Source: Candidatus Binatia bacterium
GTDB taxonomy: Bacteria > Vulcanimicrobiota > Vulcanimicrobiia > Vulcanimicrobiales > Vulcanimicrobiaceae
Direction: 5' to 3'
DNA length: 64,000 bases
Assembly (NCBI GenBank): GCA_035541935.1
Contig: DATKMJ010000021.1
Location: 1-64,000, forward strand
The stretch's first letter is position 1, and each line of letters opens with the position of its first letter. Below, piece after piece: positions 1 through 64,000 of this stretch. The notes under the pieces were generated by a model, which ran no database searches, was not told where the DNA came from, and was given only the letters and a program-made list of their open reading frames with translations. The position numbers and the translations under genes were made by a program.

Positions 1-306
1 GTGCTGATGCTCTTCAAATCGCCCAAGCCGCTGAAGGCCGCCGACGTCTTCTCGAACGCGCAGTTCGACGACAACTGGAAGGACGTCGTCTTCGAGAAGC
101 ACGCGGTGATCCAGATCTGCGGAGGCGCGCCGGCGACGTACGTCGAGGCGCGAGGCACGTCGTCAAAGGGCGGCGACGAGCGCGTCGAGATCGTGCTGGC
201 GACGCGCAATGCGACGAGTTATCTCGCGATGTACGCGCGGCCGCTCGAGGGTCAGGCGAACCCAACCGCTCAAGCCGCGCTGCGCGAGCTCTGCCCGAAG
301 CAGTAA
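1..306 (+). CDS. C-terminal part of a hypothetical exported protein (5' end probably outside window)
   Basis: The frame is open from the first base, so the real start may lie upstream. About 101 residues are visible. They contain a Cys-Gly-Gly motif near residue 40, an alternating beta-type pattern and a second Cys near the C-terminus (LCPKQ). This looks like the end of a small secreted or periplasmic domain with a Cys pair that could form a disulfide. I do not recognise a family. It ends 4 nt before the likely start of the permease gene, so the two may be cotranscribed. Confidence 0.55.
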   Translation: MLMLFKSPKPLKAADVFSNAQFDDNWKDVVFEKHAVIQICGGAPATYVEARGTSSKGGDERVEIVLATRNATSYLAMYARPLEGQANPTAQAALRELCPKQ

Positions 307-310
307 TCGG

Positions 311-1711
311 TTGCAGCGTGCCCTAGGGCAGCTCTTCGCCCGTCAGCCGCTCGGATGGACGGAGTCCGAGGGCGGTCCGAAGCTGCGGCGCGTTCTCGGT
401 TGGCCGTCGCTGACGGCGATCGGCCTGGGGACGATGCTCGGCGGAATCTTTCCGACCATCGGCGCGGGCGCGCACGCGGCCGGTCCCGGGGTCGTTCTCG
501 CGTACGTGCTCTCGGGTCTCGTCAGCCTCTGCGTCGCGCTCTGTTACGCGGAGTTCGCATCCATGGTGCCGGTCGCGGGAAGCGCGTACACGTATGCCTA
601 CGCGACGCTCGGCGAGCTCGTGGCGTGGATCATCGGCTGGGACTTGATCCTCGAATACGGGCTCTCGCTCGCGCCGACCGCGTCGTCGCTCTCCGATTAC
701 TTTCAGCACATGCTCGCCAACGTCGGCATCGTCTTGCCGGCGTGGGCGCAGACCGCGAACGTCCACGCGGCGCACCCGCAGATCGATCTCTTCGCGAGCA
801 TCGTCACGCTCGCGGTCACCGTCCTCGTCGCGATCGGCATCCGCGAATCGGCGAGCGTCAACGGCGCGCTCGTCGTCGTGCAGATCGTCTCGATGCTCGT
901 CTTCATCGCGGTCGTCGCGCACGCGGTGCATCCGGCCAACCTGCAGCCGGTCGCGCCGTTCGGATACCACGGCATCCTCGCCAGCACCGCGCTCGTATTC
1001 TTCGCGTACATCGGCTTCGACACGGTCACGGTCGCTTCGGAAGAGGCGAAGCGCCCGGAGCGCGACGTGCCGATCGGCATCATCCTCGCGCTCTCGCTCG
1101 GCGGCATTCTCTACGTCGCGCTGACGCTCTGCACGGTCGGCGTCGTGCGCTTCGACAAGCTCTCCGACGGCGCTGCGATGCTCGACGCGCTCGGCGCGGT
1201 GAGCAAGAGCCACGCGCTCTACTGGATCGTCGCGATCGGCGGCCTGGCGGGGAACGCGACCGTCATGCTGACGTCGCTGCTGGGACAGGTGCGCATCTTC
1301 TACGTGATGGCGCGCGACCGCATGCTGCCGCCCGGCGTCGCGCGCATCCATCATCGTTTTCGCACGCCGGCGCGCATGACGATGATCACCGGAGCGATCG
1401 TCGCGATCTTCGCCGCAGTGCTGCCGCTGACGGAGCTGCTGACGCTCGTCAACATCGGCACGCTCGCGGCGTTCGCGATCGTCTGCGCGGGCGTGCTCGT
1501 TCTGCGCGTCGTCAATCCCTCGGCGGAGCGTCCGTTCCGCGCGCCGCTGCTTCCGCTCTTCTCGCTGGCCGGCGCCGCGTCGTGTCTCTACCTCGTCACG
1601 GGGCTGCAAGTTGCGACGTGGGTCCGCTACGGAGTGTGGTTCGCGGTAGGCCTTTTTATCTACGCGCTCTACGGCTTCCGTAACTCGCGTTTGGCGATTC
1701 GTTTGCCCTGA
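311..1711 (+). CDS. APC-family amino acid permease (cationic amino acid transporter type)
   Basis: A 466-residue integral membrane protein with about 12 hydrophobic helices, of the amino acid-polyamine-organocation superfamily. The N-terminus carries the CAT-like pre-helix segment GWTESEGGPKLRRVLG. It is followed by the helix-1 glycine-rich stretch (LGTMLGGIFPTIG), where the unwound substrate-binding segment of APC transporters lies. The helix 6 region FFAYIGFDTV and the loop EEAKRPERDVP are typical of YfnA/CAT homologues. The only in-frame start that clears the upstream gene is TTG at 311. No strong Shine-Dalgarno sequence is visible, so the start is uncertain by some codons. Substrate is inferred to be an amino acid; specificity cannot be read from the sequence. 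Confidence 0.85.
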   Translation: MQRALGQLFARQPLGWTESEGGPKLRRVLGWPSLTAIGLGTMLGGIFPTIGAGAHAAGPGVVLAYVLSGLVSLCVALCYAEFASMVPVAGSAYTYAYATLGELVAWIIGWDLILEYGLSLAPTASSLSDYFQHMLANVGIVLPAWAQTANVHAAHPQIDLFASIVTLAVTVLVAIGIRESASVNGALVVVQIVSMLVFIAVVAHAVHPANLQPVAPFGYHGILASTALVFFAYIGFDTVTVASEEAKRPERDVPIGIILALSLGGILYVALTLCTVGVVRFDKLSDGAAMLDALGAVSKSHALYWIVAIGGLAGNATVMLTSLLGQVRIFYVMARDRMLPPGVARIHHRFRTPARMTMITGAIVAIFAAVLPLTELLTLVNIGTLAAFAIVCAGVLVLRVVNPSAERPFRAPLLPLFSLAGAASCLYLVTGLQVATWVRYGVWFAVGLFIYALYGFRNSRLAIRLP

Positions 1712-1754
1712 AAAAGAGGATTTAGCCCCGGGGGCGGCCGCATCAGGGGCAGGA

Positions 1755-2753
1755 ATGGCTCTCGACAGCGCGGTCTTCGACCGTTTCGAGCTGATCACAG
1801 TTCCCCGCTCGCGCGGCGTGCCGTCGTTCGCGCAGGACGTCGCGCGCGGACTGCGTTCCGAGCCGAAGCGCCTGCCCTCGAAATACTTCTACGACGACGT
1901 CGGCTCGGCGCTCTTCGATGCAATCACCCACTTGCCTGAGTACTACTTAACGCGAGCGGAGGCGGAGATTCTTAGCGACTGGGGATGGCAGATCGTCAGG
2001 CTGCTCGAGGCCCCGGTAGACTTTCTCGAACTGGGAAGCGGGAATGCCGCGAAGACGCGTCTGTTGATCGGCGAGGCGCTGCGCGTGCAGACGGGCCTGA
2101 CCTATACGCCGATCGATATCTCGACCGAAGCGCTGCGCGCGTCGTCGCTCGCGCTCGTCGAGACCTATCCCAACCTGCGCGTTCGCGCGTATGCCGGCGA
2201 CTACTTCGACGTGCTCGAATCGCACTACGCGCCGTCGGATCGAAAGATGCTCGCGATGTTCATGGGTTCGAACATCGGCAACTACGAGCCCGACGAGGCG
2301 CTCGCGCTGCTCCGGCTGCTCAGCGGTGCGCTGCGCCCGGGCGACGGCCTCTTGCTCGGCGCCGACCTCAAGAAGGATCGCGCGACGCTCGAGCTTGCGT
2401 ACGACGATCCGACCGGCGTCACCGCCGCGTTCGATCGCAACATGCTCGCTCGGATCAACCGCGAGCTTCGCGGCGACTTCGACGTTCGCAATTTCACGCA
2501 CGTCGCGCGGTACGACGAGGCACGGGGCTCGGTTGACTCGTTCCTCGAGGCGCGCGAGCGCGCCGTCGTGACGATACGAGCAGCCGATTTACGGGTGGAA
2601 ATCAACGCAGGCGAGCGGATTCAGACCGAGTCTTCGTATAAGTTTAGTGATGGAGAGATCGTCGAACTCGGGCGAGCAGTCGGATTGCGCCCCGGGTCGG
2701 CCTGGTACGATCGGGCCCGGCGGTTTAGCCTCCATCTCTTGGTTCGAGAATAG
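1755..2753 (+). CDS. egtD: L-histidine N-alpha-methyltransferase (EgtD family)
   Basis: A 332-residue protein of the EgtD/Methyltransf_33 family, which uses three SAM molecules to make hercynine from histidine, the first step of ergothioneine synthesis. Family signatures are visible in order: RLPSKYFYDDVGSALFD, LPEYYLTRAEAEIL, the SAM-binding LELGSGNAAKTR, FMGSNIGNYEPDEA, LGADLKKDR and YDDPTGVTAAFDRN, with the C-terminal TESSYKF containing the conserved Glu. Length matches the family. ATG at 1755 has an AGGGGCAGGA ribosome-binding site directly upstream. No egtB, egtC or egtE lies in the window, so the partner sulfoxide synthase must be elsewhere or the gene stands alone. Confidence 0.92.
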   Translation: MALDSAVFDRFELITVPRSRGVPSFAQDVARGLRSEPKRLPSKYFYDDVGSALFDAITHLPEYYLTRAEAEILSDWGWQIVRLLEAPVDFLELGSGNAAKTRLLIGEALRVQTGLTYTPIDISTEALRASSLALVETYPNLRVRAYAGDYFDVLESHYAPSDRKMLAMFMGSNIGNYEPDEALALLRLLSGALRPGDGLLLGADLKKDRATLELAYDDPTGVTAAFDRNMLARINRELRGDFDVRNFTHVARYDEARGSVDSFLEARERAVVTIRAADLRVEINAGERIQTESSYKFSDGEIVELGRAVGLRPGSAWYDRARRFSLHLLVRE

Positions 2754-2766
2754 GAGCGGCCTTACG

Positions 2767-4389
2767 ATGATGCGACGCCTCTTTGCGCTGACGATCGCGC
2801 TCGCTTGGCTTGCCGGTTGCGGCGGCCGAGCCAGCGGTCCGTCCAATCCGATTCCGTTTGCGCCGGCCGGCGTCGCGCCGCAGCCGCGCGTCACGCGCGA
2901 TACGAACGTCAACGAACTTCCCGAGCCGCCGGTCGTGCGCGCCGTGCACGGCGTCGCGAAAGTCTCGCTCATCGCGGCGATAGATCCGGCAACCGGCCTG
3001 CCCGCTTTTCAGTATGAAGGCCACAACGCCGTGGCGCCGACGATCGAGGTGAAGCCCGGCGAATCGTTCGATGTCGACCTCACCGACCAACTCCCCCCGA
3101 CGGCCGGCGCGCAGTCGTACATGAACCTGCACTTTCACGGCCTCGGCGTCTCGCCGCGCGGCGACGGCGACAACGTTCTTGGGATCGTCGCCAAGCCGGG
3201 GCAGACGCTGCACTACGTCGTTCACGTTCCGAAGAATCAGGAGCCGGGACTCTACTGGTACCATCCGCACGTCCACGGTCAGACAAACTTCCAAGTCGGC
3301 GAAGGCGGCATGTCGGGCGCGATCGTCATCGATGGGCTCGAGAAGCATCTGCCGGGCCTCGCGAAGATGAAGCAGCGCCTCATCGTCGTGCGCGCGACCG
3401 GCATCGGCGTCAACGCGCCGCCGAACCGCGGCATGGAAGACATGGACGACATGTCCGAGATGCCGGACGTGCCGGACTCGTCGGATGCGTCGGTCTCGAC
3501 GCACGTTCGCCCGGACGGGTCGAACACGAATCCCTGCACGTTCAAAGACGGCCTGACGGTGACCCTCAACGGCGCCTACCATCCGGTCATCACGATCGCT
3601 CCGGGCGAGAAGCAGTTCTTCCGGGTCGTCAACGCAACCGGCCACAAGACGCTGCGCCTCAACATGGACGGCGGCTCCGGGTTCCAGGTCGTCGCCATCG
3701 ACGGCTTCGCGCTCGACACCTACAAGGGCGCGCCGCCGACGCTGACGGAATCCACGATCACGATCCCGTCGGCCGCCCGGGCAGAGTTCGTCGTTACCGG
3801 ACCGAAGAGCGGCGGCGCGAAGCTCCGCACGCTCTGCTACTACACTGGGCCTAACGGCGACGCCGATCCCTACCTCTACCTCGCGCACATCGCCCCGCCG
3901 AAGGGCAAGACGGGCGGCGATTTCTCGAACGCTCCTTTGACCGTCGGCTCGCCGCTGCCGGATAACGTCTATACGGAAGCCCTGCCGGCGCCGTCGGCGA
4001 AGCGGCTGGTCGTCTTCAGCGAGAACAACAAGCCGCACTTCTTCATCAACGGCAAGAGCTTCTCGTTGCGCGCGCCGCCGATGTTCGTCGTGCACACCGG
4101 CACGGTCGAGGAGTGGACGGTGGAGAATCTCACGCAAGAGATTCACGATTTCCACATCCACCAGATTCACTTCGTCGTCGAAACGATCAACGGCGTGAAG
4201 GTCGCGCATCCGCACTGGGCCGACAGCGTGATCATCCCGCACCGGTCCGAGGGCCCGAAGGGCTCGCCCGGTAAGGTCGTGATGCTCATGGATTTCCGCG
4301 ATCCGGTGATCCGCGGCGAGTTCGTCTTCCACTGTCACATCCTCGACCACGAAGATCAGGGGATGATGGCGAAGATCGAGGCTATCTAG
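2767..4389 (+). CDS. Multicopper oxidase lipoprotein with Met-rich insert
   Basis: A 540-residue cupredoxin-domain oxidase. It begins with a lipoprotein signal (LAWLAGC, Cys near residue 19 of MMRRLF...). All four copper motifs are present: HFH at 122-124, WYHPHVH at 163-170, HDFHIHQIH at 460-468 and FHCHILDH...M at 521-533, so the T1 site and the T2/T3 cluster should be functional. A Met/Asp-rich insertion (M223, M226, M229, M232) resembles the Cu(I)-binding Met-rich segments of CueO/CopA-type oxidases, so cuprous oxidase activity is plausible. The start at 2767 is supported by AGGAGC about 9 nt upstream, 13 nt after egtD. The 3' end overlaps the convergent ABC permease by 8 nt. Confidence 0.9.
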   Translation: MMRRLFALTIALAWLAGCGGRASGPSNPIPFAPAGVAPQPRVTRDTNVNELPEPPVVRAVHGVAKVSLIAAIDPATGLPAFQYEGHNAVAPTIEVKPGESFDVDLTDQLPPTAGAQSYMNLHFHGLGVSPRGDGDNVLGIVAKPGQTLHYVVHVPKNQEPGLYWYHPHVHGQTNFQVGEGGMSGAIVIDGLEKHLPGLAKMKQRLIVVRATGIGVNAPPNRGMEDMDDMSEMPDVPDSSDASVSTHVRPDGSNTNPCTFKDGLTVTLNGAYHPVITIAPGEKQFFRVVNATGHKTLRLNMDGGSGFQVVAIDGFALDTYKGAPPTLTESTITIPSAARAEFVVTGPKSGGAKLRTLCYYTGPNGDADPYLYLAHIAPPKGKTGGDFSNAPLTVGSPLPDNVYTEALPAPSAKRLVVFSENNKPHFFINGKSFSLRAPPMFVVHTGTVEEWTVENLTQEIHDFHIHQIHFVVETINGVKVAHPHWADSVIIPHRSEGPKGSPGKVVMLMDFRDPVIRGEFVFHCHILDHEDQGMMAKIEAI

Positions 4390-4990
4390 CGGCGCGTTCG
4401 GCGGCTCGCAATACTGCGTCGACGCCGATCGCGATCGCGCAGGCAGCGAGGCTTCCGGCAACGATCATCTGCGGCTGGTGGAGCGTCAGCCCGTTGAAGA
4501 TCAGCACCCCGAGGCCGACGCCGCCGACGTAGCCGCCGAGGGTCGCGATGGATATCATCGCGACCGACGCGATCCGAACGCCGCCGATCAGCACCGGCAG
4601 CGCCTGGGGAAACTCGACGCGCAACAGCACCTCGCTCGCCGACATGCCGAGACCGCGCGCCGCGTCCACCTGCGCGCGATCCACTCCGTGGATGCCGGCC
4701 ACGACGTTGCGCGTCAGCATGAACTGCGCGTAGACGACGAGCGCGACGAAGATCGGTGCGAACCCCAGGCCGAAGGCCTGGACGAGCACCGCGAGCAGCG
4801 CGAGGCTCGGAATCGTGTAGATCGCGCCGAGCGCCCCGAGCAGCCACGGCGCGACCCGCGGGCTGCGCGCCGCGAAGATGCCGAGCGGCACCGCGACGAG
4901 GAGCGCCGCGAGCAGCGCGAGCCCGACTAACTCGAGATGCGCCGCGGCGAGCGCAGCGACGCGCTGCGGATGCGCTGCGAGATAACTCAC
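4382..4990 (-). CDS. Osmoprotectant-type ABC transporter permease (OpuCB/OpuCD, YehW/Y-like)
   Basis: A 202-residue membrane protein with about 5-6 helices. It has the BPD_transp_1 EAA-type cytoplasmic loop (VDAARGLGMSASEVLLRVEFPQALPVLIGGVR), typical of the short permeases in quaternary-ammonium (betaine/choline/carnitine) importers. GTG at 4990 overlaps the stop of the upstream ATPase gene by 4 nt (4987-4990), implying translational coupling. It is the last gene of a four-gene minus-strand operon. It has no fused binding-protein domain, so substrate recognition relies on the separate binding protein. Confidence 0.88.
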   Translation of the reverse strand: MSYLAAHPQRVAALAAAHLELVGLALLAALLVAVPLGIFAARSPRVAPWLLGALGAIYTIPSLALLAVLVQAFGLGFAPIFVALVVYAQFMLTRNVVAGIHGVDRAQVDAARGLGMSASEVLLRVEFPQALPVLIGGVRIASVAMISIATLGGYVGGVGLGVLIFNGLTLHQPQMIVAGSLAACAIAIGVDAVLRAAERAAR

Positions 4991-5778
4991 TGCGGGCGCA
5001 GTTCCGCGCGCCCGCGCATGAAGTAGCGGCGGTAGACGTCGTCGCCGGCGTGCACGAGTTCGCGCACGTACGGGGTCGCCGGTGCGTCGAGCAGTTCGAG
5101 CGGTGCGGCGACCTGCTCGATCCGGCCCTCGCGCATCACGACGATGCGATCGGCCAAGCGGAATGCCTCGTCCACGTCGTGCGTGACGAAGAGCGTCGTC
5201 GTCTGCAGCTCGGCGACGATGCGAACGAGTTCGCGCTGCAGGGCGGCGCGAACGACGACGTCCACCGCGCCGAACGGCTCGTCCATCAAGAGCGCCCGCG
5301 GCCGCGCCGCAATCGCGCGCGCGACGCCGACGCGCTGCGCCTCGCCGCCGGAGAGCTCGCTCGGCCGGCGCGCCCGGTACGCAGCCGGATCGAGGCCGAC
5401 GAGGCGCAGCAACGCGTCCACGCGCTCCGCGATCGCCGCGCGTTCCCACCCCAGGAGCGAGGGCACGACCGCGACGTTCTGCGCGACCGTCATGTGCGCG
5501 AAGAGGCCGACGGCCTGAATCGCGTAGCCGATGCCGCGCCGCAATTCGACCTCGTCAACCTCAGCGACGTCGCGATCGTCAACGTAGACCTTCCCGGCGT
5601 CGAGCGAGACGAGCCGGTTGACCGTGCGCAGGAGCGTGGATTTGCCGCATCCCGACGGGCCGAGCAGCACGACGACCTCGCCGCCTCGCAGGTCGAGCGA
5701 GACGTTCTCGATTGCGTTGCGCGCGCTGCCGGGATAGCGAACGGTCGCGCCGGCGAAGCGAATGCCGGCTGGTTTCAA
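4987..5778 (-). CDS. Osmoprotectant-type ABC transporter ATP-binding protein (OpuCA-like)
   Basis: A 263-residue ABC ATPase. Walker A is GPSGCGKST, the Q-loop lies at AIQAVGLF, the signature is LSGGEAQRVGVARAI, Walker B is ALLMDEPFGAVD and the switch His is in VTHDVDEA. It is about 100 residues shorter than OpuCA/ProV proteins that carry C-terminal CBS domains; no CBS osmosensor is present, so gating by ionic strength would have to occur elsewhere. The start is TTG at 5778, which overlaps the binding-protein stop as TTGA; no ATG lies in frame near the homologous N-terminus. It powers the two permeases of the same operon. Confidence 0.9.
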   Translation of the reverse strand: MKPAGIRFAGATVRYPGSARNAIENVSLDLRGGEVVVLLGPSGCGKSTLLRTVNRLVSLDAGKVYVDDRDVAEVDEVELRRGIGYAIQAVGLFAHMTVAQNVAVVPSLLGWERAAIAERVDALLRLVGLDPAAYRARRPSELSGGEAQRVGVARAIAARPRALLMDEPFGAVDVVVRAALQRELVRIVAELQTTTLFVTHDVDEAFRLADRIVVMREGRIEQVAAPLELLDAPATPYVRELVHAGDDVYRRYFMRGRAELRPQ

Positions 5779-6662
5779 CTCTTCACTCCGAGCGAAGCGA
5801 GGAACGCCGAGGCAACGTCGGCCGGATCGGCCTGCCGGCTCTCGATCTGCGCGTTCATCGAGCGCGCGGCGCCATCGGTGATCGCCGGCGAGACGGCGTC
5901 GAGGATGCGCGCGATCTGCGGCCGGCGCGCGAGCGCCGCGCCGCGGACGACCGGCGCGACGTTGTACGCCGACCAAAAATGCCGGTCGTCGCGAAGGACG
6001 ACGAGCGACTCCGACGCGATCGCGCCGTCGGTCGTGAACGCGGTCGCAACGTCGGCCTTCCCTTCGAGCAGCGCGCGGTACTTCAAGGCGATGTCGTACG
6101 TGCGGATCTCGCCGAAGCGAAAGCCGCCGTAGCATCGCTGCAGCCCGGGCAATCCGTCGGGCCGCGCGAGAAACTCCTGGATCGTGGCGAGCCGGAGGTT
6201 GGGCGCGGCGCGCGCGACGTCGGAGAGCGTCGCGAGTCGCTTACGTTGCGCGACGGCGCGCGTCGTCGCCAGGCCCTGCGAGTCGTTCATCGGCGATGGT
6301 TCGAGCCAGACGATGCCGTAACGCTTGCGGAACGCGTGCGCGACGATCTCGTACGCGGCGCGCGGATCGGCGATCGGATCGAGGTGGAGCACGTCGATCA
6401 ACGCGGTGCCGGTGTACTCCGGATAGAGATCGAGGTTGCCGCGCTGCATTGCGGCGAGCGCGATCTGCGTCGAGCCGAGGTTGAAGAGACGATCCACTTC
6501 CAGTCCGGCGGCCTCGAGCGCCTGCGCGTAGATCTCCGCGATGACGAACGACTCCGTGAAGTTCTTCGAGCCGACGCGGATTCGCGACGAGTCGAAGAAG
6601 CAGCGCGTCAGCAGCGGCGTCGCCGCGATCGCCGCGAGCGCGCGGCGGCGCGAGAGCGTCAC
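5775..6662 (-). CDS. Osmoprotectant-type ABC transporter substrate-binding protein (OpuAC/YehZ-like)
   Basis: A 295-residue periplasmic binding protein of the glycine betaine/choline/carnitine family. The diagnostic start of the mature domain, VGSKNFTESFVIAEIYAQ, is followed by NLGSTQIALAAMQRGNLDLYPEYTGTAL. The N-terminus (SRRRALAAIAATPLLTRC) has consecutive arginines, a short hydrophobic stretch and a Cys, suggesting a Tat-like or lipoprotein signal, though Arg before Cys is an atypical lipobox. The GTG start at 6662 overlaps the upstream permease stop by 4 nt. Ligand is inferred as a quaternary ammonium osmolyte; the aromatic cage cannot be confirmed without modelling. Confidence 0.88.
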   Translation of the reverse strand: MTLSRRRALAAIAATPLLTRCFFDSSRIRVGSKNFTESFVIAEIYAQALEAAGLEVDRLFNLGSTQIALAAMQRGNLDLYPEYTGTALIDVLHLDPIADPRAAYEIVAHAFRKRYGIVWLEPSPMNDSQGLATTRAVAQRKRLATLSDVARAAPNLRLATIQEFLARPDGLPGLQRCYGGFRFGEIRTYDIALKYRALLEGKADVATAFTTDGAIASESLVVLRDDRHFWSAYNVAPVVRGAALARRPQIARILDAVSPAITDGAARSMNAQIESRQADPADVASAFLASLGVKS

Positions 6663-7252
6663 GCGCGCGCCGCTACTCTGCCGGCCAATCCCAACGCGAG
6701 GTCCGCGCCGAGCGCGAGCAGCGCGACCGCCGCCGCGCCGGCGAAGAGCAGCGGCGCGTCGTCGGTCTGGAGACCCCGCACGATCTCGTCGCCGAGACCG
6801 CCGGCGCCGATGAAGGTCGCGAGCGTCGCGCTTGCGATCGTCTCGGTCGTCGCGGTGCGCAGACCCGCGAACGAGACCGGCAACGCGAACGGCACCACGA
6901 CGCGCGCGAAGCGCTGCGTCGCCGTCATGCCCATCCCCGTTGCGGCGTCGAGCGCGGCGACCGGCACGCCGCGAATCGCAACGTCCACGCTGATGACGAT
7001 CGGCGGAATCGCCAAGAGTGCGAGCGCGATGACGGCCGGCGCAGAGCCGACGCCGAGCCACGGAAGGAGCAGCATGAGAACCGCGAGGCTCGGAACCGTT
7101 CGTCCGATGCCGGCGAGCGCGAGGACGGCGCCGCGCAGTGCCGCGTTCTCGGCCGCGAGGACGCCGAGCGGAAGGCCGGCGCAGAGCGCCAGCGCGAGCG
7201 CAGAGAGCGAGAGCGCGAGGTGCTCGACGACGTGAGCTGGGAAGTCTCCCAT
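6659..7252 (-). CDS. Osmoprotectant-type ABC transporter permease, first gene of operon
   Basis: A 197-residue permease of the same family as the one at 4382-4990, with the EAA-type loop LDAATGMGMTATQRFARVVVPFALPVSFAGLR. It is the promoter-proximal gene of the permease, binding protein, ATPase, permease operon, the usual composition of OpuC/Yeh systems with two different permeases. ATG at 7252 is chosen because the hydrophobic domain begins 10 residues later. No clear Shine-Dalgarno precedes it. The 63 bp between this gene and divergent ppk1 must hold both promoters. No sigma motif is obvious by eye. Confidence 0.86.
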   Translation of the reverse strand: MGDFPAHVVEHLALSLSALALALCAGLPLGVLAAENAALRGAVLALAGIGRTVPSLAVLMLLLPWLGVGSAPAVIALALLAIPPIVISVDVAIRGVPVAALDAATGMGMTATQRFARVVVPFALPVSFAGLRTATTETIASATLATFIGAGGLGDEIVRGLQTDDAPLLFAGAAAVALLALGADLALGLAGRVAARA

Positions 7253-7315
7253 CGCCGGTTTTTTTGCCGCCTGGGAGGCGAAACCCGGCCCCGACCGCCA
7301 ACCAGAAGAGACTCG

Positions 7316-9418
7316 ATGATTACCCAGCCCCAACGGCAGGCGCCGGTTCCGGTAGCGACCCTCGAAGATCCCTCGCTCTATATCAGCCGCGAGCTCTCGT
7401 GGTTGGAGTTCAACGATCGCGTTCTCGAGGAAGGCCTCGACGCGCGCAATCCGCTGCTCGAGCGCCTGAAGTTCGTCGCGATCTACGGAACGAACCTCGA
7501 CGAGTTCTTCATGATCCGCGTCGCGGCGATCAAGCAACAGATCGAGGCGCAGGTCGTCCGCCGCTCGGAAGACGGCCGAACGCCGACCGAGCATCTCGCC
7601 GCGATATCCGAACGGCTGCGCAGCTCGCTGCCGCAGCAGATGCGCCTGCTCAACGAGGCGCTGCTGCCGGATCTCGAGCGCGAGGGAATTCGCTTGATGC
7701 GCGTCGCCGAGCTCGACGACGAGACGCAGAGCGCGCTCGAGCGCACCTTCGACGACACGGTCTTTCCGGTGCTGACCCCGCTCGCGGTAGATAGCGGCCA
7801 CCCGTTTCCGTACATCTCGAATCTCTCGCTCTCGCTCGCGGTCGAACTCGAAGAGGCGACGCGCGAGGGCGTCGAGCTGCACTTCGCGCGCGTCAAGATT
7901 CCACCGACGCTGCCGCGGTTCGTGCCGGTCGAAGGCGGTCCGGCCGGCGAGCGCCGCTTCGTGCTGCTCGAAGATCTCATCGCGCACCATCTCGACGGAC
8001 TCTTTCCGGGGATGCACGTTCGCGATTCCTACCTCTTCCGGGTGACGCGCGATGCCGACCTCGATCTGCAGGAGGACGAGGCCGACGATCTGCTGCGCGC
8101 GATCGAGTCGGAGCTGCGCCGGCGTCGCTTCGGCGAGCCCGTGCGGCTCGAGATCGAGCGCGGCATGCCCGAGTACATGCGCGACTTTCTCTGCAACTCG
8201 CTCGAGCTCGCGGCCGTCGACTGTTACGAGATCGAAGGCATGATGGCGCTCAGCGATCTCTGGCAGATCGTCAACCTGCCGGATTACGAGTCGCTGCGCG
8301 ACAAGCCGTTTCTGCCCGCGATACCGAGGCGGCTCGTCGGCGCGAGCGATATCTTCGCGCAGATCCGCGACGGCGACATTCTGCTCCACCACCCCTACGA
8401 GTCGTTCGATCCGGTCATCCAGTTCGTCCAGCAGGCAGCCGAGGATCCGAAGGTGCTCGCAATCAAGGCGACGCTCTACCGCACGTCGGGCAAGAACTCG
8501 CCGATCGTCCGCGCGCTGCTCACCGCGGCCGAGAACGAGAAACAGGTCGCCGTCGTCATCGAGCTCAAGGCGCGCTTCGACGAAGAGAACAACATCGAGT
8601 GGGCGAAGCGGCTCGAGCGCGCCGGCGCGCACGTCGTCTACGGCTTCGCAAATCAGAAGGTGCACGCCAAGACGCTCTTGGTCGTGCGAGAAGACGAAGA
8701 CGGCCTGCGGCGCTACATGCACTTCGGCACGGGCAACTACAACGAGAAGACGGCCCTGCTCTACACCGATCTCAGCCTCTTCACGTGCCGGCCCGAAATC
8801 GGGACCGACGACACGCAGCTCTTCAACGCGCTCACCGGCTTCTCGAAGGTCACCGACTACGAGGATCTCTGGGTCGCGCCGGTCACGCTCCACCGCGAGC
8901 TGATCGCGCGCATCGATCGCGAGACCGAGCACGCGCGCGCGGGCCGGCCCGCGGGAATTCGCGCGAAGATCAACGCGATCACCGAGGGCGACGTCGTTCG
9001 CGCGCTCTACCGCGCTTCGCAGGCCGGCGTGCCGATCGAGCTGCTCGCGCGCGGCATGTGCGTGCTGCGCCCCGGCGTCCCCGGCGTGAGCGAGAACATC
9101 CGCGTGCGCAGCATCGTCGGCCGTTTCCTCGAGCACTCGCGCATCTACGTCTTCGAGAACGGCGGCGAGCGCGACGTGCACATCGCGAGCGCCGATTGGA
9201 TGGGCCGCAATCTCGATCGCCGCGTCGAGTTGGCCGTGCCGGTCCTCGATCCGGTCATGGCCGAGACGATCACGTCGCAGATTCTCACGGTGCTGCTCGC
9301 CGACAACGTCAAGAGCCGCGAACTTCAGGTGGACGGCACGTATCGCCGCCTATCGCCCGGTCCGGGCGAGATGCCGATCGACGCGCAGCGCGTCTTTCTT
9401 ACGCAGGCGGCTTCGTAG
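7316..9418 (+). CDS. ppk1: Polyphosphate kinase 1
   Basis: A 700-residue PPK1, which reversibly polymerises the ATP gamma-phosphate into polyphosphate. The N-terminal domain starts with YISRELSWLEFNDRVLEEG, the head domain has HPFPYISNLSLSLAV, and the catalytic C-terminal domains carry NQKVHAKTLLV. His450 corresponds to the autophosphorylated His435 of E. coli and the second His is His607 in FLEHSRIYVFENGG. GMCVLRPGVPG and the downstream ASADWMGRNLDRRVE are also canonical. The ATG at 7316 has an AGAAGAG upstream. Its last 20 nt overlap the convergent EVE gene. Confidence 0.96.
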   Translation: MITQPQRQAPVPVATLEDPSLYISRELSWLEFNDRVLEEGLDARNPLLERLKFVAIYGTNLDEFFMIRVAAIKQQIEAQVVRRSEDGRTPTEHLAAISERLRSSLPQQMRLLNEALLPDLEREGIRLMRVAELDDETQSALERTFDDTVFPVLTPLAVDSGHPFPYISNLSLSLAVELEEATREGVELHFARVKIPPTLPRFVPVEGGPAGERRFVLLEDLIAHHLDGLFPGMHVRDSYLFRVTRDADLDLQEDEADDLLRAIESELRRRRFGEPVRLEIERGMPEYMRDFLCNSLELAAVDCYEIEGMMALSDLWQIVNLPDYESLRDKPFLPAIPRRLVGASDIFAQIRDGDILLHHPYESFDPVIQFVQQAAEDPKVLAIKATLYRTSGKNSPIVRALLTAAENEKQVAVVIELKARFDEENNIEWAKRLERAGAHVVYGFANQKVHAKTLLVVREDEDGLRRYMHFGTGNYNEKTALLYTDLSLFTCRPEIGTDDTQLFNALTGFSKVTDYEDLWVAPVTLHRELIARIDRETEHARAGRPAGIRAKINAITEGDVVRALYRASQAGVPIELLARGMCVLRPGVPGVSENIRVRSIVGRFLEHSRIYVFENGGERDVHIASADWMGRNLDRRVELAVPVLDPVMAETITSQILTVLLADNVKSRELQVDGTYRRLSPGPGEMPIDAQRVFLTQAAS

Positions 9419-9866
9419 CGAGCTCGAGGACGATCTTCCATTCGTGCGGCATCACCGGCTGCACGGAGAGCCGCTGACCGCGCCGCAGCAGCGCCATTCC
9501 GACCAAACGCGGCTCGGCGCGCATGCGCGCCAGCGTCACCGGATGCTCGAACGCGCGCTGGAAGGCGACGTCCACCATGAACCAGATCGGCTTGTCGGGC
9601 TTGGCGCGCCCGTCGAAGTACTCGCTGCTGCGATCGAACTGCGTGAAGTCGGGATAGGCCGTCGTGACGACCTCGCAGGTGCCGACGGCGGCCGGCTCGG
9701 CGATGCTGGAGTGGTAGAAGAGCCCCTTATCGCCGGCGCGCATCTCCATCATGTTGTTGCGCGCGGTGAAATTGCGCACGCCCGTCCAGGGCGTGGTCTT
9801 GTCGGCGCGGAGTTGTTCGAACGAGTAGGCGCTGGGTTCGGTTTTGAAGAGCCAATAGCGGGGCAT
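9399..9866 (-). CDS. EVE domain-containing protein
   Basis: A 155-residue single-domain protein of the EVE family (PUA/YTH-related fold), which binds modified bases or nucleic acids. The family start PRYWLFKTEPSAYSFEQL, the NFTARNNMMEMRAGDKGLFYHS segment and DVAFQRAFEHPVTLARM are clearly visible. It is a stand-alone EVE protein rather than one fused to a restriction enzyme. It overlaps the ppk1 3' end by 20 nt tail-to-tail. Its ATG (9866) shares one base with the stop of the upstream lipoprotein gene (TAATG), indicating coupling on the minus strand. No adjacent DNA-modification genes suggest a defence role. Confidence 0.9.
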   Translation of the reverse strand: MPRYWLFKTEPSAYSFEQLRADKTTPWTGVRNFTARNNMMEMRAGDKGLFYHSSIAEPAAVGTCEVVTTAYPDFTQFDRSSEYFDGRAKPDKPIWFMVDVAFQRAFEHPVTLARMRAEPRLVGMALLRRGQRLSVQPVMPHEWKIVLELATKPPA

Positions 9867-10822
9867 TACTGCCCGACGCTGATCGTCACCGCCGCCATGT
9901 GCTCGGAAACGTTCACGACCTTCGTCGCCTTGCCGCCGTTCGGATAGTTCCAGAAGGCGATCTGCGCGTACGGCGTGCCGATGATCGTGCCGCCGTCGAT
10001 CCAGGACGAGCCCGAGACTTTCGTCGGCCAGTTCTTGAACTCGCTGACGCCGACGACGCTTCCCTTCGAGCCCGATATCTGCAGGCGGAAGACTTTTTCG
10101 AGCAGCCGGTCTCCGTTGTGATGGTTCGGGCGGAACGACTGGAGCGCGAAGTCGCTGCCGTCCCACTGGACGTGCTTGACGCCGCCGAGCAGTCTATCGA
10201 ACGTTACCTTGGCAAACTTGCTGCTGCCGCTCGCGATGATCGCGCCGACGTTGCCGCCGCTCGTCGCCAAGAGATTGCCCGCATCGTCGTAGGCGCACTG
10301 CGGCTCCGCGCCGATGTCGTCGCTCTTATAAATGGCCGGCGAGCCGCTCGCGCCGGCGTAGACGCCGACGCTCGGCTCGAAGTTCTTTAAATCTTGATAG
10401 GTGACGGCGAGGTTGCCGGTCGTCGGATCGCTCGAACACGCCATCGGAACGCTGTGAGCCGGAACGGCGAGAGTCGAGATCGGCGACGTGCCGCCGTGCG
10501 CGAACTCGTAGACGGCTCCGCCGTTTCCGCCGGCCGTCTTCGTCTCCGCGCCGACGAAGACGTTGCCGCTGGAATCCGAGCACATCGCTCGCACAGCGCC
10601 GGCGATCGTGAACGAGCCGTCGGCCGATCCGTCGGGATAGGTGAAGATCTGCACGGCATGCTTCACGCCGGTGTAGATCAGATCGCCGCCGGGAGCGTGG
10701 CCGGCGCGACGCGCGGCGCTCTGCTGCGCCGGCAGCGCGACGTTCGTGGATTGGGAGGCCGCGCAGGCCGTCACGAGAGTCGCGGCGGCGAAGAGGCATG
10801 CCGCACGAAAAATCGTCCGCAT
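9866..10822 (-). CDS. Hypothetical lipoprotein, probable beta-propeller
   Basis: A 318-residue exported protein with a lipobox (TLVTAC, Cys20). The mature part has repeated segments of the form YxGxKxxVQIFTYPDG, SDSSGNVFVGAETK, CAYDDAGNLLATS and GSDFALQSFRPN. This blade-like pattern is typical of NHL/SMP-30/YncE-like propellers. No catalytic motif is recognised. Extracytoplasmic, probably a binding protein or scaffold. Upstream of the EVE gene in the same transcript, but this pairing gives no functional clue. Confidence 0.65.
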   Translation of the reverse strand: MRTIFRAACLFAAATLVTACAASQSTNVALPAQQSAARRAGHAPGGDLIYTGVKHAVQIFTYPDGSADGSFTIAGAVRAMCSDSSGNVFVGAETKTAGGNGGAVYEFAHGGTSPISTLAVPAHSVPMACSSDPTTGNLAVTYQDLKNFEPSVGVYAGASGSPAIYKSDDIGAEPQCAYDDAGNLLATSGGNVGAIIASGSSKFAKVTFDRLLGGVKHVQWDGSDFALQSFRPNHHNGDRLLEKVFRLQISGSKGSVVGVSEFKNWPTKVSGSSWIDGGTIIGTPYAQIAFWNYPNGGKATKVVNVSEHMAAVTISVGQ

Positions 10823-10871
10823 TGACGGCCATTTCTCAGCGGGGCGCGCGATGCCCTGGCCGCGACTCCAA

Positions 10872-10886
10872 ACGATATGCTATCGT
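10872..10886. promoter_or_regulatory. Perfect inverted repeat just upstream of cupin gene
   Basis: ACGATA, a TGC spacer, then TATCGT form a perfect 6+3+6 palindrome ending 6 nt before the cupin ATG at 10893. Its position between two divergent genes, overlapping the likely ribosome-binding site (TAAGG at 10886-10890), fits an operator or a small translation-inhibiting hairpin. It could also be chance, because 6-bp arms are short. Confidence 0.3.
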
Positions 10887-10892
10887 AAGGCG

Positions 10893-11375
10893 ATGCGCGA
10901 GAGGGTTATTCGTTCGACGCCGCACGGTTGGGAGGGTATCGAGGCGACCGGCTACACGCCGGACGCGCCCGGCACCGGCGTCGCGCGCCACACGCTCGTC
11001 GGCTCGCGAAAGAGCAATCCGGCCGAGCCCGGCCCGCGAATGGAGCTCCGTTACTTTGAGGTGCAACCCGGGGCGGCGTCGCGCCTCGAGAAGCACGAGC
11101 ACGAGCATTACGTGATCGTTCGCCGCGGTCTCGGATACGCGATTCTCGGCGACACCGCAACGGAGATCGGGCCGAACGACGTCATCTACGTCGGTCCGCT
11201 CGAGTTGCACCAGTTCGTCAATCGCGCAGACGAACCGTTTGGCTTTTATTGCTTCGTCGATACGTGCCGCGACTTCTCGCAAGAGGCGACGCCGGAGGAA
11301 TTAGCGCGTCTCGCCGCATCGCCGGCCGGTGCCGTCGCGAAACCGTACGCCGTTCCACCGCCCGCGAAGCGCTGA
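10893..11375 (+). CDS. Cupin-domain protein
   Basis: A 160-residue single cupin. Motif 1 is visible as PGAASRLEKHEHEHYVIVRRGLGYAILG, with two His and a Glu in the usual metal-binding arrangement. Motif 2 is VIYVGPLELHQFVNRADEPFGFYCFVD with the second-motif His. Such proteins are sugar-binding or small-molecule dioxygenase-like and cannot be assigned a substrate from sequence. The ATG at 10893 is preferred over an earlier in-frame ATG because homology-like content begins here. It may be cotranscribed with the small lipoprotein 16 nt downstream. Confidence 0.8.
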   Translation: MRERVIRSTPHGWEGIEATGYTPDAPGTGVARHTLVGSRKSNPAEPGPRMELRYFEVQPGAASRLEKHEHEHYVIVRRGLGYAILGDTATEIGPNDVIYVGPLELHQFVNRADEPFGFYCFVDTCRDFSQEATPEELARLAASPAGAVAKPYAVPPPAKR

Positions 11376-11391
11376 CAAGGAGGAGACAATC

Positions 11392-11802
11392 ATGAAGGGA
11401 CGTCGTACTTTTGCGTCGATCGTCCTTATTCTCGGCTTCGCAATATCCGGTTGCGGCGCCGCGCAATCGCAACCGGACGTTTCGGCCGGCAATCAAAGCA
11501 ACCAATCCGCCGCCCCGAGGCCGGGGGACGCTCCCTCCAAAACGTACGACGTGTATTCAAACACTTTTACGTTCGGCCCGAATGAGAAAACGAGAGTCGT
11601 GTTGGATTGCCCCAAGAGTCCGACCGCTCCGGTTGTGAGCGGCGGCTATAACATGACGCCCGAGCTCAGCCCAGACCTGATCCTTACCGCGTCATATCCC
11701 GGAAAATCGACCGGCATGGTGAAATGGTATTTTCGCATAACGAATACCAGTAAGGACAAATCGGAAAAGGCAACGCTCTTCGTCGTGTGCGACGTACGGT
11801 AA
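11392..11802 (+). CDS. Small hypothetical lipoprotein
   Basis: A 136-residue lipoprotein with signal peptide and lipobox (AISGC, Cys21), then a Gln/Asn/Ser-rich linker (roughly residues 24-45) and a compact beta-type domain ending in FVVCDVR. The ribosome-binding site AAGGAGGAG (11377-11385) is one of the strongest in the window. The coding sequence visibly contains more A/T-rich codons (AAA, AAT, TAT) than its neighbours, which could mean recent acquisition or low-expression bias. Function unknown. Confidence 0.75.
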   Translation: MKGRRTFASIVLILGFAISGCGAAQSQPDVSAGNQSNQSAAPRPGDAPSKTYDVYSNTFTFGPNEKTRVVLDCPKSPTAPVVSGGYNMTPELSPDLILTASYPGKSTGMVKWYFRITNTSKDKSEKATLFVVCDVR

Positions 11803-11812
11803 GCGCGAGGGT

Positions 11813-12655
11813 TTACTCTCCCGTTGCGATCGGGCGCGTGGGATCGGCGATCCACTCACTCCAGGATCCGTTATAGAGACGCGAGCCGGTAAGGCCGGCG
11901 TGTTCCATCGCGAAGAGACCGACGCTCGCGGAGAGCCCGGAGCCGCACTGATGCACGGTGCGCTTCGGATCGAGGCCGGCGCGCGCGAATTCTTCGCGCA
12001 ACGCTTGCGGCGACTTGAACGTGCCGTCCGCGTTGTAGTTCGCGGCGAACCAGCGGCTGCGCGCCCCGGGGATGTGCCCGCCTTGCGGGTCCACCGATTC
12101 GTTCTCGCCGAGGAACCGCTCTTTCGAGCGCGCGTCGAGCAGCTGCATCGCCGGCGATTCGAGATGTTCGAGCACGTATGCGGCATCCACGACGAGTTCG
12201 GGGCGGAGCGCGATCGTCAGCGTTCCTTCGCGCGGCGCCGGCGCGTCCGAGGTGACGGAGTAGCCGAGCCGCAGCCAGGCGTCCAAGCCGCCGTCGAGCA
12301 CGGCGACGCGATCGTGACCGATCCAGCGCGCGAGAAACCAGAGGCGCGTTGCAAAGAAGTCGCCGCCTTCGTCGTAGGCGACGATCTGCGTCGCGTCGTC
12401 GACGCCTGCATCGCGTAGAAAGCGCGCGAAGCGCTCGGGGTCGGGGAGCGGATGGCGTCCGTTCGTGCCGGTCTTCGGTCCGGCGAGATCGGTCTCGGCG
12501 TCCGCAAAGAAGGCGCCCGGCACGTGCGACTCGTCGTAGAGCCTGCGCCCCAGCGAGTGATCGGCGAGCGAGTGACGGCAGTCGAAGATGACGATGGCCG
12601 GATCGCCGAGCCGTTCGTGCAGTTCCCGCGGCGAGACGATCGTCGTCCAGTCCAC
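11813..12655 (-). CDS. sseA: Sulfurtransferase, tandem rhodanese (3-mercaptopyruvate or thiosulfate type)
   Basis: A 280-residue protein with two rhodanese domains. The N-terminal inactive domain has IFDCRHSLADHSLGRRLYDESHVPGAFF and the C-terminal domain carries the active-site loop VHQCGSGLSA (Cys237). CGSG with a short aliphatic residue is the mercaptopyruvate-sulfurtransferase-like loop, whereas thiosulfate enzymes usually have CRKG, so the former is favoured. Canonical GGHIPGAR and NGSWSEW are present. It is the last gene of a minus-strand operon with a glutaredoxin and BolA, pointing to sulfur transfer or Fe-S metabolism. Confidence 0.88.
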   Translation of the reverse strand: MDWTTIVSPRELHERLGDPAIVIFDCRHSLADHSLGRRLYDESHVPGAFFADAETDLAGPKTGTNGRHPLPDPERFARFLRDAGVDDATQIVAYDEGGDFFATRLWFLARWIGHDRVAVLDGGLDAWLRLGYSVTSDAPAPREGTLTIALRPELVVDAAYVLEHLESPAMQLLDARSKERFLGENESVDPQGGHIPGARSRWFAANYNADGTFKSPQALREEFARAGLDPKRTVHQCGSGLSASVGLFAMEHAGLTGSRLYNGSWSEWIADPTRPIATGE

Positions 12656-12666
12656 TTCGGTTCGCT

Positions 12667-13020
12667 TTAGCGGAGGTTGATCGTCTCTTTCGGCGCCGGC
12701 GGAGCGCCGCCGAACGCCTCCGCAAGCGTCGTCTGCAGCTCGCCGCTCTCCGCCATCGGCCCGAGAATGTCCGTGTCGCCGTAGAACGTGCCGCCGATGA
12801 AGACTTTCGGAAGCGTCGGCCAGTTCGTCATCTCGGCGAGCGCCTCGCGTTTCGGCACGTTCTCGAGCACGTCGATCACCTCGAACGGGTAGCCGAAGCG
12901 ATTGAAGAACTCGATCGTCTCGAGCGTGAAGCCGCAGCGCGGCGCGCTCTTCGTTCCCTTCCCGTAGACGAGGATCGTGTTTGCGGCGATCTCGCCGGCG
13001 ATCTCTTCTCGAAAATCCAT
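12667..13020 (-). CDS. grxD: Monothiol glutaredoxin (Grx4/GrxD family)
   Basis: A 117-residue CGFS-type glutaredoxin with Cys29 in KGTKSAPRCGFT; the usual Ser of CGFS is replaced by Thr. Downstream, WPTLPKVFIGG and GDTDI (the glutathione-binding region) are canonical. Members bind a [2Fe-2S] cluster with glutathione and pass it to targets, commonly in partnership with BolA proteins. The neighbouring upstream gene here is a BolA homologue, 7 nt away. The C-terminal tail with Pro/Ala is short. Cytoplasmic. Confidence 0.93.
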   Translation of the reverse strand: MDFREEIAGEIAANTILVYGKGTKSAPRCGFTLETIEFFNRFGYPFEVIDVLENVPKREALAEMTNWPTLPKVFIGGTFYGDTDILGPMAESGELQTTLAEAFGGAPPAPKETINLR

Positions 13021-13027
13021 GATGGCG

Positions 13028-13264
13028 TTACTCCTGGGCGACGATCGTCGTTAATTCGACGGCGTGAACGCGGCCGTCTTTGAGCGCGGCCTTCAGCGCG
13101 CCGTAGACGAGCTGGTGCTGTTCGATGAGGCTCTTTCCCGTAAATTCTTTCGAGCGGACGACGACGTTAAAGTGGTCCATCGTGCCGGTGCGGTCGACGA
13201 TGCCGACCTCGGCATCGGGAAGTTCGGCTCGGATGAGGCTCGTCAGCGCGTCGTTCTCGATCAC
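13028..13264 (-). CDS. bolA: BolA family protein
   Basis: A 78-residue BolA/IbaG-like protein. The class II KH-like fold pattern is visible: an N-terminal helix with LTSLIRAELPDAEV, DHFNVVVRSKEFTGKSLIEQHQLVYGAL, and the conserved C-terminal VHAVELTT. BolA proteins form [2Fe-2S]-bridged heterodimers with monothiol glutaredoxins. The gene for such a partner follows immediately. GTG at 13264 overlaps the upstream membrane-protein stop by 4 nt. Cytoplasmic. Confidence 0.92.
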   Translation of the reverse strand: MIENDALTSLIRAELPDAEVGIVDRTGTMDHFNVVVRSKEFTGKSLIEQHQLVYGALKAALKDGRVHAVELTTIVAQE

Positions 13265-13515
13265 GATTTCAGGCGCGGCGATCCGGCCTTGATCGTCTCG
13301 GCCAAGGCGCGCGCCTCGCCGAGCGTCTCGGGAAGGCGCGTCGCGCCGCGAGCGAGCGCGGCGGTTACGCCGCTTGCGAGCACGATGCCGGTGACGCCGA
13401 GCAGAATCGCCGGCACGCCGCTCGCGCGCAGCGGTCCGATCTCGATCGAAAACGTCTTCTGCACGCGTGCGACGCCGCGAAAGAAAGCCCGCAGTCCCCT
13501 AGCCCGCTCGTTCAT
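13261..13515 (-). CDS. Small membrane protein of unknown function
   Basis: An 84-residue protein starting at ATG 13515. A basic N-terminal region (residues 1-30) is followed by one hydrophobic helix (about GVPAILLGVTGIVLASGVTAALA, residues 33-55) and a charged cytoplasmic or periplasmic tail. It is the first gene of the bolA, grxD, sseA operon and overlaps bolA by 4 nt. No family recognised. Being coupled to Fe-S/sulfur genes, it may anchor or regulate that pathway, but this is only guilt by association. Confidence 0.6.
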   Translation of the reverse strand: MNERARGLRAFFRGVARVQKTFSIEIGPLRASGVPAILLGVTGIVLASGVTAALARGATRLPETLGEARALAETIKAGSPRLKS

Positions 13516-13581
13516 CGCCTTCGCTCTACGTCGCCCCGCAGGGGAAGGCCTGGTCCCGCTGCGTGCGCGAACCCCCGGCCT

Positions 13582-16014
13582 ATGCTGCATATCCTCATCG
13601 CTGCTTGCTGCCTCGTCGGAGGAAGCGTCCACGCGCCGAGCGGCGCGCCCATCGCCCACGCCGCGGTTACCCTGCGCGGCCCCCAGAGCGCCGCGACGAC
13701 GACCGACGCCAAAGGCGCCTTCTCGGTGGAGATTCCGCCAGGACGCTACGACCTCAGCGTCGTCGCCCGCGGCTTTGCGGCGGTGACGGTGAACACCGGC
13801 GATGTCGGCGACGGAACGCATCTCGACATCGTTCTCGAACCGAGCGACACGCCGAAGCTGCGCACGATCGGACAGGTCTCCGTCAACGGCGGCTTCACGC
13901 TCAATCGCAACGTCATCCCCGAGATGGACGTCTCGCGCGCGCAGATGGACGCGCTGGGCTACACGCAGGTCCTCGAAGCGCTGCAGCAGGTGCCGTCGGT
14001 GATCGTGCAGCGCCCCGATGCGGGCGCGCCGACGACGCCCGCCGTCGTCTCGCTGCGCGGGCCCGATCCGTCCGAAGCGATGGTGACGCTCGACGGGCAG
14101 CAGCTCAACGACGGCAACACCGGCGACATCGATCTCTCGCAGTTCGGCGTCCCGGCATTCAACGCGGTGACCGTAACCGAAGGCCTCGGCCCGACCGACG
14201 CCGAGGGCAGCAACACGTTCGGCGGCGCGGTGAACCTCATCTCGGTCCGACCGACGCAGCAGCAGCATCTCGACATCTCGACCTCGGCCGGTTCGTACGG
14301 AACGACGCAGAGCTGGCTCAACGCGACCGGGACGATCGGCAAGCTCGGCTACGCGCTCGCCGGTAACGACTTCCAATCGATCGGCCAGGTGAATCAGTAC
14401 TCCTGGGTCGTGCCGTCGAACAACATGCCGGCCTACTGCGGACCGCAGACGGCGACGAAGACGCCGAACTGCCCCGTCCAGGTGCATCTCGGGTCGTCGA
14501 TCGCGGCGATGCTCGGTCTCGTCAATCTCGATTACAATTTCTCGCAGCGATCCGATCTCGGGTTCCGCCTCTTCACGCTCGGCGACAATCGGGACGAGTC
14601 GTCCGCGCTCAACGGCATCGCGGGCAACCCGACCTGCGTATTCAGCGGACCGGGGCCGGCGTGCGCCTTCTCGCCAAGCTCGGGCTCGCCGAACGAGGTC
14701 GCCAATCCGGTCTACGGTTATAACGTCGGCCAGGGGAGCGCGAACTTCGCGCAGAGCGTACGCGCCTACGATACCTACTCGCGCGTGCCGATCGGCGCGG
14801 GAACGCTGCTCGCCGACTTCTACGCGAGCGACAACAACGTTGACTTCGAGGGCGGCGGCGTCTCGCCATACGACGTCTCGCATCTCGACAAGCGATATAA
14901 CGAAGGCCTGTCGTGGGGCAGAACGTTCGACGAGAGCGAGTTCGCCTTCGGCGGCTACTCGCGGCAAGAGTCGCTGACGGGGCTCGGCATCACGCAGACG
15001 CTCTCGCAGAGCATCATGTCGTATTTCTTCCGCGGCTCGCAGCAGCTCGGCAGCAACGTTCGCCTCTCGGGCGGCCTCTACGACGCCGACTACTCGACCT
15101 TCGGCAACACGCTGAACTGGCGGCTCGGGTTGAGCGGCGACATCGGAACGTCGAGCGTCCTGCGCTTCTCGGTCGGAACCGGTTTCCGTCCGCCGCTGCT
15201 TGCCGAGCGCTACTTCTTCCCGCCGGTTCTCGTGGACGGGAAACTCCAGCCCAATCCCGCGGCCGGCCCGGTAGATTCCAACTGCGTCGCGCCCAACGGC
15301 AATCCGAACGAACTGGCCGAGCACGCGACCGAGTACGAACTGGGTTTCTCGCATCTCTTCTCGTCGCGTTCGAATCTCGACGTCTCGGTCTATCGCTCGA
15401 ACTTGCGAGACACGATCGAGAACTTCTACCCGGGCGGCGGCGCAGAGAGTTTCTGCAACACCGCGCTCGGCTTCGCTTACGAGATCCCGATCAATATCGG
15501 CAACGCCGTCTACGAGGGCGCGGAGGCACGCTACAAGGAGCTATTCCCGCGGCTCAACCTGACGGTGACGCTCGCCTACGGGCTCAACGTCGCCTATCCG
15601 TACGCGCTCGGGCCGTGGGTCTCCAACCCGACGTCGGGCGGCACGCTCGTCGATAACGAACAGTTCCTCGGCGTTCCGCAGCAGCAGGGCTCGGCGGCCT
15701 TCATCTGGGCCTACCAGGGCTGGCACGCCTCGACCGCGTTGACGTTCTCCGGCTGGAACAACACGCTCAATCAGCCGCCGTACACGCTCGTCGATGCCGC
15801 GGTCGGCAGAAACTTCGGGCGCCTCGACTTCACGATCGCGGGAACGAACATCTTCAACGCGGTCTCGGGTCCGTTCACGCGCTACGATGCGGGCACGCCG
15901 TATCGCGGCCTCTACGCCGGTCCGTCGGACACGAGTTACGTCGGGAACTTCCCGACCGACGCGCTCTACGTTCAACCGGCCGCGGTGAAGTTTATCGTCA
16001 CCTTCCACGGCTGA
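13582..16014 (+). CDS. TonB-dependent receptor with N-terminal carboxypeptidase-regulatory-like domain
   Basis: An 810-residue outer-membrane protein. A signal peptide (MLHILIAACCLVGGSVHA) is followed by a CarboxypepD_reg-like beta-sandwich (GAPIAHAAVTLRGPQ to about residue 92). A plug domain follows (VLEALQQVPSVIVQRP, VSLRGPDPSEAMVTLDGQQLND, FGGAVNLIS, about 110-220), then a long beta-barrel. The last residues AAVKFIVTFHG end in an aromatic-rich strand. This is the architecture of many energised receptors for siderophores, cobalamin or glycans; the ligand cannot be deduced. No tonB/exbBD lies in the window. It is followed 7 nt later by an MDR oxidoreductase gene. Confidence 0.92.
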   Translation: MLHILIAACCLVGGSVHAPSGAPIAHAAVTLRGPQSAATTTDAKGAFSVEIPPGRYDLSVVARGFAAVTVNTGDVGDGTHLDIVLEPSDTPKLRTIGQVSVNGGFTLNRNVIPEMDVSRAQMDALGYTQVLEALQQVPSVIVQRPDAGAPTTPAVVSLRGPDPSEAMVTLDGQQLNDGNTGDIDLSQFGVPAFNAVTVTEGLGPTDAEGSNTFGGAVNLISVRPTQQQHLDISTSAGSYGTTQSWLNATGTIGKLGYALAGNDFQSIGQVNQYSWVVPSNNMPAYCGPQTATKTPNCPVQVHLGSSIAAMLGLVNLDYNFSQRSDLGFRLFTLGDNRDESSALNGIAGNPTCVFSGPGPACAFSPSSGSPNEVANPVYGYNVGQGSANFAQSVRAYDTYSRVPIGAGTLLADFYASDNNVDFEGGGVSPYDVSHLDKRYNEGLSWGRTFDESEFAFGGYSRQESLTGLGITQTLSQSIMSYFFRGSQQLGSNVRLSGGLYDADYSTFGNTLNWRLGLSGDIGTSSVLRFSVGTGFRPPLLAERYFFPPVLVDGKLQPNPAAGPVDSNCVAPNGNPNELAEHATEYELGFSHLFSSRSNLDVSVYRSNLRDTIENFYPGGGAESFCNTALGFAYEIPINIGNAVYEGAEARYKELFPRLNLTVTLAYGLNVAYPYALGPWVSNPTSGGTLVDNEQFLGVPQQQGSAAFIWAYQGWHASTALTFSGWNNTLNQPPYTLVDAAVGRNFGRLDFTIAGTNIFNAVSGPFTRYDAGTPYRGLYAGPSDTSYVGNFPTDALYVQPAAVKFIVTFHG

Positions 16015-16021
16015 CGCCGCG

Positions 16022-17017
16022 ATGCGAGCGTTGCGCCTGCACGAGGTCGGCGGTCCGCAGAACCTGCACGTCGACGAGGTGGGCGTTCCGACGATACGCG
16101 ATGACGAAGCGCTCGTGCGAATACGCGCTGCGGCGCTCAATCGCCGCGACCTCTTCGTAACGCAGGGGCTCTATCCGGGAATCAACCTCCCCGTCACGCT
16201 CGGCTCCGACGGCGCCGGCGAGATCGCCGCGCTCGGTGCGGTCTTCGGCGACCTCAAGGTTGGCGACGAGGTCGTCATCAACCCGATGCTGGGGTGGGGC
16301 GACGACGAGCGCGTCTGGGACGCGGAGCGATCGTCGATTCTCGGCATGCCGCGCGACGGCACGTTCGCGCAGTACGTCGCCGTGCCGGCCGAGAACGTGC
16401 GCGCGAAGCCGAAGGGCCTCTCGATGGAAGAGGCCGCGGCGATTCCGCTCGCGGGATTGACCGCCTATCGCGCGCTCTGCGCGCGCGGCGCGCTCCGGCG
16501 CGGCGAGACGGTGCTGATTGCCGGCGTCGGCGGCGGCGTGCAGACGTTCGTGCTGCTCTTCGCCAAGCACGCGGGTGCGCGCGCGATCGTCACCTCGAGC
16601 AGCGACGAGAAGCTCGAGCGCGCAAAGGCGCTCGGCGCCGACGTCGCGGTAAACTACGCGACGAACCCAAAGTGGGCGAAGCTGCTGCGCGAGGAAACGG
16701 TCGATCTCGTCGTGGATTCGTCGGGCGGCGATACGCTGCGCGAGGCGCTTTCGGTCGTGCGTCCCGGCGGCCGCATCGTCGTCTACGGCGGCACGCAGGG
16801 CGACGCGACGATCAAACCCTTCCCGCTCTTCTGGAAGCACGTCACGATCCTCGGCACCTCGATGGGTAGCCCGCGCGACTTCGATGCGATGCTCGCGCTA
16901 TTCGATGACGGCTTGCGGCCGGTCGTCGATCGCGTCTACGAGCTCGACGACGCGGTCGCCGCGTTCGAGCGCCTCGCCGAATCGTCGCAATTCGGTAAAC
17001 TCGTTCTCACCCCGTAG
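16022..17017 (+). CDS. Zinc-independent medium-chain dehydrogenase/reductase (quinone oxidoreductase-like)
   Basis: A 331-residue MDR protein with GroES-like N-terminal half and Rossmann C-terminal half. The nucleotide-binding glycine motif is IAGVGGGVQTFVLLFAKHAGARAIVTSSSDEKLERAKALGAD. The catalytic-zinc GHE motif is replaced by GSDGAGE and no structural-zinc Cys cluster is seen, so it belongs with zinc-free quinone/enoyl reductases using NADPH. It sits 7 nt after the TonB receptor gene and is likely cotranscribed. Substrate unknown. Confidence 0.87.
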   Translation: MRALRLHEVGGPQNLHVDEVGVPTIRDDEALVRIRAAALNRRDLFVTQGLYPGINLPVTLGSDGAGEIAALGAVFGDLKVGDEVVINPMLGWGDDERVWDAERSSILGMPRDGTFAQYVAVPAENVRAKPKGLSMEEAAAIPLAGLTAYRALCARGALRRGETVLIAGVGGGVQTFVLLFAKHAGARAIVTSSSDEKLERAKALGADVAVNYATNPKWAKLLREETVDLVVDSSGGDTLREALSVVRPGGRIVVYGGTQGDATIKPFPLFWKHVTILGTSMGSPRDFDAMLALFDDGLRPVVDRVYELDDAVAAFERLAESSQFGKLVLTP

Positions 17018-17031
17018 TCGTTGCGTTCCGT

Positions 17032-17270
17032 CCTTCGACTTCGCTGCGCCCTTCGACTACGCTCAGGGTGACACGGGGGTTGCGCCCTTCGACTTCGCTG
17101 CGCCCTTCGACTCCGCTCAGGGTGACACGGGGTTGCGCCCTTCGACTCCGCTCAGGGTGACACGCACGGCCCTTCGACTCCGCTCAGGGTGACACGGGGT
17201 TGCGCCCTTCGACTACGCTCAGGGTGACACGGGGGGCCCTTCGACTTCGCTCAGGGTGACACGGGGGGTT
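17032..17270. repeat. Tandem array of CTTCGACtmcGCTCAGGGTGACACGG repeats
   Basis: Six full and two truncated copies of a roughly 30-nt unit, consensus CCCTTCGACTCCGCTCAGGG followed by TGACACGGGG, occur at about 32-36 nt spacing. They fill the space between the MDR gene and the convergent lipoprotein gene. Positions 10-12 vary (ACTACG, ACTTCG, ACTCCG). CCCT and AGGG at the ends are complementary, so each copy can form a weak hairpin. No unique spacers separate the copies, which rules out CRISPR. The same unit occurs at 22963, 30592 and 46953. Confidence 0.93.
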
Positions 17271-17278
17271 GCTACGCG

Positions 17279-17890
17279 CTACTCGGGTTTGCCGTCGCAG
17301 CTGCCGTCGGGCGGCGGCTGATTGCGGTAGATGGGTCCGGCGTGCGCGACCGGCATGCCGTCTTGCGGCCAGAGGATCACCGAGACTTCCTTCGAGGGCG
17401 TGAGTTTGCGCTCGCAGGCGACGACCGCGTGCGTCTTCGACTTCGCGTTGCCGCCGATCCAGAGATCGAACCAGAGCTTGTAGCAGCCGTTGTCGCCGCT
17501 GCCGGTCGGCGGCCCCGAGGGAGCGCAGAGATCCTCGCGGATGAAGTACTGCTTGAGGAACGGCACGTAGATCTTGATGCCGTAAGGGATCTCTTGATTA
17601 TTCTTGCGCTCGGTTGCGAACGTCGTCGGATTGCAGTAGGTGCCGTCGCCGCCGGCGTGCTTGTGAAGCACCGGATGCGCGATCTTGTTGCCGGGCGGCG
17701 AGTTGTCGGGCCATCCGTAGAACGTGATCGTCGCGTTCACTTTCGTCGGGTCTATCTTCACGACGTAGCACGAGCTCTCGGTCTTCGCCAGCGGCGGCAT
17801 CGTCTGCGGTCCGCTCGACTGCGAGCAGGATGCCAGCGCGAGGGCGCTCGCGAGCATCAGCGATCGAGGCGTGAATCGTGCAACCATCAT
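17279..17890 (-). CDS. Cysteine-rich lipoprotein, possible 3D/double-psi beta-barrel domain
   Basis: A 203-residue lipoprotein (lipobox ALASC, Cys22). Six further cysteines occur in the mature part, suggesting disulfides. The pattern ITFYGWPDN, TYCNPTTFAT, IPYGIKIYVPFLKQYFIREDLC and LWFDLWIGG resembles the 3D/RlpA-like double-psi barrel, in which a surface Asp cluster acts on peptidoglycan; this is an inference from pattern only. ATG at 17890 overlaps the upstream MBL-hydrolase stop (ATGA). A repeat array follows its 3' end. Confidence 0.7.
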   Translation of the reverse strand: MMVARFTPRSLMLASALALASCSQSSGPQTMPPLAKTESSCYVVKIDPTKVNATITFYGWPDNSPPGNKIAHPVLHKHAGGDGTYCNPTTFATERKNNQEIPYGIKIYVPFLKQYFIREDLCAPSGPPTGSGDNGCYKLWFDLWIGGNAKSKTHAVVACERKLTPSKEVSVILWPQDGMPVAHAGPIYRNQPPPDGSCDGKPE

Positions 17891-18804
17891 TCCCTCGTCA
17901 GTTCGTAGCGATGCAGCGTATCGAGGCGCATCTCGGTTCCCAACTCGGCGATCACGACGGCCGCCTCGTCAAGGGCCAAGATCTCCTCAATTCTTGGATT
18001 GAGAATCGCGATTTCCTCGGCGGTCATCGCCCGATCCAGCGGCGTCGCGGTCACGCGTCCCTCCTCTTCGAGAGCGATCAGATGGGCGAGGACTTGGCGC
18101 GCCATCGCGGGCCAGAGCACCTGGCGCTCCGGCGAGTAGATCCGCTTGACGAGATCGGGAATCGTTGCCGGCGCCTCGCGAAGCGCGTCGAGAATCTGCT
18201 CCTCGCGCATGCGCCGGTGCGCGACGTACTCGGCGATCTTCGCCCGCGCGTCGGTAACCGCCGGACCGTGGCCGCCGTAAATCGTCCGCGCGTCGCCGAA
18301 CTCGGCGGCGAGGCGCTGCAGCGTGCGCTGATAGGGTCGCATCGCCCCGCCCGGCGGCGCGATCGCGACGGTGCCCTCGCCGAGGATGACGTCGCCGGTG
18401 AAGAGCGCGCGCTCTTGCGGCAGATAGAAGACGACGTGGTCGAACGTGTGGCCGGGTGCGTCGATCGTCTGCAGCGCGACGTTCCCGATGCGCAGCGCTC
18501 CCTCGAGCGGCAGATCGGCGTCGCGCTCGACGTTCGAACGCGGATGCGCGTAGACGGGTGCGCCGGTCGCCGCCGCGAGTAGTCTCGCGGCCGGTGCGTG
18601 ATCGGCGTGGCCGTGCGTCAGCGCGATCGCGCGAATCGTCAGGCCGCGCTCGCGCGCGGCCGCGACGATCGCATCGACGTGCGTGGAGATCGCCGGTCCG
18701 GGATCGACGACGATCGCATCGCCGTTGCCGCAATCGATGAGGTACGAGTTCGTTCCGCTCAACGTCATCGCCGACGGGTTGGGCGCGCGAACGAGCGTTA
18801 CCAC
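17887..18804 (-). CDS. MBL-fold metallo-hydrolase with C-terminal winged helix (LACTB2/glyoxalase II-like)
   Basis: A 305-residue metallo-beta-lactamase-fold protein. Metal ligands are visible as THGHADH (H64, H66, D68, H69), APGHT (H119), TGD (D138) and YGGHGP. After the catalytic domain, a helical region beginning around REEQILDALREAPATIPDLVKRIY matches the winged-helix tail of LACTB2-like enzymes. Start GTG at 18804 overlaps the NUDIX gene 3' end by 7 nt. Candidate activities are thioester or RNA hydrolysis; I cannot decide between them. Confidence 0.88.
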   Translation of the reverse strand: MVTLVRAPNPSAMTLSGTNSYLIDCGNGDAIVVDPGPAISTHVDAIVAAARERGLTIRAIALTHGHADHAPAARLLAAATGAPVYAHPRSNVERDADLPLEGALRIGNVALQTIDAPGHTFDHVVFYLPQERALFTGDVILGEGTVAIAPPGGAMRPYQRTLQRLAAEFGDARTIYGGHGPAVTDARAKIAEYVAHRRMREEQILDALREAPATIPDLVKRIYSPERQVLWPAMARQVLAHLIALEEEGRVTATPLDRAMTAEEIAILNPRIEEILALDEAAVVIAELGTEMRLDTLHRYELTRE

Positions 18805-19529
18805 GCGTTCTCGAGCTCCGGCGGCAGCACGAAACGTTCGCCCGTGTCGTCGGGCATGACGGTGACGATCGGCTTGGCGCGCGCGAACGCCTGCGCGGCT
18901 TCGACCGAGTCGAACGCGGCGAGCCGCTCGAGATGCTTGATCGTCGGATAGACGAGGTGCAGCGTCCCGGCGCGATGGCGCGCGAGCGCGTCGCCGGGCG
19001 CGATCCAGAGACCCTCGTGCATCTCGACGGCGTCGGCCCGCGCCGCCTGATCCGCGGGCGCCGCGGCGAGGAAGAAGTGCGTGTCGTAGCGGCGCGGCTC
19101 GCTCGGCGGCGTGATCCAGCGCGAGAAGAGCGTCAGTCGCTCCGCATCCGCGTACCAGTCGCGCTCCTCCAAGAACTGCGCGAACGCCGGCGCGCCGCCG
19201 GCGCTTGCGTCGACGGCGCCGATCGGCTCGCCGGTCGCCGTGCGTGCCAGCAACACGCCGGCCTCTTCGAAGAGTTCGCGCAGCGCGGCGACGAGAAGCG
19301 CGCGCGCGTCGGGAGAGATCGCCGAGCGAAACTCGCGGGCGACGCGCTCGTCGTCGAGACCGAGCGTGCGCGCCAGCGCGAGCGGCGACGAGTCCTGCGC
19401 GTCGACCGTTCCGCCGGGAAAGACGAACGCGTCGGGCGCGAACGCGCTGCGCGCGCTGCGCCGCGCCAAGTAGAGTTCGAGCGGAGGCCGCACGAGGATG
19501 ACCGTCGACGCCAAACGCACGGTGCTCAT
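18798..19529 (-). CDS. NUDIX hydrolase, NUDT19-like with split Nudix box
   Basis: A 243-residue NUDIX protein. The Nudix box is interrupted: FVFPGGTVDAQD, then a 30-40 residue insert, then ALRELFEEAGVLLA with the metal-binding REUxEE glutamates. Such an insert is seen in NUDT19/CoA-diphosphatase-like proteins. Hydrolysis of an acyl-CoA or nucleoside-diphosphate derivative is likely; the neighbouring MBL hydrolase of the thioesterase-like type supports a CoA-related role by inference. It is the first gene of a three-gene operon. Confidence 0.85.
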   Translation of the reverse strand: MSTVRLASTVILVRPPLELYLARRSARSAFAPDAFVFPGGTVDAQDSSPLALARTLGLDDERVAREFRSAISPDARALLVAALRELFEEAGVLLARTATGEPIGAVDASAGGAPAFAQFLEERDWYADAERLTLFSRWITPPSEPRRYDTHFFLAAAPADQAARADAVEMHEGLWIAPGDALARHRAGTLHLVYPTIKHLERLAAFDSVEAAQAFARAKPIVTVMPDDTGERFVLPPELENAW

Positions 19530-19570
19530 CTGTTGCTAGTCTCTCGCCCGCCCGCGGCGAAAACCTCTCC

Positions 19571-19999
19571 ATGAGGGTGGCGCTCGGCAGCGATATGAAC
19601 GGCGAGCTTCCCGAGGCAATCGATCGGTGGCTGCGTCGTCACGCTTGCGAGGTGACGCGATTCGGCGCGCTTGCGCCCGGCGCCGACGAATCCTGGCCGT
19701 CGGTCGGACGCGAGGTCGGGCGGTGCGTGGCGCGCGGCGATGCGGATTACGGCGTGCTCTGCTGCTGGACGGGAACCGGCGTGAGCATCGCCGCGAATAA
19801 AGTGCCCGGCGTGCGGGCGGCACTCTGCGGCGATGCCGCTACGGCCGCCGGCGCGCGCGAATGGAACGACGCGAACGTGCTCTGCTTCAGCCTGCGCGCG
19901 ACCGCGGTGCCGCTCGCCGAGGAGATGCTCGAGGCGTGGTTCGCGACCGCTCCGACCCCAGACGCGGCCTACCGGGCGATGATCGGCGAGGTCGAATGA
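19571..19999 (+). CDS. RpiB/LacA/LacB family protein lacking the ring-opening histidines
   Basis: A 142-residue protein with the family core GVLCCWTGTGVSIAANKVPG (catalytic-base Cys65 region) and NDANVLCFSLR. The usual DHAG near the N-terminus is DMNG here, and the HNDAN histidine is Trp (EWNDAN). These two changes remove residues used for sugar ring opening in ribose-5-phosphate isomerase B. It may act on a linear or different substrate. It is divergently transcribed from the NUDIX gene with 41 nt between starts. Confidence 0.82.
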   Translation: MRVALGSDMNGELPEAIDRWLRRHACEVTRFGALAPGADESWPSVGREVGRCVARGDADYGVLCCWTGTGVSIAANKVPGVRAALCGDAATAAGAREWNDANVLCFSLRATAVPLAEEMLEAWFATAPTPDAAYRAMIGEVE

Positions 20000-20004
20000 G
20001 CAGA

Positions 20005-20028
20005 GGGGCCGCGCACTCGCGCGGCCCC
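20005..20028 (+). terminator. GC-rich hairpin after the RpiB-like gene
   Basis: GGGGCCGCGC, loop ACTC, GCGCGGCCCC form a perfect 10-bp stem starting 6 nt after the stop codon. The following bases (CTATCAATCT) are only moderately T-containing. It sits between convergent genes, so it may end transcription from either side. Confidence 0.7.
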
Positions 20029-20144
20029 CTATCAATCTGCCGTTCACCGGAGCGCAGAACTGACGCTACGCGCCCGGCCCCTCTCTCAGGGAGGCTGCTA
20101 CGACAGATCGTGGCCTCCTCACCAGAGAGGCCGATTCTATCAAA
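20029..20144. other. Non-coding gap with a second imperfect hairpin
   Basis: Between the terminator and the VKOR gene no frame is convincing. GGCCCCTCT...GGGAGGC (about 20074-20094) can pair with GCCTCC...AGAGAGGCC (20113-20132), and a simpler GGCCTC/GAGGCC stem lies at 20112-20132. This is probably a terminator for the minus-strand VKOR transcript; a small RNA cannot be excluded. Confidence 0.4.
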
Positions 20145-20561
20145 TCAGATACCTCGACTCAAGACATTCGGAAGAAATATCCAGCCGCAAAGCGCGAGCA
20201 GCGACCAGTTCACGGCGTGCGAGGTCCAGCAATACGGGCAGGGCCTGCGCGTCACGAAGAGGAGCGAGTAGCCCAACGCGGCCGAGGTGAGCGCCGCGAA
20301 GAGGACGGCTGCGAGCAGCACGGCGCTCTCCCGAGGGCCGCGCGCGAGCCAGACCGCCAACGCAACCGAGGGGTAGTAGATCGCCCCGAGCAGCGCGTTA
20401 GGCACGCCATAGAGGCGCGCTCGAGGCGTCTGCACGACGCTGGGGCCCGAAAGCTCGCCGCGCTCGGCCCGGCGGCTCTTCGCCAGCATGAAAAGCGACG
20501 CGTAGAGACCAACTCCGCAGAGCAACGTGATGACTATCCTGACTACCACCGGTTGAATCAC
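20145..20561 (-). CDS. Vitamin K epoxide reductase (VKOR)-family protein
   Basis: A 138-residue four-helix membrane protein. The family segment YGVPNALLGAIYYP in helix 2 and the catalytic CPYC (Cys108, Cys111) in helix 4 are present. The periplasmic loop between helix 1 and 2 (residues 27-50) contains no Cys, although catalytic VKORs normally use a loop Cys pair to relay electrons to a Trx-like partner. It may therefore act without that relay. GTG at 20561 is the longest plausible start; GTG at 20549 is an alternative. The start overlaps or abuts the divergent TVP38 gene. Confidence 0.82.
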   Translation of the reverse strand: MIQPVVVRIVITLLCGVGLYASLFMLAKSRRAERGELSGPSVVQTPRARLYGVPNALLGAIYYPSVALAVWLARGPRESAVLLAAVLFAALTSAALGYSLLFVTRRPCPYCWTSHAVNWSLLALCGWIFLPNVLSRGI

Positions 20562-21209
20562 TTCCTTCGTAGGCTTGCGGCGTTCGCGCTGCTGGCCGGA
20601 TCGTTCTTCCTGGCGTACTTGGTGATCCGTTACCAGCCGCACGTCGAGCACGAGATCCGGACGATCGGCCCGCTGGCCTATCCCTTGGGCGTCGCCGTAT
20701 TCGCGATCGTCGCGTCGGCCCCGTTCTCGGTGACCGACGCCCTGGCGATCATGAACGGCGCGATCTTCGGACCCGTCGAGGGGACGCTCGTCGACATCGT
20801 CGGCCTCGTCCTCGCCGCGATGCTCGGCTACTGGATCAACTCGCACGCCTCGTCGCTCTTGCGGCTCCAGGATTATCTCAGCCGGCTGCCGGCCTGGGTG
20901 AAGCGCTTCCCGGTCGGCTCGCCGGCCTTTCTTCTCGCCGTGCGAGTAATTCCGGGATTCGGCGGAACGGTCGCGACCGCGACCGCCGCCGCGTTCCGCG
21001 TGCCGCTCTGGGTTCACGTATGGACGATGTGCGCCATCGCGATTCCGATCTGCGCGCTGCTCACGATCTTCGGCGACCGCGTCACCGTTGCCGTGCACGG
21101 TTACGAGTCGCGCGCGCGCGGCTACGCGCGGCACTACTGCGCGACGCACCGCTGTCCGCACTTCCACTTCCGGCGAGTCGAAGCGCCGCCGCCGTCGGCA
21201 TCGCCGTGA
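20553..21209 (+). CDS. TVP38/TMEM64 (VTT-domain, DedA-like) membrane protein
   Basis: A 218-residue integral membrane protein with the VTT/SNARE-associated signature: FSVTDALAIMNGAIFGPVEGTLVDIVG (first re-entrant region) and FLLAVRVIPGFGGTVATATAAAFRVPLW (second, with the conserved Arg and Pro). Relatives are lipid scramblases or membrane-homeostasis proteins. The only start near the first helix is TTG at 20553, which overlaps the start of the opposite-strand VKOR gene. The C-terminus has a His/Cys-rich tail (HYCATHRCPHFHF). It is followed by RNase D with a GTGA overlap. Confidence 0.82.
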   Translation: MNHFLRRLAAFALLAGSFFLAYLVIRYQPHVEHEIRTIGPLAYPLGVAVFAIVASAPFSVTDALAIMNGAIFGPVEGTLVDIVGLVLAAMLGYWINSHASSLLRLQDYLSRLPAWVKRFPVGSPAFLLAVRVIPGFGGTVATATAAAFRVPLWVHVWTMCAIAIPICALLTIFGDRVTVAVHGYESRARGYARHYCATHRCPHFHFRRVEAPPPSASP

Positions 21210-22396
21210 CCACGCCGCAGATCGTCGCCGACGCGAAGGCGCTCGACCTTCTCTGCGCGCGCGTTGCCGCGGCCGGGCGCGTCGCGCTCGACACGGAGTT
21301 TCACGCCGAGCGAACCTACGCGCCGCGCCTCATGGTCGTGCAACTCGCATTCGACGACGGCGCCGCGATCGTGGACGCGCTGGCGATCCCGAACTTACAA
21401 CCGCTCGCGCGAGCCCTGACCGGCGCTACCGTCGTCGGCCACGCGCTCTCGGCCGATCTAAAGATCTTCGCCGACCGTTTCGAACTCGTTCCGCCGCGCG
21501 TCTTCGACACGCAGGTCGCGGCGGCGTTTCTCGGCTACGGCATGCAAGTCTCGCTCGCCGATCTCGTTCGCAGCGTCTGCAACGTGCGCTTGGCGAAATC
21601 GCAGACGGTCAGCGATTGGTCGGCGCGCCCCTTCTCGGAGAGACAGATCGAGTATCTCGTCGGCGACGTCGCGCATCTCTTGCCGATCTACGACGCGCTC
21701 CGCGCGCGCCTGGAAGAGAACGGACGCTACGAGTGGGTCTACGAGGAGTGCGCCGAGCTCGGCGATATCGAGCGCTATCGCAGCGACGAGCGCCGCTCCT
21801 ACCTGCGCGTTCCCGGCGCCATGCGGATGAATCGGCGCGAGCTCGGCATCCTCAACGAGTTGGTGAAGCTGCGCGACGCCGTCGCCCGGCAGCGCGATCT
21901 CCCCGTGCGCTACGTGCTTCCCGACGACGTCGTCGCCGGGCTCGCGACGCTCAAGCCGGCACGTGCAGAGGATCTCGCGCAGTTGCGCCGGCTCGATGGC
22001 GCGATGAAGCGGCAGCTCGGTCCGGCGATTCTGGAAGCGGTAGCGCGCGGCGTTGCGCTCGACGACGCCGATCTTCCGCAACGCCCGGCGCGCCACGGGG
22101 CGCCGTCGCGCGACGCGCTCGTCGCGCTGCTCGGCGCGGCCGTCGCCGAGATCGCGCGCGACGCATCGCTGCCGGCGAGCCTGCTCGCGCCGCGCGCGGC
22201 GCTCGAACGTCTCTCGCGCGAGGTCCCGCGGGATCGGGCGAGCTTCGACCGCGTGCTCGCGTTGCAGCCCTGGCGCATGGCGCTCGTCGCCGAACCGCTC
22301 TGGCGGCTGCTCAACGGCGAGGCGGCGTTGAAGATCGAAGGCTACGCGCAGGGCGATCCCAAAGTACGGCTCTCCGATGAACCGACACCCCGATAG
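21206..22396 (+). CDS. rnd: Ribonuclease D
   Basis: A 396-residue DEDDy 3'-5' exonuclease. Acidic residues are visible: D29 and E31 in [10 protein letters not shown]84 in GHALSADLK and Y150/D154 in [12 protein letters not shown]. An HRDC domain follows ([24 protein letters not shown], about 210-285) and a second helical HRDC-like region occupies the C-terminus. It trims tRNA and other stable RNA 3' ends in the cytoplasm. GTG at 21206 overlaps the TVP38 stop by 4 nt, and the 3' end overlaps acnA by 20 nt. Confidence 0.93.
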
Positions 22397-25133
22397 CTTC
22401 AACGCGCTCGCTACGCTGCGCGCCGGCGAGCGGACGTACCGGTATTTTCGCCTCGGCGCGCTCGAGGATGCCGGCGTCGCGAAGCTCGCGCGGCTCCCCT
22501 TCTCACTGCGGATCCTCCTCGAGAACCTGCTGCGCTTCGAAGACGGGCGGATCGTGCGTGCGGCGGACGTCGAGGCGCTCGCAAAATGGAACGCCCACGC
22601 GCGCCACGAGCGCGAGATCGCCTTCAATCCCGCGCGCGTCCTCCTCCAGGATTTCACCGGCGTGCCGTGCGTCGTGGATCTCGCGGCGATGCGCGACGCG
22701 ATGGCGGATCTCGACGGCGATCCGAAGATCATCAATCCGCTCCAGCCGGTCGAGTTGGTCATCGATCACTCGGTGCAAGCCGATTACTTCGGCACGAGCG
22801 ACGCGCTCGCGAAGAACACCGACCTCGAGTTCGAACGCAATCGCGAGCGGTACGCGTTTCTGAAGTGGGGGCAATCCGCGCTCGCGGGGTTGCGCGTCGT
22901 TCCGCCCGGAACGGGCATCGTCCATCAGGTCAACATCGAGTATCTCGCGCGCGTCGTCTTCGCCCTTCGACAGGCTCAGGGTGACACGGATGCGGCTCAG
23001 GGTGACACGGAGCTTGCGTATCCCGACACCGCGGTTGGAACCGACTCGCACACGACGATGGTCAACGGGCTCGGCGTGCTCGCGTGGGGCGTCGGCGGCA
23101 TCGAGGCCGAGGCGGCGATGCTCGGCCAGCCGGTAACGATGCTGATTCCCGACGTCGTCGGCTTCCGGCTCGACGGCGCGCTGCGCGAAGGCGTGACCGC
23201 GACCGATCTTGTGCTGACCGTTGCCGAGATGCTGCGGCGCAAGGGCGTCGTCGGCAAGTTCGTCGAGTTTTACGGCGCCGGTCTCTCGGCGCTTCCCGTC
23301 GTCGATCGCACGACGATCAGCAACATGTCGCCGGAGTTCGGCTCGACCGTCGCGATCTTCCCGATCGACGACCGGACGCTCGAGTATCTGCGCCTGACCG
23401 GCCGCTCTCCCGAGCGGATCGCGCTCGTCGAGGCGTACGCGAAGGCGCAGGGCCTCTTTCGAACCGACGCGTCGCCGGATCCCGAGTTTGCCGACACGCT
23501 CGCGCTCGATCTCGGCAGCGTCGAGCCGAGTCTGGCGGGGCCGCGCCGTCCGCAGGACCGCGTACCGCTCCACGGCGTCAAGCACTCCTTCGAGAAGGCG
23601 ATGGGCGAATGGGTCGCGGCGCGCGAACGCGCCAACGGCGCCGTCTCGCGCTTCGAGGACGAAGGCGGCGGCGGCACCGCGACGATCGCGCCGGCGATGG
23701 ACGAGGTGGACGACGGCTGCGTCGTCATCGCCGCGATCACGAGCTGCACGAACACGTCGAATCCGTCGGTGCTGATCGGCGCGGGACTGCTCGCGCGCAA
23801 CGCGCTGGCGCGCGGATTGCGAACGCAGCCGTGGGTGAAGACCTCGCTTGCCCCGGGCTCCAAAGTCGTCACCGATTATCTCGCGAAGGCCGGCCTGCAG
23901 AGCGATCTCGACCGGCTCGGCTTCAACCTCGTCGGCTACGGCTGCACGACCTGCATCGGAAACTCCGGTCCGCTTCCCAGCGACATCGCCGAAGCGGTCG
24001 CCGACGGCGATCTCATCGTCGCGGCGGTGCTCTCGGGCAATCGCAATTTCGAAGGGCGCATCCACCCGCAGGTTCGCGCGAACTATCTCGCGTCGCCGCC
24101 GCTCGTCGTCGCCTACGCGCTGGCCGGACGCATTGACGTGGATCTCACGACGCAGCCGCTCGGCACCGGCAGCGACGGCAAGCCGGTCTATCTGCGAGAG
24201 ATCTGGCCGACCAACGACGCAATCGCGACGACGATGGCCGCGTGCATCAACGGCGAGATGTTCGAACGCGAGTACGCCGACGTCTTCAAAGGCGATGCGA
24301 ACTGGGGAGAACTGAACGTCGCGCCGAGCGAACGCTACGCCTGGGATCCGAAATCCGAGTACGTGAAGCGCCCGCCGTACTTCGACGGAATGCCCGAGGA
24401 GCCGGGGCCGCCGCAGGACGTGCGCGGCGCGCGCGCGATCGCGGTGTTAGGCGATTCGGTGACGACCGACCACATCTCGCCCGCCGGAAGCATCGCGCGC
24501 AACGGCCCGGCCGGCAAGTATCTGATGGAGCACGGCATCGAACCGCGCGATTTCAATTCATACGGCGCGCGCCGCGGCAACCACGAGGTGATGGTCCGCG
24601 GCACCTTCGCGAACGTCCGGCTGCGCAACGCGCTCGTGCCCGGCGTCGAGGGCGGCGTCACGCGCTACCTGCCAACCGGGGAGCAGATGCCGATCTTCGA
24701 CGCCTCGCGCCGCTACGAAGCCGACGGCACGCCGCTGATCGTGCTCGCCGGCAAAGAGTACGGCTCCGGCTCGTCGCGCGACTGGGCCGCCAAGGGCCCG
24801 TATCTCCTCGGCATCAAAGCCGTGATCGCCGAATCGTTCGAGCGCATCCACCGCAGCAACCTCATCGGCATGGGCGTGCTCCCGCTCGAATACCTCGACG
24901 GTGCCGACCGCTCGACGTACGGACTAAACGGCGAGGAGGTCTACGATATCACCGGCTTGACGGGCGGCGTGCGCCACGGCATGCGCGCGCACGTGCGCGC
25001 AACCGATCCGCAAAGCGGCCGCGCGATCGAGTTCGACGCGCGCGTCCGGATCGACACGCCGAACGAAGCCGAGTACTATCGCCACGGCGGCATTCTCCAG
25101 TACGTGCTCCGCCAGCTAAAAGACAGACGCTAG
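22377..25133 (+). CDS. acnA: Aconitate hydratase A
   Basis: A 918-residue aconitase of the AcnA/IRP type, interconverting citrate and isocitrate in the TCA cycle. Fe-S ligands are C457 (TSCTNTSNP), C523 and C526 (GCTTCIG). [13 protein letters not shown] and [13 protein letters not shown] are canonical active-site segments. Between residues about 196 and 211 a 16-codon stretch is made of the genomic repeat (RQAQGDTD and AAQGDTE), replacing or lengthening a surface loop before [11 protein letters not shown]. The reading frame is preserved, so the enzyme is probably still active. Start ATG at 22377 lies inside the end of rnd. Confidence 0.96.
22963..23010. repeat. Repeat unit embedded in frame within acnA
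   Basis: CCCTTCGACAGGCTCAGG plus GTGACACGG, followed by a second truncated copy (GCTCAGGGTGACACGG), belong to the same family as the array at 17032-17270. The 48-nt stretch is a multiple of three and encodes part of the loop before the YPDT motif of aconitase. Confidence 0.88.
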
Positions 25134-25165
25134 CCTTTCGTTAGCGAACGAAGCGCCGTCCCCGG

Positions 25166-25513
25166 CTAGTGCGCAAGCGGCGAGAGATGCCGTGGCTCGT
25201 AGAGGCCGAGCTTATCGCCGCCGGGGAGTTCGAGCGTCGTCACCAAACCCCAGCCGCGGTCGGCGACCGGTGTCGCTTTGATTCCCTTTTTCTCGAGCTG
25301 CCGTACCGTCGCGGCGATATCGTCGCAGGTTAGCCACAGTTCGTGTTTGGAGTCGTCTTCCGTCTCATGGACGGCGAGTTCCGTCGGCGGTGCGGCGAAG
25401 AAGAGCCGCCCGTTGCCGGCGTCGACGTAGCGCAGGTCGAGCACGTCCGTGAGAAAATCGTACATTTCCTTGGAATGCTTGGTGTAGAAGATCGCGTGGA
25501 CACCGGTGATCAC
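25166..25513 (-). CDS. VOC (glyoxalase/bleomycin-resistance fold) protein
   Basis: A 115-residue single VOC domain. The first beta-alpha-beta-beta-beta unit is seen as GVHAIFYTKHSKEMYDFLTDVLDLRYVDAGNGRLFF, and the second contains ELWLTCDDIAATVRQLEKKGI and the typical ending LELPGGDKLGLYEPRH with a metal-ligand-like Glu. Activity is unassigned (dioxygenase, lyase or resistance-type binding). GTG at 25513 shares one base with the TAG stop of the preceding Vgb-like gene, so translation is likely coupled. Confidence 0.82.
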   Translation of the reverse strand: MITGVHAIFYTKHSKEMYDFLTDVLDLRYVDAGNGRLFFAAPPTELAVHETEDDSKHELWLTCDDIAATVRQLEKKGIKATPVADRGWGLVTTLELPGGDKLGLYEPRHLSPLAH

Positions 25514-26571
25514 TAGATGCTGATCCGGGCGAAGCGGTCGGCGTTCGATTCGACGAACCACATGTTGCCGTCCGGGCCGCGGACGACGCTGCTCGGCCCG
25601 GCGTTTGGCGTAAGGCCCGAGTACTCGACGATCTTGCCGCTCGGCGAGATGCGCGCGACGCGCGCGCCTTCCGAGCCGTAGGAGCCCTCGTACTCGGTGA
25701 ACCACATGCCGCCGCGCCCTTTGGCGATGCCGACCGGCTGTTCCGACGGCGTGATGCCGCGCGAGAATTCGGTGACGACGCCTTTCGTCGTGATGCGGCC
25801 GATGCGTCCGCCCGCCATCTCCGTGAACCAGAGTGCGCCGTCGCTTCCAGGCGCGATCGAGTAGGGTTCGGCGCCCGGCGAGATGCCGGCCGAGTACTCC
25901 TTGATCTTGCCGCGCGTCGTGATGCGACCGATGCGATCGCCGGTCGATTCGGTAAACCAGAGGGCGCCGTCCGGCCCGACCGCGATGTCTTGCAACGCCG
26001 CGCCCCGCGATATCCCATTCGAATACGACGCGATGCGGCCGTTCGTGCTGATCCGGCCGATCGCGGCGCTGCCGAAGAAATTCTCGACGAACCAGATCGC
26101 GCGGTCGGGACCCGCGATGACGCCGAGCGGCCCGCCTCCGTCGAGCGAAAACGTCGTGAACGTTCCCGTCATCGTCATCCGGACGATCTGACCGTCGGCC
26201 CAGTCGCTGATCCAGAGCGCTCCGTCGCTCCCCGCCGCGAGATCTTCGAACGACGGGCTTGCGGAGTTCTGAAAGTAGTACGTTGCGGTGCGTCTGCCGG
26301 TCGAGTTGATGCGCGCGACGGCGCTCTCGCCAAAGTCCTGATCGATGTCGTCGGTCACCCAGATTGCGTGGTCGGGGCCGACGGTGATCGCCGTCGGGAA
26401 GTAGTACGCCGGCGGGCCGGGGAGGTCGGCGAACTGGCTGACCCGCACCGAGCGCCCCGCCTCGCCCGCGAGCGACGAGTGGGGCAGCGTGGCGTTCGAG
26501 CTGGTGCAGGCCGAGAGTGCGGCAACGAGTGCCGCGAGGGCGATCGACCTGCCGAAGTCTCCGGAGGTCAT
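25513..26571 (-). CDS. Virginiamycin B lyase-like beta-propeller lipoprotein
   Basis: A 352-residue exported lipoprotein (lipobox ALSAC, Cys22). At least six repeats of the type GPDGALWFTE-x-GDRIGRITT-x-GKIKEYS form the blades of a seven-bladed propeller of the Vgb/SMP-30 type. Clinical Vgb linearises streptogramin B, but most such homologues have other or unknown roles, and the lipoprotein location differs from cytoplasmic Vgb. It follows the E2 gene by 27 nt and may be read through from the pyruvate dehydrogenase operon. Confidence 0.8.
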   Translation of the reverse strand: MTSGDFGRSIALAALVAALSACTSSNATLPHSSLAGEAGRSVRVSQFADLPGPPAYYFPTAITVGPDHAIWVTDDIDQDFGESAVARINSTGRRTATYYFQNSASPSFEDLAAGSDGALWISDWADGQIVRMTMTGTFTTFSLDGGGPLGVIAGPDRAIWFVENFFGSAAIGRISTNGRIASYSNGISRGAALQDIAVGPDGALWFTESTGDRIGRITTRGKIKEYSAGISPGAEPYSIAPGSDGALWFTEMAGGRIGRITTKGVVTEFSRGITPSEQPVGIAKGRGGMWFTEYEGSYGSEGARVARISPSGKIVEYSGLTPNAGPSSVVRGPDGNMWFVESNADRFARISI

Positions 26572-26598
26572 GAAGCGATTATACCCCAGGAAGCTTCC

Positions 26599-27843
26599 CT
26601 AGAGCATGACGCGGCGGAAATCGGCGAGCAGGCCCGCGATGTAGACGAGGAACCGCGCCGCGCCCGCGCCGTCCACGACGCGATGATCGTAACTGACGCT
26701 GATCGGCAGCATCAGTCGCGGCACGAACTTCTTGCCGTCCCAAACCGGCTTGGTTACCGCGCGCGTCGCGCCGAGAATCGCGACCTCGGGCGCGTTGACG
26801 ATCTGCGTGAAGGCCGTGCCGCCGATGCCGCCGATCGACGAGACCGTGAACGTTCCGCCTTGCATCTGCGCGAGCGTCAACTTCCCCTCACGCGCCTTCC
26901 CCGCAAGCTCTTGCGCCTCGCGGGCGATCTCGATCAATCCCTTCGCATCCGCGTTCTTGATCACGGGGACGACGAGACCGTCGGGTGTGTCGGCTGCGAA
27001 GCCGATGTTGTAATAGCGCTTGTAGATCAATTCCTCGCCGTCGAGCGACGAGTTGAACTCGGGGAACCGCTGCAACGCGGCGACCGAGGCTCGAATCAAG
27101 AATGCGAGCATCGTCAGCTTCGGACCACCCGTCCGCGATTGCTCGGCGTTGACCTCGCTTCGCAGCTTCTCGATTGACGTGACGTCGGCTTCGTCGTAGT
27201 TCGTGATGTGCGGAATGCCGAGCCAGTTGCGATGGAGGTTCGGGCCCGAGAGACGCTTGATGCGCGAGAGCGGCTGCCGCTCCGTCTCGCCGTACTGCGA
27301 GAAATCGAGTTTCGGCCACGCGGGCAATCCGGCGAACGGGCCGCTCGGGCCGGCCTGTGCGCCGCGCAGAAACGCGCCGACGTCGTCGAGCGTCACGCGG
27401 CCGCTCGGTCCGGTGCCGGAGATGCGCCGCAGATCCACGCCGCGCTCGCGCGCGAGCCGGCGCACGACCGGGCTCGCGTGCACCGTCGCGTCGTACGACG
27501 GCGGCGGCGCTGCGGGCGGCGGTGCGGCCTGCGCGGCGGGCGCGACGGGCGTTGCCTGCGGCGCGGGCGCAGCGGCGGCCGGGGCCGCCGGTTTCGCCGC
27601 GCCGTCGCTGTCGAGCAGCAGCAGCGGCGTTCCCTGCGAGACCTTGTCGCCGACCTTCACCTTGATCTCTTTTACGACGCCGTCGCTCTCGGCGGGAATC
27701 TCCATCGAGGCTTTCTCGCTCTCGAGCGTGACGAGCGAATCGTTCTTCTTGACGCGATCGCCGGCTTTGACCAAGACCTCGATCACCGGCACGTCCTTGA
27801 AGTCGCCGATATCGGGAACGCGGACCTCGATTGCCTCGCTCAT
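26599..27843 (-). CDS. aceF: Dihydrolipoyl acetyltransferase, E2 of pyruvate dehydrogenase
   Basis: A 414-residue E2 with one lipoyl domain (lipoylation Lys44 in TLESEKASM), an Ala/Pro-rich linker (about 87-122), a peripheral subunit-binding domain (HASPVVRRLARERGVDLRRISGTGPSGRVTLDDV) and the catalytic acetyltransferase domain ending in SYDHRVVDG (His387, Asp391). It transfers acetyl groups from the E1-bound intermediate to CoA. It starts 17 nt after the end of aceE, consistent with one transcript. The E3 (lpd) gene is not in the window. One lipoyl domain is fewer than in the E. coli protein. Confidence 0.94.
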   Translation of the reverse strand: MSEAIEVRVPDIGDFKDVPVIEVLVKAGDRVKKNDSLVTLESEKASMEIPAESDGVVKEIKVKVGDKVSQGTPLLLLDSDGAAKPAAPAAAAPAPQATPVAPAAQAAPPPAAPPPSYDATVHASPVVRRLARERGVDLRRISGTGPSGRVTLDDVGAFLRGAQAGPSGPFAGLPAWPKLDFSQYGETERQPLSRIKRLSGPNLHRNWLGIPHITNYDEADVTSIEKLRSEVNAEQSRTGGPKLTMLAFLIRASVAALQRFPEFNSSLDGEELIYKRYYNIGFAADTPDGLVVPVIKNADAKGLIEIAREAQELAGKAREGKLTLAQMQGGTFTVSSIGGIGGTAFTQIVNAPEVAILGATRAVTKPVWDGKKFVPRLMLPISVSYDHRVVDGAGAARFLVYIAGLLADFRRVML

Positions 27844-27860
27844 GCGTTCGTCACTCTTGC

Positions 27861-30542
27861 CTATACGGTGATGGGGTTTGGTTTGTTGGGATCGACCTGA
27901 TACTTCTCGATCGCCTTCGAGACGGTCTGCGCGGGAATCGTTCCTTCTTTCGCGAGCGCCTGGAGCGCCGCGATCGCGACGAAGTGACGGTCCACTTCGA
28001 AGAACTCGCGCAGCTTGCGCCGGTAATCGCTTCGCCCGTAACCGTCGGTGCCGAGCGCGACGTACGGCCGGCCGACGAACGGTCGAATCTGGTCGGCGAA
28101 GGTCCTGATGTAGTCGGTCGCGGCGATTCCGGGGCCGGCGCGATCGCGCAACACTTGTTCGACGTACGGCGCGCGCGGCGCTTCCTCGGGATGGAGCATG
28201 TTCCAGCGCTGCGCGGCCACGCCGTCGCGCTGCAGTTCGTTGAAGCTCGTCACGCTCCACACGTCGGCGCTCACCTTCCACTCGTCCGCGAGCAGATCGG
28301 CGGCGGCCTCGACCTCGCGCAGAATCGCGCCCGAACCGAAGAGCTGCACGCGCGGCGCGTCCTTCGGAAGGTCTGCCGCGCCCGTCGAAGCATCGCGCAG
28401 CAGGTAGATCCCGCGCAAGATGCCGTCGCGCGCGTTCGCCGGCATCGCCGGATGCGAGTAGTTCTCGTTCATGAGCGTGATGTAGTAGTAGACGTCCTCT
28501 TGATCGGCGAGCATGCGGCGCAGACCGTCCTGGACGATGACGGCGAGCTCGTACGCGTACGTCGGATCGTAGCTCCGGCAGTTCGGAACGAACGAAGCCG
28601 CGACCTGACTGCTGCCGTCCTCGTGCTGCAGGCCCTCGCCGTTGAGCGTCGTGCGCCCCGAGGTCGCGCCGAGCAAGAATCCGCGCGTCCGGCTGTCGCC
28701 CGCAGCCCACGTGAGATCGCCGACGCGCTGAAAGCCGAACATCGAGTAGAAGATGTAGAACGGAATCATCGGCAGGTCGTGGTTCGCGTACGAGGTGCCG
28801 GCGGCGATCCACGACGAGAGCGCGCCGGCCTCGTTGATGCCCTCTTGCAGGATCTGTCCGTGCTTGTCTTCGCGGTACCACATCAGCTGCTCGGCGTCTT
28901 GCGGATGGTAGAGTTGGCCGACCGACGAGTAGATGCCGAGCTGGCGGAACATGCCTTCCATGCCGAACGTGCGCGACTCGTCGGCGACGATCGGAACGAC
29001 GCGCGCCCCGATCTCCTTGTCGCGCGCGATCGCATTGAGGACGCGGACGAAAGCCATCGTCGTCGAGATATGCCGGTCGCCCGTCGCCTGCAGCTGCGCG
29101 TCGAACGCCGATAGCTCCGGCACCGTCAGCGGGGCCGAGCGCCGGCGGCGCCGCGGAACGCTGCCGAGCGCGGCGAGACGCTCGCGCAGATACTGCATCT
29201 CCGGCGCGTCCTCGGGCGGCTTGAAGAACGGAATCTTCTCGCCCGCGATCGCGGCGTCGGATATCGGAAGCGTGAAGCGATCGCGGAACTTGCGCATCTC
29301 TTCGACTTCCATCTTTTTTGCTTGGTGCGCGATGTTCTGCGCCTCGCCGGCCTCGCCCATGCCGTATCCCTTGATCGTCTTCGCGAGGATGACCGTCGGT
29401 TGGCCGCGATGCTCGAAGGCGGCCTTATACGCGGCGTAGACTTTCAGCGAATCGTGGCCGCCGCGCTGCAGCGCCCAGATCTCGTCGTCGGTCCAGTTTT
29501 CGACGAGCGCCTTCGTCTCGGGATAACGGCCGAAGAACTGCTCGCGCACGTACTTTCCGTCGCGCGCTTTGAACGTTTGGTAGTCGCCGTCCACGCACTC
29601 GTTCATCACCTGCACGAGCCGTCCGCTCTTGTCGGCGTCGAGCAACGCGTCCCAGCGGCTCCCCCAGATGACTTTGATGACGTTCCAGCCGGCGCCCTTG
29701 AAGACGCCCTCGAGCTCCTGAATGATCTTACCGTTGCCGCGCACGGGGCCGTCGAGCCGCTGCAGGTTCGCGTTGACGACCCAGATGAGGTTGTCGAGCC
29801 GCTCGCGTCCCGCGAGCGAGATCGCGCCGAGCGATTCGGGTTCGTCGGTCTCGCCGTCGCCGACGAACGCCCAGACCTTGCGCCCGGTCGAATCGATCAT
29901 CTCGCGATCGTGGAGGTAGCGCATGAAGCGGGCTTGGTAGATTGACATGATCGGTCCGAGCCCCATCGAGACCGTCGGAAACTGCCAGAACTCGGGCATC
30001 AGCCACGGATGCGGGTACGACGAGAGTCCCTTACCGTCAACTTCTTGACGAAAGCGCTCGAGTTGATCCTCGGTAACGCGACCCTCGAGGAAGGCCCGCG
30101 CGTAGACGCCCGGCGACGAGTGCCCCTGAAAGAAGACGAGATCGCCGCCGAATCCTTCGCGCGGCGCGCGGAAGAAGTGGTTGAACCCGACGTCGTAGAG
30201 CGTCGCGGCCGAGGCGAAGCTCGCGACGTGGCCGCCGAGTTCCGAGCTGACCTTGTTCGCGCGCACGACCATCGCAAGGGCGTTCCAACGAACGTAGTGG
30301 CGCAGGCGCGCTTCGAGGTCGCGATCGCCCGGCATCGGCGCCTGACGATCGGGCGGAATCGTGTTGACGTACGGCGTCGTGAGACCGAGCGAGACGTGCG
30401 CGCCGGCGCTCTGCGCTTCATCGACGAGCGTCTCGATCAGCTGACGCGCGCGCTCGGGCCCCGCGGCCTCGATGACGCCGCGCATCGCCTCGAGCCACTC
30501 GCGCGTCTCTTGCGGATCGGGATCCGGAGCGGTGATCGCCAT
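27861..30542 (-). CDS. aceE: Pyruvate dehydrogenase E1 component, homodimeric
   Basis: An 893-residue homodimeric E1p that decarboxylates pyruvate with thiamine diphosphate and reductively acetylates E2. The thiamine diphosphate/Mg motif begins GDGETDEPESLGAISLAGRE and ends LQRLDGPVRGN. FQGHSSPGVYARAFLEGR and IKGYGMGEAGEAQN loops are canonical. A basic, probably disordered patch (PRRRRRSAPL) lies near residue 470. Two neighbouring functions connect to it: the thiamine gene thiC is divergent 257 nt away, with a TPP riboswitch, and E2 is downstream. Confidence 0.96.
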   Translation of the reverse strand: MAITAPDPDPQETREWLEAMRGVIEAAGPERARQLIETLVDEAQSAGAHVSLGLTTPYVNTIPPDRQAPMPGDRDLEARLRHYVRWNALAMVVRANKVSSELGGHVASFASAATLYDVGFNHFFRAPREGFGGDLVFFQGHSSPGVYARAFLEGRVTEDQLERFRQEVDGKGLSSYPHPWLMPEFWQFPTVSMGLGPIMSIYQARFMRYLHDREMIDSTGRKVWAFVGDGETDEPESLGAISLAGRERLDNLIWVVNANLQRLDGPVRGNGKIIQELEGVFKGAGWNVIKVIWGSRWDALLDADKSGRLVQVMNECVDGDYQTFKARDGKYVREQFFGRYPETKALVENWTDDEIWALQRGGHDSLKVYAAYKAAFEHRGQPTVILAKTIKGYGMGEAGEAQNIAHQAKKMEVEEMRKFRDRFTLPISDAAIAGEKIPFFKPPEDAPEMQYLRERLAALGSVPRRRRRSAPLTVPELSAFDAQLQATGDRHISTTMAFVRVLNAIARDKEIGARVVPIVADESRTFGMEGMFRQLGIYSSVGQLYHPQDAEQLMWYREDKHGQILQEGINEAGALSSWIAAGTSYANHDLPMIPFYIFYSMFGFQRVGDLTWAAGDSRTRGFLLGATSGRTTLNGEGLQHEDGSSQVAASFVPNCRSYDPTYAYELAVIVQDGLRRMLADQEDVYYYITLMNENYSHPAMPANARDGILRGIYLLRDASTGAADLPKDAPRVQLFGSGAILREVEAAADLLADEWKVSADVWSVTSFNELQRDGVAAQRWNMLHPEEAPRAPYVEQVLRDRAGPGIAATDYIRTFADQIRPFVGRPYVALGTDGYGRSDYRRKLREFFEVDRHFVAIAALQALAKEGTIPAQTVSKAIEKYQVDPNKPNPITV

Positions 30543-30591
30543 GCCAGGCGCATCATTTCAGCCCTTTGCGCCCATTCCATCCAACTGGACC

Positions 30592-30676
30592 CCCTTCGAC
30601 ACGCCCTTCGACAGGCTCAGGGTGACACGGCGGGCATGGCTCAGGGTGACACGGCCGGCCCGGCTCAGGATGACAA
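30592..30676. repeat. Repeat units between aceE and the thiC riboswitch
   Basis: CCCTTCGACACG (partial), then CCCTTCGACAGGCTCAGG plus GTGACACGG, then two truncated copies (GGCTCAGGGTGACACGG and CGGCTCAGGATGACA) lie in the divergent intergenic region. They belong to the family of the 17032-17270 array and occupy the area where the aceE and thiC promoters would be expected. Confidence 0.9.
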
Positions 30677-30700
30677 GCGCTCTTTCCCGCAAATAGAAGG

Positions 30701-30793
30701 CCTCATACGCGGGAGCTATCGGCTGAGAGGGCGCGACCGAGAGGCGCCGACCGCAGTGGAACCTGATCCGGATAATGCCGGCGTAGGGAGGGT
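30701..30793 (+). promoter_or_regulatory. TPP (thiamine pyrophosphate) riboswitch
   Basis: Conserved THI-box elements occur in order: CGGGAGC, GGCTGAGAGGG, GACCGCAGTGG, then AACCTGATCCGGATAATGCC and GGCGTAGGGA. A GC hairpin between them (GGGCGC, GCGCC) forms the variable P3 arm. The aptamer ends 7 nt before the thiC ATG, and the GGGAGGG at its end is also the ribosome-binding site. Ligand binding should therefore hide the start site, i.e. translational control by TPP. Confidence 0.95.
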
Positions 30794-30796
30794 TAG

Positions 30797-32404
<1,608 letters not shown>

Positions 32405-32423
32405 GGCGCCCAACGTCTGCGCG

Positions 32424-32891
32424 GTGCTCTTCGACCGCGACGAGACGATCGTCGTCGACGTGCCGTTCAACGGCGATCCCGATCGCGTCGAGCCGGCGCC
32501 CAACGCGCGCGCGCTGCTCGACCGTCTGCGCGCGGCGGGCCTGCCGCTCGCGGTCGTCAGCAATCAGAGCGGCGTCGGCCGCGGCTTGATCACGGTGGAG
32601 CAGGTCGCTGCGGTCAACGCCCGCGTCGAGGAGCTGCTCGGACCGTTCGCCGGGTTCTTCGTCTGCCCGCACGCGCCGGAGGACGCGTGCGATTGCCGCA
32701 AGCCCAAACCGAAGCTGATCCTCGACGCCGCGCGCGCGATGGGCGTCGATCCGGCGTGCTGCGTCGTCGTCGGCGATCGCGAGAGCGACGTCGAGGCGGC
32801 GCGCAACGCCGGCGCGATTCCGCTGCGAGTCGCGGGGCCGCACGCGCTGGAAGAGGCGGTCGAGACGATCCTGCGGCTCGCCGCCGCGTAA
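32424..32891 (+). CDS. HAD-IIIA phosphatase (GmhB/HisB-N-like)
   Basis: A 155-residue HAD hydrolase. The nucleophile motif is FDRDET (D4, D6), with Glu where the usual DxDGT has Gly. Motif II is VVSNQSG. The zinc-site signature CPHAPEDACDCRKPKPK gives ligands C81, H83, C89 and C91. Motif IV is VVGDRESD (D118, D122). The family removes phosphate from heptose-bisphosphate, histidinol phosphate or similar small substrates. Its location behind riboswitch-controlled thiC suggests, as inference only, a phosphatase for a thiamine intermediate. Start GTG at 32424. Confidence 0.85.
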   Translation: MLFDRDETIVVDVPFNGDPDRVEPAPNARALLDRLRAAGLPLAVVSNQSGVGRGLITVEQVAAVNARVEELLGPFAGFFVCPHAPEDACDCRKPKPKLILDAARAMGVDPACCVVVGDRESDVEAARNAGAIPLRVAGPHALEEAVETILRLAAA

Positions 32892-33533
32892 CTACTGCGG
32901 GGTTTGTTCGAGCCAGTAGTCGACGTCGAGGCCGTGGGCCGGCGCGACGGCATAGGCCGCGGCCGGCAGATGGACGCTCTTCGCGAGCTGCTGCCACGTG
33001 TCGAAGACGCGCACGACGTAGTTCTGCGTCTCGTCGTACGGCGGGATGCCTCCGTACTCGGTGACCGCCTTCGGTCCGGCGTTATAGGCCGCGACGACCA
33101 ACTCGTAATGCTTGCGGCCGAACTTCCCGACGAGGCCGCGCAGGTAGCGCGCGGCGCCGGAGAGGTTCTGGACGGGATCGTGCGGGTCGACGCCGAGGTG
33201 CGCGGCCGTTCCCGGCATCAATTGCCCGAGCCCGATCGCGCCCGCGCGCGACACCGCGTGCGTGTGCCAGCGCGACTCGACGGTGACGATGGCGACGAGC
33301 ATATTTGCGTCAATGCGCCAGCGCTCGGCGTTGACGAGGACGCGGCGCGCGAGATCGCGGCTCTGCCAGCCCGGCATCTGCGGGTTGATTTGCCGCAGCA
33401 CCGACGCATAGACGGCGATGGCGGTCGGCGTTGCGGGGATCGCGCGCTGGGCGGCCCGCGCCGGCGCGAGCGAGGCGAGCAACGACCCTACGAGAGCGGC
33501 TACCGCCACGGGGAAGGCGATGGTCCTCCGCAT
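32892..33533 (-). CDS. Lytic transglycosylase (SLT family) with signal peptide
   Basis: A 213-residue exported protein; ATG at 33533 opens a signal peptide (MRRTIAFPVAVAALVGSLLASLAPARA). The SLT domain has catalytic Glu86 in VTVESRWHTHAVSRAGAIGLGQLMP, and the later VAAYNAGPKAV and YVVRVFD strand match the family. It would cleave peptidoglycan glycan strands in the periplasm. The stop lies directly against the HAD stop on the other strand with no intergenic base. Confidence 0.9.
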   Translation of the reverse strand: MRRTIAFPVAVAALVGSLLASLAPARAAQRAIPATPTAIAVYASVLRQINPQMPGWQSRDLARRVLVNAERWRIDANMLVAIVTVESRWHTHAVSRAGAIGLGQLMPGTAAHLGVDPHDPVQNLSGAARYLRGLVGKFGRKHYELVVAAYNAGPKAVTEYGGIPPYDETQNYVVRVFDTWQQLAKSVHLPAAAYAVAPAHGLDVDYWLEQTPQ

Positions 33534-33609
33534 ATGGGGCGGGTGGGTTCGCGTCGAGTCCCGCTCCCGCCTTCCGATTCTAGGGCCTTGAAATTCGCGG
33601 CCCGAAAAG

Positions 33610-33801
33610 GTGCGCTCCGGCGAGTGGCGTAGGCCCCGAGCGTTGCGTTCTACTGAAGAGCCGTCCGGAGGCCCGCGGCGCCGTAGTTGGGCGTTCGCGA
33701 TCGTCATTATCCTCTTCGTCATCATGTGCGGCATGATCGCGTGGTCGCAATGGTACGCGATCAACGTCAACGTTCCGAAGTACAACGCGCATCAACTTTG
33801 A
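33610..33801 (+). CDS. Small single-pass membrane protein
   Basis: Up to 63 residues (GTG at 33610; TTG at 33643 would give 52). A basic N-terminus (PRRRSW) precedes a hydrophobic helix AFAIVIILFVIMCGMIAWS and a polar tail (YAINVNVPKYNAHQL). Positive-inside charge, a clean stop and aromatic interface residues argue for a real bitopic protein. No clear ribosome-binding site decides the start. No family recognised. It occupies the otherwise gene-free 340 bp between the transglycosylase and the first BNR protein. Confidence 0.45.
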   Translation: MRSGEWRRPRALRSTEEPSGGPRRRSWAFAIVIILFVIMCGMIAWSQWYAINVNVPKYNAHQL

Positions 33802-33874
33802 CACATCTTTGAATCCGCGCGCGCAGGACCCGCGCGCCACGGCGCGACAGCGCTGCTTCGGGAGGAACTAGAAC

Positions 33875-36800
33875 GTGATCGTACACGCACTGCTGCTCGC
33901 CGCGGTCCTGCCGGCCGCGTCGCCGTCTCCATCCGCGTCGCCGTCGCCGACGCCGGGACCGCCGTTCGCCAATCTCAGTTGGCGCTCGATCGGGCCGGCC
34001 TCGGCGGGCGGACGCGTTACGTCGGTCGCAGGCTCCGCGACCGACCCGAAGCTCTACTTCCTCGGCGCCGCGGGCGGCGGCGTCTGGCGATCGACGAACG
34101 GCGCGCAGACGTGGGATCCCGTCTTCGAAAAAGAGGGCGCGGCCGCGATCGGTGACGTCGCGATCGATCCGACCGATAACAAGATCGTCTGGGTCGGCAC
34201 CGGCGAGAGCAATCCGCGCAACGACGTCAGCTACGGCGACGGCGTCTACAAGAGCACCGACGGCGGCGACACGTGGACGAACGTCGGCCTGAAGGCGACG
34301 AAATATATCTCGCGCGTGCTCGTCGATCCGCGCAACCACAACCACGTCGTCGTCGGCGCGCTCGGCGACGTCTTCGCCGACTCGCCCGATCGTGGTGTCT
34401 ACGTGACCGACGACGGCGGCAGGACGTGGAAACAGACGCTCTCGGTCGGACCCGAGAGCGGCGCCAGCGATCTCGCGATGAATCCGCAGAATCCGAGCGT
34501 CATCTACGCCGGCATCTGGAAGTTCCAACGCCGGCCCTGGACCTTCTCCAGCGGCGGCGACGAGGACGGCGTCTACAAATCCACCGACGGCGGCGCGACG
34601 TGGAGCAAACTGCAGGGGCACGGCCTCCCCGCCGGCCCGACCGGACGAATCGGCCTCGCGGTGGCGCCGAGCGACGGCAACCGCGTCTACGCCGTGATCG
34701 AATCGAAGGACGGCGTGCTCTGGCGCTCCGACGACGCCGGCGCGAACTGGCAGATGGTCAGCGACGATACGAGAGTAGACGCGCGCTTCTTTTACTTCTC
34801 GCGTCTCGCCGTCGATCCGAAGAATTCCAACCGCGTCTACGCCCTCTCGTTCGAGACGATGCTCAGCGAGGACGGCGGGAAGAAGTTCTCGCCGACGGCG
34901 GAGGGCGTGCACGGCGACTTCCACGGGATCTGGATCGCGCCGAACGATCCGGCGCGCGTCATGCTCGGCGAGGACGGGGGCTATGCGCTGACGCTCGACG
35001 GCGGCGACAACTGGTTCTTCTCGCGGAACCTCGCGATCGGCCAAGTCTATCGCGTCGGACTCGGAACGGACAATCCGTATACCATCTGCGCGGGCCTGCA
35101 GGACAACAACGGCTGGTGCGGTCCCTCGAACTCGCTCGACCCCTCGGGCATTCAGAACAAGAACTGGATCGTCACGGTCGGCGGCGACGGCACGTGGGGC
35201 ATCCCCGAGCCCGACGACCCGAACTGGATCTGGTCGGACTCGCAAGACGGGTCGCTCTTCATCTACAACCGCGTCACGCAAGACGGCTGGTCGGCGCAGC
35301 CCTACGTGCAGACCGGCAGAGAGTCGTGGACCCCCGCGACGAGCAAGTACCGCTTCAACTGGGAGTCGCCGATCGCGTTCGCGCCCTGGCGCGCCCCGGG
35401 AAATAAGGTCATCGGCTGGTACGGCGGCAGCGTCGTATTTCAGACGACCGATCGCGGCCGCTCGTGGACGCCGATCAGCCCCGATCTCACGCGCAACATC
35501 AAGGCGCATCAGGTTGCCGCGGGCGGCCCGATCGCAAACGACGTCTCGGGCGCCGAGTATAACGACACGATTCTCGACATCGAAGCCTCGCAGGTCGCGC
35601 GCGGCGAGATCTGGGTCGGCACCGACGACGGGCTCGTCCAACTGACGCGCGATGGCGGGAAGCACTGGACGAACGTCACGCCGCCCGGCGCGCCGCAGCT
35701 CGCGCGTTTCGCCACCGTCGCGCCCTCGACGCTCGCCGACGGCACGGCCTACACGATCGCCGACGGCCACTACACGGGTGACGCGGCGCCGTACGCGTTC
35801 GTCACGCACGACTTCGGCAAGACCTGGACGAAGATCGTAACCGGCCTGCCTTCCGATCAGTGGGCGCGGGCGATCCGCCCCGACATTCGCGACCGCAACC
35901 TCGTCTATCTCGGCACCGAAGAGGGCATCTGGATCTCCTTCGACGGCGGCGCGCACTGGCAGTCGTTCCAGAACGGCCTGCCGACCGTCTCCGTGCACGA
36001 CATCCGGATGCAGCCGCAGTACGACGATCTCGTGATCGCGACGCATGGCCGCGCCGTCTACGTCATGGACGACGTGCGCCCGCTGCAGGAACTGCAGCAG
36101 GCGGTCGCGCGGACGACGTGGCTCTTCGCACCGCGCGCGGGCTACGAGTGGTCGCTCCACGAGAACGACGAGGGCACGTACACGTTCTTCGCGGCCGACA
36201 ATCCGCCGTACGGCGTCACGATCACGTTCTATCAAAAAGATCCGCAGAAGGGCGCACCGGCGATCGACATCCTCGACGCGCGCGGACGCGTGATTCGCAG
36301 CATCTCCGGAACGCACAAAGTCGGCGGGAAAGACAAGCCGTACATCACCAACAAGGTGGGGCTCAACCGTTACACGTGGGACTTCACCGTCAACGGCCCG
36401 GTGAAGTGGAACGGCGGAAACGACTTCAGCAAAGGGCCGGACTCCGGTCCGGGCGTCGTCCCCGGCGAGTACGCGGCGCGCATGACGCTCTCGGGGCACA
36501 CGTACGTCCAGCGCTTCAAAGTCGAGCCCGATCCGCGCTCGGCCTTCACGCAAGCCGAGTACCAGCGCAGCTTCGACGCGGCGATGCGGCAGATGGCGCA
36601 TCTCTCGACCGTCGACGGGATGCTCAATAACCTCGACGATCTCAAGAAGGCAATCGACACGGCGCTCGACGCTTCGAAGAAGGCGAACAACACGGCGCTC
36701 ACGGCGACGCTCGACGACGCCTCGAAGGCTCGGCAGACGCTCTTCGACTCGCTCGCCGTGAACATTCGCGGCGAAGGGACCGAGGACGAAGGGAAACTGC

Positions 36801-37009
36801 ACGAAGACGTCTTCGGCGCCTACCAAACTGCGCAGGGTCTCATCACGCCGTCGGTCGAGAGCTTCCTGACGCGCGTGGATTCCGAATACCGCGACGGCGT
36901 CGGCCGCTATAACGCCTTCGTCACCGGCGTCCTCCCCGGGGTCAACGCGGCCTTGAAGAAGGCGGGTATGAAATCGCTGCCCGCCGTCAAACTCGTCGCA
37001 ACAGAGTGA
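33875..37009 (+). CDS. Large secreted BNR/sortilin (VPS10)-like beta-propeller protein, copy 1
   Basis: A 1044-residue exported protein. GTG at 33875 has GGAGGAA 8 nt upstream, then a signal peptide and a Ser/Pro linker (SPSPSASPSPTPG). Asp-box repeats such as STNGAQTWDP, STDGGDTWTN, DDGGRTWKQ, SDDAGANWQM and TDRGRSWTP define one or two propellers of the sortilin/xyloglucanase-like (VPS10) type up to about residue 740. The C-terminal 300 residues contain an Ig-like strand region and a helical tail. The combination occurs in acidobacterial and related secreted proteins of unknown function; glycan or peptide binding is inferred. Tandem paralogue directly downstream. Confidence 0.85.
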   Translation: MIVHALLLAAVLPAASPSPSASPSPTPGPPFANLSWRSIGPASAGGRVTSVAGSATDPKLYFLGAAGGGVWRSTNGAQTWDPVFEKEGAAAIGDVAIDPTDNKIVWVGTGESNPRNDVSYGDGVYKSTDGGDTWTNVGLKATKYISRVLVDPRNHNHVVVGALGDVFADSPDRGVYVTDDGGRTWKQTLSVGPESGASDLAMNPQNPSVIYAGIWKFQRRPWTFSSGGDEDGVYKSTDGGATWSKLQGHGLPAGPTGRIGLAVAPSDGNRVYAVIESKDGVLWRSDDAGANWQMVSDDTRVDARFFYFSRLAVDPKNSNRVYALSFETMLSEDGGKKFSPTAEGVHGDFHGIWIAPNDPARVMLGEDGGYALTLDGGDNWFFSRNLAIGQVYRVGLGTDNPYTICAGLQDNNGWCGPSNSLDPSGIQNKNWIVTVGGDGTWGIPEPDDPNWIWSDSQDGSLFIYNRVTQDGWSAQPYVQTGRESWTPATSKYRFNWESPIAFAPWRAPGNKVIGWYGGSVVFQTTDRGRSWTPISPDLTRNIKAHQVAAGGPIANDVSGAEYNDTILDIEASQVARGEIWVGTDDGLVQLTRDGGKHWTNVTPPGAPQLARFATVAPSTLADGTAYTIADGHYTGDAAPYAFVTHDFGKTWTKIVTGLPSDQWARAIRPDIRDRNLVYLGTEEGIWISFDGGAHWQSFQNGLPTVSVHDIRMQPQYDDLVIATHGRAVYVMDDVRPLQELQQAVARTTWLFAPRAGYEWSLHENDEGTYTFFAADNPPYGVTITFYQKDPQKGAPAIDILDARGRVIRSISGTHKVGGKDKPYITNKVGLNRYTWDFTVNGPVKWNGGNDFSKGPDSGPGVVPGEYAARMTLSGHTYVQRFKVEPDPRSAFTQAEYQRSFDAAMRQMAHLSTVDGMLNNLDDLKKAIDTALDASKKANNTALTATLDDASKARQTLFDSLAVNIRGEGTEDEGKLHEDVFGAYQTAQGLITPSVESFLTRVDSEYRDGVGRYNAFVTGVLPGVNAALKKAGMKSLPAVKLVATE

Positions 37010-40000
37010 TGCTCGCGTCGGTTCTCGTGGCGGCGGCTGCGTACGCCAACCTCTCGTGGCGCTCGATCGGGCCCGCGGTAGCGGGCGGGCGGGTCGCGGC
37101 CGTCGCGGGCACGCCGCAGAACGACCAGCTCTACTATCTCGGGACGGCGGGCGGCGGCGTCTGGCGCTCGATCAACGGCGGCGCGACGTGGGAGCCGGTC
37201 TTCGGCAAGGAGCCGGTCGCGGCGGTCGGCGCGGTCGCGATCGATCCGACCAACGAGCGGATCGTCTGGGCCGGCACCGGCGAAGCGAACCCGCGCAACG
37301 ACGTCAGCTACGGCAACGGCCTCTATAAATCTACCGACGGCGGCAAGACCTGGAACCGCGTTGGGCTCGCGGGCGTCTGGTCTATCTCGCGCATCGCGAT
37401 CGATCCGCGCGATCCGCGCCACGTCGTCGTCGGCGCGTTCGGCGATCCGTTCAAAGACTCGAGCGACCGCGGCGTCTACGTCACCTTCGACGGCGGCTCC
37501 ACGTGGAAGAAGTCGCTCTATCTCACGCCGGCGAGCGGCGCGAGCGACGTCGCGATCGATCCCGTCAATCCCGACGTCGTCTACGCGGGGATGTGGCACT
37601 TTCGCCGCGTGCCGTGGACGTTTACGAGCGGCGGCCCGGACGGCGGCCTCTTCAAGTCGAGCGATGGCGGGCGCACGTGGACGCGCTTGACGGGCAACGG
37701 CCTTCCGAGCGGATACTCCGGGAGAATCGGCCTCGCGGTCGCCCCGAGCCGTCACGATCGCGTCTTCGCGATCATCGAGGCAAAGGGCGGCATTCTCTGG
37801 CGCTCGGACGACGCCGGCGCGCATTGGACGATGGTGAGCAGCGACACGCTCGTGGATCAGCGGCCGTTCTACTTCACGCACGTCGCGGTCGATCCGCGCA
37901 ATGCCGACCACGTTTACGCAGTCTCGGAGATGCTCGCGGAGAGCAACGACGGCGGACGCAAGTTCACCGAGATCGCGAAGGGCGTGCACGTCGACTACCA
38001 TGCGATCTGGATCGACCCGCAAAACCCCAAGCGGATCATCACCGGCGAAGACGGCGGCTACGCGCTGACCGGCGATCTCAAGCACTGGTCGTTCTCGCGC
38101 AATCTCGCGATCGGCCAGATCTACCACGTCGGGCTCTCGAACGAGAATCCGTATCTCGTCTGCGCGGCGTTTCAGGATAACGGCGGTTTCTGCGGACCCG
38201 AGAACTCCCTCGACAGCGAGGGCATTCTCGACCGCCACTGGATCGACGTCGTCGGCGGCGACGGCATGTGGACGCTTCCCGATCCGAGCGATCCGCGCTA
38301 CGTCTGGGCCGATCTCGAAGACGGCGCGCTGACGGTCTTCGATCGCTCGAACGAAGAGACTCGCTTCATTCGCCCCTACGATCCGTTCCCGGGAAGCTTT
38401 TTGGGGCCGTTCGACCTGCGCACCGTGCCGTATCGCTTCAACTGGGACTCGCCGGTCGCGTTCGCGCCGTGGGACGGACACGTCGGCTGGTTCGGCGGTA
38501 ACGTCGTCTTCCAGTCCACCGATCGCGGCCAGACGTGGAGCCCGATCAGCCCCGATCTGACGCGCAACATCAAGGAGCATCAGGCTCCGACCGGAGGACC
38601 GCTCGCGAAGGACGTCTCCGGCGCAGAGTACTCCGACACGATCCTCGACATCGAGGGCTCGCCGATAAACCGCGGCGAGATCTGGGTCGGCACCGACGAC
38701 GGCTACGTGCAACTCACGCGCGATGCGTCCGGTTCGAGCGAGGCGCACTGGAAGAACGTCACGCCGCCGGGCACACCGGAGTACGCGCGGATCGAAACGG
38801 TCGCGCCGTCGCCGCTCGTCGCCGGAACGGCATACGCGATCGCCGACGATCACCGGATGGGCGATTACGCGCCGTACGCGTACGTGACCCACGACTACGG
38901 TGCGACGTGGACGAAGATCGTCAGCGGCCTGCCGGCCGATCAGTACGTGCGCACGATCCGCCCCGACGTCCGCAATCCGAACCTGCTCTTTGCGGGCACC
39001 GAGGCGGGAATGTGGATCTCGTTCGACGCCGGCGCGCACTGGCAGGACTTCCGCATCAACCTGCCCGTCGTCTCGGTGCGCGACATCCGCATCCAGCCGC
39101 AGTTCGACGATCTCGTCATCGCGACGCACGGACGCGACGTCTGGATTCTCGACGACATCGGCTCGATCCAGCAGCTCGGCAACGCGCAGGCGGCCGGCGC
39201 GATGCTCTTCGCTCCGCGCCCGGCGTACGAGTACCACTACCATTCGAACGACCTCGGCAACTACACGCGCTTCTCCGGCGAGAATCCGCCGAGCGGCGCG
39301 ATCGTGGATTTCTATCAGACCGCCGCGCAGAGCGCTCCGCCGGCGCTCGAGGTGCTCGACGCCGACGGCCGCGTAATTCGAACCGTCAAAGGCACCCACA
39401 AAGTCAAAGGCAAGGACGAGCCGTACGTCGCGAACAAGGCCGGCATCAACCGCTACGTCTGGGACTTCACCGAGGATGCGCCGGTGAAGTGGAACGGCGC
39501 CGCGCGCGACGAGTACAAAGGACCGAAGACCGGTCCGACGGTCGTGCCCGGAACCTACGCGCTTCGCCTCACGCTCGGCGCGCGCACGCTGCAGACGACG
39601 GTGAAGGTCTTTCCGGATCCGCGCGACGGCTGGACGCAGGCGCAGTACGAAGCCGGCTACGCCTACGCGCGCAAGTACGCGCTCGCCTACAGCGCGATCG
39701 ACGAGGCGCTCAACAACCTCGACGCGATCGAGAAATCGTTGACGAGCGCCGCCTCCGCCGCGAAGAGCAACGCGGGGCTCTCGGCGCAGATCGCCGCCGC
39801 GCTGCAGAAGTGGAACGGCGTCTTCGACGCCTTCACGGCAGACTACAAGAACGACGAAGACTCGATCCAGCGCTCCGGCTCGCTGCGCGAAGGGATCCCG
39901 CGCACCGGCTTCGGCAGCGTGCAGCTTCCGCCGACCGCGGCGCAGCTCGACTACGCGAAGCGATTCGATGCGGCCTACGCCGCCGCGTTCTCGGGATACA

Positions 40001-40092
40001 ACGCGTACGTCGGATCGCTCGCGCCGCTCTCGGCAGCGCTAAAGAGCGCGGGTCTGAAGCCGATCGAGGGAGCGGCTCCGGTAACGCCCTGA
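37009..40092 (+). CDS. Large secreted BNR/sortilin-like beta-propeller protein, copy 2
   Basis: A roughly 1027-residue paralogue of the preceding gene. The match is nearly continuous: NLSWRSIGPAVAGGRV, AGGGVWRSINGGATWEP, EANPRNDVSYGNGLYKSTDGG, TFTSGGPDGGLFKS and VSGAEYSDTILDIEGS all have counterparts in copy 1. ATG at 37009 overlaps the previous stop by one base (TGATG); GTG at 37006 is an alternative start. The signal peptide is short (MLASVLVAAAAYA) and lacks the Ser/Pro linker of copy 1. It is likely coexpressed with copy 1. Confidence 0.85.
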   Translation: MLASVLVAAAAYANLSWRSIGPAVAGGRVAAVAGTPQNDQLYYLGTAGGGVWRSINGGATWEPVFGKEPVAAVGAVAIDPTNERIVWAGTGEANPRNDVSYGNGLYKSTDGGKTWNRVGLAGVWSISRIAIDPRDPRHVVVGAFGDPFKDSSDRGVYVTFDGGSTWKKSLYLTPASGASDVAIDPVNPDVVYAGMWHFRRVPWTFTSGGPDGGLFKSSDGGRTWTRLTGNGLPSGYSGRIGLAVAPSRHDRVFAIIEAKGGILWRSDDAGAHWTMVSSDTLVDQRPFYFTHVAVDPRNADHVYAVSEMLAESNDGGRKFTEIAKGVHVDYHAIWIDPQNPKRIITGEDGGYALTGDLKHWSFSRNLAIGQIYHVGLSNENPYLVCAAFQDNGGFCGPENSLDSEGILDRHWIDVVGGDGMWTLPDPSDPRYVWADLEDGALTVFDRSNEETRFIRPYDPFPGSFLGPFDLRTVPYRFNWDSPVAFAPWDGHVGWFGGNVVFQSTDRGQTWSPISPDLTRNIKEHQAPTGGPLAKDVSGAEYSDTILDIEGSPINRGEIWVGTDDGYVQLTRDASGSSEAHWKNVTPPGTPEYARIETVAPSPLVAGTAYAIADDHRMGDYAPYAYVTHDYGATWTKIVSGLPADQYVRTIRPDVRNPNLLFAGTEAGMWISFDAGAHWQDFRINLPVVSVRDIRIQPQFDDLVIATHGRDVWILDDIGSIQQLGNAQAAGAMLFAPRPAYEYHYHSNDLGNYTRFSGENPPSGAIVDFYQTAAQSAPPALEVLDADGRVIRTVKGTHKVKGKDEPYVANKAGINRYVWDFTEDAPVKWNGAARDEYKGPKTGPTVVPGTYALRLTLGARTLQTTVKVFPDPRDGWTQAQYEAGYAYARKYALAYSAIDEALNNLDAIEKSLTSAASAAKSNAGLSAQIAAALQKWNGVFDAFTADYKNDEDSIQRSGSLREGIPRTGFGSVQLPPTAAQLDYAKRFDAAYAAAFSGYNAYVGSLAPLSAALKSAGLKPIEGAAPVTP

Positions 40093-40093
40093 C

Positions 40094-41440
40094 CTACTCG
40101 TAGTCGGGCGCCGCGTACTCGTCGGGGTGGCCGATGAAGAACTTCGGCGGCAGCGGTGCGTTGATGTGGATGAAGCGCCGCGGCGGCTTCGAGAAATCGA
40201 AGGAGTCGCCGCCCGGCGAGTTCGCGCGGCTATCGGCCGCCGCGAGCGGATCGAGCCCCCAGAGGTTCTCGGCGAATTTCAGCACGCTCGCCGTCTCCAA
40301 CGGTACGTGCGTGACGTAGTCGTGCTTGGCGTAGGGCGAGATGACGAGCAGCGGCACGCGGAAGCCGACGCCGTCGCGTCCTCGATACGGCGGCGGCACG
40401 TGGTCGTAGAGGCCGCCCCAATCGTCCCACTGCACGAAGATCGCCGTCGTGTCCCAAAACTTGCTCGCGCCGATCGTGTCCACGAGCGCTGCGACCCACG
40501 ACGGGCCGTCGCCGCCGCCGCAGTTGACGTGATCGGAGTAACTGCAGACCGGCGTAATCCAGGTGAAGTCCGCGAGCTTGCCGGCGCGCACGTCGAGGAT
40601 GAATCTCCAATCCGGCGAGATCACGTTCTTCCAATCCGCGTGTCCGTAGATGTGTTTGATCGCCTGGTAACTCGACCAGACGGCGCCGTAGTCGCTCGAC
40701 TTGCTGCCGTAGGAGCTGGCGTAAAAGCGCCACGATAGTCCGGCGGTATCGAGCTCGTCGCCGAGCGTCTCGTAGTCGTAACATGGAGCGACGGCAGGCC
40801 CTTGCGGATTGCGCGACGCGGTGATTGTCGACACGACGTCGTACTTGCCGCCGCCGCAGCCCCATCGCCCGCTAGGAAGATTCACGCTCCACGCCGCCTG
40901 CGCCGCGATGATGTACTGGTGCGCGACGAAACTCTCGTCGAGCTGCGACTGGAACATGCGGTCGGCGAGCACCCATTCGTGCGCCATGTCGAAGTACGGC
41001 TTCGACTCGATGCGCGGAACGTAGACGTACTCGGGGAAATCCGACGGGCCGCCCCACGACTCTTCCTTGTTGAAGCCGTCCATCTTGCACTTCGTCCCGG
41101 GAATGCTCCCCTGCCCGTCGCACGCGGCGAACATCGCCTCCGCCGAGTGATCGATCTCGTATTGATCGGCGAGGCTGACCGGTTTGAGTTGGACGGTCCG
41201 TCCGAACGAGTTCTTCCCCGAAGAGACGGTGTCGGCGCCGGGATAGCCTTGGAAGAGGTTATCGAAGCTGCGGTTCTCTTGCACGATATAGACGATGTGC
41301 TTGATCTTGCCGGCGCCGGTGCCGGCGACGCGCTCGAGCACGCCGCCGCCGCCCGCGTACGGTAGCGGCGCGCCGGACGAACACGCGGCGAGCGCGAGGA
41401 CCGCGCTAAGCGGCGCCGCGACGAGGTTTACGCGAAGCAT
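40094..41440 (-). CDS. Phospholipase C/acid phosphatase-type phosphoesterase lipoprotein
   Basis: A 448-residue protein of the phosphoesterase family (AcpA/PLC, PF04185-type). It has a lipobox (LALAAC, Cys20), and the metal/nucleophile motif QENRSFDNLFQGYPG (Glu55-Asn56) opens the catalytic domain. WDDWGGLYDHVPPP and RVPLLVISPYAK are the other hallmark segments. Members cleave phosphodiesters or phosphomonoesters outside the cell, e.g. for phosphate scavenging. The 5' end overlaps the upstream serine hydrolase gene by 13 nt. Confidence 0.88.
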   Translation of the reverse strand: MLRVNLVAAPLSAVLALAACSSGAPLPYAGGGGVLERVAGTGAGKIKHIVYIVQENRSFDNLFQGYPGADTVSSGKNSFGRTVQLKPVSLADQYEIDHSAEAMFAACDGQGSIPGTKCKMDGFNKEESWGGPSDFPEYVYVPRIESKPYFDMAHEWVLADRMFQSQLDESFVAHQYIIAAQAAWSVNLPSGRWGCGGGKYDVVSTITASRNPQGPAVAPCYDYETLGDELDTAGLSWRFYASSYGSKSSDYGAVWSSYQAIKHIYGHADWKNVISPDWRFILDVRAGKLADFTWITPVCSYSDHVNCGGGDGPSWVAALVDTIGASKFWDTTAIFVQWDDWGGLYDHVPPPYRGRDGVGFRVPLLVISPYAKHDYVTHVPLETASVLKFAENLWGLDPLAAADSRANSPGGDSFDFSKPPRRFIHINAPLPPKFFIGHPDEYAAPDYE

Positions 41441-42255
41441 CGTTTGAGGAACGCTTCGTGCTTGTACGACGAGCTCTTCCCGAAGTGAACGATCGTCAGG
41501 TCGAGCGAGGGGACGAGATAGAGCGCTTGCCCGGCAGATCCGCTCGCATAGAAGAGATCGGCCGGCGCGCCGCGCGCGCCGAGCCACCAGCCGAGCCCGT
41601 ACCGTTGGTTGGCTGGGCTCCCTTCGAAGCACGGCGCGAGCGAGGCGCGTTCGGCGAGCACGTAACGGCCGTACGCCAGCCAGGCCTGTGCGTCGAGCGA
41701 AGCGCCGGTCGGCAGCGGCTGCGTGCCGTCGCTCAGTTTGCGCCAGTTCGCGACGCGCACGCCGGCGGGAGCGAGAACGCGCTCGCGCAGATACTCGTGC
41801 GGCGTTCGCTCGCTGCGGGCGAGTTTGCGCGCGAGCACGGCGCCGAATACCTGCAGCGGGATCCCGCCGTACGTGAATTTCGTCCCCGGCTCGTCGCGCA
41901 GCGTCACGTTCAGCGCTTTCTCGTAGATCGGCACGCTCGCGCCGAGGCCGCCGAATCCGATGCCCGCCGTCAGAGAGAGAAGCATGCGCAGCGTCACGCG
42001 CCGTTTCCACGGATCGTCGCCCCAGCGCTCGATCGTATCGGCGACGCGTTCGTCGAGCGAGAGCAATCCGTCGTCGCGGGCTCGAAGCGCGGCCACGCCC
42101 CAGAAGCTCTTCGTCCCGCTGTAGAGCGCGTGCGGCGTCGAACGATCGAAGCCGTCGCCGTACTCCTCCGCGACGATCTCGCCCGCGCGCTCGGCCACGA
42201 GCGCGTGCAGACCGTGGGCGCGCGCGTAGGCGAGCGCGTCGGGCCGAAGCTCCAT
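41428..42255 (-). CDS. Beta-lactamase-family serine hydrolase
   Basis: A 275-residue serine hydrolase of the class C/PBP-like fold. The nucleophile motif SGTK (Ser46, Lys49) is intact in LYSGTKSFWG. LLSLTAGIG and a third-motif equivalent (YASGSAGQAL) follow. The second motif is weak (FTYGGIP in place of YxN). No signal peptide, so it is probably cytoplasmic, unlike the secreted homologue at 49344. ATG at 42255 is used; ATG at 42297 would lengthen it by 14 residues into the divergent promoter. Substrate unknown (esterase or amidase). Confidence 0.82.
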   Translation of the reverse strand: MELRPDALAYARAHGLHALVAERAGEIVAEEYGDGFDRSTPHALYSGTKSFWGVAALRARDDGLLSLDERVADTIERWGDDPWKRRVTLRMLLSLTAGIGFGGLGASVPIYEKALNVTLRDEPGTKFTYGGIPLQVFGAVLARKLARSERTPHEYLRERVLAPAGVRVANWRKLSDGTQPLPTGASLDAQAWLAYGRYVLAERASLAPCFEGSPANQRYGLGWWLGARGAPADLFYASGSAGQALYLVPSLDLTIVHFGKSSSYKHEAFLKRCFA

Positions 42256-42295
42256 AATGGAGGAGCGTTCCGGCGAGGCTCGCAAAACCGCCTGC

Positions 42296-43621
42296 ATGAG
42301 GGCGTACGTTCTTTTGGTCGCTTCGATTGCGGCGCTGGGCGGATTGCTCTTCGGTTACGACACCGGCGTTATCTCGGGCGCGATCCTCTTTATAACGAAG
42401 GACTTCGACTTACCGACGCGGCTGCAGGCGTTTACGATCAGCGTCGTCTTGATCGGCTGCATGGCCGGCGCGGCGGTCGCCGGCGGCGTCGCGGATCGAA
42501 TCGGCAGGCGCGCGACGCTGCTCGCGGCGGGCGTGATCTTTCTCGCCGGCTCGATCCTCTCGGCGCTCGCGCCGGACGAGACGCTGCTGCTCGCGGGACG
42601 CTTCGTCGTCGGCATCGGGATCGGGTTCAGCTCGGTCGTCGCGCCGCTCTATATCTCCGAGGTCGCGCCGGCTTCGTCGCGTGGTGCGCTCGTCTCGCTC
42701 TACCAGTTTGCGATCACCGTCGGCATCTTGGCCGCGTACGTCATCGACTACGCGCTCGCCGGCGCGGGAGAGTGGCGCTGGATGCTCGGCCTCGCGGTCG
42801 TTCCGTCGCTCGTCCTCGTCGGCGGCATGGTCGGCATGCCGGAGAGTCCGCGCTATCTCTTCAAGATCGGCCTCGCCGCGCAAGCGCGATCCGTGTTGGG
42901 ACGGATCTACGTCGATCCCGCCGAGGAAGCGCGCGAGGAACGGTCGATCGTGGAGAGCCTGCAGGCGCGCGGCGCCGGCATCGAGGCGTTCGCGCAGCCC
43001 GCCCTGCGGTGGGCGCTGATCGTCGGCATCACGCTCGCCGTGCTGCAGCAGATCACCGGCATCAACACCGTCATCTACTACGGGCCGCAGATCTTCGAGA
43101 TGGCCGGCGTCGCGTCCGCATCGGCCTCGATATTGGCGCAGTCGCTCGTCGGCGCGGTCAACTGCTTCATGACGCTGATCGCGATATTCTTCGTGGATCG
43201 AATCGGCCGCAAGCCGCTGCTCTACATCGGTCTCACCGGCATGTTCTGCGCGCTCTCCGCGCTCGCGCTCGCCTTTGCGCGGCCGCACCTCTCCGGGACG
43301 CTCGGCACGATCGCGCTCTGGAGCATGATGGTCTACGTCGGATGCTTCGCGTTCAGCCTCGGTCCGATCGTCTGGCTGCTCCTTTCGGAGATCTTTCCGC
43401 TGCCGGTGCGCGGGTTGGGGATGTCGCTCTCGACGCTCGCCAACTGGGTCGGCAACTTCGCCGTCTCGCAGCTCTTTCTCACGATGATCGCGCATCTCGG
43501 AGCGACCGGCACGTTCTCCCTCTACGCCGCCCTCTGCGTCGTTACGCTGTTCTTCGTGCGCTCCGCGGTTCCCGAGACGAAGCAGGAGCTGCTCGAATCG
43601 ATTCGCGTCGGCAACGCCTGA
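42296..43621 (+). CDS. MFS sugar porter (XylE/GalP-like)
   Basis: A 441-residue major facilitator protein of the sugar-porter family with 12 helices. Signatures are GGLLFGYDTGVISGA in helix 1, ADRIGRRATLL, PESPRYLF, QQITGINTVIYYGPQIF in helix 7, DRIGRKPLL and the C-terminal PETK. These define proton-coupled or facilitative monosaccharide uptake. ATG at 42296 is preferred because it begins just before helix 1. Divergent from the serine hydrolase and followed 3 nt later by the glycosyltransferase gene. Confidence 0.93.
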   Translation: MRAYVLLVASIAALGGLLFGYDTGVISGAILFITKDFDLPTRLQAFTISVVLIGCMAGAAVAGGVADRIGRRATLLAAGVIFLAGSILSALAPDETLLLAGRFVVGIGIGFSSVVAPLYISEVAPASSRGALVSLYQFAITVGILAAYVIDYALAGAGEWRWMLGLAVVPSLVLVGGMVGMPESPRYLFKIGLAAQARSVLGRIYVDPAEEAREERSIVESLQARGAGIEAFAQPALRWALIVGITLAVLQQITGINTVIYYGPQIFEMAGVASASASILAQSLVGAVNCFMTLIAIFFVDRIGRKPLLYIGLTGMFCALSALALAFARPHLSGTLGTIALWSMMVYVGCFAFSLGPIVWLLLSEIFPLPVRGLGMSLSTLANWVGNFAVSQLFLTMIAHLGATGTFSLYAALCVVTLFFVRSAVPETKQELLESIRVGNA

Positions 43622-43624
43622 CCG

Positions 43625-45166
43625 GTGCCCGCGCTCAGCGTCGTCGTCCCGGTCTACGATAACTGGTGGCTGACGGCGCGATGCCTGTGCGAACTCGAGC
43701 GCCTACGCGACGGAACGCTCCCGTTCGAGACGATCGTCGTCGATAACGCCTCGAGCGACGAGACGCCGCGGGCGATCGCGGGATTTCCGTGGGTGCGCTA
43801 CATCCGCAACGAGACGAACGCCAACTTCGCCGGCGCCTGCAACGCGGGCGTGCGTGCCGCGCAATCGCCGCTGACGCTGCTGCTCAACAACGATGCCTTT
43901 CCGCTCGGCGACGCGCTGACGCCGCTCGTGCGCGCGTTCGACCGCGACGAGGTGGCGATCGCGGGCGGGGCGCTCTTCTTCGAGGACGGTGCCGTGCAGG
44001 CCGCCGGGCTCGTGCTCTTACCGAACGCGCACTGGCACTACGACTGCCGCAACCTGCCGCAGACGCTCGACGCCGTGACGCAGCCGCGCGACGCGCTCGC
44101 GGTCTCCGGCGCGGCGATGGCAGTGCGCACGCGGTGGTTCGTCGAGGCCGGCGGCTTCGACGAGGCGTTCGTCAACGGGTTCGAAGACGTCGATCTCTGC
44201 ATGCGCGCGCGCGAGCGCGGGTTCTCGATCGCGTACGTCCCCACGGCGCGCTTCGCGCATTACGAGGCGGCATCGGCGAACCGCTTCGCGCGCGAGGCCG
44301 AGAACGAACGGCGCTTCTACGATCGCTGGGCGCGCGCGTTGGGAGCGCTGCCGCGAACCGCCCGCGGTGAAGTCGGCGCGATCGCGCTCGAGAGCGCGGC
44401 GACGGATCGGCTCGAGACGGCGGCGCTCGACGATCTCGAGCGCGCGCTGCGCGACTTCGGCCATCCGGTCGTCCGCGGACGAATTCCGCCCTGGCGGCGC
44501 TTCGACCGGCGCTACCGGCGCGCGGCCTCGCTCGCGTGGCTTTCCAACGAGTGCGATCCGCCGGGGGTCTCGATCGCGCGACGCGGCGAAAGCACGACGA
44601 TCCGCACGCGCGGCGCGGCGAGTTTCGAGGTGCCGTGGCTTCCGTGCGCCTCCGAGAAGCGCGCGAGCGCGCTCGCGCTGCGCCGCTCGCGCGATCCGTC
44701 GTGCGCGGCGATCGGCGTCGCCGGAGGGAGCGACTCGGAGTTGCTCGCGCTCGAGCAGGCCGGCGGCTTTTCGACGGTTCGGATAACGCCGGAGATGCTG
44801 CTCGGAGGCGGCGCCGCCGTCGAAGTCGCGTGCGTCGTCCATCTCGGTCTCACCGACGACGCAGCCTTCGGCAACGTCGTGGCGGCGCAGGCCGGCCTGC
44901 CCGCGGTCGTGCTCGCGAGCGCGGAGTTGCAGGCGATCTTCGCGCCGGACGTCGCGCTCGCCGGGACGCGCGCCGGCCTTCCCGAGTTGGCGCGCCGGAC
45001 GATCGGCGACGTGAGCTTACGTGAACGATACGGCGCGCTCGTCGCCGCCGACGCGCGTCGCCGCTTCTCGCCGCGGCGCAGCGCGATCCGCGTCGTGGAT
45101 CTGCTTGCGGCCGCGCGATTCGGCCCGGAGCGACCGGGAGCCGCGCGGAGCAATGCCCCGCTCTAA
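43625..45166 (+). CDS. Glycosyltransferase family 2 protein with extra C-terminal domain
   Basis: A 513-residue protein. The N-terminal GT-A domain has SVVVPVYDNWWLTARCL, VDNASSDETP, LLLNNDAFPL (DxD-like) and GGFDEAFVNGFEDVDLCMRARERG (ED motif), typical of rhamnosyl/polysaccharide GT2 enzymes, to about residue 240. Residues about 300-513 (PWLPCASEKRA, VVAAQAGLPAVVLAS, LRERYGALVAADARRRFSP) look like a degraded GT-B C-terminal half, suggesting a two-domain transferase. GTG at 43625. It ends 4 nt into the opposite-strand hyuB. Confidence 0.85.
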   Translation: MPALSVVVPVYDNWWLTARCLCELERLRDGTLPFETIVVDNASSDETPRAIAGFPWVRYIRNETNANFAGACNAGVRAAQSPLTLLLNNDAFPLGDALTPLVRAFDRDEVAIAGGALFFEDGAVQAAGLVLLPNAHWHYDCRNLPQTLDAVTQPRDALAVSGAAMAVRTRWFVEAGGFDEAFVNGFEDVDLCMRARERGFSIAYVPTARFAHYEAASANRFAREAENERRFYDRWARALGALPRTARGEVGAIALESAATDRLETAALDDLERALRDFGHPVVRGRIPPWRRFDRRYRRAASLAWLSNECDPPGVSIARRGESTTIRTRGAASFEVPWLPCASEKRASALALRRSRDPSCAAIGVAGGSDSELLALEQAGGFSTVRITPEMLLGGGAAVEVACVVHLGLTDDAAFGNVVAAQAGLPAVVLASAELQAIFAPDVALAGTRAGLPELARRTIGDVSLRERYGALVAADARRRFSPRRSAIRVVDLLAAARFGPERPGAARSNAPL

Positions 45167-46743
45167 GCGCCCTCGGGAGACCCGTACCCGCCGCCGCCCG
45201 GCGTTTGAATCGTCAGCACGTCGCCGGGCTCGAGCGGCAGGCTCGCCTTCGCGCGCAACGGCGTCTCGCGTCCGCGGCGCGCGAGCGTGTGGCGGCCGCA
45301 GCGCCCCGGTTCGCCGCCCTGCGTGCCGGGCGGCTCGAGCGTATGGCGATCCGCAAGCAGCGTCGCGTGCGCGGTCCCTTCGGTCAACTCGAGCGCGCGA
45401 ATCAATCCGCTGCCGCCGCGATGGCGTCCGGCGCCGCCCGTGCCTTCGGCGATCTCGTAGCGCGTGACGCGCAGCGGATACTCGCCTTCGATCGCTTCGA
45501 CCGGCGTGTTCAGCGTGTTGGTCATATGGCAGTGGATCGCGTCGATGCCGTCGCGATCGGGGCGCGCTCCCATGCCGCAGCCGTTCGTCTCGTAGAAGGC
45601 CCACGCCGAGCCGTCGAGGCGCGTGCCGCCGAGCATGACGTTGCTCATCGTTCCGCCGCTGCACGCCGGAACGCGCCGCGGCGCCGCGAGCGCCAGCGCC
45701 TGCAGCACCACTTCGGCGTTGCGCATGCTCGTCTCGACGTTCCCGCCCGAGACCGGCGCGGGCCGCCGCGGATTGAGGAGAGAGCCTTCGGGGGCGAGCA
45801 CCTCGACGGGGCGGAAGCACCCGTCGTTCATCGGGATCGTCGGGTCGGTCACCGCGCGCAGAGCGTAGTGCACGCCCGAGAGCGTAACGCCGAAGACGGC
45901 GTTGAGCGGAGCGTCGAGCTGCGGCGAGGTTCCGGCGTAATCGAGCCGCGCGCTGCCGTCGCGCAGTTCGAGACGCAGTGCGATCGCGATGCTCGGCTCA
46001 CCGTCGCGCGCTTCGAGGTAATCCACGGCCTCGAAGACGCCGGCGCCGAGCGATCGCAGCGCCGCGCGCATGCGAGCCTCGCTCTCGTCGAGCGCGCGCT
46101 CGATGGCAGCGTCGAATCCGTCGCGTCCGTATCGCCTGCAGAGCTCGAGCAGACGCCGCTCGCCGGTGTAGTTGCCGGCGATCTGCGCGCGCAGGTCGCC
46201 GCTGCGCGCCTCCGGAGTGCGCGAGTTCGCACGGAATATCTCGACGATCTCGTCGCAGACGCGCTCGTCGCGCACCAAGCGGACCGGCGGGACGACGACG
46301 CCTTCGGCATAGAGCTCCGTGGCGTCGGCGGGCATCGAGCCGGGGACGGAGCCGCCGACGTCCGCGTGATGCGCCTTGTTCGCCGCGTAACCGAGAAGCC
46401 GCCCTTCGTCGAAGACCGGCCGCACGAGCGTCACGTCGTTGAGATGCGTCCCCGCAACGTAGGGATCGTTCGCGAGCCACATCTCGCCCTCGCGGGGGCC
46501 GCCGCGATCGCGTTCCACGATCTCGAGGATGCGGCGCAGACCCCACGGCAGCGAGCCGAGATGAACGGGAATGTGCTCGGCTTGCGCGATCAGCCGTCCG
46601 AACCGGTCGAAGAGCGCGCAAGAGTGGTCGAGCCGCTCCTTGATATTCGGCGAGTACGCAGCGTTGCGCACCGCGATGCCCATCTCTTCCGCCGCGTAGA
46701 CGAGGCCGCTCTTGATTACTTCGGCGGTGATCGGATCGCTCAC
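45163..46743 (-). CDS. hyuB: Hydantoinase/oxoprolinase B-type subunit
   Basis: A 526-residue HyuB family protein, partner of HyuA in ATP-dependent N-methylhydantoin or 5-oxoproline hydrolysis, or in acetone/acetophenone carboxylase-like complexes. Family segments: GIAVRNAAYSPNIKERLDHSCALFD, IPVHLGSLPWG, ANDPYVAGTHLNDV, KAHHADVGGSVPGSM, PVSGGNVETSMRN, TNTLNTPVEAIEGEYPL and GGEPGRCG. The GTG start at 46743 overlaps the HyuA stop (GTGA), so the two chains are coupled and probably associate. Exact substrate not decided. Confidence 0.92.
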   Translation of the reverse strand: MSDPITAEVIKSGLVYAAEEMGIAVRNAAYSPNIKERLDHSCALFDRFGRLIAQAEHIPVHLGSLPWGLRRILEIVERDRGGPREGEMWLANDPYVAGTHLNDVTLVRPVFDEGRLLGYAANKAHHADVGGSVPGSMPADATELYAEGVVVPPVRLVRDERVCDEIVEIFRANSRTPEARSGDLRAQIAGNYTGERRLLELCRRYGRDGFDAAIERALDESEARMRAALRSLGAGVFEAVDYLEARDGEPSIAIALRLELRDGSARLDYAGTSPQLDAPLNAVFGVTLSGVHYALRAVTDPTIPMNDGCFRPVEVLAPEGSLLNPRRPAPVSGGNVETSMRNAEVVLQALALAAPRRVPACSGGTMSNVMLGGTRLDGSAWAFYETNGCGMGARPDRDGIDAIHCHMTNTLNTPVEAIEGEYPLRVTRYEIAEGTGGAGRHRGGSGLIRALELTEGTAHATLLADRHTLEPPGTQGGEPGRCGRHTLARRGRETPLRAKASLPLEPGDVLTIQTPGGGGYGSPEGA

Positions 46744-48833
46744 GTCGCGCTCCGTTCGAGAACGCAGAGCTCCTCCTCGACGGAGAGCGACCAGCCGGGA
46801 GCGACGTAGGTCGTGCTGTCGTACGCCTCGACGACCGCGGGCCCGGCGATGCTCGTGCCCGATCCCAGCGAGGCGCGCTCGAAGACGGCAACCTCGACGA
46901 AGGAGTCCTCGATCCATACGTCGCGTCGCGCCGGGGGCCGTCCTCCACCTCGTCCTTCGACTCCGCTCAGGATGACAGTCGAAGGAGCGCGAGTCGAAGC
47001 GCGGGTCCGCGCGAAGGCCGTGAGCCGCGCGTTGACGATCTCGACGGCCGCGTCGACGACGTCGTAGCCGTAACGCGCGCGGTGCGCATCGTGGAAGTTC
47101 TGCGCGACCCGTTGCGGCGACCGGTCGTGCGCGATCGTCAGCTCGAAACTCTGACCGCGATAGCGCGCGTCGTACTCCCGGCGGAACGCGATCGTCGCCG
47201 GATCGGCGCCCTGTGCGGCGAGGCCCGCACTCGCGCGCCGCTCGCCGGCGGCAAAATGCTCCTCGATCCGGTCGCCGTCGAGATCGGCGGCGCCGCGCAT
47301 GATCGCCGCGAGCTCGTTGTGACGGAGGTCGGCCTCGAGCAGGCCGCTCGCGGAGAAGAGCCCCGGATGCGCCGGGATCGCGACCCGCGCGACGCCGAGC
47401 TCGCCGGCGAGCGCGCACGCGTGCAGCGGTCCGCCGCCTCCGAACGCGACGAGCGTAAAGTCGCGCGGATCGAGACCGCGCTCGACCGTGACGATCCTCA
47501 ACACTCTCGCCATCGCGTCGTCCACGATCCGCACGATGCCGGCGGCCGTCGCCTCGAGGCCCATCTCGAGACGTCGCGCGAGCTCTTCGATGGAACGTCG
47601 CGCGCGCGCCGCATCGATCGGAAAGGTGCCGCCGAGCAGATGGTGCGGGTTGAGGCGCCCCAGCACGACGTTTGCGTCGGTGACCGTCGCGCGATCCGAG
47701 ATGCCGTAACATGCCGGGCCGGGCTGCGCCCCCGCGGAGATCGGCCCGACGCGCAGCGAGCCCGCGTCGTCAATCCACGCAATCGTTCCGCCGCCGGCGC
47801 TGACCTCGGCCAGGTCCACGAACGGAAAGCGCACCGGATAGCCGCTGCCTTTGACCGCGCGCCCGCTGTGCGTTCTGCCGGCCGCCTCGAACTCGCCCGC
47901 GACCTGCGGGATGCCGTCGAGTATCGCGCCTGCCTTCGCGGTGGTTCCGCCCATGTCGAACGAGAGCACGCGCCGTGCGCCGGTCGCGCGGCCGAGCGCG
48001 GCGGCCGCGATCGCCCCGCTCGCCGGGCCGCTTTCGACGAGCGCCGCGGGCCGCGCGAGCGCGTGCGTCGCGGCGGCCATGCCGCCATCGCTGCGCATCA
48101 CGTAGAGCGGCGAGGCGACGCCTCTCGCGCGCAGCTCCTCGATCAGCCGTTCGAGATATCCTTCGACGATCGGCGCGAGCGCGGCGTTGACGACCGTCGT
48201 CGAGCAGCGCTCGTACTCGCGATACTGCGGATCTATCTCCGAGGAGCGCGCGACTCGCGCGCGCGGAAGCGCCGTTGCGATCGCCTCGGCGAGCGCGCGC
48301 TCGTGCGCGTCGTTGACGTACGAGTGGAGCAGGCAGATCGCGACCGCGGCTATGCCGCGCGCGGCCAGTTCGCCGCAGGCGCGCGCGATCTCACCTCGTT
48401 CGAGCGCCACGAGCACTTTTCCGCGATGGTCGACGCGCTCCGCGACGACGATACGGTCTTCGCGGGCGACGAGCGGGCGCGGCCGCTCGACGAAGAGATT
48501 GTAGACCTCGCTGCGGTTCTGACGCCCGATCTCGATGACGTCGCGAAACCCCCGCGTCGTCACGAGCGCGACGCGCGGCAGCTCGAGCCCTAATTGCCCG
48601 AGCAGCGCGTTCGTCGCGATCGTCGTCGAGTGCGCGAGGAACTCGACGGCCGGCGCGTCGCCGTAACCGTCGAGGAGCGCGGCGAGCGCGTCGACGACCG
48701 CGCGATGCGGCTCCGCGGGCGTGCTCGCGACTTTCCGGGTGAGCCGCTCTCCGCTCCAGGATTCGACGGCGACGAGATCGGTGAACGTGCCGCCGACGTC
48801 GATTCCGACGCGCAGGACGCGCCGCTGGCTCAT
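46740..48833 (-). CDS. hyuA: Hydantoinase/oxoprolinase A-type ATPase subunit
   Basis: A 697-residue HyuA of the acetate/sugar-kinase superfamily. The N-terminal phosphate motif is VGIDVGGTFTDLV; AHSTTIATNALL, SFDMGGTTAKAG and VAFGGGGPLHACALA are the other ATP-site signatures. Near residues 616-627, part of a genomic repeat encodes STVILSGVEGRG in a loop of the C-terminal domain without breaking the frame. ATG at 48833. It forms an operon with hyuB; the gene order A then B is usual. Confidence 0.92.
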   Translation of the reverse strand: MSQRRVLRVGIDVGGTFTDLVAVESWSGERLTRKVASTPAEPHRAVVDALAALLDGYGDAPAVEFLAHSTTIATNALLGQLGLELPRVALVTTRGFRDVIEIGRQNRSEVYNLFVERPRPLVAREDRIVVAERVDHRGKVLVALERGEIARACGELAARGIAAVAICLLHSYVNDAHERALAEAIATALPRARVARSSEIDPQYREYERCSTTVVNAALAPIVEGYLERLIEELRARGVASPLYVMRSDGGMAAATHALARPAALVESGPASGAIAAAALGRATGARRVLSFDMGGTTAKAGAILDGIPQVAGEFEAAGRTHSGRAVKGSGYPVRFPFVDLAEVSAGGGTIAWIDDAGSLRVGPISAGAQPGPACYGISDRATVTDANVVLGRLNPHHLLGGTFPIDAARARRSIEELARRLEMGLEATAAGIVRIVDDAMARVLRIVTVERGLDPRDFTLVAFGGGGPLHACALAGELGVARVAIPAHPGLFSASGLLEADLRHNELAAIMRGAADLDGDRIEEHFAAGERRASAGLAAQGADPATIAFRREYDARYRGQSFELTIAHDRSPQRVAQNFHDAHRARYGYDVVDAAVEIVNARLTAFARTRASTRAPSTVILSGVEGRGGGRPPARRDVWIEDSFVEVAVFERASLGSGTSIAGPAVVEAYDSTTYVAPGWSLSVEEELCVLERSAT
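46953..46986. repeat. Repeat unit embedded in frame within hyuA
   Basis: TCCTTCGACTCCGCTCAGG plus ATGACAG is followed by TCGAAGGA, which is complementary to the opening TCCTTCGA. The whole element can thus form a hairpin. It belongs to the same repeat family as the 17032 array. Confidence 0.88.
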
Positions 48834-48852
48834 GGGCGCGTCCTCGTCGGCG

Positions 48853-49278
48853 TTAGAGGGTCAGCGAGTAGTGATCGTTGGCCGTGTTGCACTCCTGTTG
48901 GCCCGATGGAATCGGCGGGCGCATGTCGAGCTTGAAGTCGAGCTGCGACGTGCCCGTGCCGGCATCGGTGGAGCGCGGCCAGACGTAGGTGAAGTCGGCG
49001 GATTGACCGGGCGCGAGCGGCTGGATGCCGCGCGCGTCGAGCTTTCTGCCGTACTGCGAGATGTCGACGAACTGCAGGATGTTGCCGAGCTGCGCGGTCG
49101 TTCCGAGATTGGCAACGGTTCCCTCGATCGTGTAGTGGTTGACGTTGCCGCTCGTGCTGACGCTCTTGACCTTGACCGTCGTGATGGCGAGGTCGACGCC
49201 TTCGCACGTGTGGGCCGATGCGGCCGCGGCGCAAAGCTGCGAGAGAACGACGAAAGCGAGGAAGATCGGGCGAGACAT
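48853..49278 (-). CDS. Small secreted CARDB/Ig-like protein
   Basis: A 141-residue exported protein with a clear signal peptide (MSRPIFLAFVVLSQLCAAAASA) and a strong AGGAGGT ribosome-binding site upstream of ATG 49278. The mature domain has the CARDB-like pattern DLAITTVKVKS, YTIEGTVANLGTT, LAPGQSADFTYVW and a final Cys pair. Such beta-sandwiches usually mediate cell-surface adhesion or act as spacers. Divergent from the pseudo-beta-lactamase gene with 65 nt between starts. Confidence 0.78.
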   Translation of the reverse strand: MSRPIFLAFVVLSQLCAAAASAHTCEGVDLAITTVKVKSVSTSGNVNHYTIEGTVANLGTTAQLGNILQFVDISQYGRKLDARGIQPLAPGQSADFTYVWPRSTDAGTGTSQLDFKLDMRPPIPSGQQECNTANDHYSLTL

Positions 49279-49343
49279 GTGGGTACCTCCTGAGGGCGGG
49301 TCGCCCCGGGGAAGATCGCCGCTGGGGCGAATGCAAGCGACCC

Positions 49344-50519
49344 ATGCCCCGATGGACTGCACTTTTGGCGGCCGCGGCGTGGCTCCTCGCGCTCCCGGCC
49401 GCGGCCTCGGATTCTAGCCCGGCCCAGGCGATCGCGCGCGGCGCGATGAGCCGCTATCACCTCAAAGCATTGATCGTCCGGGTCACGTCGGGCGGGCGCG
49501 ACGTCTACACGGCGGCGCTCGGCGAATCCATGAGCGGCGTACCGGCGACGCCGGAGATGCACTTCAGAAACGGCGCGATGGCGTTCACGTACATGGCGAC
49601 CGCCCTGCTCGAGCTCGTCGACGAGAAGAAGGTCCGGCTCGACGAGAAGCTCTCGCGGTTCTTTCCGAGCCTCCCGTACGCGAACCGCATCTCGCTGCGC
49701 AATCTCGCCGACATGACGTCGGGCTACGCCGATTACGTCTATCAGCCGGAGGTGCTGGAGGCCGTCGGTTTGACACCGTTGCGCCACTGGGACTCCGACG
49801 AGCTGATCTCGATCGGCGTGCGCAAGCCGATGATGTTCGCGCCGGGCGCCAACTGGGGCTACTCGCATACGAACTACGTCATCTTGGGCCGCGTCTTGGA
49901 GAAGATCGCGGCGATGCCGCTCGCGGCGGTCTTGCAAAAGTATGTGATCGGACCGATGCACCTCACGCAGACGCGAAGCTTCGACACGCCGGAGATCACC
50001 GAACCCGTCTTGCATGCCTACAGCTCCGAGCGGCGCGCCGATCTGAAGATCGAGGCGGGGATTCCGTTCTACGAAGAGTCGACGTTCTGGGATCCGTCGT
50101 GGACGACGGCGACCGGAGCCGTCGAGGTGACCGACGTCTTCGACATGGCGCGATCCATGGAGCTCGTCGGCGCCGGCGCGTTGCTCTCGAAGGCATCGGC
50201 GGAGGCCCAGCTCGGGCCGAATCTCGTCGGCTTCGGCCACGCGGAAGCGAAATGCTCGGCCTGCCGCCGCAACACCGCCGAATTCAACTACGGCCTCGGC
50301 GTCGTCAACCTTGGGCCTTGGATCGCGCAGATCAAAAGCTTCGCCGGCAGCGGCGCGACGGTTGGCTATCTTCCCTCGCACCGGCTGACGATCGCGGTCG
50401 TCACGACGTATCTGCCGAGCGCGTTCGACGCGAAGGGGAATTATGTGAACGCGAGTCAGAACGTCTTCGCCGCGCTCGCCCAGGCGTACGCTCCGGGGAC
50501 GCTGCCGAAGCAGCCGTGA
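49344..50519 (+). CDS. Secreted beta-lactamase-fold protein without catalytic Ser/Lys
   Basis: A 391-residue exported protein; ATG at 49344 starts a signal peptide (WTALLAAAAWLLALPAAAS). The class C fold is clear: LRNLADMTSGYADYVYQPE, WGYSHTNYVILGRVLEKIA. The SxxK nucleophile motif aligns to FRNGAMAFTYMAT, where Ser is Ala78 and Lys is Phe81, and the YxN asparagine is His. It should not hydrolyse beta-lactams or esters by the normal mechanism and is probably a binding protein or receptor. A CSAC pair (around residue 306) could form a disulfide. Confidence 0.82.
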   Translation: MPRWTALLAAAAWLLALPAAASDSSPAQAIARGAMSRYHLKALIVRVTSGGRDVYTAALGESMSGVPATPEMHFRNGAMAFTYMATALLELVDEKKVRLDEKLSRFFPSLPYANRISLRNLADMTSGYADYVYQPEVLEAVGLTPLRHWDSDELISIGVRKPMMFAPGANWGYSHTNYVILGRVLEKIAAMPLAAVLQKYVIGPMHLTQTRSFDTPEITEPVLHAYSSERRADLKIEAGIPFYEESTFWDPSWTTATGAVEVTDVFDMARSMELVGAGALLSKASAEAQLGPNLVGFGHAEAKCSACRRNTAEFNYGLGVVNLGPWIAQIKSFAGSGATVGYLPSHRLTIAVVTTYLPSAFDAKGNYVNASQNVFAALAQAYAPGTLPKQP

Positions 50520-50520
50520 G

Positions 50521-50716
50521 AGCGGATCCGGTGCGGCGGTTTTTCTCTACGGCGACGATCTCGACGGCCGCTACGCGGTGGCGCAGTTCGAACGGCTGCG
50601 CGCGCAATAAGGCGAAGAAGGGCGCGGCCTTCGACCAGCAGGCCTTCCACGACGATCTGCTCTCGCTCGGAACGGTTCCGGTGAGCGTCGTCGCCGGCGA
50701 GATGCTCGAGGAGTGA
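50521..50716 (+). pseudogene. Decayed C-terminal remnant of a DUF885 protein
   Basis: Two overlapping frames give the end of a DUF885-type protein: one reads RYAVAQFERLRAQ and then stops at 50608; the next frame continues NKAKKGAAFDQQAFHDDLLSLG and VPVSVVAGEM to a stop at 50716. The joined text matches the characteristic C-terminal segment (LR, helical linker, FHDxxLxxGxxP) of that about 570-residue family. At least one frameshift and loss of the N-terminal 500 residues make it non-functional. Confidence 0.6.
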
Positions 50717-50721
50717 CCGCG

Positions 50722-51531
50722 ATGACGCCGTACGAGCGGTTCCGCGCGCTGCACGAAGGTCCGAACGCCTTCGTGATGCCCAACGCGTGGGACGGGGCGT
50801 CGGCGGCGCTGCTCGCGCGAGCCGGCTTCGAAGCCATCGGCAGCACCTCGCTCGGGCTCGCGCTCTCGCTCGGCCGCCGCGACGGCTGCCACGCGGTCTC
50901 GCGCGCCGAGGCGATCGAACACGCCGCATTTCTCGCGCGCACGAGCGGTCTGCCCGTCAACGGCGACCTGGAGGACGGGTTCGGCGCGGAGCCCGGCGCG
51001 GTCGTCGCGACGGTGCGCGCCGCGATCGAGGCCGGCTTGGCCGGGCTCGGCATCGAGGATACGACGGCCGATCCCGCCCGGCCGATTCACTCGTTCGACG
51101 ACGCCGTCGCGCGCGTTCGCGCCGCCGCCGATGCGGCGCGCGGCCGCATCCTCGTGACCGGACGCACCGACAACTTCCTCAACGGCAGACCCGATCTCGA
51201 CGACACGATACGGCGGCTCGCTGCGTTCGCCGAAGCCGGCGCCGACGTGCTCTATGCGCCGGCGCTCCCCGATCTCGACGCGATCGTCGCCGTCGTGCGC
51301 GCGGTCGCGCCGAAACCGGTCAACGTGCTCATCGGTCCGGAGGACGGCGCCGTGCCGCTCGCGCGTCTATCGGAGATCGGCGTGCGCCGCGTCAGCCTCG
51401 GCGGCTCGCTCTATCGCGTCGCGATGACGGCGCTCGCGCGGACGGCGGTAGAACTCCGCAACGGAGACCTCGCCTCGGCGATGGGAGCGATTCCGGGAAG
51501 AGAGATCGCCGCGCTTCTGCCGGAGTTCTAG
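50722..51531 (+). CDS. Isocitrate lyase/PEP mutase superfamily protein
   Basis: A 269-residue TIM-barrel protein related to PrpB, oxaloacetate decarboxylase and PEP mutase. Visible: NAFVMPNAWDGASAALLARAGFEAIGSTSLG, LPVNGDLEDGFG (metal-binding acidic pair), GLGIEDTT, LVTGRTDNFLNG and ADVLYAPALPD. The lyase-type KKCGH loop of ICL/PrpB is not seen, so activity cannot be given. ATG at 50722 has GAGGAG 8 nt upstream; GTG at 50713 is an alternative. Its stop overlaps that of the BNR lipoprotein tail-to-tail. Confidence 0.88.
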   Translation: MTPYERFRALHEGPNAFVMPNAWDGASAALLARAGFEAIGSTSLGLALSLGRRDGCHAVSRAEAIEHAAFLARTSGLPVNGDLEDGFGAEPGAVVATVRAAIEAGLAGLGIEDTTADPARPIHSFDDAVARVRAAADAARGRILVTGRTDNFLNGRPDLDDTIRRLAAFAEAGADVLYAPALPDLDAIVAVVRAVAPKPVNVLIGPEDGAVPLARLSEIGVRRVSLGGSLYRVAMTALARTAVELRNGDLASAMGAIPGREIAALLPEF

Positions 51532-52841
51532 ATTCCCTCAAGCTCGTTCGCGACCCAAACGTTGCCGCGATCGCGGTACGCCGGCGACTCGCCCCAAGCG
51601 AAGTGCAGTCTGCCGGCGACATCGATCGCCATGCGAAAGTAGTCGCCATACGGAAAATCGAATCCGGCACGCGACTGATACGGATAGCCGCCGTCGTTCG
51701 AGATGACGCTCTCGCGCGACCACGTGCCGCCGCCGTTTCTGCTCTCGCGATAGTAGAGGTTCCAAACCCCCGTGCGACGGTCTTCCCATGCGATGCGCAC
51801 GTCGCCGGCCGCGCTTCCGGCAAGGACGGTCGGAAAGGAATGCTCGGTGCCGGTAGGCGCGAGCGAGACGTCCTGGCGCGGCGAGAAGCTCGCGCCGTGA
51901 TCGCTCGATTCGGCGAAGTAGATCCGCTGCGGCACGCGATCGGAGACGGCCGGCGTCGCGTTCCATATCACGTAGACGCGGTCGTCGGAGCCGACGGCGA
52001 GCGAGATCTGCGATCCGAGGAAGACTCCGGCACCGCAGCGCCGACAGGGATAGCCGGCGCCGCCGTACGCGACGTGCGTCTCGGTCCACGTAACGCCGCC
52101 GTCGCTCGATCGTTCGATCCATACCTCCTCGGCCGGATGTTGCGGCGTGCTCTTCGTGCGGCTGCGGTTCCAGGCGAGGAAGATGCGGCCGCTCGAATCT
52201 ATCCCCGCGCCGGAACAGAGAAACTGGCGCGGAGAAGAGCGAAACGACGAAATCGTGTGCTGCGTCCACGTGGCGCCGTCGTCGGTCGAGATCGCGGCGA
52301 AGAGCGTGCGGTAGTTGTCGAAGCAGACCGCGATCGTCTTGCCGCGCGCGGCCATCGCATCCTTATCGAGCGCGTGCAGCTTTCCGGAGACGGCGATCGG
52401 GGCCGACCAGTTCACGCCGAGGTCGCTCGAGCGGACGATGCGAATCTGGCTGGCAGGATCGTCTTGCATGTACGTGAGCAGCAGCGTTCGTCCGTCGTTA
52501 GGATCGATTGCCATCCAGGGGTCGAACTGACCCGTATGCGTCGGCGTCGGATCGGCCGTCACGGGCTGCGTCCACGTCGCGCCGCCGTCGTCGGAGCGCT
52601 GCACCTGGAGATGCTTGCCGCTGAGATGCGTGATCGTTGCGTAGAGACGTCCCGAGCCGTCGGCGACGAGGTACGGCTCCCAATCGTCCCCGTGGGGCCA
52701 GCCGATCCGCACGTTATGCGAGAAACGCTCCTTCAGCGGGCGCGCCTCCTTCGCCGGGATGGCCGGACTGAGGATCGGCGGGGCCGAGACGTTACAGCCG
52801 GCAAGCAGAAGGGCGATTGCCGCAAACGCGCGTCGTCGCAT
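51528..52841 (-). CDS. BNR/sialidase-like propeller lipoprotein
   Basis: A 437-residue lipoprotein (lipobox LLLAGC, Cys16). Asp-box repeats are plentiful: RSDDGGATWTQ, SSDLGVNWSA, TDDGATWTQH, RSSDGGVTWTE, SSDHGASFSP and SRNGGGTWSR, giving a six-bladed sialidase-like fold. The arginine triad and catalytic Tyr/Glu pair of true sialidases cannot be verified by eye, so it may be a non-enzymatic propeller like its neighbours. A CRRCGAG pair near residue 270 suggests a disulfide. Divergent from the Nramp gene with 13 nt between starts. Confidence 0.82.
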   Translation of the reverse strand: MRRRAFAAIALLLAGCNVSAPPILSPAIPAKEARPLKERFSHNVRIGWPHGDDWEPYLVADGSGRLYATITHLSGKHLQVQRSDDGGATWTQPVTADPTPTHTGQFDPWMAIDPNDGRTLLLTYMQDDPASQIRIVRSSDLGVNWSAPIAVSGKLHALDKDAMAARGKTIAVCFDNYRTLFAAISTDDGATWTQHTISSFRSSPRQFLCSGAGIDSSGRIFLAWNRSRTKSTPQHPAEEVWIERSSDGGVTWTETHVAYGGAGYPCRRCGAGVFLGSQISLAVGSDDRVYVIWNATPAVSDRVPQRIYFAESSDHGASFSPRQDVSLAPTGTEHSFPTVLAGSAAGDVRIAWEDRRTGVWNLYYRESRNGGGTWSRESVISNDGGYPYQSRAGFDFPYGDYFRMAIDVAGRLHFAWGESPAYRDRGNVWVANELEGI

Positions 52842-52854
52842 CGTGGCTAACGTT

Positions 52855-54114
52855 ATGGATCGCCTGCGCAAATTCTTCGCCAACCTCGGCCCCGGCCTGA
52901 TCACCGGGGCCGCTGACGACGATCCGTCGGGGATCTCCACATACTCGGTCGCCGGAGCGACGGCCGGCTACTCGATGCTCTGGCTCACGCTCGTCTCGAC
53001 GCCGATGATGGCGGTCATTCAGGGAATGTGCGCGCGCATCGCGATGGTGAACGGCGAGGGACTCGCCGCGGTCATGCGCAAACGCCTCCCGCGCTGGCTC
53101 GCCTATTCGCTGGCGCTGATCGTCGTCGTCGCCAATACGTTCAATCTCGGCGCGGATATCGGCGGCATGGCCGCCGCCGCGAATCTCGTCGTGCCGGTGC
53201 CGCCCGACGCGCTCGTCTTTCTCTTCGGCATCGGGATGATAGTGGCGCAGACCTGGCTCCCGTACGAGACGCTCTCGAAGATCTTCAAGTGGTTGACGCT
53301 CGCGCTCTTTGCCTACGTCGTAACGGCGTTCGTCGTCCATCCGCCGTGGAAGGAGGTGCTCGTCTCGTTTGCGGTGCCGCACCTGCGCTTCGAGGCGGCC
53401 TGGCTCTCGACGATGGTCGGCGTGCTCGGCACGACGATCACGCCCTATCTGTTCTACTGGCAGGCGTCGCTGATGGTCGAAGAGGACAAAGAGCACGGCA
53501 AGCGCACGGTCGCCTCGCGCCGCGGAACCGACGCCGTGGCGATCGCCGACATGCACTCCGACGTGAACGTCGGCATGATCTACTCGAATATCGTCGCGTT
53601 CTTCATCATCGTCACGACCGCCGCGACGCTCGGCGCGCACGGTCACCCGATCGCGACCGCGCAAGAGGCCGCGCGCGCGCTGCGTCCCTTGGCGGGCCAG
53701 TTTGCGGAGTTGCTCTTCGCGCTCGGTATGGTCGGCACGGGCATTCTCGCCGTACCCGTGCTCGCGACGTCGTCGGCCTACGTCGTAGCGGAGACGCTGA
53801 AGTTTCGCGAAGGGTTGAGCGAGCCGGTTCGCCGAGCGACGCGCTTTTACGGCATCATCGCGGTCGGCATCCTGATCGGGATCACGATGAACCTTCTGCG
53901 CGTCGACGCGATCAAGGCGCTCTTCTGGTCGGCCGTCCTCAACGGCATCGCCGCGGTTCCGCTGATCGCCGTCGTCGTTTGGCTCGCATCGAGCCGCGAG
54001 GTGATGGGAAAGTGGACGAGTTCGCCCTTGGCGCGCGCGTGGGGCTGGGTGACGGTCGCGCTGATGGGCGGCGCGACGATCGGAATGTTCTACTTCATCG
54101 CGCGCCCGTCGTAG
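52855..54114 (+). CDS. Nramp-family (SLC11) metal transporter variant
   Basis: A 419-residue membrane protein with about 11 helices of the Nramp fold. In helix 1 the canonical DPGN reads DPSG (residues 23-26, in DDDPSGISTY). In helix 6 the usual MPH reads TPY (196-198, in LGTTITPYLFYWQAS), so the Met thioether used for Mn/Fe selectivity is absent. This fits the poorly characterised DDPSG/TPY bacterial branch, for which Mg-, Ca- or proton-linked transport is possible. ATG at 52855. Confidence 0.9.
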   Translation: MDRLRKFFANLGPGLITGAADDDPSGISTYSVAGATAGYSMLWLTLVSTPMMAVIQGMCARIAMVNGEGLAAVMRKRLPRWLAYSLALIVVVANTFNLGADIGGMAAAANLVVPVPPDALVFLFGIGMIVAQTWLPYETLSKIFKWLTLALFAYVVTAFVVHPPWKEVLVSFAVPHLRFEAAWLSTMVGVLGTTITPYLFYWQASLMVEEDKEHGKRTVASRRGTDAVAIADMHSDVNVGMIYSNIVAFFIIVTTAATLGAHGHPIATAQEAARALRPLAGQFAELLFALGMVGTGILAVPVLATSSAYVVAETLKFREGLSEPVRRATRFYGIIAVGILIGITMNLLRVDAIKALFWSAVLNGIAAVPLIAVVVWLASSREVMGKWTSSPLARAWGWVTVALMGGATIGMFYFIARPS

Positions 54115-54291
54115 GCGCTACTACGAGATCTCCTGGAGCTGGTTGACGGCCGTTCAGCGTGACGTTCCGGCGGCGGAGCAGAGGGAGGGTGCCGCCGCGG
54201 CGAGGCGCGTGGGGTTCATCTTCCACCAGCGTATCGAGCGGTCGTAAAGAAAGTCTGAAGGAGCGGGCGTCGGCATCGTCAGAGTCTGCCC

Positions 54292-55737
54292 GTGGTGGAT
54301 TCGCTCTTCGATGGTCCCGGCTCGCTGCGCGAGCCGTCGGAACGCCTGGCTTTCTGGCTGACCGCGTTCTTCTCGTTTCCGGCGGCGCTCGCGATCGGAT
54401 ACGTGCTGCACGAGTCCATCGGCGCCTCGCAGGTCGCGCTCTTCATCGTGGTCGCCATGGTTTACGTGACGCTCGCGCGCGGCCGTCTGCTCGGCTCGAG
54501 CGTCCGCGTGCACCAGCGGCAGTATCCGCGCGTCTTCGTCATCGTCCGCCGCGCCTGCGCGGCGCTCGAGATTCCGATGCCGCTGATCTTCGTCCGCGAG
54601 GATAACTACGTGCCGGTCGTCGCGCTCGGCTTCGGCGTGCCGTACGCGCTGGTGCTCTCGAGTCACTGGATCGAGCTCTTCGCCGACGACGAGCTCGCCT
54701 TCATGATCGGGCGGGAGCTCGGGCACATCGCCGCCGGCCACACGCGGTTCCACTCGCTGCTCAGCGTGAACGGGAACGAGAACCCGATAATCTCGCTGAT
54801 CTTCGGCGGCTGGCTGCGGCGCTGCGCGCTCACCTGCGATAAGGTCGGTCTGCTCTGCTGCGGCTCGATCGATGCCGCGATTCGCGCGATGGGCGTCGCC
54901 GCTTTCCACGAGTTCGGCCGGAGAGTGGATTACGAGGCGTTCGCCGAGCAGCATGCCGAGGTGCAGTCCGACTCCGTCCTGCGCTGGGGAGAGTGGCTGA
55001 GCGCCGAGCCGTACGCGACGCGGCGCATAGATTCGCTGCGCACGTTCATCGTCTCGCAGTCGTACGCGAATGCGGAGGCGTGGTTCTTGCGCGAACGCGA
55101 CGAGGAGCCCCCGGCAATTCCCGCGCCCGGCGAAGCGCACGTCGCGACGCGCGACTGCGCCGGCTGGTGGCGGCGCTTCGCGGCCGTCGGAATAGACGCG
55201 ATCGTCGTCAGCGCCATCATCACGTCGTTCGGCGGCAGCGTCGTCGGATCGCACGTGGAGCGGAAAGCCGCGATCCCGTCGTCGGGTCGCGCGGCCGCGA
55301 AGGCCGCCGTCGCGGAGGAGCCCGACGCCGAGGGAACGATCGGCCCGCTCGCCGTCTCCGATCGCGGCGTCTCGTTGCGGGTAGGAAACGATAGCCTCCC
55401 GCTCTCCGTCGAGGGATTGGCGGAGCTGGTGAACGGCTTCGTCAACCGTCTCGGCTTCTTTTTCTGGTTCCCGCTCTATCTCGCGCTCCTCGTCATCGTT
55501 GCGGGGCAGACGTTTGGAATGATGATCGCCGGCTTGCGGGTCGTCACCACCGACTTCCGCAAGCCGAGCATCGCGCGCGTCTTCGTGCGCTACGCGATCG
55601 TCTTCACGATCTGGTGGGTGATCGTGCCGCTCAGTTTCGTCTGGCGGCGCATTCTGCTCCACGACCGATGGACGAAGACGCGCGTCGTTAAGGTGGAACG
55701 CGTCGTCGCCCGCATCACAGGAACTATGGCCCCGTAA
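54292..55737 (+). CDS. M48-like metalloprotease homologue fused to RDD domain, degenerate active site
   Basis: A 481-residue membrane protein. Two N-terminal helices (about 21-60) precede an M48-like domain with ALGFGVPYALVLSSHW and the zinc-binding region IGRELGHIAAGH. The usual HExxH is R141-E142-x-x-H145, so the first zinc ligand is missing. A LTCDKVGLLCC segment corresponds to the usual third ligand region. Residues about 285-480 form an RDD-type helical domain (WWRRFAAVGIDAIVVSAII, FGMMIAGLRVV). Probably a non-catalytic membrane sensor or chaperone. GTG at 54292. Confidence 0.84.
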   Translation: MVDSLFDGPGSLREPSERLAFWLTAFFSFPAALAIGYVLHESIGASQVALFIVVAMVYVTLARGRLLGSSVRVHQRQYPRVFVIVRRACAALEIPMPLIFVREDNYVPVVALGFGVPYALVLSSHWIELFADDELAFMIGRELGHIAAGHTRFHSLLSVNGNENPIISLIFGGWLRRCALTCDKVGLLCCGSIDAAIRAMGVAAFHEFGRRVDYEAFAEQHAEVQSDSVLRWGEWLSAEPYATRRIDSLRTFIVSQSYANAEAWFLRERDEEPPAIPAPGEAHVATRDCAGWWRRFAAVGIDAIVVSAIITSFGGSVVGSHVERKAAIPSSGRAAAKAAVAEEPDAEGTIGPLAVSDRGVSLRVGNDSLPLSVEGLAELVNGFVNRLGFFFWFPLYLALLVIVAGQTFGMMIAGLRVVTTDFRKPSIARVFVRYAIVFTIWWVIVPLSFVWRRILLHDRWTKTRVVKVERVVARITGTMAP

Positions 55738-55740
55738 CTT

Positions 55741-56676
55741 TTACGGCTCCGATTTTACGGTTAGGCGAACGGCGGCGGTGCCGGAGATCACGTGCGCGAC
55801 CGAGGCGTTCTGGCTGACGCTGTCGATCTGCAGCTTTCCGACGTTCTCGTCGACGTGGAGCACTTGGTGCGTCGTGGGATCCACCAGCGATTTCTGCTTG
55901 ATGATGTCGAAGATCTGCCCCGTCGCGACGCCGGCGTTCTGGCCGATGTCGATGATGACGTTGTGTCCGTCTATGGCGGCGATGTGGCCGCTGAGCACCG
56001 GAGCGGCCGGACCCGCGTTGAAGCGGCTCGGATCGATCGCGCTCGCGATCTTCCCCGCCTCGTCGTCGATCAGGTGTCCCATGTCGCTGTTGACGAACGT
56101 CTCGTTGCTGTACGAGCCGCCGGCGTAGCCGGAGAATCCGCTCGCATTCCACGACGTTCCCGTGCGCGTCGCCTCGTCGGAGAAGCTCTGCACGATCTGA
56201 CCGGTTCTCGCGTCGATGACGCGCACCGCGACCTTGATCGTCACGCGGTGCGTGTTGACTCCGCCCGCCGCCGCACCGACGATGCCCGGTATATAGCTGC
56301 CGGCGCTGGCGCCGCTCTGCCCGGTCTGATCGAACTGGAGGATGTTGCCGGTGACGAGATAGCGCGCGCCGACCATCTTGCCTGCGGTGACCGCCGTCTG
56401 CGGATCGACCTCGCCGCTTGCGCCGAGTTGATGCTCGCCGAGCGTCGAACTCAGGTGCGTGCGGTCGAGAACGTTGAACTTGCCGCTGTTGACCATCTGG
56501 TCGGTGACGAGGTCGGAGAGCGCCACGCCCGGCTGGAACGAGCCGTACCAGTCCGAGGTGAGGCCCTTGGTCGAGAAGTCGAGCACTGCGATCGAGGGCC
56601 GAGCCTGCGCGGCCGCGACGAGCGGCGAGAGCGCGAGCGCGGCTACGATGGAGAGGCTAGCGAAGAGTCGGTACAC
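55741..56676 (-). CDS. CsgG-family protein with C-terminal FlgT-like domain
   Basis: A 311-residue exported protein; GTG at 56676 with AAGGAG upstream and a signal peptide (ASLSIVAALALSPLVAAAQA). The CsgG/HfaB domain runs from SIAVLDFSTKGL, through DLVTDQMVNSGKFNVLDRTHL, to VGARYLVTGNILQF and VRVIDARTGQIVQSFS. It has no N-terminal lipid Cys, unlike CsgG of curli. The last 85 residues (GHIAAIDGHNVIIDIGQNAGVATGQIFDII) form a beta-barrel like the FlgT C-terminal domain. No curli subunit genes are near. Confidence 0.82.
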   Translation of the reverse strand: MYRLFASLSIVAALALSPLVAAAQARPSIAVLDFSTKGLTSDWYGSFQPGVALSDLVTDQMVNSGKFNVLDRTHLSSTLGEHQLGASGEVDPQTAVTAGKMVGARYLVTGNILQFDQTGQSGASAGSYIPGIVGAAAGGVNTHRVTIKVAVRVIDARTGQIVQSFSDEATRTGTSWNASGFSGYAGGSYSNETFVNSDMGHLIDDEAGKIASAIDPSRFNAGPAAPVLSGHIAAIDGHNVIIDIGQNAGVATGQIFDIIKQKSLVDPTTHQVLHVDENVGKLQIDSVSQNASVAHVISGTAAVRLTVKSEP

Positions 56677-56705
56677 GATATGCTCCTTGGCAGAAGAGGG
56701 AACCC

Positions 56706-57320
56706 ATGTGCGGTAGATTCACGCTAACCAAGCCCGAGGCCCTCGCGGTCGCGTTTCCACGCTTTCGCTTTCCCGAGTTCAGCGAGACGAGGCTCCCGCG
56801 CTACAACGTCGCCCCGGCCCAAGGCGTGCTCGGCGTCCGCAACGACGGCCGCGACCTCGTCGAGGAGCTGCGCTGGGGGATCCGCGGCCGAATCAACGTC
56901 CGCGCCGAGTCGATCCTCGCGCGCCGCGGCCCGGTTCGCCGCCGCTGCATCGAGTTTGCCGACGGTTTCTACGAGTGGTCCCAGCGGCGGCCGTTCTATT
57001 TCACGCTGAAGACGGGCGAGCCGTTTGCCTTCGCGGGCCTGTGGGAGCCGGAGAACGGATCGGCGGAGTGCGACGTCGCGACCTGCGAGCCCAACGCGCT
57101 CGTTGCGCGCGTCCACGACCGGATGCCGGCGATCCTCACGAGAGAGGCCGTCGATCTCTGGCTCGATCCCGATCCGCTGCCGCCCGCCGTCGCGGCCTCG
57201 TTACTGCGGCCGCTCGACGCCGCGCTGATGTCGGTGCGCGAGGTCTCGACGCGCGTGAATAACGCGAACTACGACGCGGCCGACGTGCTCGACGAGCCGG
57301 CCGAGCCGCGGCTCTTCTGA
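56706..57320 (+). CDS. SRAP (YedK/HMCES) domain protein
   Basis: A 204-residue SRAP protein that protects abasic sites in single-stranded DNA by forming a thiazolidine crosslink through Cys2. Active-site residues are in place: Cys2 (MCGRF), Asn34 (RYNVAPAQ), Glu90 (DGFYEW) and His137 (VHDRMPAIL). Slightly shorter than E. coli YedK. Divergent from csgG-like gene with 29 nt between. Its 3' end overlaps the convergent membrane protein gene by 52 nt. Confidence 0.93.
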   Translation: MCGRFTLTKPEALAVAFPRFRFPEFSETRLPRYNVAPAQGVLGVRNDGRDLVEELRWGIRGRINVRAESILARRGPVRRRCIEFADGFYEWSQRRPFYFTLKTGEPFAFAGLWEPENGSAECDVATCEPNALVARVHDRMPAILTREAVDLWLDPDPLPPAVAASLLRPLDAALMSVREVSTRVNNANYDAADVLDEPAEPRLF

Positions 57321-57973
57321 AACGCGAGCACGATGCCGGTCGCGATCAGCCAGAGCGCGGCCGGAATCGCGCCGAGATATCCCGGTCCGGGCTGGCCCGG
57401 CGCCATCGTCGATTCGGTGAAGAAGATCGAGAACGTCGCCATCGCCGCGCCGATCGCCGCGAGATAGCCGAAGATCGCGAGCCACTTCGGAGCGCGGTCG
57501 TGCCGGTTCATGCTGTGCGCGGCGGCGAAGAGGAAGATCGAGACGGGCGCGTAGCCGAGCCCGCCCTGCGTGAAGAAGAACGCGTCGTAGATGCCGGCGA
57601 GCTCGTGCGACTTAAAGACGTCCGGCGTCGCGTAGAGCGCGGCCGTTAGAACCGACGCGGCGAAGAGCGACGTCGCGACCATGACGATGCCGGCGCCGAG
57701 AGCGAAGGTCGGCAGCCCCTCCTCGCGTCCGGGCGCGTGAATGAGATAACTGCGCAGCCCGACGATGAACCAGAGGAAGAAGGCTGCGGCCGGGAAGGTG
57801 AGCCACGCGCCGCAGAGCAGCCCGAAACGATGCGTGTCGATCGCCAGCGCGACTTCGTTCGGCTTGAATCCGAGCGTCGGCATTCCGTTGGTCATGAACG
57901 TCGCGATCACCAAGACGGCGACGTAGGCGATGGCCGACCAGCCTGCGGAGCGCTCCGCCTGTACGTTCTCCAT
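57269..57973 (-). CDS. Six-helix integral membrane protein, unknown function
   Basis: A 234-residue protein with six predicted helices beginning at WSAIAYVAVLVIATFMT. A polar loop (LRSYLIHAPGREEGLPT) separates helices 2 and 3. No catalytic motifs. Its last 17 codons overlap the SRAP gene on the other strand, with a Ser/Ala-rich tail (SRGSAGSSSTSAAS). Possibly a DUF4386-like protein, low certainty. Confidence 0.65.
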   Translation of the reverse strand: MENVQAERSAGWSAIAYVAVLVIATFMTNGMPTLGFKPNEVALAIDTHRFGLLCGAWLTFPAAAFFLWFIVGLRSYLIHAPGREEGLPTFALGAGIVMVATSLFAASVLTAALYATPDVFKSHELAGIYDAFFFTQGGLGYAPVSIFLFAAAHSMNRHDRAPKWLAIFGYLAAIGAAMATFSIFFTESTMAPGQPGPGYLGAIPAALWLIATGIVLAFQKSRGSAGSSSTSAAS

Positions 57974-58022
57974 GTGCGTTAAGCTGGTACCATCGCCTTA
58001 TTGAATCCTTCCCGGGCGGCGG

Positions 58023-59558
58023 CTAGAGGCCGTAGTACTTCAACGCGGGCCACATCGCCGCGAGCGGGACGCGCGGGCGCGTGCAGAGATAGATCGGCAG
58101 CGGCCCCTCGAGCATCCAGCGGTAGTCGTTGCGGTAGACCGCGATCTGCTTCACGCTGCCGAACCACTTGAGCAGCAGCCAATAATCCGTCGCGCCGACG
58201 GCGAGCACCGAGCGCCCGCTGTAGCCGCGCGTCCCCCAGAGATAGTACGAGTTGTTTGGGCTGATCGCCGCCGGCAGACCGTAGCGCGGGCCGTAGTAAT
58301 CGAGCGCGCCGGCATAGGCGTAGCGGTCGGCAAAGAGCGCCGTGACGCTCCGCTGCGCGGGCGGCAGCGACCAGTAGGCGCCGGCGACGGTCTGCGTCAT
58401 CGTCTTCCAGCCGAGTTGATCGGCGAACATCGGGTTGATGAGATGGCTCTTGCCGTCCGGCGGAGCGGGACGGCTCAGCCCGATGAAACGCTCGTACGCC
58501 ATGTACTGCGGCAACGGCAGAATCGGCAGCGAGAGCGGAAACATCGGGATGCCGGCGATGAAGATCGCCGCGAGCGTCGCGAGCTGCGAGCGACGCCGCG
58601 TCGCCAATGCGTTCTCCATCGCGACCGCGCCCGCGGCAAAGAGCATCGGATAGAGTCCCTGGATGTAGTAGCCGCGCCCGATCGTGAGGATCAGCAGCCC
58701 GAGCAGCAGGAGATAGGCGATCGCGAGAAACCGGTACGCGGGCTCGCGATAGAGCCAGACGAGCCCCCACACCCAGACCGGCGCGTAGAGCGGATTCTGA
58801 TACGCGAACTGCAGCCCGAACATGTAGAGCGCGTTGATCCAGCGATTCGGCGACTCGTCGGCCATGCCGTTAGCGAGCGCGTGCCGGTTCAGCTGATCGT
58901 TATGCAGCACCTCGAGCATCGGAAAGCCGTGCGATATCTGCCAGACGGCGTTGGGCAGGACGAGCAGCGCGGTAAGCGCGACGCCCGCGGCGAGCCATGG
59001 CGAACGCAGCAGCCGGGCGTGCCCGGCGACGAGCAACCCGGCGATCAACGCGAGCGCGAGCGCGGCGATCGAGTACTTCGCGTACATCGCGAGCGTCACG
59101 ACGAGCGCGATTGGAATGTAGAGCCGGGCATCTCGCGTCTTCACGAGGCGGATCGTCAGGTAGAGCAGCGCCGTCCACGACGCCGGCGAGAGAAACTCGG
59201 TCGAGAGGCCGTACGCGATCCCGATCAGGCCGGGTGCGAGGACGATCGTCAGCGCGGTGACGCTCTGCGCGAAGCCGCGCCCGCCGAGCTCGCGCGCGAT
59301 CGCGCATCCGAAGAGCACCGTGACGCCCGCGAGGACTCCGGGGAAGAAACGCAGCCCCCACACCGGATATCCGAACGGCGCGGTGAGCCACGTGACGAAC
59401 GGCGCGAGCGGCGGCTGATCCACGTACCCCCACGCCAAGTGCTTCGCACAATCGATGAAGTAGAGTTCGTCTCGATAGTATCCGAAGCGGTGGCAGAAGG
59501 CGAGGTGGAGAGCGACGGTCGCAAGCGCGAGAACGTACGCGCTTGGAGAGAGCCTCAT
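58023..59558 (-). CDS. GT39-like (ArnT/PMT-type) membrane glycosyltransferase
   Basis: A 511-residue protein with about 10-11 helices and the GT-C acidic pair in FGYYRDELYFIDCAKHLAWG (Asp30-Glu31) in the first periplasmic loop, followed by VDQPPLAPFVTWLTAPFGY. GT39 enzymes transfer sugars from polyprenyl-phosphate donors to lipid A, proteins or other acceptors on the periplasmic side. The C-terminal soluble part (APPDGKSHLINPMFADQLGW) is short. Overlaps the preceding gene by ATGA. Confidence 0.86.
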   Translation of the reverse strand: MRLSPSAYVLALATVALHLAFCHRFGYYRDELYFIDCAKHLAWGYVDQPPLAPFVTWLTAPFGYPVWGLRFFPGVLAGVTVLFGCAIARELGGRGFAQSVTALTIVLAPGLIGIAYGLSTEFLSPASWTALLYLTIRLVKTRDARLYIPIALVVTLAMYAKYSIAALALALIAGLLVAGHARLLRSPWLAAGVALTALLVLPNAVWQISHGFPMLEVLHNDQLNRHALANGMADESPNRWINALYMFGLQFAYQNPLYAPVWVWGLVWLYREPAYRFLAIAYLLLLGLLILTIGRGYYIQGLYPMLFAAGAVAMENALATRRRSQLATLAAIFIAGIPMFPLSLPILPLPQYMAYERFIGLSRPAPPDGKSHLINPMFADQLGWKTMTQTVAGAYWSLPPAQRSVTALFADRYAYAGALDYYGPRYGLPAAISPNNSYYLWGTRGYSGRSVLAVGATDYWLLLKWFGSVKQIAVYRNDYRWMLEGPLPIYLCTRPRVPLAAMWPALKYYGL

Positions 59559-60667
59559 GCAGAGCTAGGCTGCGAACCTGCGAGCAAAAGCTGGCTGATG
59601 CAGAGGCCGACGAGTCCGGCCTCGGCGATCGAGCCGAAGACGAAGCTCGCATCCCACCAGGTGCCGCCGGCCATCGGCACGGCGAACGCAAAGTAGGCTC
59701 CGAAGTAGGCAGCCGGGACGACGAAGCCCAGCAGACGGAACGCATTGGGATTCCGCGCCGAGGGCCGCAGTTTCGCGACGATCAGATCTCCGATTGCTCC
59801 GGCCGCGACCGATGCGAGCACGACGAGCGCGAGCTCCGTGAGATCGCGCGATAGCTCGCCGCCGATCCAGAGCTTCTCGACGACGCAGATGACGACGAGC
59901 GCGCCGACGTGCAGGTGCTTGCGCAGCGCAAGGTAGAGCACGGCCGCGGCAAGCAGCAGACTCTGCCAGATCACGATCGCGATCTCGAGCGCCTGGCGAT
60001 AGAAAAGGAAGACGGAGAGCACGAACTGGTCTCGCTGGTATATCGCCTGCGAGAGCGGATGGTCGCGCAGCAGCGCTTCCGGATAGAACCCGTACTGCGT
60101 GACGAACTGGACGATCTCGAACGCGAGACCGAACGAGACGAGCATCGGCACTTGGTCTACGAGTCTCGGAGCGTCGGGGCGGCGAAGCGCGCTGCGCACG
60201 GGTCCGGTGATGAGGAAGAAGAGCCCGGTGAGCAAGAACAGGTGCGGCGGGCTCAGGAGCAGATCGAGCTGATGCTCGAAACCGAAGAACGCGTGCCAGA
60301 CGAAATCGCACGCGCCGCCGATCAAAAGACCGGCAACGCCGAGAACGCTCAGCGCGTACCCGTCCGGCACGGCTTGCCAAAACGAGCCGGCGTGACGGTA
60401 GTTTCGCGCGATCGCGACGCCCAAAACGGCCGCGGCGAAGAGGCCGCCGCTGTACATCGTGACGTGCCACGGATTGAAGAACGACTCGACCGCTAGAAAG
60501 AGGTGCTGGTGGGCGTCGATGAAGAGGCCGGTCATGATCCACAGGCCGGCTAGGGTTACCAGCCAGTCGAGTGCGCTCGGCCTGCCCAGGCGCTCGAAAT
60601 TGAGATCCAGCTCGGGTAGGACAGGCTCGACGTGCCCGCGGGAGGAAAGCAAATCCATCAGCTTCAT
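59555..60667 (-). CDS. Histidine-rich polytopic membrane protein, unknown function
   Basis: A 370-residue protein with about 9-10 helices. Conserved-looking polar residues lie in helices: DAHQHLFLAVESFFNPWHVTMYSGG and CDFVWHAFFGFEHQLDLLLSPPHLFLL hold six His, so metal or heme coordination is possible. No known family is recognised. Its ATG shares CATG with the divergent lipoprotein gene start. The following GT39 gene is translationally coupled. Confidence 0.7.
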   Translation of the reverse strand: MKLMDLLSSRGHVEPVLPELDLNFERLGRPSALDWLVTLAGLWIMTGLFIDAHQHLFLAVESFFNPWHVTMYSGGLFAAAVLGVAIARNYRHAGSFWQAVPDGYALSVLGVAGLLIGGACDFVWHAFFGFEHQLDLLLSPPHLFLLTGLFFLITGPVRSALRRPDAPRLVDQVPMLVSFGLAFEIVQFVTQYGFYPEALLRDHPLSQAIYQRDQFVLSVFLFYRQALEIAIVIWQSLLLAAAVLYLALRKHLHVGALVVICVVEKLWIGGELSRDLTELALVVLASVAAGAIGDLIVAKLRPSARNPNAFRLLGFVVPAAYFGAYFAFAVPMAGGTWWDASFVFGSIAEAGLVGLCISQLLLAGSQPSSA

Positions 60668-61145
60668 GCGTGGGCCGTCACCGTCGTTGGACTCGGCTAA
60701 GAACCCGGTCTATAACGTCCTCTTGCAGATCTTGGCAGGGGTTCTGGTGGGCGTTTCGGTTGCCGCATGTTCGCCCAAGCCCCTCGCCGTTCCCGCGAAC
60801 CTGATCGTCTCGCAGCGCCCGCCGAGCGTGCTGCCGACGCCTCCCGTCGCGGGGCCGAACGCCCGGCCCCGCATCGTTCGGATGTGGGTATCTACGCTGA
60901 CGATCGAGCCGGGATCGTGGTTCGACGGGACGATCGTCGTCAGCACGAACGTGGCGTCGGTCGAGGTGCGAACGGCCGCGTTCTCGATTAACAGCACGCA
61001 CGTGGCGCCGGGCATCTACACGTTCCACACGCACGTGCTCGAGCTGCCGCCCCTCTCGCGGAAGCACTCCTACGAACTCTACATCATCGCGCGGAACACG
61101 CCGGGCGTCCAAGAGATCGAAGAGGCGCCGCTGCGCGTCGAATGA
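60666..61145 (+). CDS. Small lipoprotein with Ig-like domain
   Basis: A 159-residue lipoprotein. A non-cleaved or long n-region (RGPSPSLDSAKNPVYNVLL) precedes the hydrophobic segment and lipobox VSVAAC (Cys35). The mature domain has alternating strands (IVRMWVSTLTIEPGSWFDGTIVVSTN, VEVRTAAFSI, GIYTFHTHVLELP) like a bacterial Ig-like domain. ATG at 60666 overlaps the divergent gene start. Function unknown. Confidence 0.72.
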   Translation: MRGPSPSLDSAKNPVYNVLLQILAGVLVGVSVAACSPKPLAVPANLIVSQRPPSVLPTPPVAGPNARPRIVRMWVSTLTIEPGSWFDGTIVVSTNVASVEVRTAAFSINSTHVAPGIYTFHTHVLELPPLSRKHSYELYIIARNTPGVQEIEEAPLRVE

Positions 61146-61252
61146 CTCGCGAGCGACCGCTACCGTAGGATCTCGACGAGCAGCCGCGGCGGCCCTCGGA
61201 ACGAGGATACGGGGATAGCATCGCTTCAAATTGCGTACCGGAGGTTGTTGCT

Positions 61253-61573
61253 ATGCCGAAGTTTTTGGTTCAAGCCTCGTACACCGCCGAGGGCGCGCGA
61301 GGCATACTCGAGAGCGGCGGCTCCGGACGGCGCAAGGCCGTCGAGGAGCTCCTCGCGTCGGTCGGCGGTAGGCTCGAATCGTTTTACTTCACGTTCGGCG
61401 GGGACGATGCGATCCTGATCGTCGAATTGCCCGACATGGCGACCGCTTCGGCGATCGCGTTGGCCGTGAACTCCTCGGGAACGGTCAAGAGCCGGACGAC
61501 CGTGCTCATCCCGGTGGAAGAGGTCGATACGGCAGCCAAGCGTGAGGTGCACTTCCGGCCTCCGGGCGCGTAA
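61253..61573 (+). CDS. GYD-domain protein
   Basis: A 106-residue cytoplasmic protein of the GYD (DUF/AbrB-like ferredoxin fold) family: FLVQASYTAEGARGILESGGSGRRKAVEELLASVGGRLESFYFTFGGDDAILIVELPD is the standard core. A GGAGG ribosome-binding site (61241-61245) supports ATG 61253. Function of the family is unknown. Followed 10 nt later by a long hairpin. Confidence 0.88.
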   Translation: MPKFLVQASYTAEGARGILESGGSGRRKAVEELLASVGGRLESFYFTFGGDDAILIVELPDMATASAIALAVNSSGTVKSRTTVLIPVEEVDTAAKREVHFRPPGA

Positions 61574-61582
61574 GGGAATAAA

Positions 61583-61667
61583 AAAAGGCGGTCGAGATGC
61601 CGTGGTGCTCGATCAGTTTCCCCCAGACACTGCCACCTCGCCACGCGCGGCATCTCAGACCGCTTTT
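61583..61667. ncRNA. Long imperfect hairpin, terminator or small RNA candidate
   Basis: GCGGTCGAGATGCCG (61588-61602) pairs with CGGCATCTC (61648-61656) and GACCGC (61658-61663) with a single bulged A, giving a 15-bp stem; flanking AAAA and TTTT extend it. The 45-nt loop is long for a simple terminator. On the minus strand the stem is followed by a run of seven T, so transcription from the right would end here. It could end the GYD transcript or be a stable RNA by itself. Confidence 0.55.
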
Positions 61668-61727
61668 CCGATGCTAGCGGCGCCTCATGAAGAAAGCCTG
61701 AAGGAAGCCCTGCCCGCGAGCCGCCGG

Positions 61728-61796
61728 TTTGCAGTAAGTGAGCCCCTACCGGAGAAATCCACAGTCCCCGAGTTGGGCTTACTTCCGGAGTGCAAA
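61728..61796 (+). promoter_or_regulatory. Structured 5' leader of the secreted-protein gene at 61804
   Basis: TTTGCA (61728-61733) pairs with TGCAAA (61791-61796), and GTAA plus GCCC (61734-61745) pair with GGGC plus TTAC (61775-61782), leaving GTGA as a bulge and CCGGAG elements in the internal and terminal loops. The ribosome-binding site AAGGA overlaps the closing stem, so folding could control translation. It matches no riboswitch I know. Confidence 0.45.
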
Positions 61797-61803
61797 GGAA
61801 ATT

Positions 61804-62271
61804 ATGAAGATACATTCACAACGGGCCGGGGCCGCGGCGATCGCCGCGGTGCTGACCCTCTTGGCGTCCGCGTTCGCAGCGGTGCCGGCTCGCGCGACGG
61901 GCACGATCACGATCGTGCAGAGCGACGGCGAGAGTAACAGCTACCCCGAGGCCGTAATCAAAATCATTCACAGCGCACTGTACGTCACGTCGGCCGACGG
62001 CAAAGGCACGCTCGTCATCAACAAGGCGGCGTGCTCGTATCAGGGCGATCTCATGGTCTGCTTCCTGACGAACGCGACGCTCGTTCAAGCGGGAAAGACG
62101 AGCCCGCTCGACTTTGCGCGCGGTACCGTCTACCTCAACCTGACCGACGATCCGCAGCCGATGGCGATGACGACCAAGAAAGTCGACCCGCACAGCATGC
62201 TGCTCTCGTTTACGACGAAGCGCGGAACCTACGTGAGCGCGAGCGGGCGCATCGACAAGGTGGTGAAGTAA
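61804..62271 (+). CDS. Small secreted protein, unknown
   Basis: A 155-residue exported protein; ATG at 61804 with AAGGA 4 nt upstream and a signal peptide ending ARA (about residue 31). The mature 120 residues are rich in beta-strand patterns (GTITIVQSDGE, VIKIIHSALYVTSADGKGTLVINKAACSYQGDLMVCFLTN) with two Cys. LptA/DUF-like beta-taco folds show similar patterns, but nothing is certain. It is followed by the glycine/asparagine-rich gene with one base between. Confidence 0.68.
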   Translation: MKIHSQRAGAAAIAAVLTLLASAFAAVPARATGTITIVQSDGESNSYPEAVIKIIHSALYVTSADGKGTLVINKAACSYQGDLMVCFLTNATLVQAGKTSPLDFARGTVYLNLTDDPQPMAMTTKKVDPHSMLLSFTTKRGTYVSASGRIDKVVK

Positions 62272-62272
62272 C

Positions 62273-63208
62273 ATGAAACAGCTCTGTTTGTTGATGGCCA
62301 TTCTCTTTGCGCTCTCGCCGGCGCTCGCTTCGGCCCAGCGCGGCGGCGGCGGCCGGGGCGGCGGCGGAATGCGCGGCGGCGGCGGAGGGCGTCCCTCGGG
62401 CGGCATGTCGCGTCCTTCGGGCGGCGGTGCGCGTCCGTCGAGCGGCGCGCGTCCATCCGGCGGCGCCCGTCCATCCGGCGGCGCGTCGCGACCCTCGAGT
62501 GGCGGCGGATTTAATCTCGGCCACGACACCGGACGCGCACCGACGACGCGACCCGCCGGCGGCGCTTCGCGCCCGTCGGGCGGTAACGCCGGCGGCAATC
62601 GCGGCAACGGTAATCTCAGCAACGGCAACCGCGGCAACGGCAACGCCGGCAACGGCAATCGCGGAAACGGTAACCGCGGCAACGGCAACGCCGGCAACGG
62701 CAATCGCGGTAACGGCAACATCGCAAACGGCAACCGCGGCAACGGTAACGCGAGCGGCAACCGCGGCAACGGAAACAACATCAACAGCGGTAACCGCAAC
62801 ACGAATATCAACAACAACGTCAACCGCAACACCACAGTGATCAACAACCCGGTCTACGGCGGCGGCGGCGCGTGGGGCTGGAACCACGGCGCGGCCTGGT
62901 ATCCGGCCGGCGGCTATTGGGGCGGAGGCTTCTGGGGCGCGATGGCGATCGGCGTAACGTCGGCCGCCGTCTACGGCGCGGTCGTCGGGGCGAACAACGT
63001 CACCTACAACTCCTACCAAGTGCAATCGGGAACCCCGGGCTACACGTTCCTGCAGAACTACCAACTGGTCCAGGTGCAGTGCGGCCCGCCGAATCTCGTC
63101 GTCGTCTACGGTCCGGAGAACAGCGTGATCTGCGCGAACCCGAATAATCTCGTCGGGGCAGGCAACTACAACCTCGACACGCAGACGCTCTCGCTGACTC
63201 CGATGTAA
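62273..63208 (+). CDS. Secreted Gly/Asn-rich repeat protein
   Basis: A 311-residue exported protein. A signal peptide (MKQLCLLMAILFALSPALASAQ) is followed by Gly/Arg-rich and RPSGG repeats (about residues 23-105), then roughly ten tandem GNGNRGNGNAGN-type units (about 103-165), an Asn-rich stretch and a Trp/Gly-rich putative membrane-interacting segment (WYPAGGYWGGGFWGAMAIG). The C-terminal 60 residues hold a compact two-Cys domain (QCGPPNLVVVYGPENSVICAN). It is probably a surface or matrix protein. Codon repeats follow the protein repeats. Confidence 0.75.
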   Translation: MKQLCLLMAILFALSPALASAQRGGGGRGGGGMRGGGGGRPSGGMSRPSGGGARPSSGARPSGGARPSGGASRPSSGGGFNLGHDTGRAPTTRPAGGASRPSGGNAGGNRGNGNLSNGNRGNGNAGNGNRGNGNRGNGNAGNGNRGNGNIANGNRGNGNASGNRGNGNNINSGNRNTNINNNVNRNTTVINNPVYGGGGAWGWNHGAAWYPAGGYWGGGFWGAMAIGVTSAAVYGAVVGANNVTYNSYQVQSGTPGYTFLQNYQLVQVQCGPPNLVVVYGPENSVICANPNNLVGAGNYNLDTQTLSLTPM

Positions 63209-64000
63209 TGATCCGCGGCGTAAGCGGCGTCGCACTCGCCGCGTCGTTTGCGCTCGGGTCCTGTTCGAGCAGCTCCACGAGCGGCGCTGCGCTCTCGCCG
63301 GTCTTGCCGGCGACGCGCGGCGCCGCTTCTTCTTCGGGCAGCGTCGGCGATGCGTACTCGTTCCTCAAGATGATGATGGACAAGTACGCGACCGGCTCCA
63401 CGCTCCGGCTCGTGCAGAGCTTCGATGGAGGGCCGCTGCGCGGGTTCAAGGATGCGGTGACCTACGACGACGCGCTCTTGGTGGATGCGCTCCTCGCCGA
63501 AGGCGCGACCGACGACGTGTCGCGCGCCGAGGTCGTCGGGAGCGCGTTCCTCTACGTGCAGGCGCACGACAAGGCCGGCGACGGCCGCCTGCGCGCCGCG
63601 TACGCTCCGGTGCCGCTGCTCGATCCGAAGGACGTCAAGGTAGACGACAACACGAGCGATACCGGCAACATGGCGTGGGTCGGCCAGGCGCTCGCGCAGA
63701 TCTACGAGAGAACCTCGAACCCCGCCTATCTCAACGGCGCGATCGCCATCGCCCAGTGGCTGCAGAAGAACACGTACGACACGCGCGGCGCCGGCGGCTA
63801 CACCGGCGGCGATAACGCACGCGGCGGAAAGATCACGTGGAAGTCGACGGAGCACAACATCGACATCTACGCGTTCTTCACGATGCTCGCGCGCGAGTCG
63901 GGGGAGAGCCAATGGACGGTCGACGCGGCCTGGGCGGAACGATTCGTCGCCTCGATGTGGGCGCCGAACCAGCACCGGTTTCTCGTCGGCACCGGCAACG
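63208..64000 (+). CDS. Lipoprotein of unknown function, probable alpha/alpha toroid (incomplete)
   Basis: The gene starts ATG at 63208, overlapping the previous stop by one base (TAATG), and runs off the right end (at least 264 residues). A lipoprotein signal (LGSCS, Cys19) precedes helical repeats such as TYDDALLVDALLAEGAT, MAWVGQALAQIYERT and GAIAIAQWLQKNTYDTRGAGG, with Trp/Asp/Glu residues (KSTEHNIDIYAF). The helix pairs resemble (alpha/alpha)6 glycoside hydrolase toroids; no catalytic residue can be assigned. It is likely cotranscribed with the secreted proteins upstream. Confidence 0.65.
   Translation, partial: MIRGVSGVALAASFALGSCSSSSTSGAALSPVLPATRGAASSSGSVGDAYSFLKMMMDKYATGSTLRLVQSFDGGPLRGFKDAVTYDDALLVDALLAEGATDDVSRAEVVGSAFLYVQAHDKAGDGRLRAAYAPVPLLDPKDVKVDDNTSDTGNMAWVGQALAQIYERTSNPAYLNGAIAIAQWLQKNTYDTRGAGGYTGGDNARGGKITWKSTEHNIDIYAFFTMLARESGESQWTVDAAWAERFVASMWAPNQHRFLVGTGN

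Follow-up and report, generated by a model that had tools for sequence, protein, structure and literature searches.

Short REP-like hairpin repeats as the likely cognate sites of a small GIY-YIG nuclease whose genes they flank

The short hairpin repeats dispersed through this genome resemble REP elements, and we think it likely that a dedicated GIY-YIG nuclease has them as its cognate sites, and would nick them and lead to their copying. The repeats make up a family with a covarying structure, they flank the nuclease gene in a constant outward orientation, their abundance correlates with the presence of that gene, and the repeat type follows the nuclease tree. We infer recognition, single-strand nicking, and copying of the repeats by the nuclease. 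Because the repeats flank its genes in a fixed outward orientation, both here and in many bacteria, the nuclease is the best candidate for spreading or using the repeat.

The repeats are present in numbers far above chance. We searched the genome (Candidatus Eremiobacterota-type, 2.41 Mb in 71 contigs) for the 20-mer CCCTTCGACTNCGCTCAGGG, allowing up to two mismatches, and found 182 copies, 83 on the forward strand and 99 on the reverse, compared to none for a reversed-pattern control. An earlier note on the window (the whole stretch of 64,000 nucleotides that was analysed) had proposed a dense interspersed family and a genome-wide count as a check; the count upholds the proposal and is not at the level of chance. 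Within the window, CTTCGACTCCGCTCAGGG was found seven times at up to three mismatches, where shuffled sequence would give 0.18. The genome also had 20 exact copies of a sister type, CCTTCGACARGCTCAGG, whose middle is two letters long. Contigs C3, C5, C12, C16, C43, C48, C70, and C71 end in or within ~150 bp of repeat arrays, indicating that the arrays break the assembly, and since several contigs end inside arrays, the true copy number is probably higher than that counted.

The four loci in the window, all on the + strand, contain two sister types of the repeat. The first locus (17031-17266) is flanked by two convergent genes, whose ends as called are 33 nt and 23 nt away, and contains six full units of the form CCCTTCGACT[A/C/T]CGCTCAGGGTGACA and two head fragments. 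One head fragment, GTCCTTCGACTTCGCTGCG (the unit without CAGGGTGACA; 17031..17048), is followed at 17049..17266 by an array of the 25-nt full units, CCCTTCGACTNCGCTCAGGGTGACA, that begin at 17049, 17103, 17138, 17170, 17205, and 17237, with the second head fragment at 17085. The units are head to tail and their starts are 32-54 nt apart. The copies in acnA (22963) and upstream from thiC (30604) are of the sister type, CCCTTCGACAGGCTCAGGGTGACA, with extra tail fragments, GGCTCAGGGTGACACGG. The locus upstream from thiC (30592..30676) is between an aceE-type gene on the minus strand and thiC on the plus strand, and has one AG-type unit (30604-30628) with one head fragment on its 5' side and two tail fragments on its 3' side. 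The fourth locus is in hyuA. The array and three more loci described previously were thus all found, but the single common unit attributed to them was not, as the copies in acnA and before thiC are of the sister type. There was no Rfam match within the window, and the exact repeat strings had no match in the literature searched. Tandem repeats unrelated to this family (GGCGGCGG-rich and CGGCAACCGCGGCAA units) are present at 62342-62848 of the window.

The copies inside acnA and hyuA preserve the reading frame. An alignment of orthologues identified a 51-nt in-frame insert of 17 residues in acnA (22962..23012, + strand) that consists of one AG-type unit, CCCTTCGACAGGCTCAGGGTGACA, and a tail fragment. 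The in-frame copy in hyuA, a hydantoinase-A-type gene on the minus strand, is TCCTTCGACTCCGCTCAGGATGACA (46953..46977, + strand) and reads VILSGVEGR. Both reading frames are open through their copies, confirming the earlier claim for these two genes. Comparison with relatives, which is between species too far apart to fix the exact insertion boundaries, revealed that the same variable loops hold other copies, in either orientation, or none. At the acnA loop, three orthologues (L208, L217, L218) had nothing extra, one (L206) had a unit in the same orientation as here, and two (L210, L219) had a unit in the opposite orientation. The C-terminal variable loop of hyuA had differing copies in L229, L230, L238, and others, and none in some relatives. 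All of the copies in relatives were frame-preserving, and relatives in which acnA or hyuA holds a copy have the family elsewhere in the genome too, contrary to the possibility, raised in the earlier note, of lone in-frame sequences. The copies are independent insertions that reached permissive sites more than once, or that turn over there.

The units have a short stem that is backed by covariation. On the other strand, the unit reads TGTCA-CCCT-GAGCGNAGTCGA-AGGG, in which a short covarying Watson-Crick stem encloses an invariant GAG...CGA core. Among copies near nuclease genes, to which the test was confined (a looser definition of the core let in too many chance matches), stem pairs 3 and 4 were paired in 82% and 78% of copies, compared to 38% and 36% after shuffling. 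The stem with this backing is 4-5 bp (CCCT/AGGG here) around a 12-nt core. The predicted folding energy of single units was no better than that of shuffled sequence. We considered a GNA-triloop and sheared G-A pairing of the core, which would fit the invariant letters.

Two genes of one GIY-YIG subfamily in this genome are flanked by outward-pointing repeats. These genes are outside the window and were missed in the earlier note, which had left the mechanism of spread open; they now provide a specific candidate. One (G000:C33, 32195-32494) encodes a protein of 100 residues and is between repeats of the TNC type, and the second (G000:C6, 19210-19476) has sister-type (A[A/G]) repeats pointing outward on both sides. 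A genome-wide search with PF01541 gave four matches, of which the third is a UPF0213-like gene that no repeats flank and the fourth, a long open frame, was taken as UvrC. The catalytic residues Y7, Y17, G19, R27, H31, and E65 are conserved among 125 proteins. The predicted fold of the nuclease (pLDDT 92.8) best matched solved UPF0213 GIY-YIG proteins, followed by Slx1, and the UPF0213 proteins (PDB 1zg2, 1ywl) are the nearest solved structures by both sequence and fold.

Gene-flanking repeats are also a feature of GTAG REPs, which flank the gene for a RAYT transposase, a single-strand nuclease that is thought to move them. The repeats described here similarly flank a gene for a putative single-strand nuclease that may move them, and are like REPs in size, hairpin design, location at gene ends, and copies within genes. 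They could in principle be ordinary REP/BIME elements moved by a RAYT (an IS200/IS605-like tyrosine transposase), and we regard this as very improbable: a search of this genome with PF01797 (Y1_Tnp) gave no match, whereas the same search was positive in E. coli; there is no GTAG tag outside the hairpin; and the flanked gene encodes a GIY-YIG protein, an unrelated enzyme fold.

The association of the repeats with the nuclease gene extends across the phylum. We searched 149 genomes of the phylum and found 56 loci of the nuclease subfamily and 16 UPF0213-type loci. Outward copies were present within 400 bp on both sides at 43 of the 56 subfamily loci, on at least one side at 52, and on neither side at four; several of the loci without both flanks are cut by contig ends. 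In contrast, none of the 16 UPF0213-type GIY-YIG loci had outward copies on both sides, and these paralogues, unlike the subfamily, are not repeat-flanked. Copies that flank the nuclease gene in the phylum were outward in 106 cases and inward in 17 (binomial p ~7e-17).

Repeat abundance and repeat type varied with the nuclease. Counting exact or near-exact copies within the bacterial family, the median was 26 in the 50 genomes with the gene versus 1 in the 49 without it (p = 3e-8; p = 4e-7 with the genus excluded), and the loop type (TNC or A[A/G]) changed 7 times on the protein tree versus 13.1 times when shuffled (at most 1 in 500 shuffles was as low), with shared ancestry inflating both the abundance and the tree statistics. 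Copy number per species ranged from 0 to 235. Nine genomes of the family without a full match to the gene still had at least 17 copies (for example, G120, G122, and G051), which loss of the gene or incomplete bins may explain. Within the genus, the genomic contexts of the nuclease gene number at least five; where contexts are shared, the gene was inverted relative to the same neighbours in about half of them. These arrangements are consistent with recombination between the inverted flanks, and with old paralogues having often moved or been lost. Cases of inversion are L051/L079, L057/L062/L063, and L073/L107 versus L080/L105.

The same design is found in other phyla. Scanning 84,980 species genomes yielded 80 nuclease loci, including Bradyrhizobium, Sphingomonas, Nocardioides, Dokdonia, TM6, and Nitrospinae records. 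The two flanks shared an exact inverted match of at least 13 bp at 40 of 76 loci, compared to 11 of 304 control placements, and the strict motif X5-TCGA-...-CTC-X5' was present in the outward orientation at 45 of 72 loci, compared to 2 of 360 control placements. The flank sequences vary by lineage and have in common the design stem-TCGA-...-CTC-stem', with fully compensated stems (ATCCT/AGGAT, ATGGT/ACCAT, TGGTT/AACCA, GGGCT/AGCCC, and AGTTC/GAACT). The tail of the flank was present in 40 copies in a Bradyrhizobium genome and 59 in an Ancylobacter genome. All eight of the close pairs in Bradyrhizobium were outward; seven were 106-132 bp apart and the one that holds the gene was 448 bp. The gene-less pairs (in G149 and G150, the L144 and L138 records) look like internal-deletion forms of the pair that holds the gene.

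Intergenic arrays were enriched between convergent genes. Using a simple codon-based gene caller, we found that 10 of the 19 classified intergenic arrays in this genome were between convergent genes, compared to 15 of 93 background gaps (p = 0.001). This enrichment, and arrays that look as if they had grown by slippage, favor the view that the units are passive sequences, either transcription terminators or palindromes that arose by chance, spread by slippage and gene conversion, with the nuclease gene merely one landing site. We consider that view improbable. The copies at the nuclease gene in the phylum are mostly outward, copies are absent at the sister UPF0213 genes, the design recurs with unrelated stems in other phyla and hardly ever in random placements, and the units do not have the stability of terminators. 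Within genes, three repeat clusters were in the direction of the gene and three were against it. Several pairs of arrays in this genome diverge, pointing away from each other, and a probable tRNA gene is between two divergent arrays at ~9340-9396 of L033.

Part of the placement data also fits a role in DNA uptake. The Ssn proteins are reportedly a single-strand-specific GIY-YIG family, and the corresponding repeat in Neisseria is called NTS; Ssn is said to nick NTS sites and to have a role in transformation. By that precedent, the repeat and nuclease could modulate uptake and not be mobile: incoming single-stranded DNA would be cut at the repeats during natural transformation, and the repeats would be kept because they shape import. 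The intergenic repeats are at 3' ends of genes, with the TGACA end toward the 3' end of a gene in 16 of the 19 classified arrays, as this explanation would have it. On its own it leaves unexplained the in-frame insertions in acnA and hyuA, the head-to-tail arrays, and the large swings in copy number, and we view it as possible but doubtful.

Returning to the nuclease as the agent of copying, and by analogy to Ssn and NTS, the enzyme would bind and nick the repeat in single-stranded form, and repair or recombination at nicked sites would copy units elsewhere and lengthen arrays. Units without a gene, being copied in this way, would be passive satellites of the nuclease cassette, and units would persist at the 3' ends of genes and in protein loops that tolerate them, since they do little harm there. 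The likeness to Ssn/NTS lies in a small GIY-YIG protein whose catalytic residues are intact and a cognate short repeat in many genomic copies; the differences are that the gene itself is between outward repeats and that there are head-to-tail arrays. By this likeness, the system is probably a phylum-wide case of the Ssn/NTS kind, to which the cassette architecture and the stem covariation would be additions. If this account of Ssn/NTS does not hold, the finding is more novel. No relevant paper tying GIY-YIG proteins to REP, dRS3, or Ssn was found in the literature searched.

We suggest, tentatively, that the nuclease gene and its outward repeats might be an autonomous mobile unit, the GIY-YIG counterpart of RAYT and REP, with gene-less repeats copied after single-strand nicking. 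If so, it would represent a class that has yet to be described in these terms and would supply the missing enzyme of CGTC-like REPs. A survey of CGTC-tagged REPs concluded that this class has no dedicated enzyme, and described a stem of 8-9 bp starting with A-T pairs, a loop of 4-5 nt, an unpaired tail that is mostly CCA, and a predominance of HH dimers, with HT dimers and clusters rare (Di Nocera et al. 2013, PMC3733652). Like those REPs, the repeats here have a CGTC/TGTC-type tag by the hairpin (each unit is followed by TGACA, which reads TGTCA in the hairpin strand), have copies within genes, and occur in many phyla, and the Bradyrhizobium and Ancylobacter relatives form outward dimers. Unlike those REPs, they have a short stem (4-5 bp) around a GAG...CGA core, although the alphaproteobacterial relatives do have ATCCT/AGGAT; there is no constant tail, nor CCA, before CCCTTCGAC; the arrays in this genome are head to tail; and a dedicated enzyme is proposed.

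Environmental genomes commonly contain such repeats, which interrupt assemblies and burden proteins with junk peptides. Position, orientation, covarying stems, and co-variation of type here tie one enzyme subfamily to them in different phyla, a paralogue serving as the internal negative control, and the question of how they spread can now be reduced to an oligonucleotide cleavage assay.

One related genome (G042) had an uneven distribution of the sister-type repeat. There were 80 forward and 30 reverse copies on contig C1 (2.79 Mb), and there was no clear GC skew on which to base a replication-strand bias. Among the matches listed, which comprise all of the forward copies and the first of the reverse ones, the copies were dense at 2.5-2.8 Mb, near a GIY-YIG gene (at 2,520,508) that contains one stop codon.
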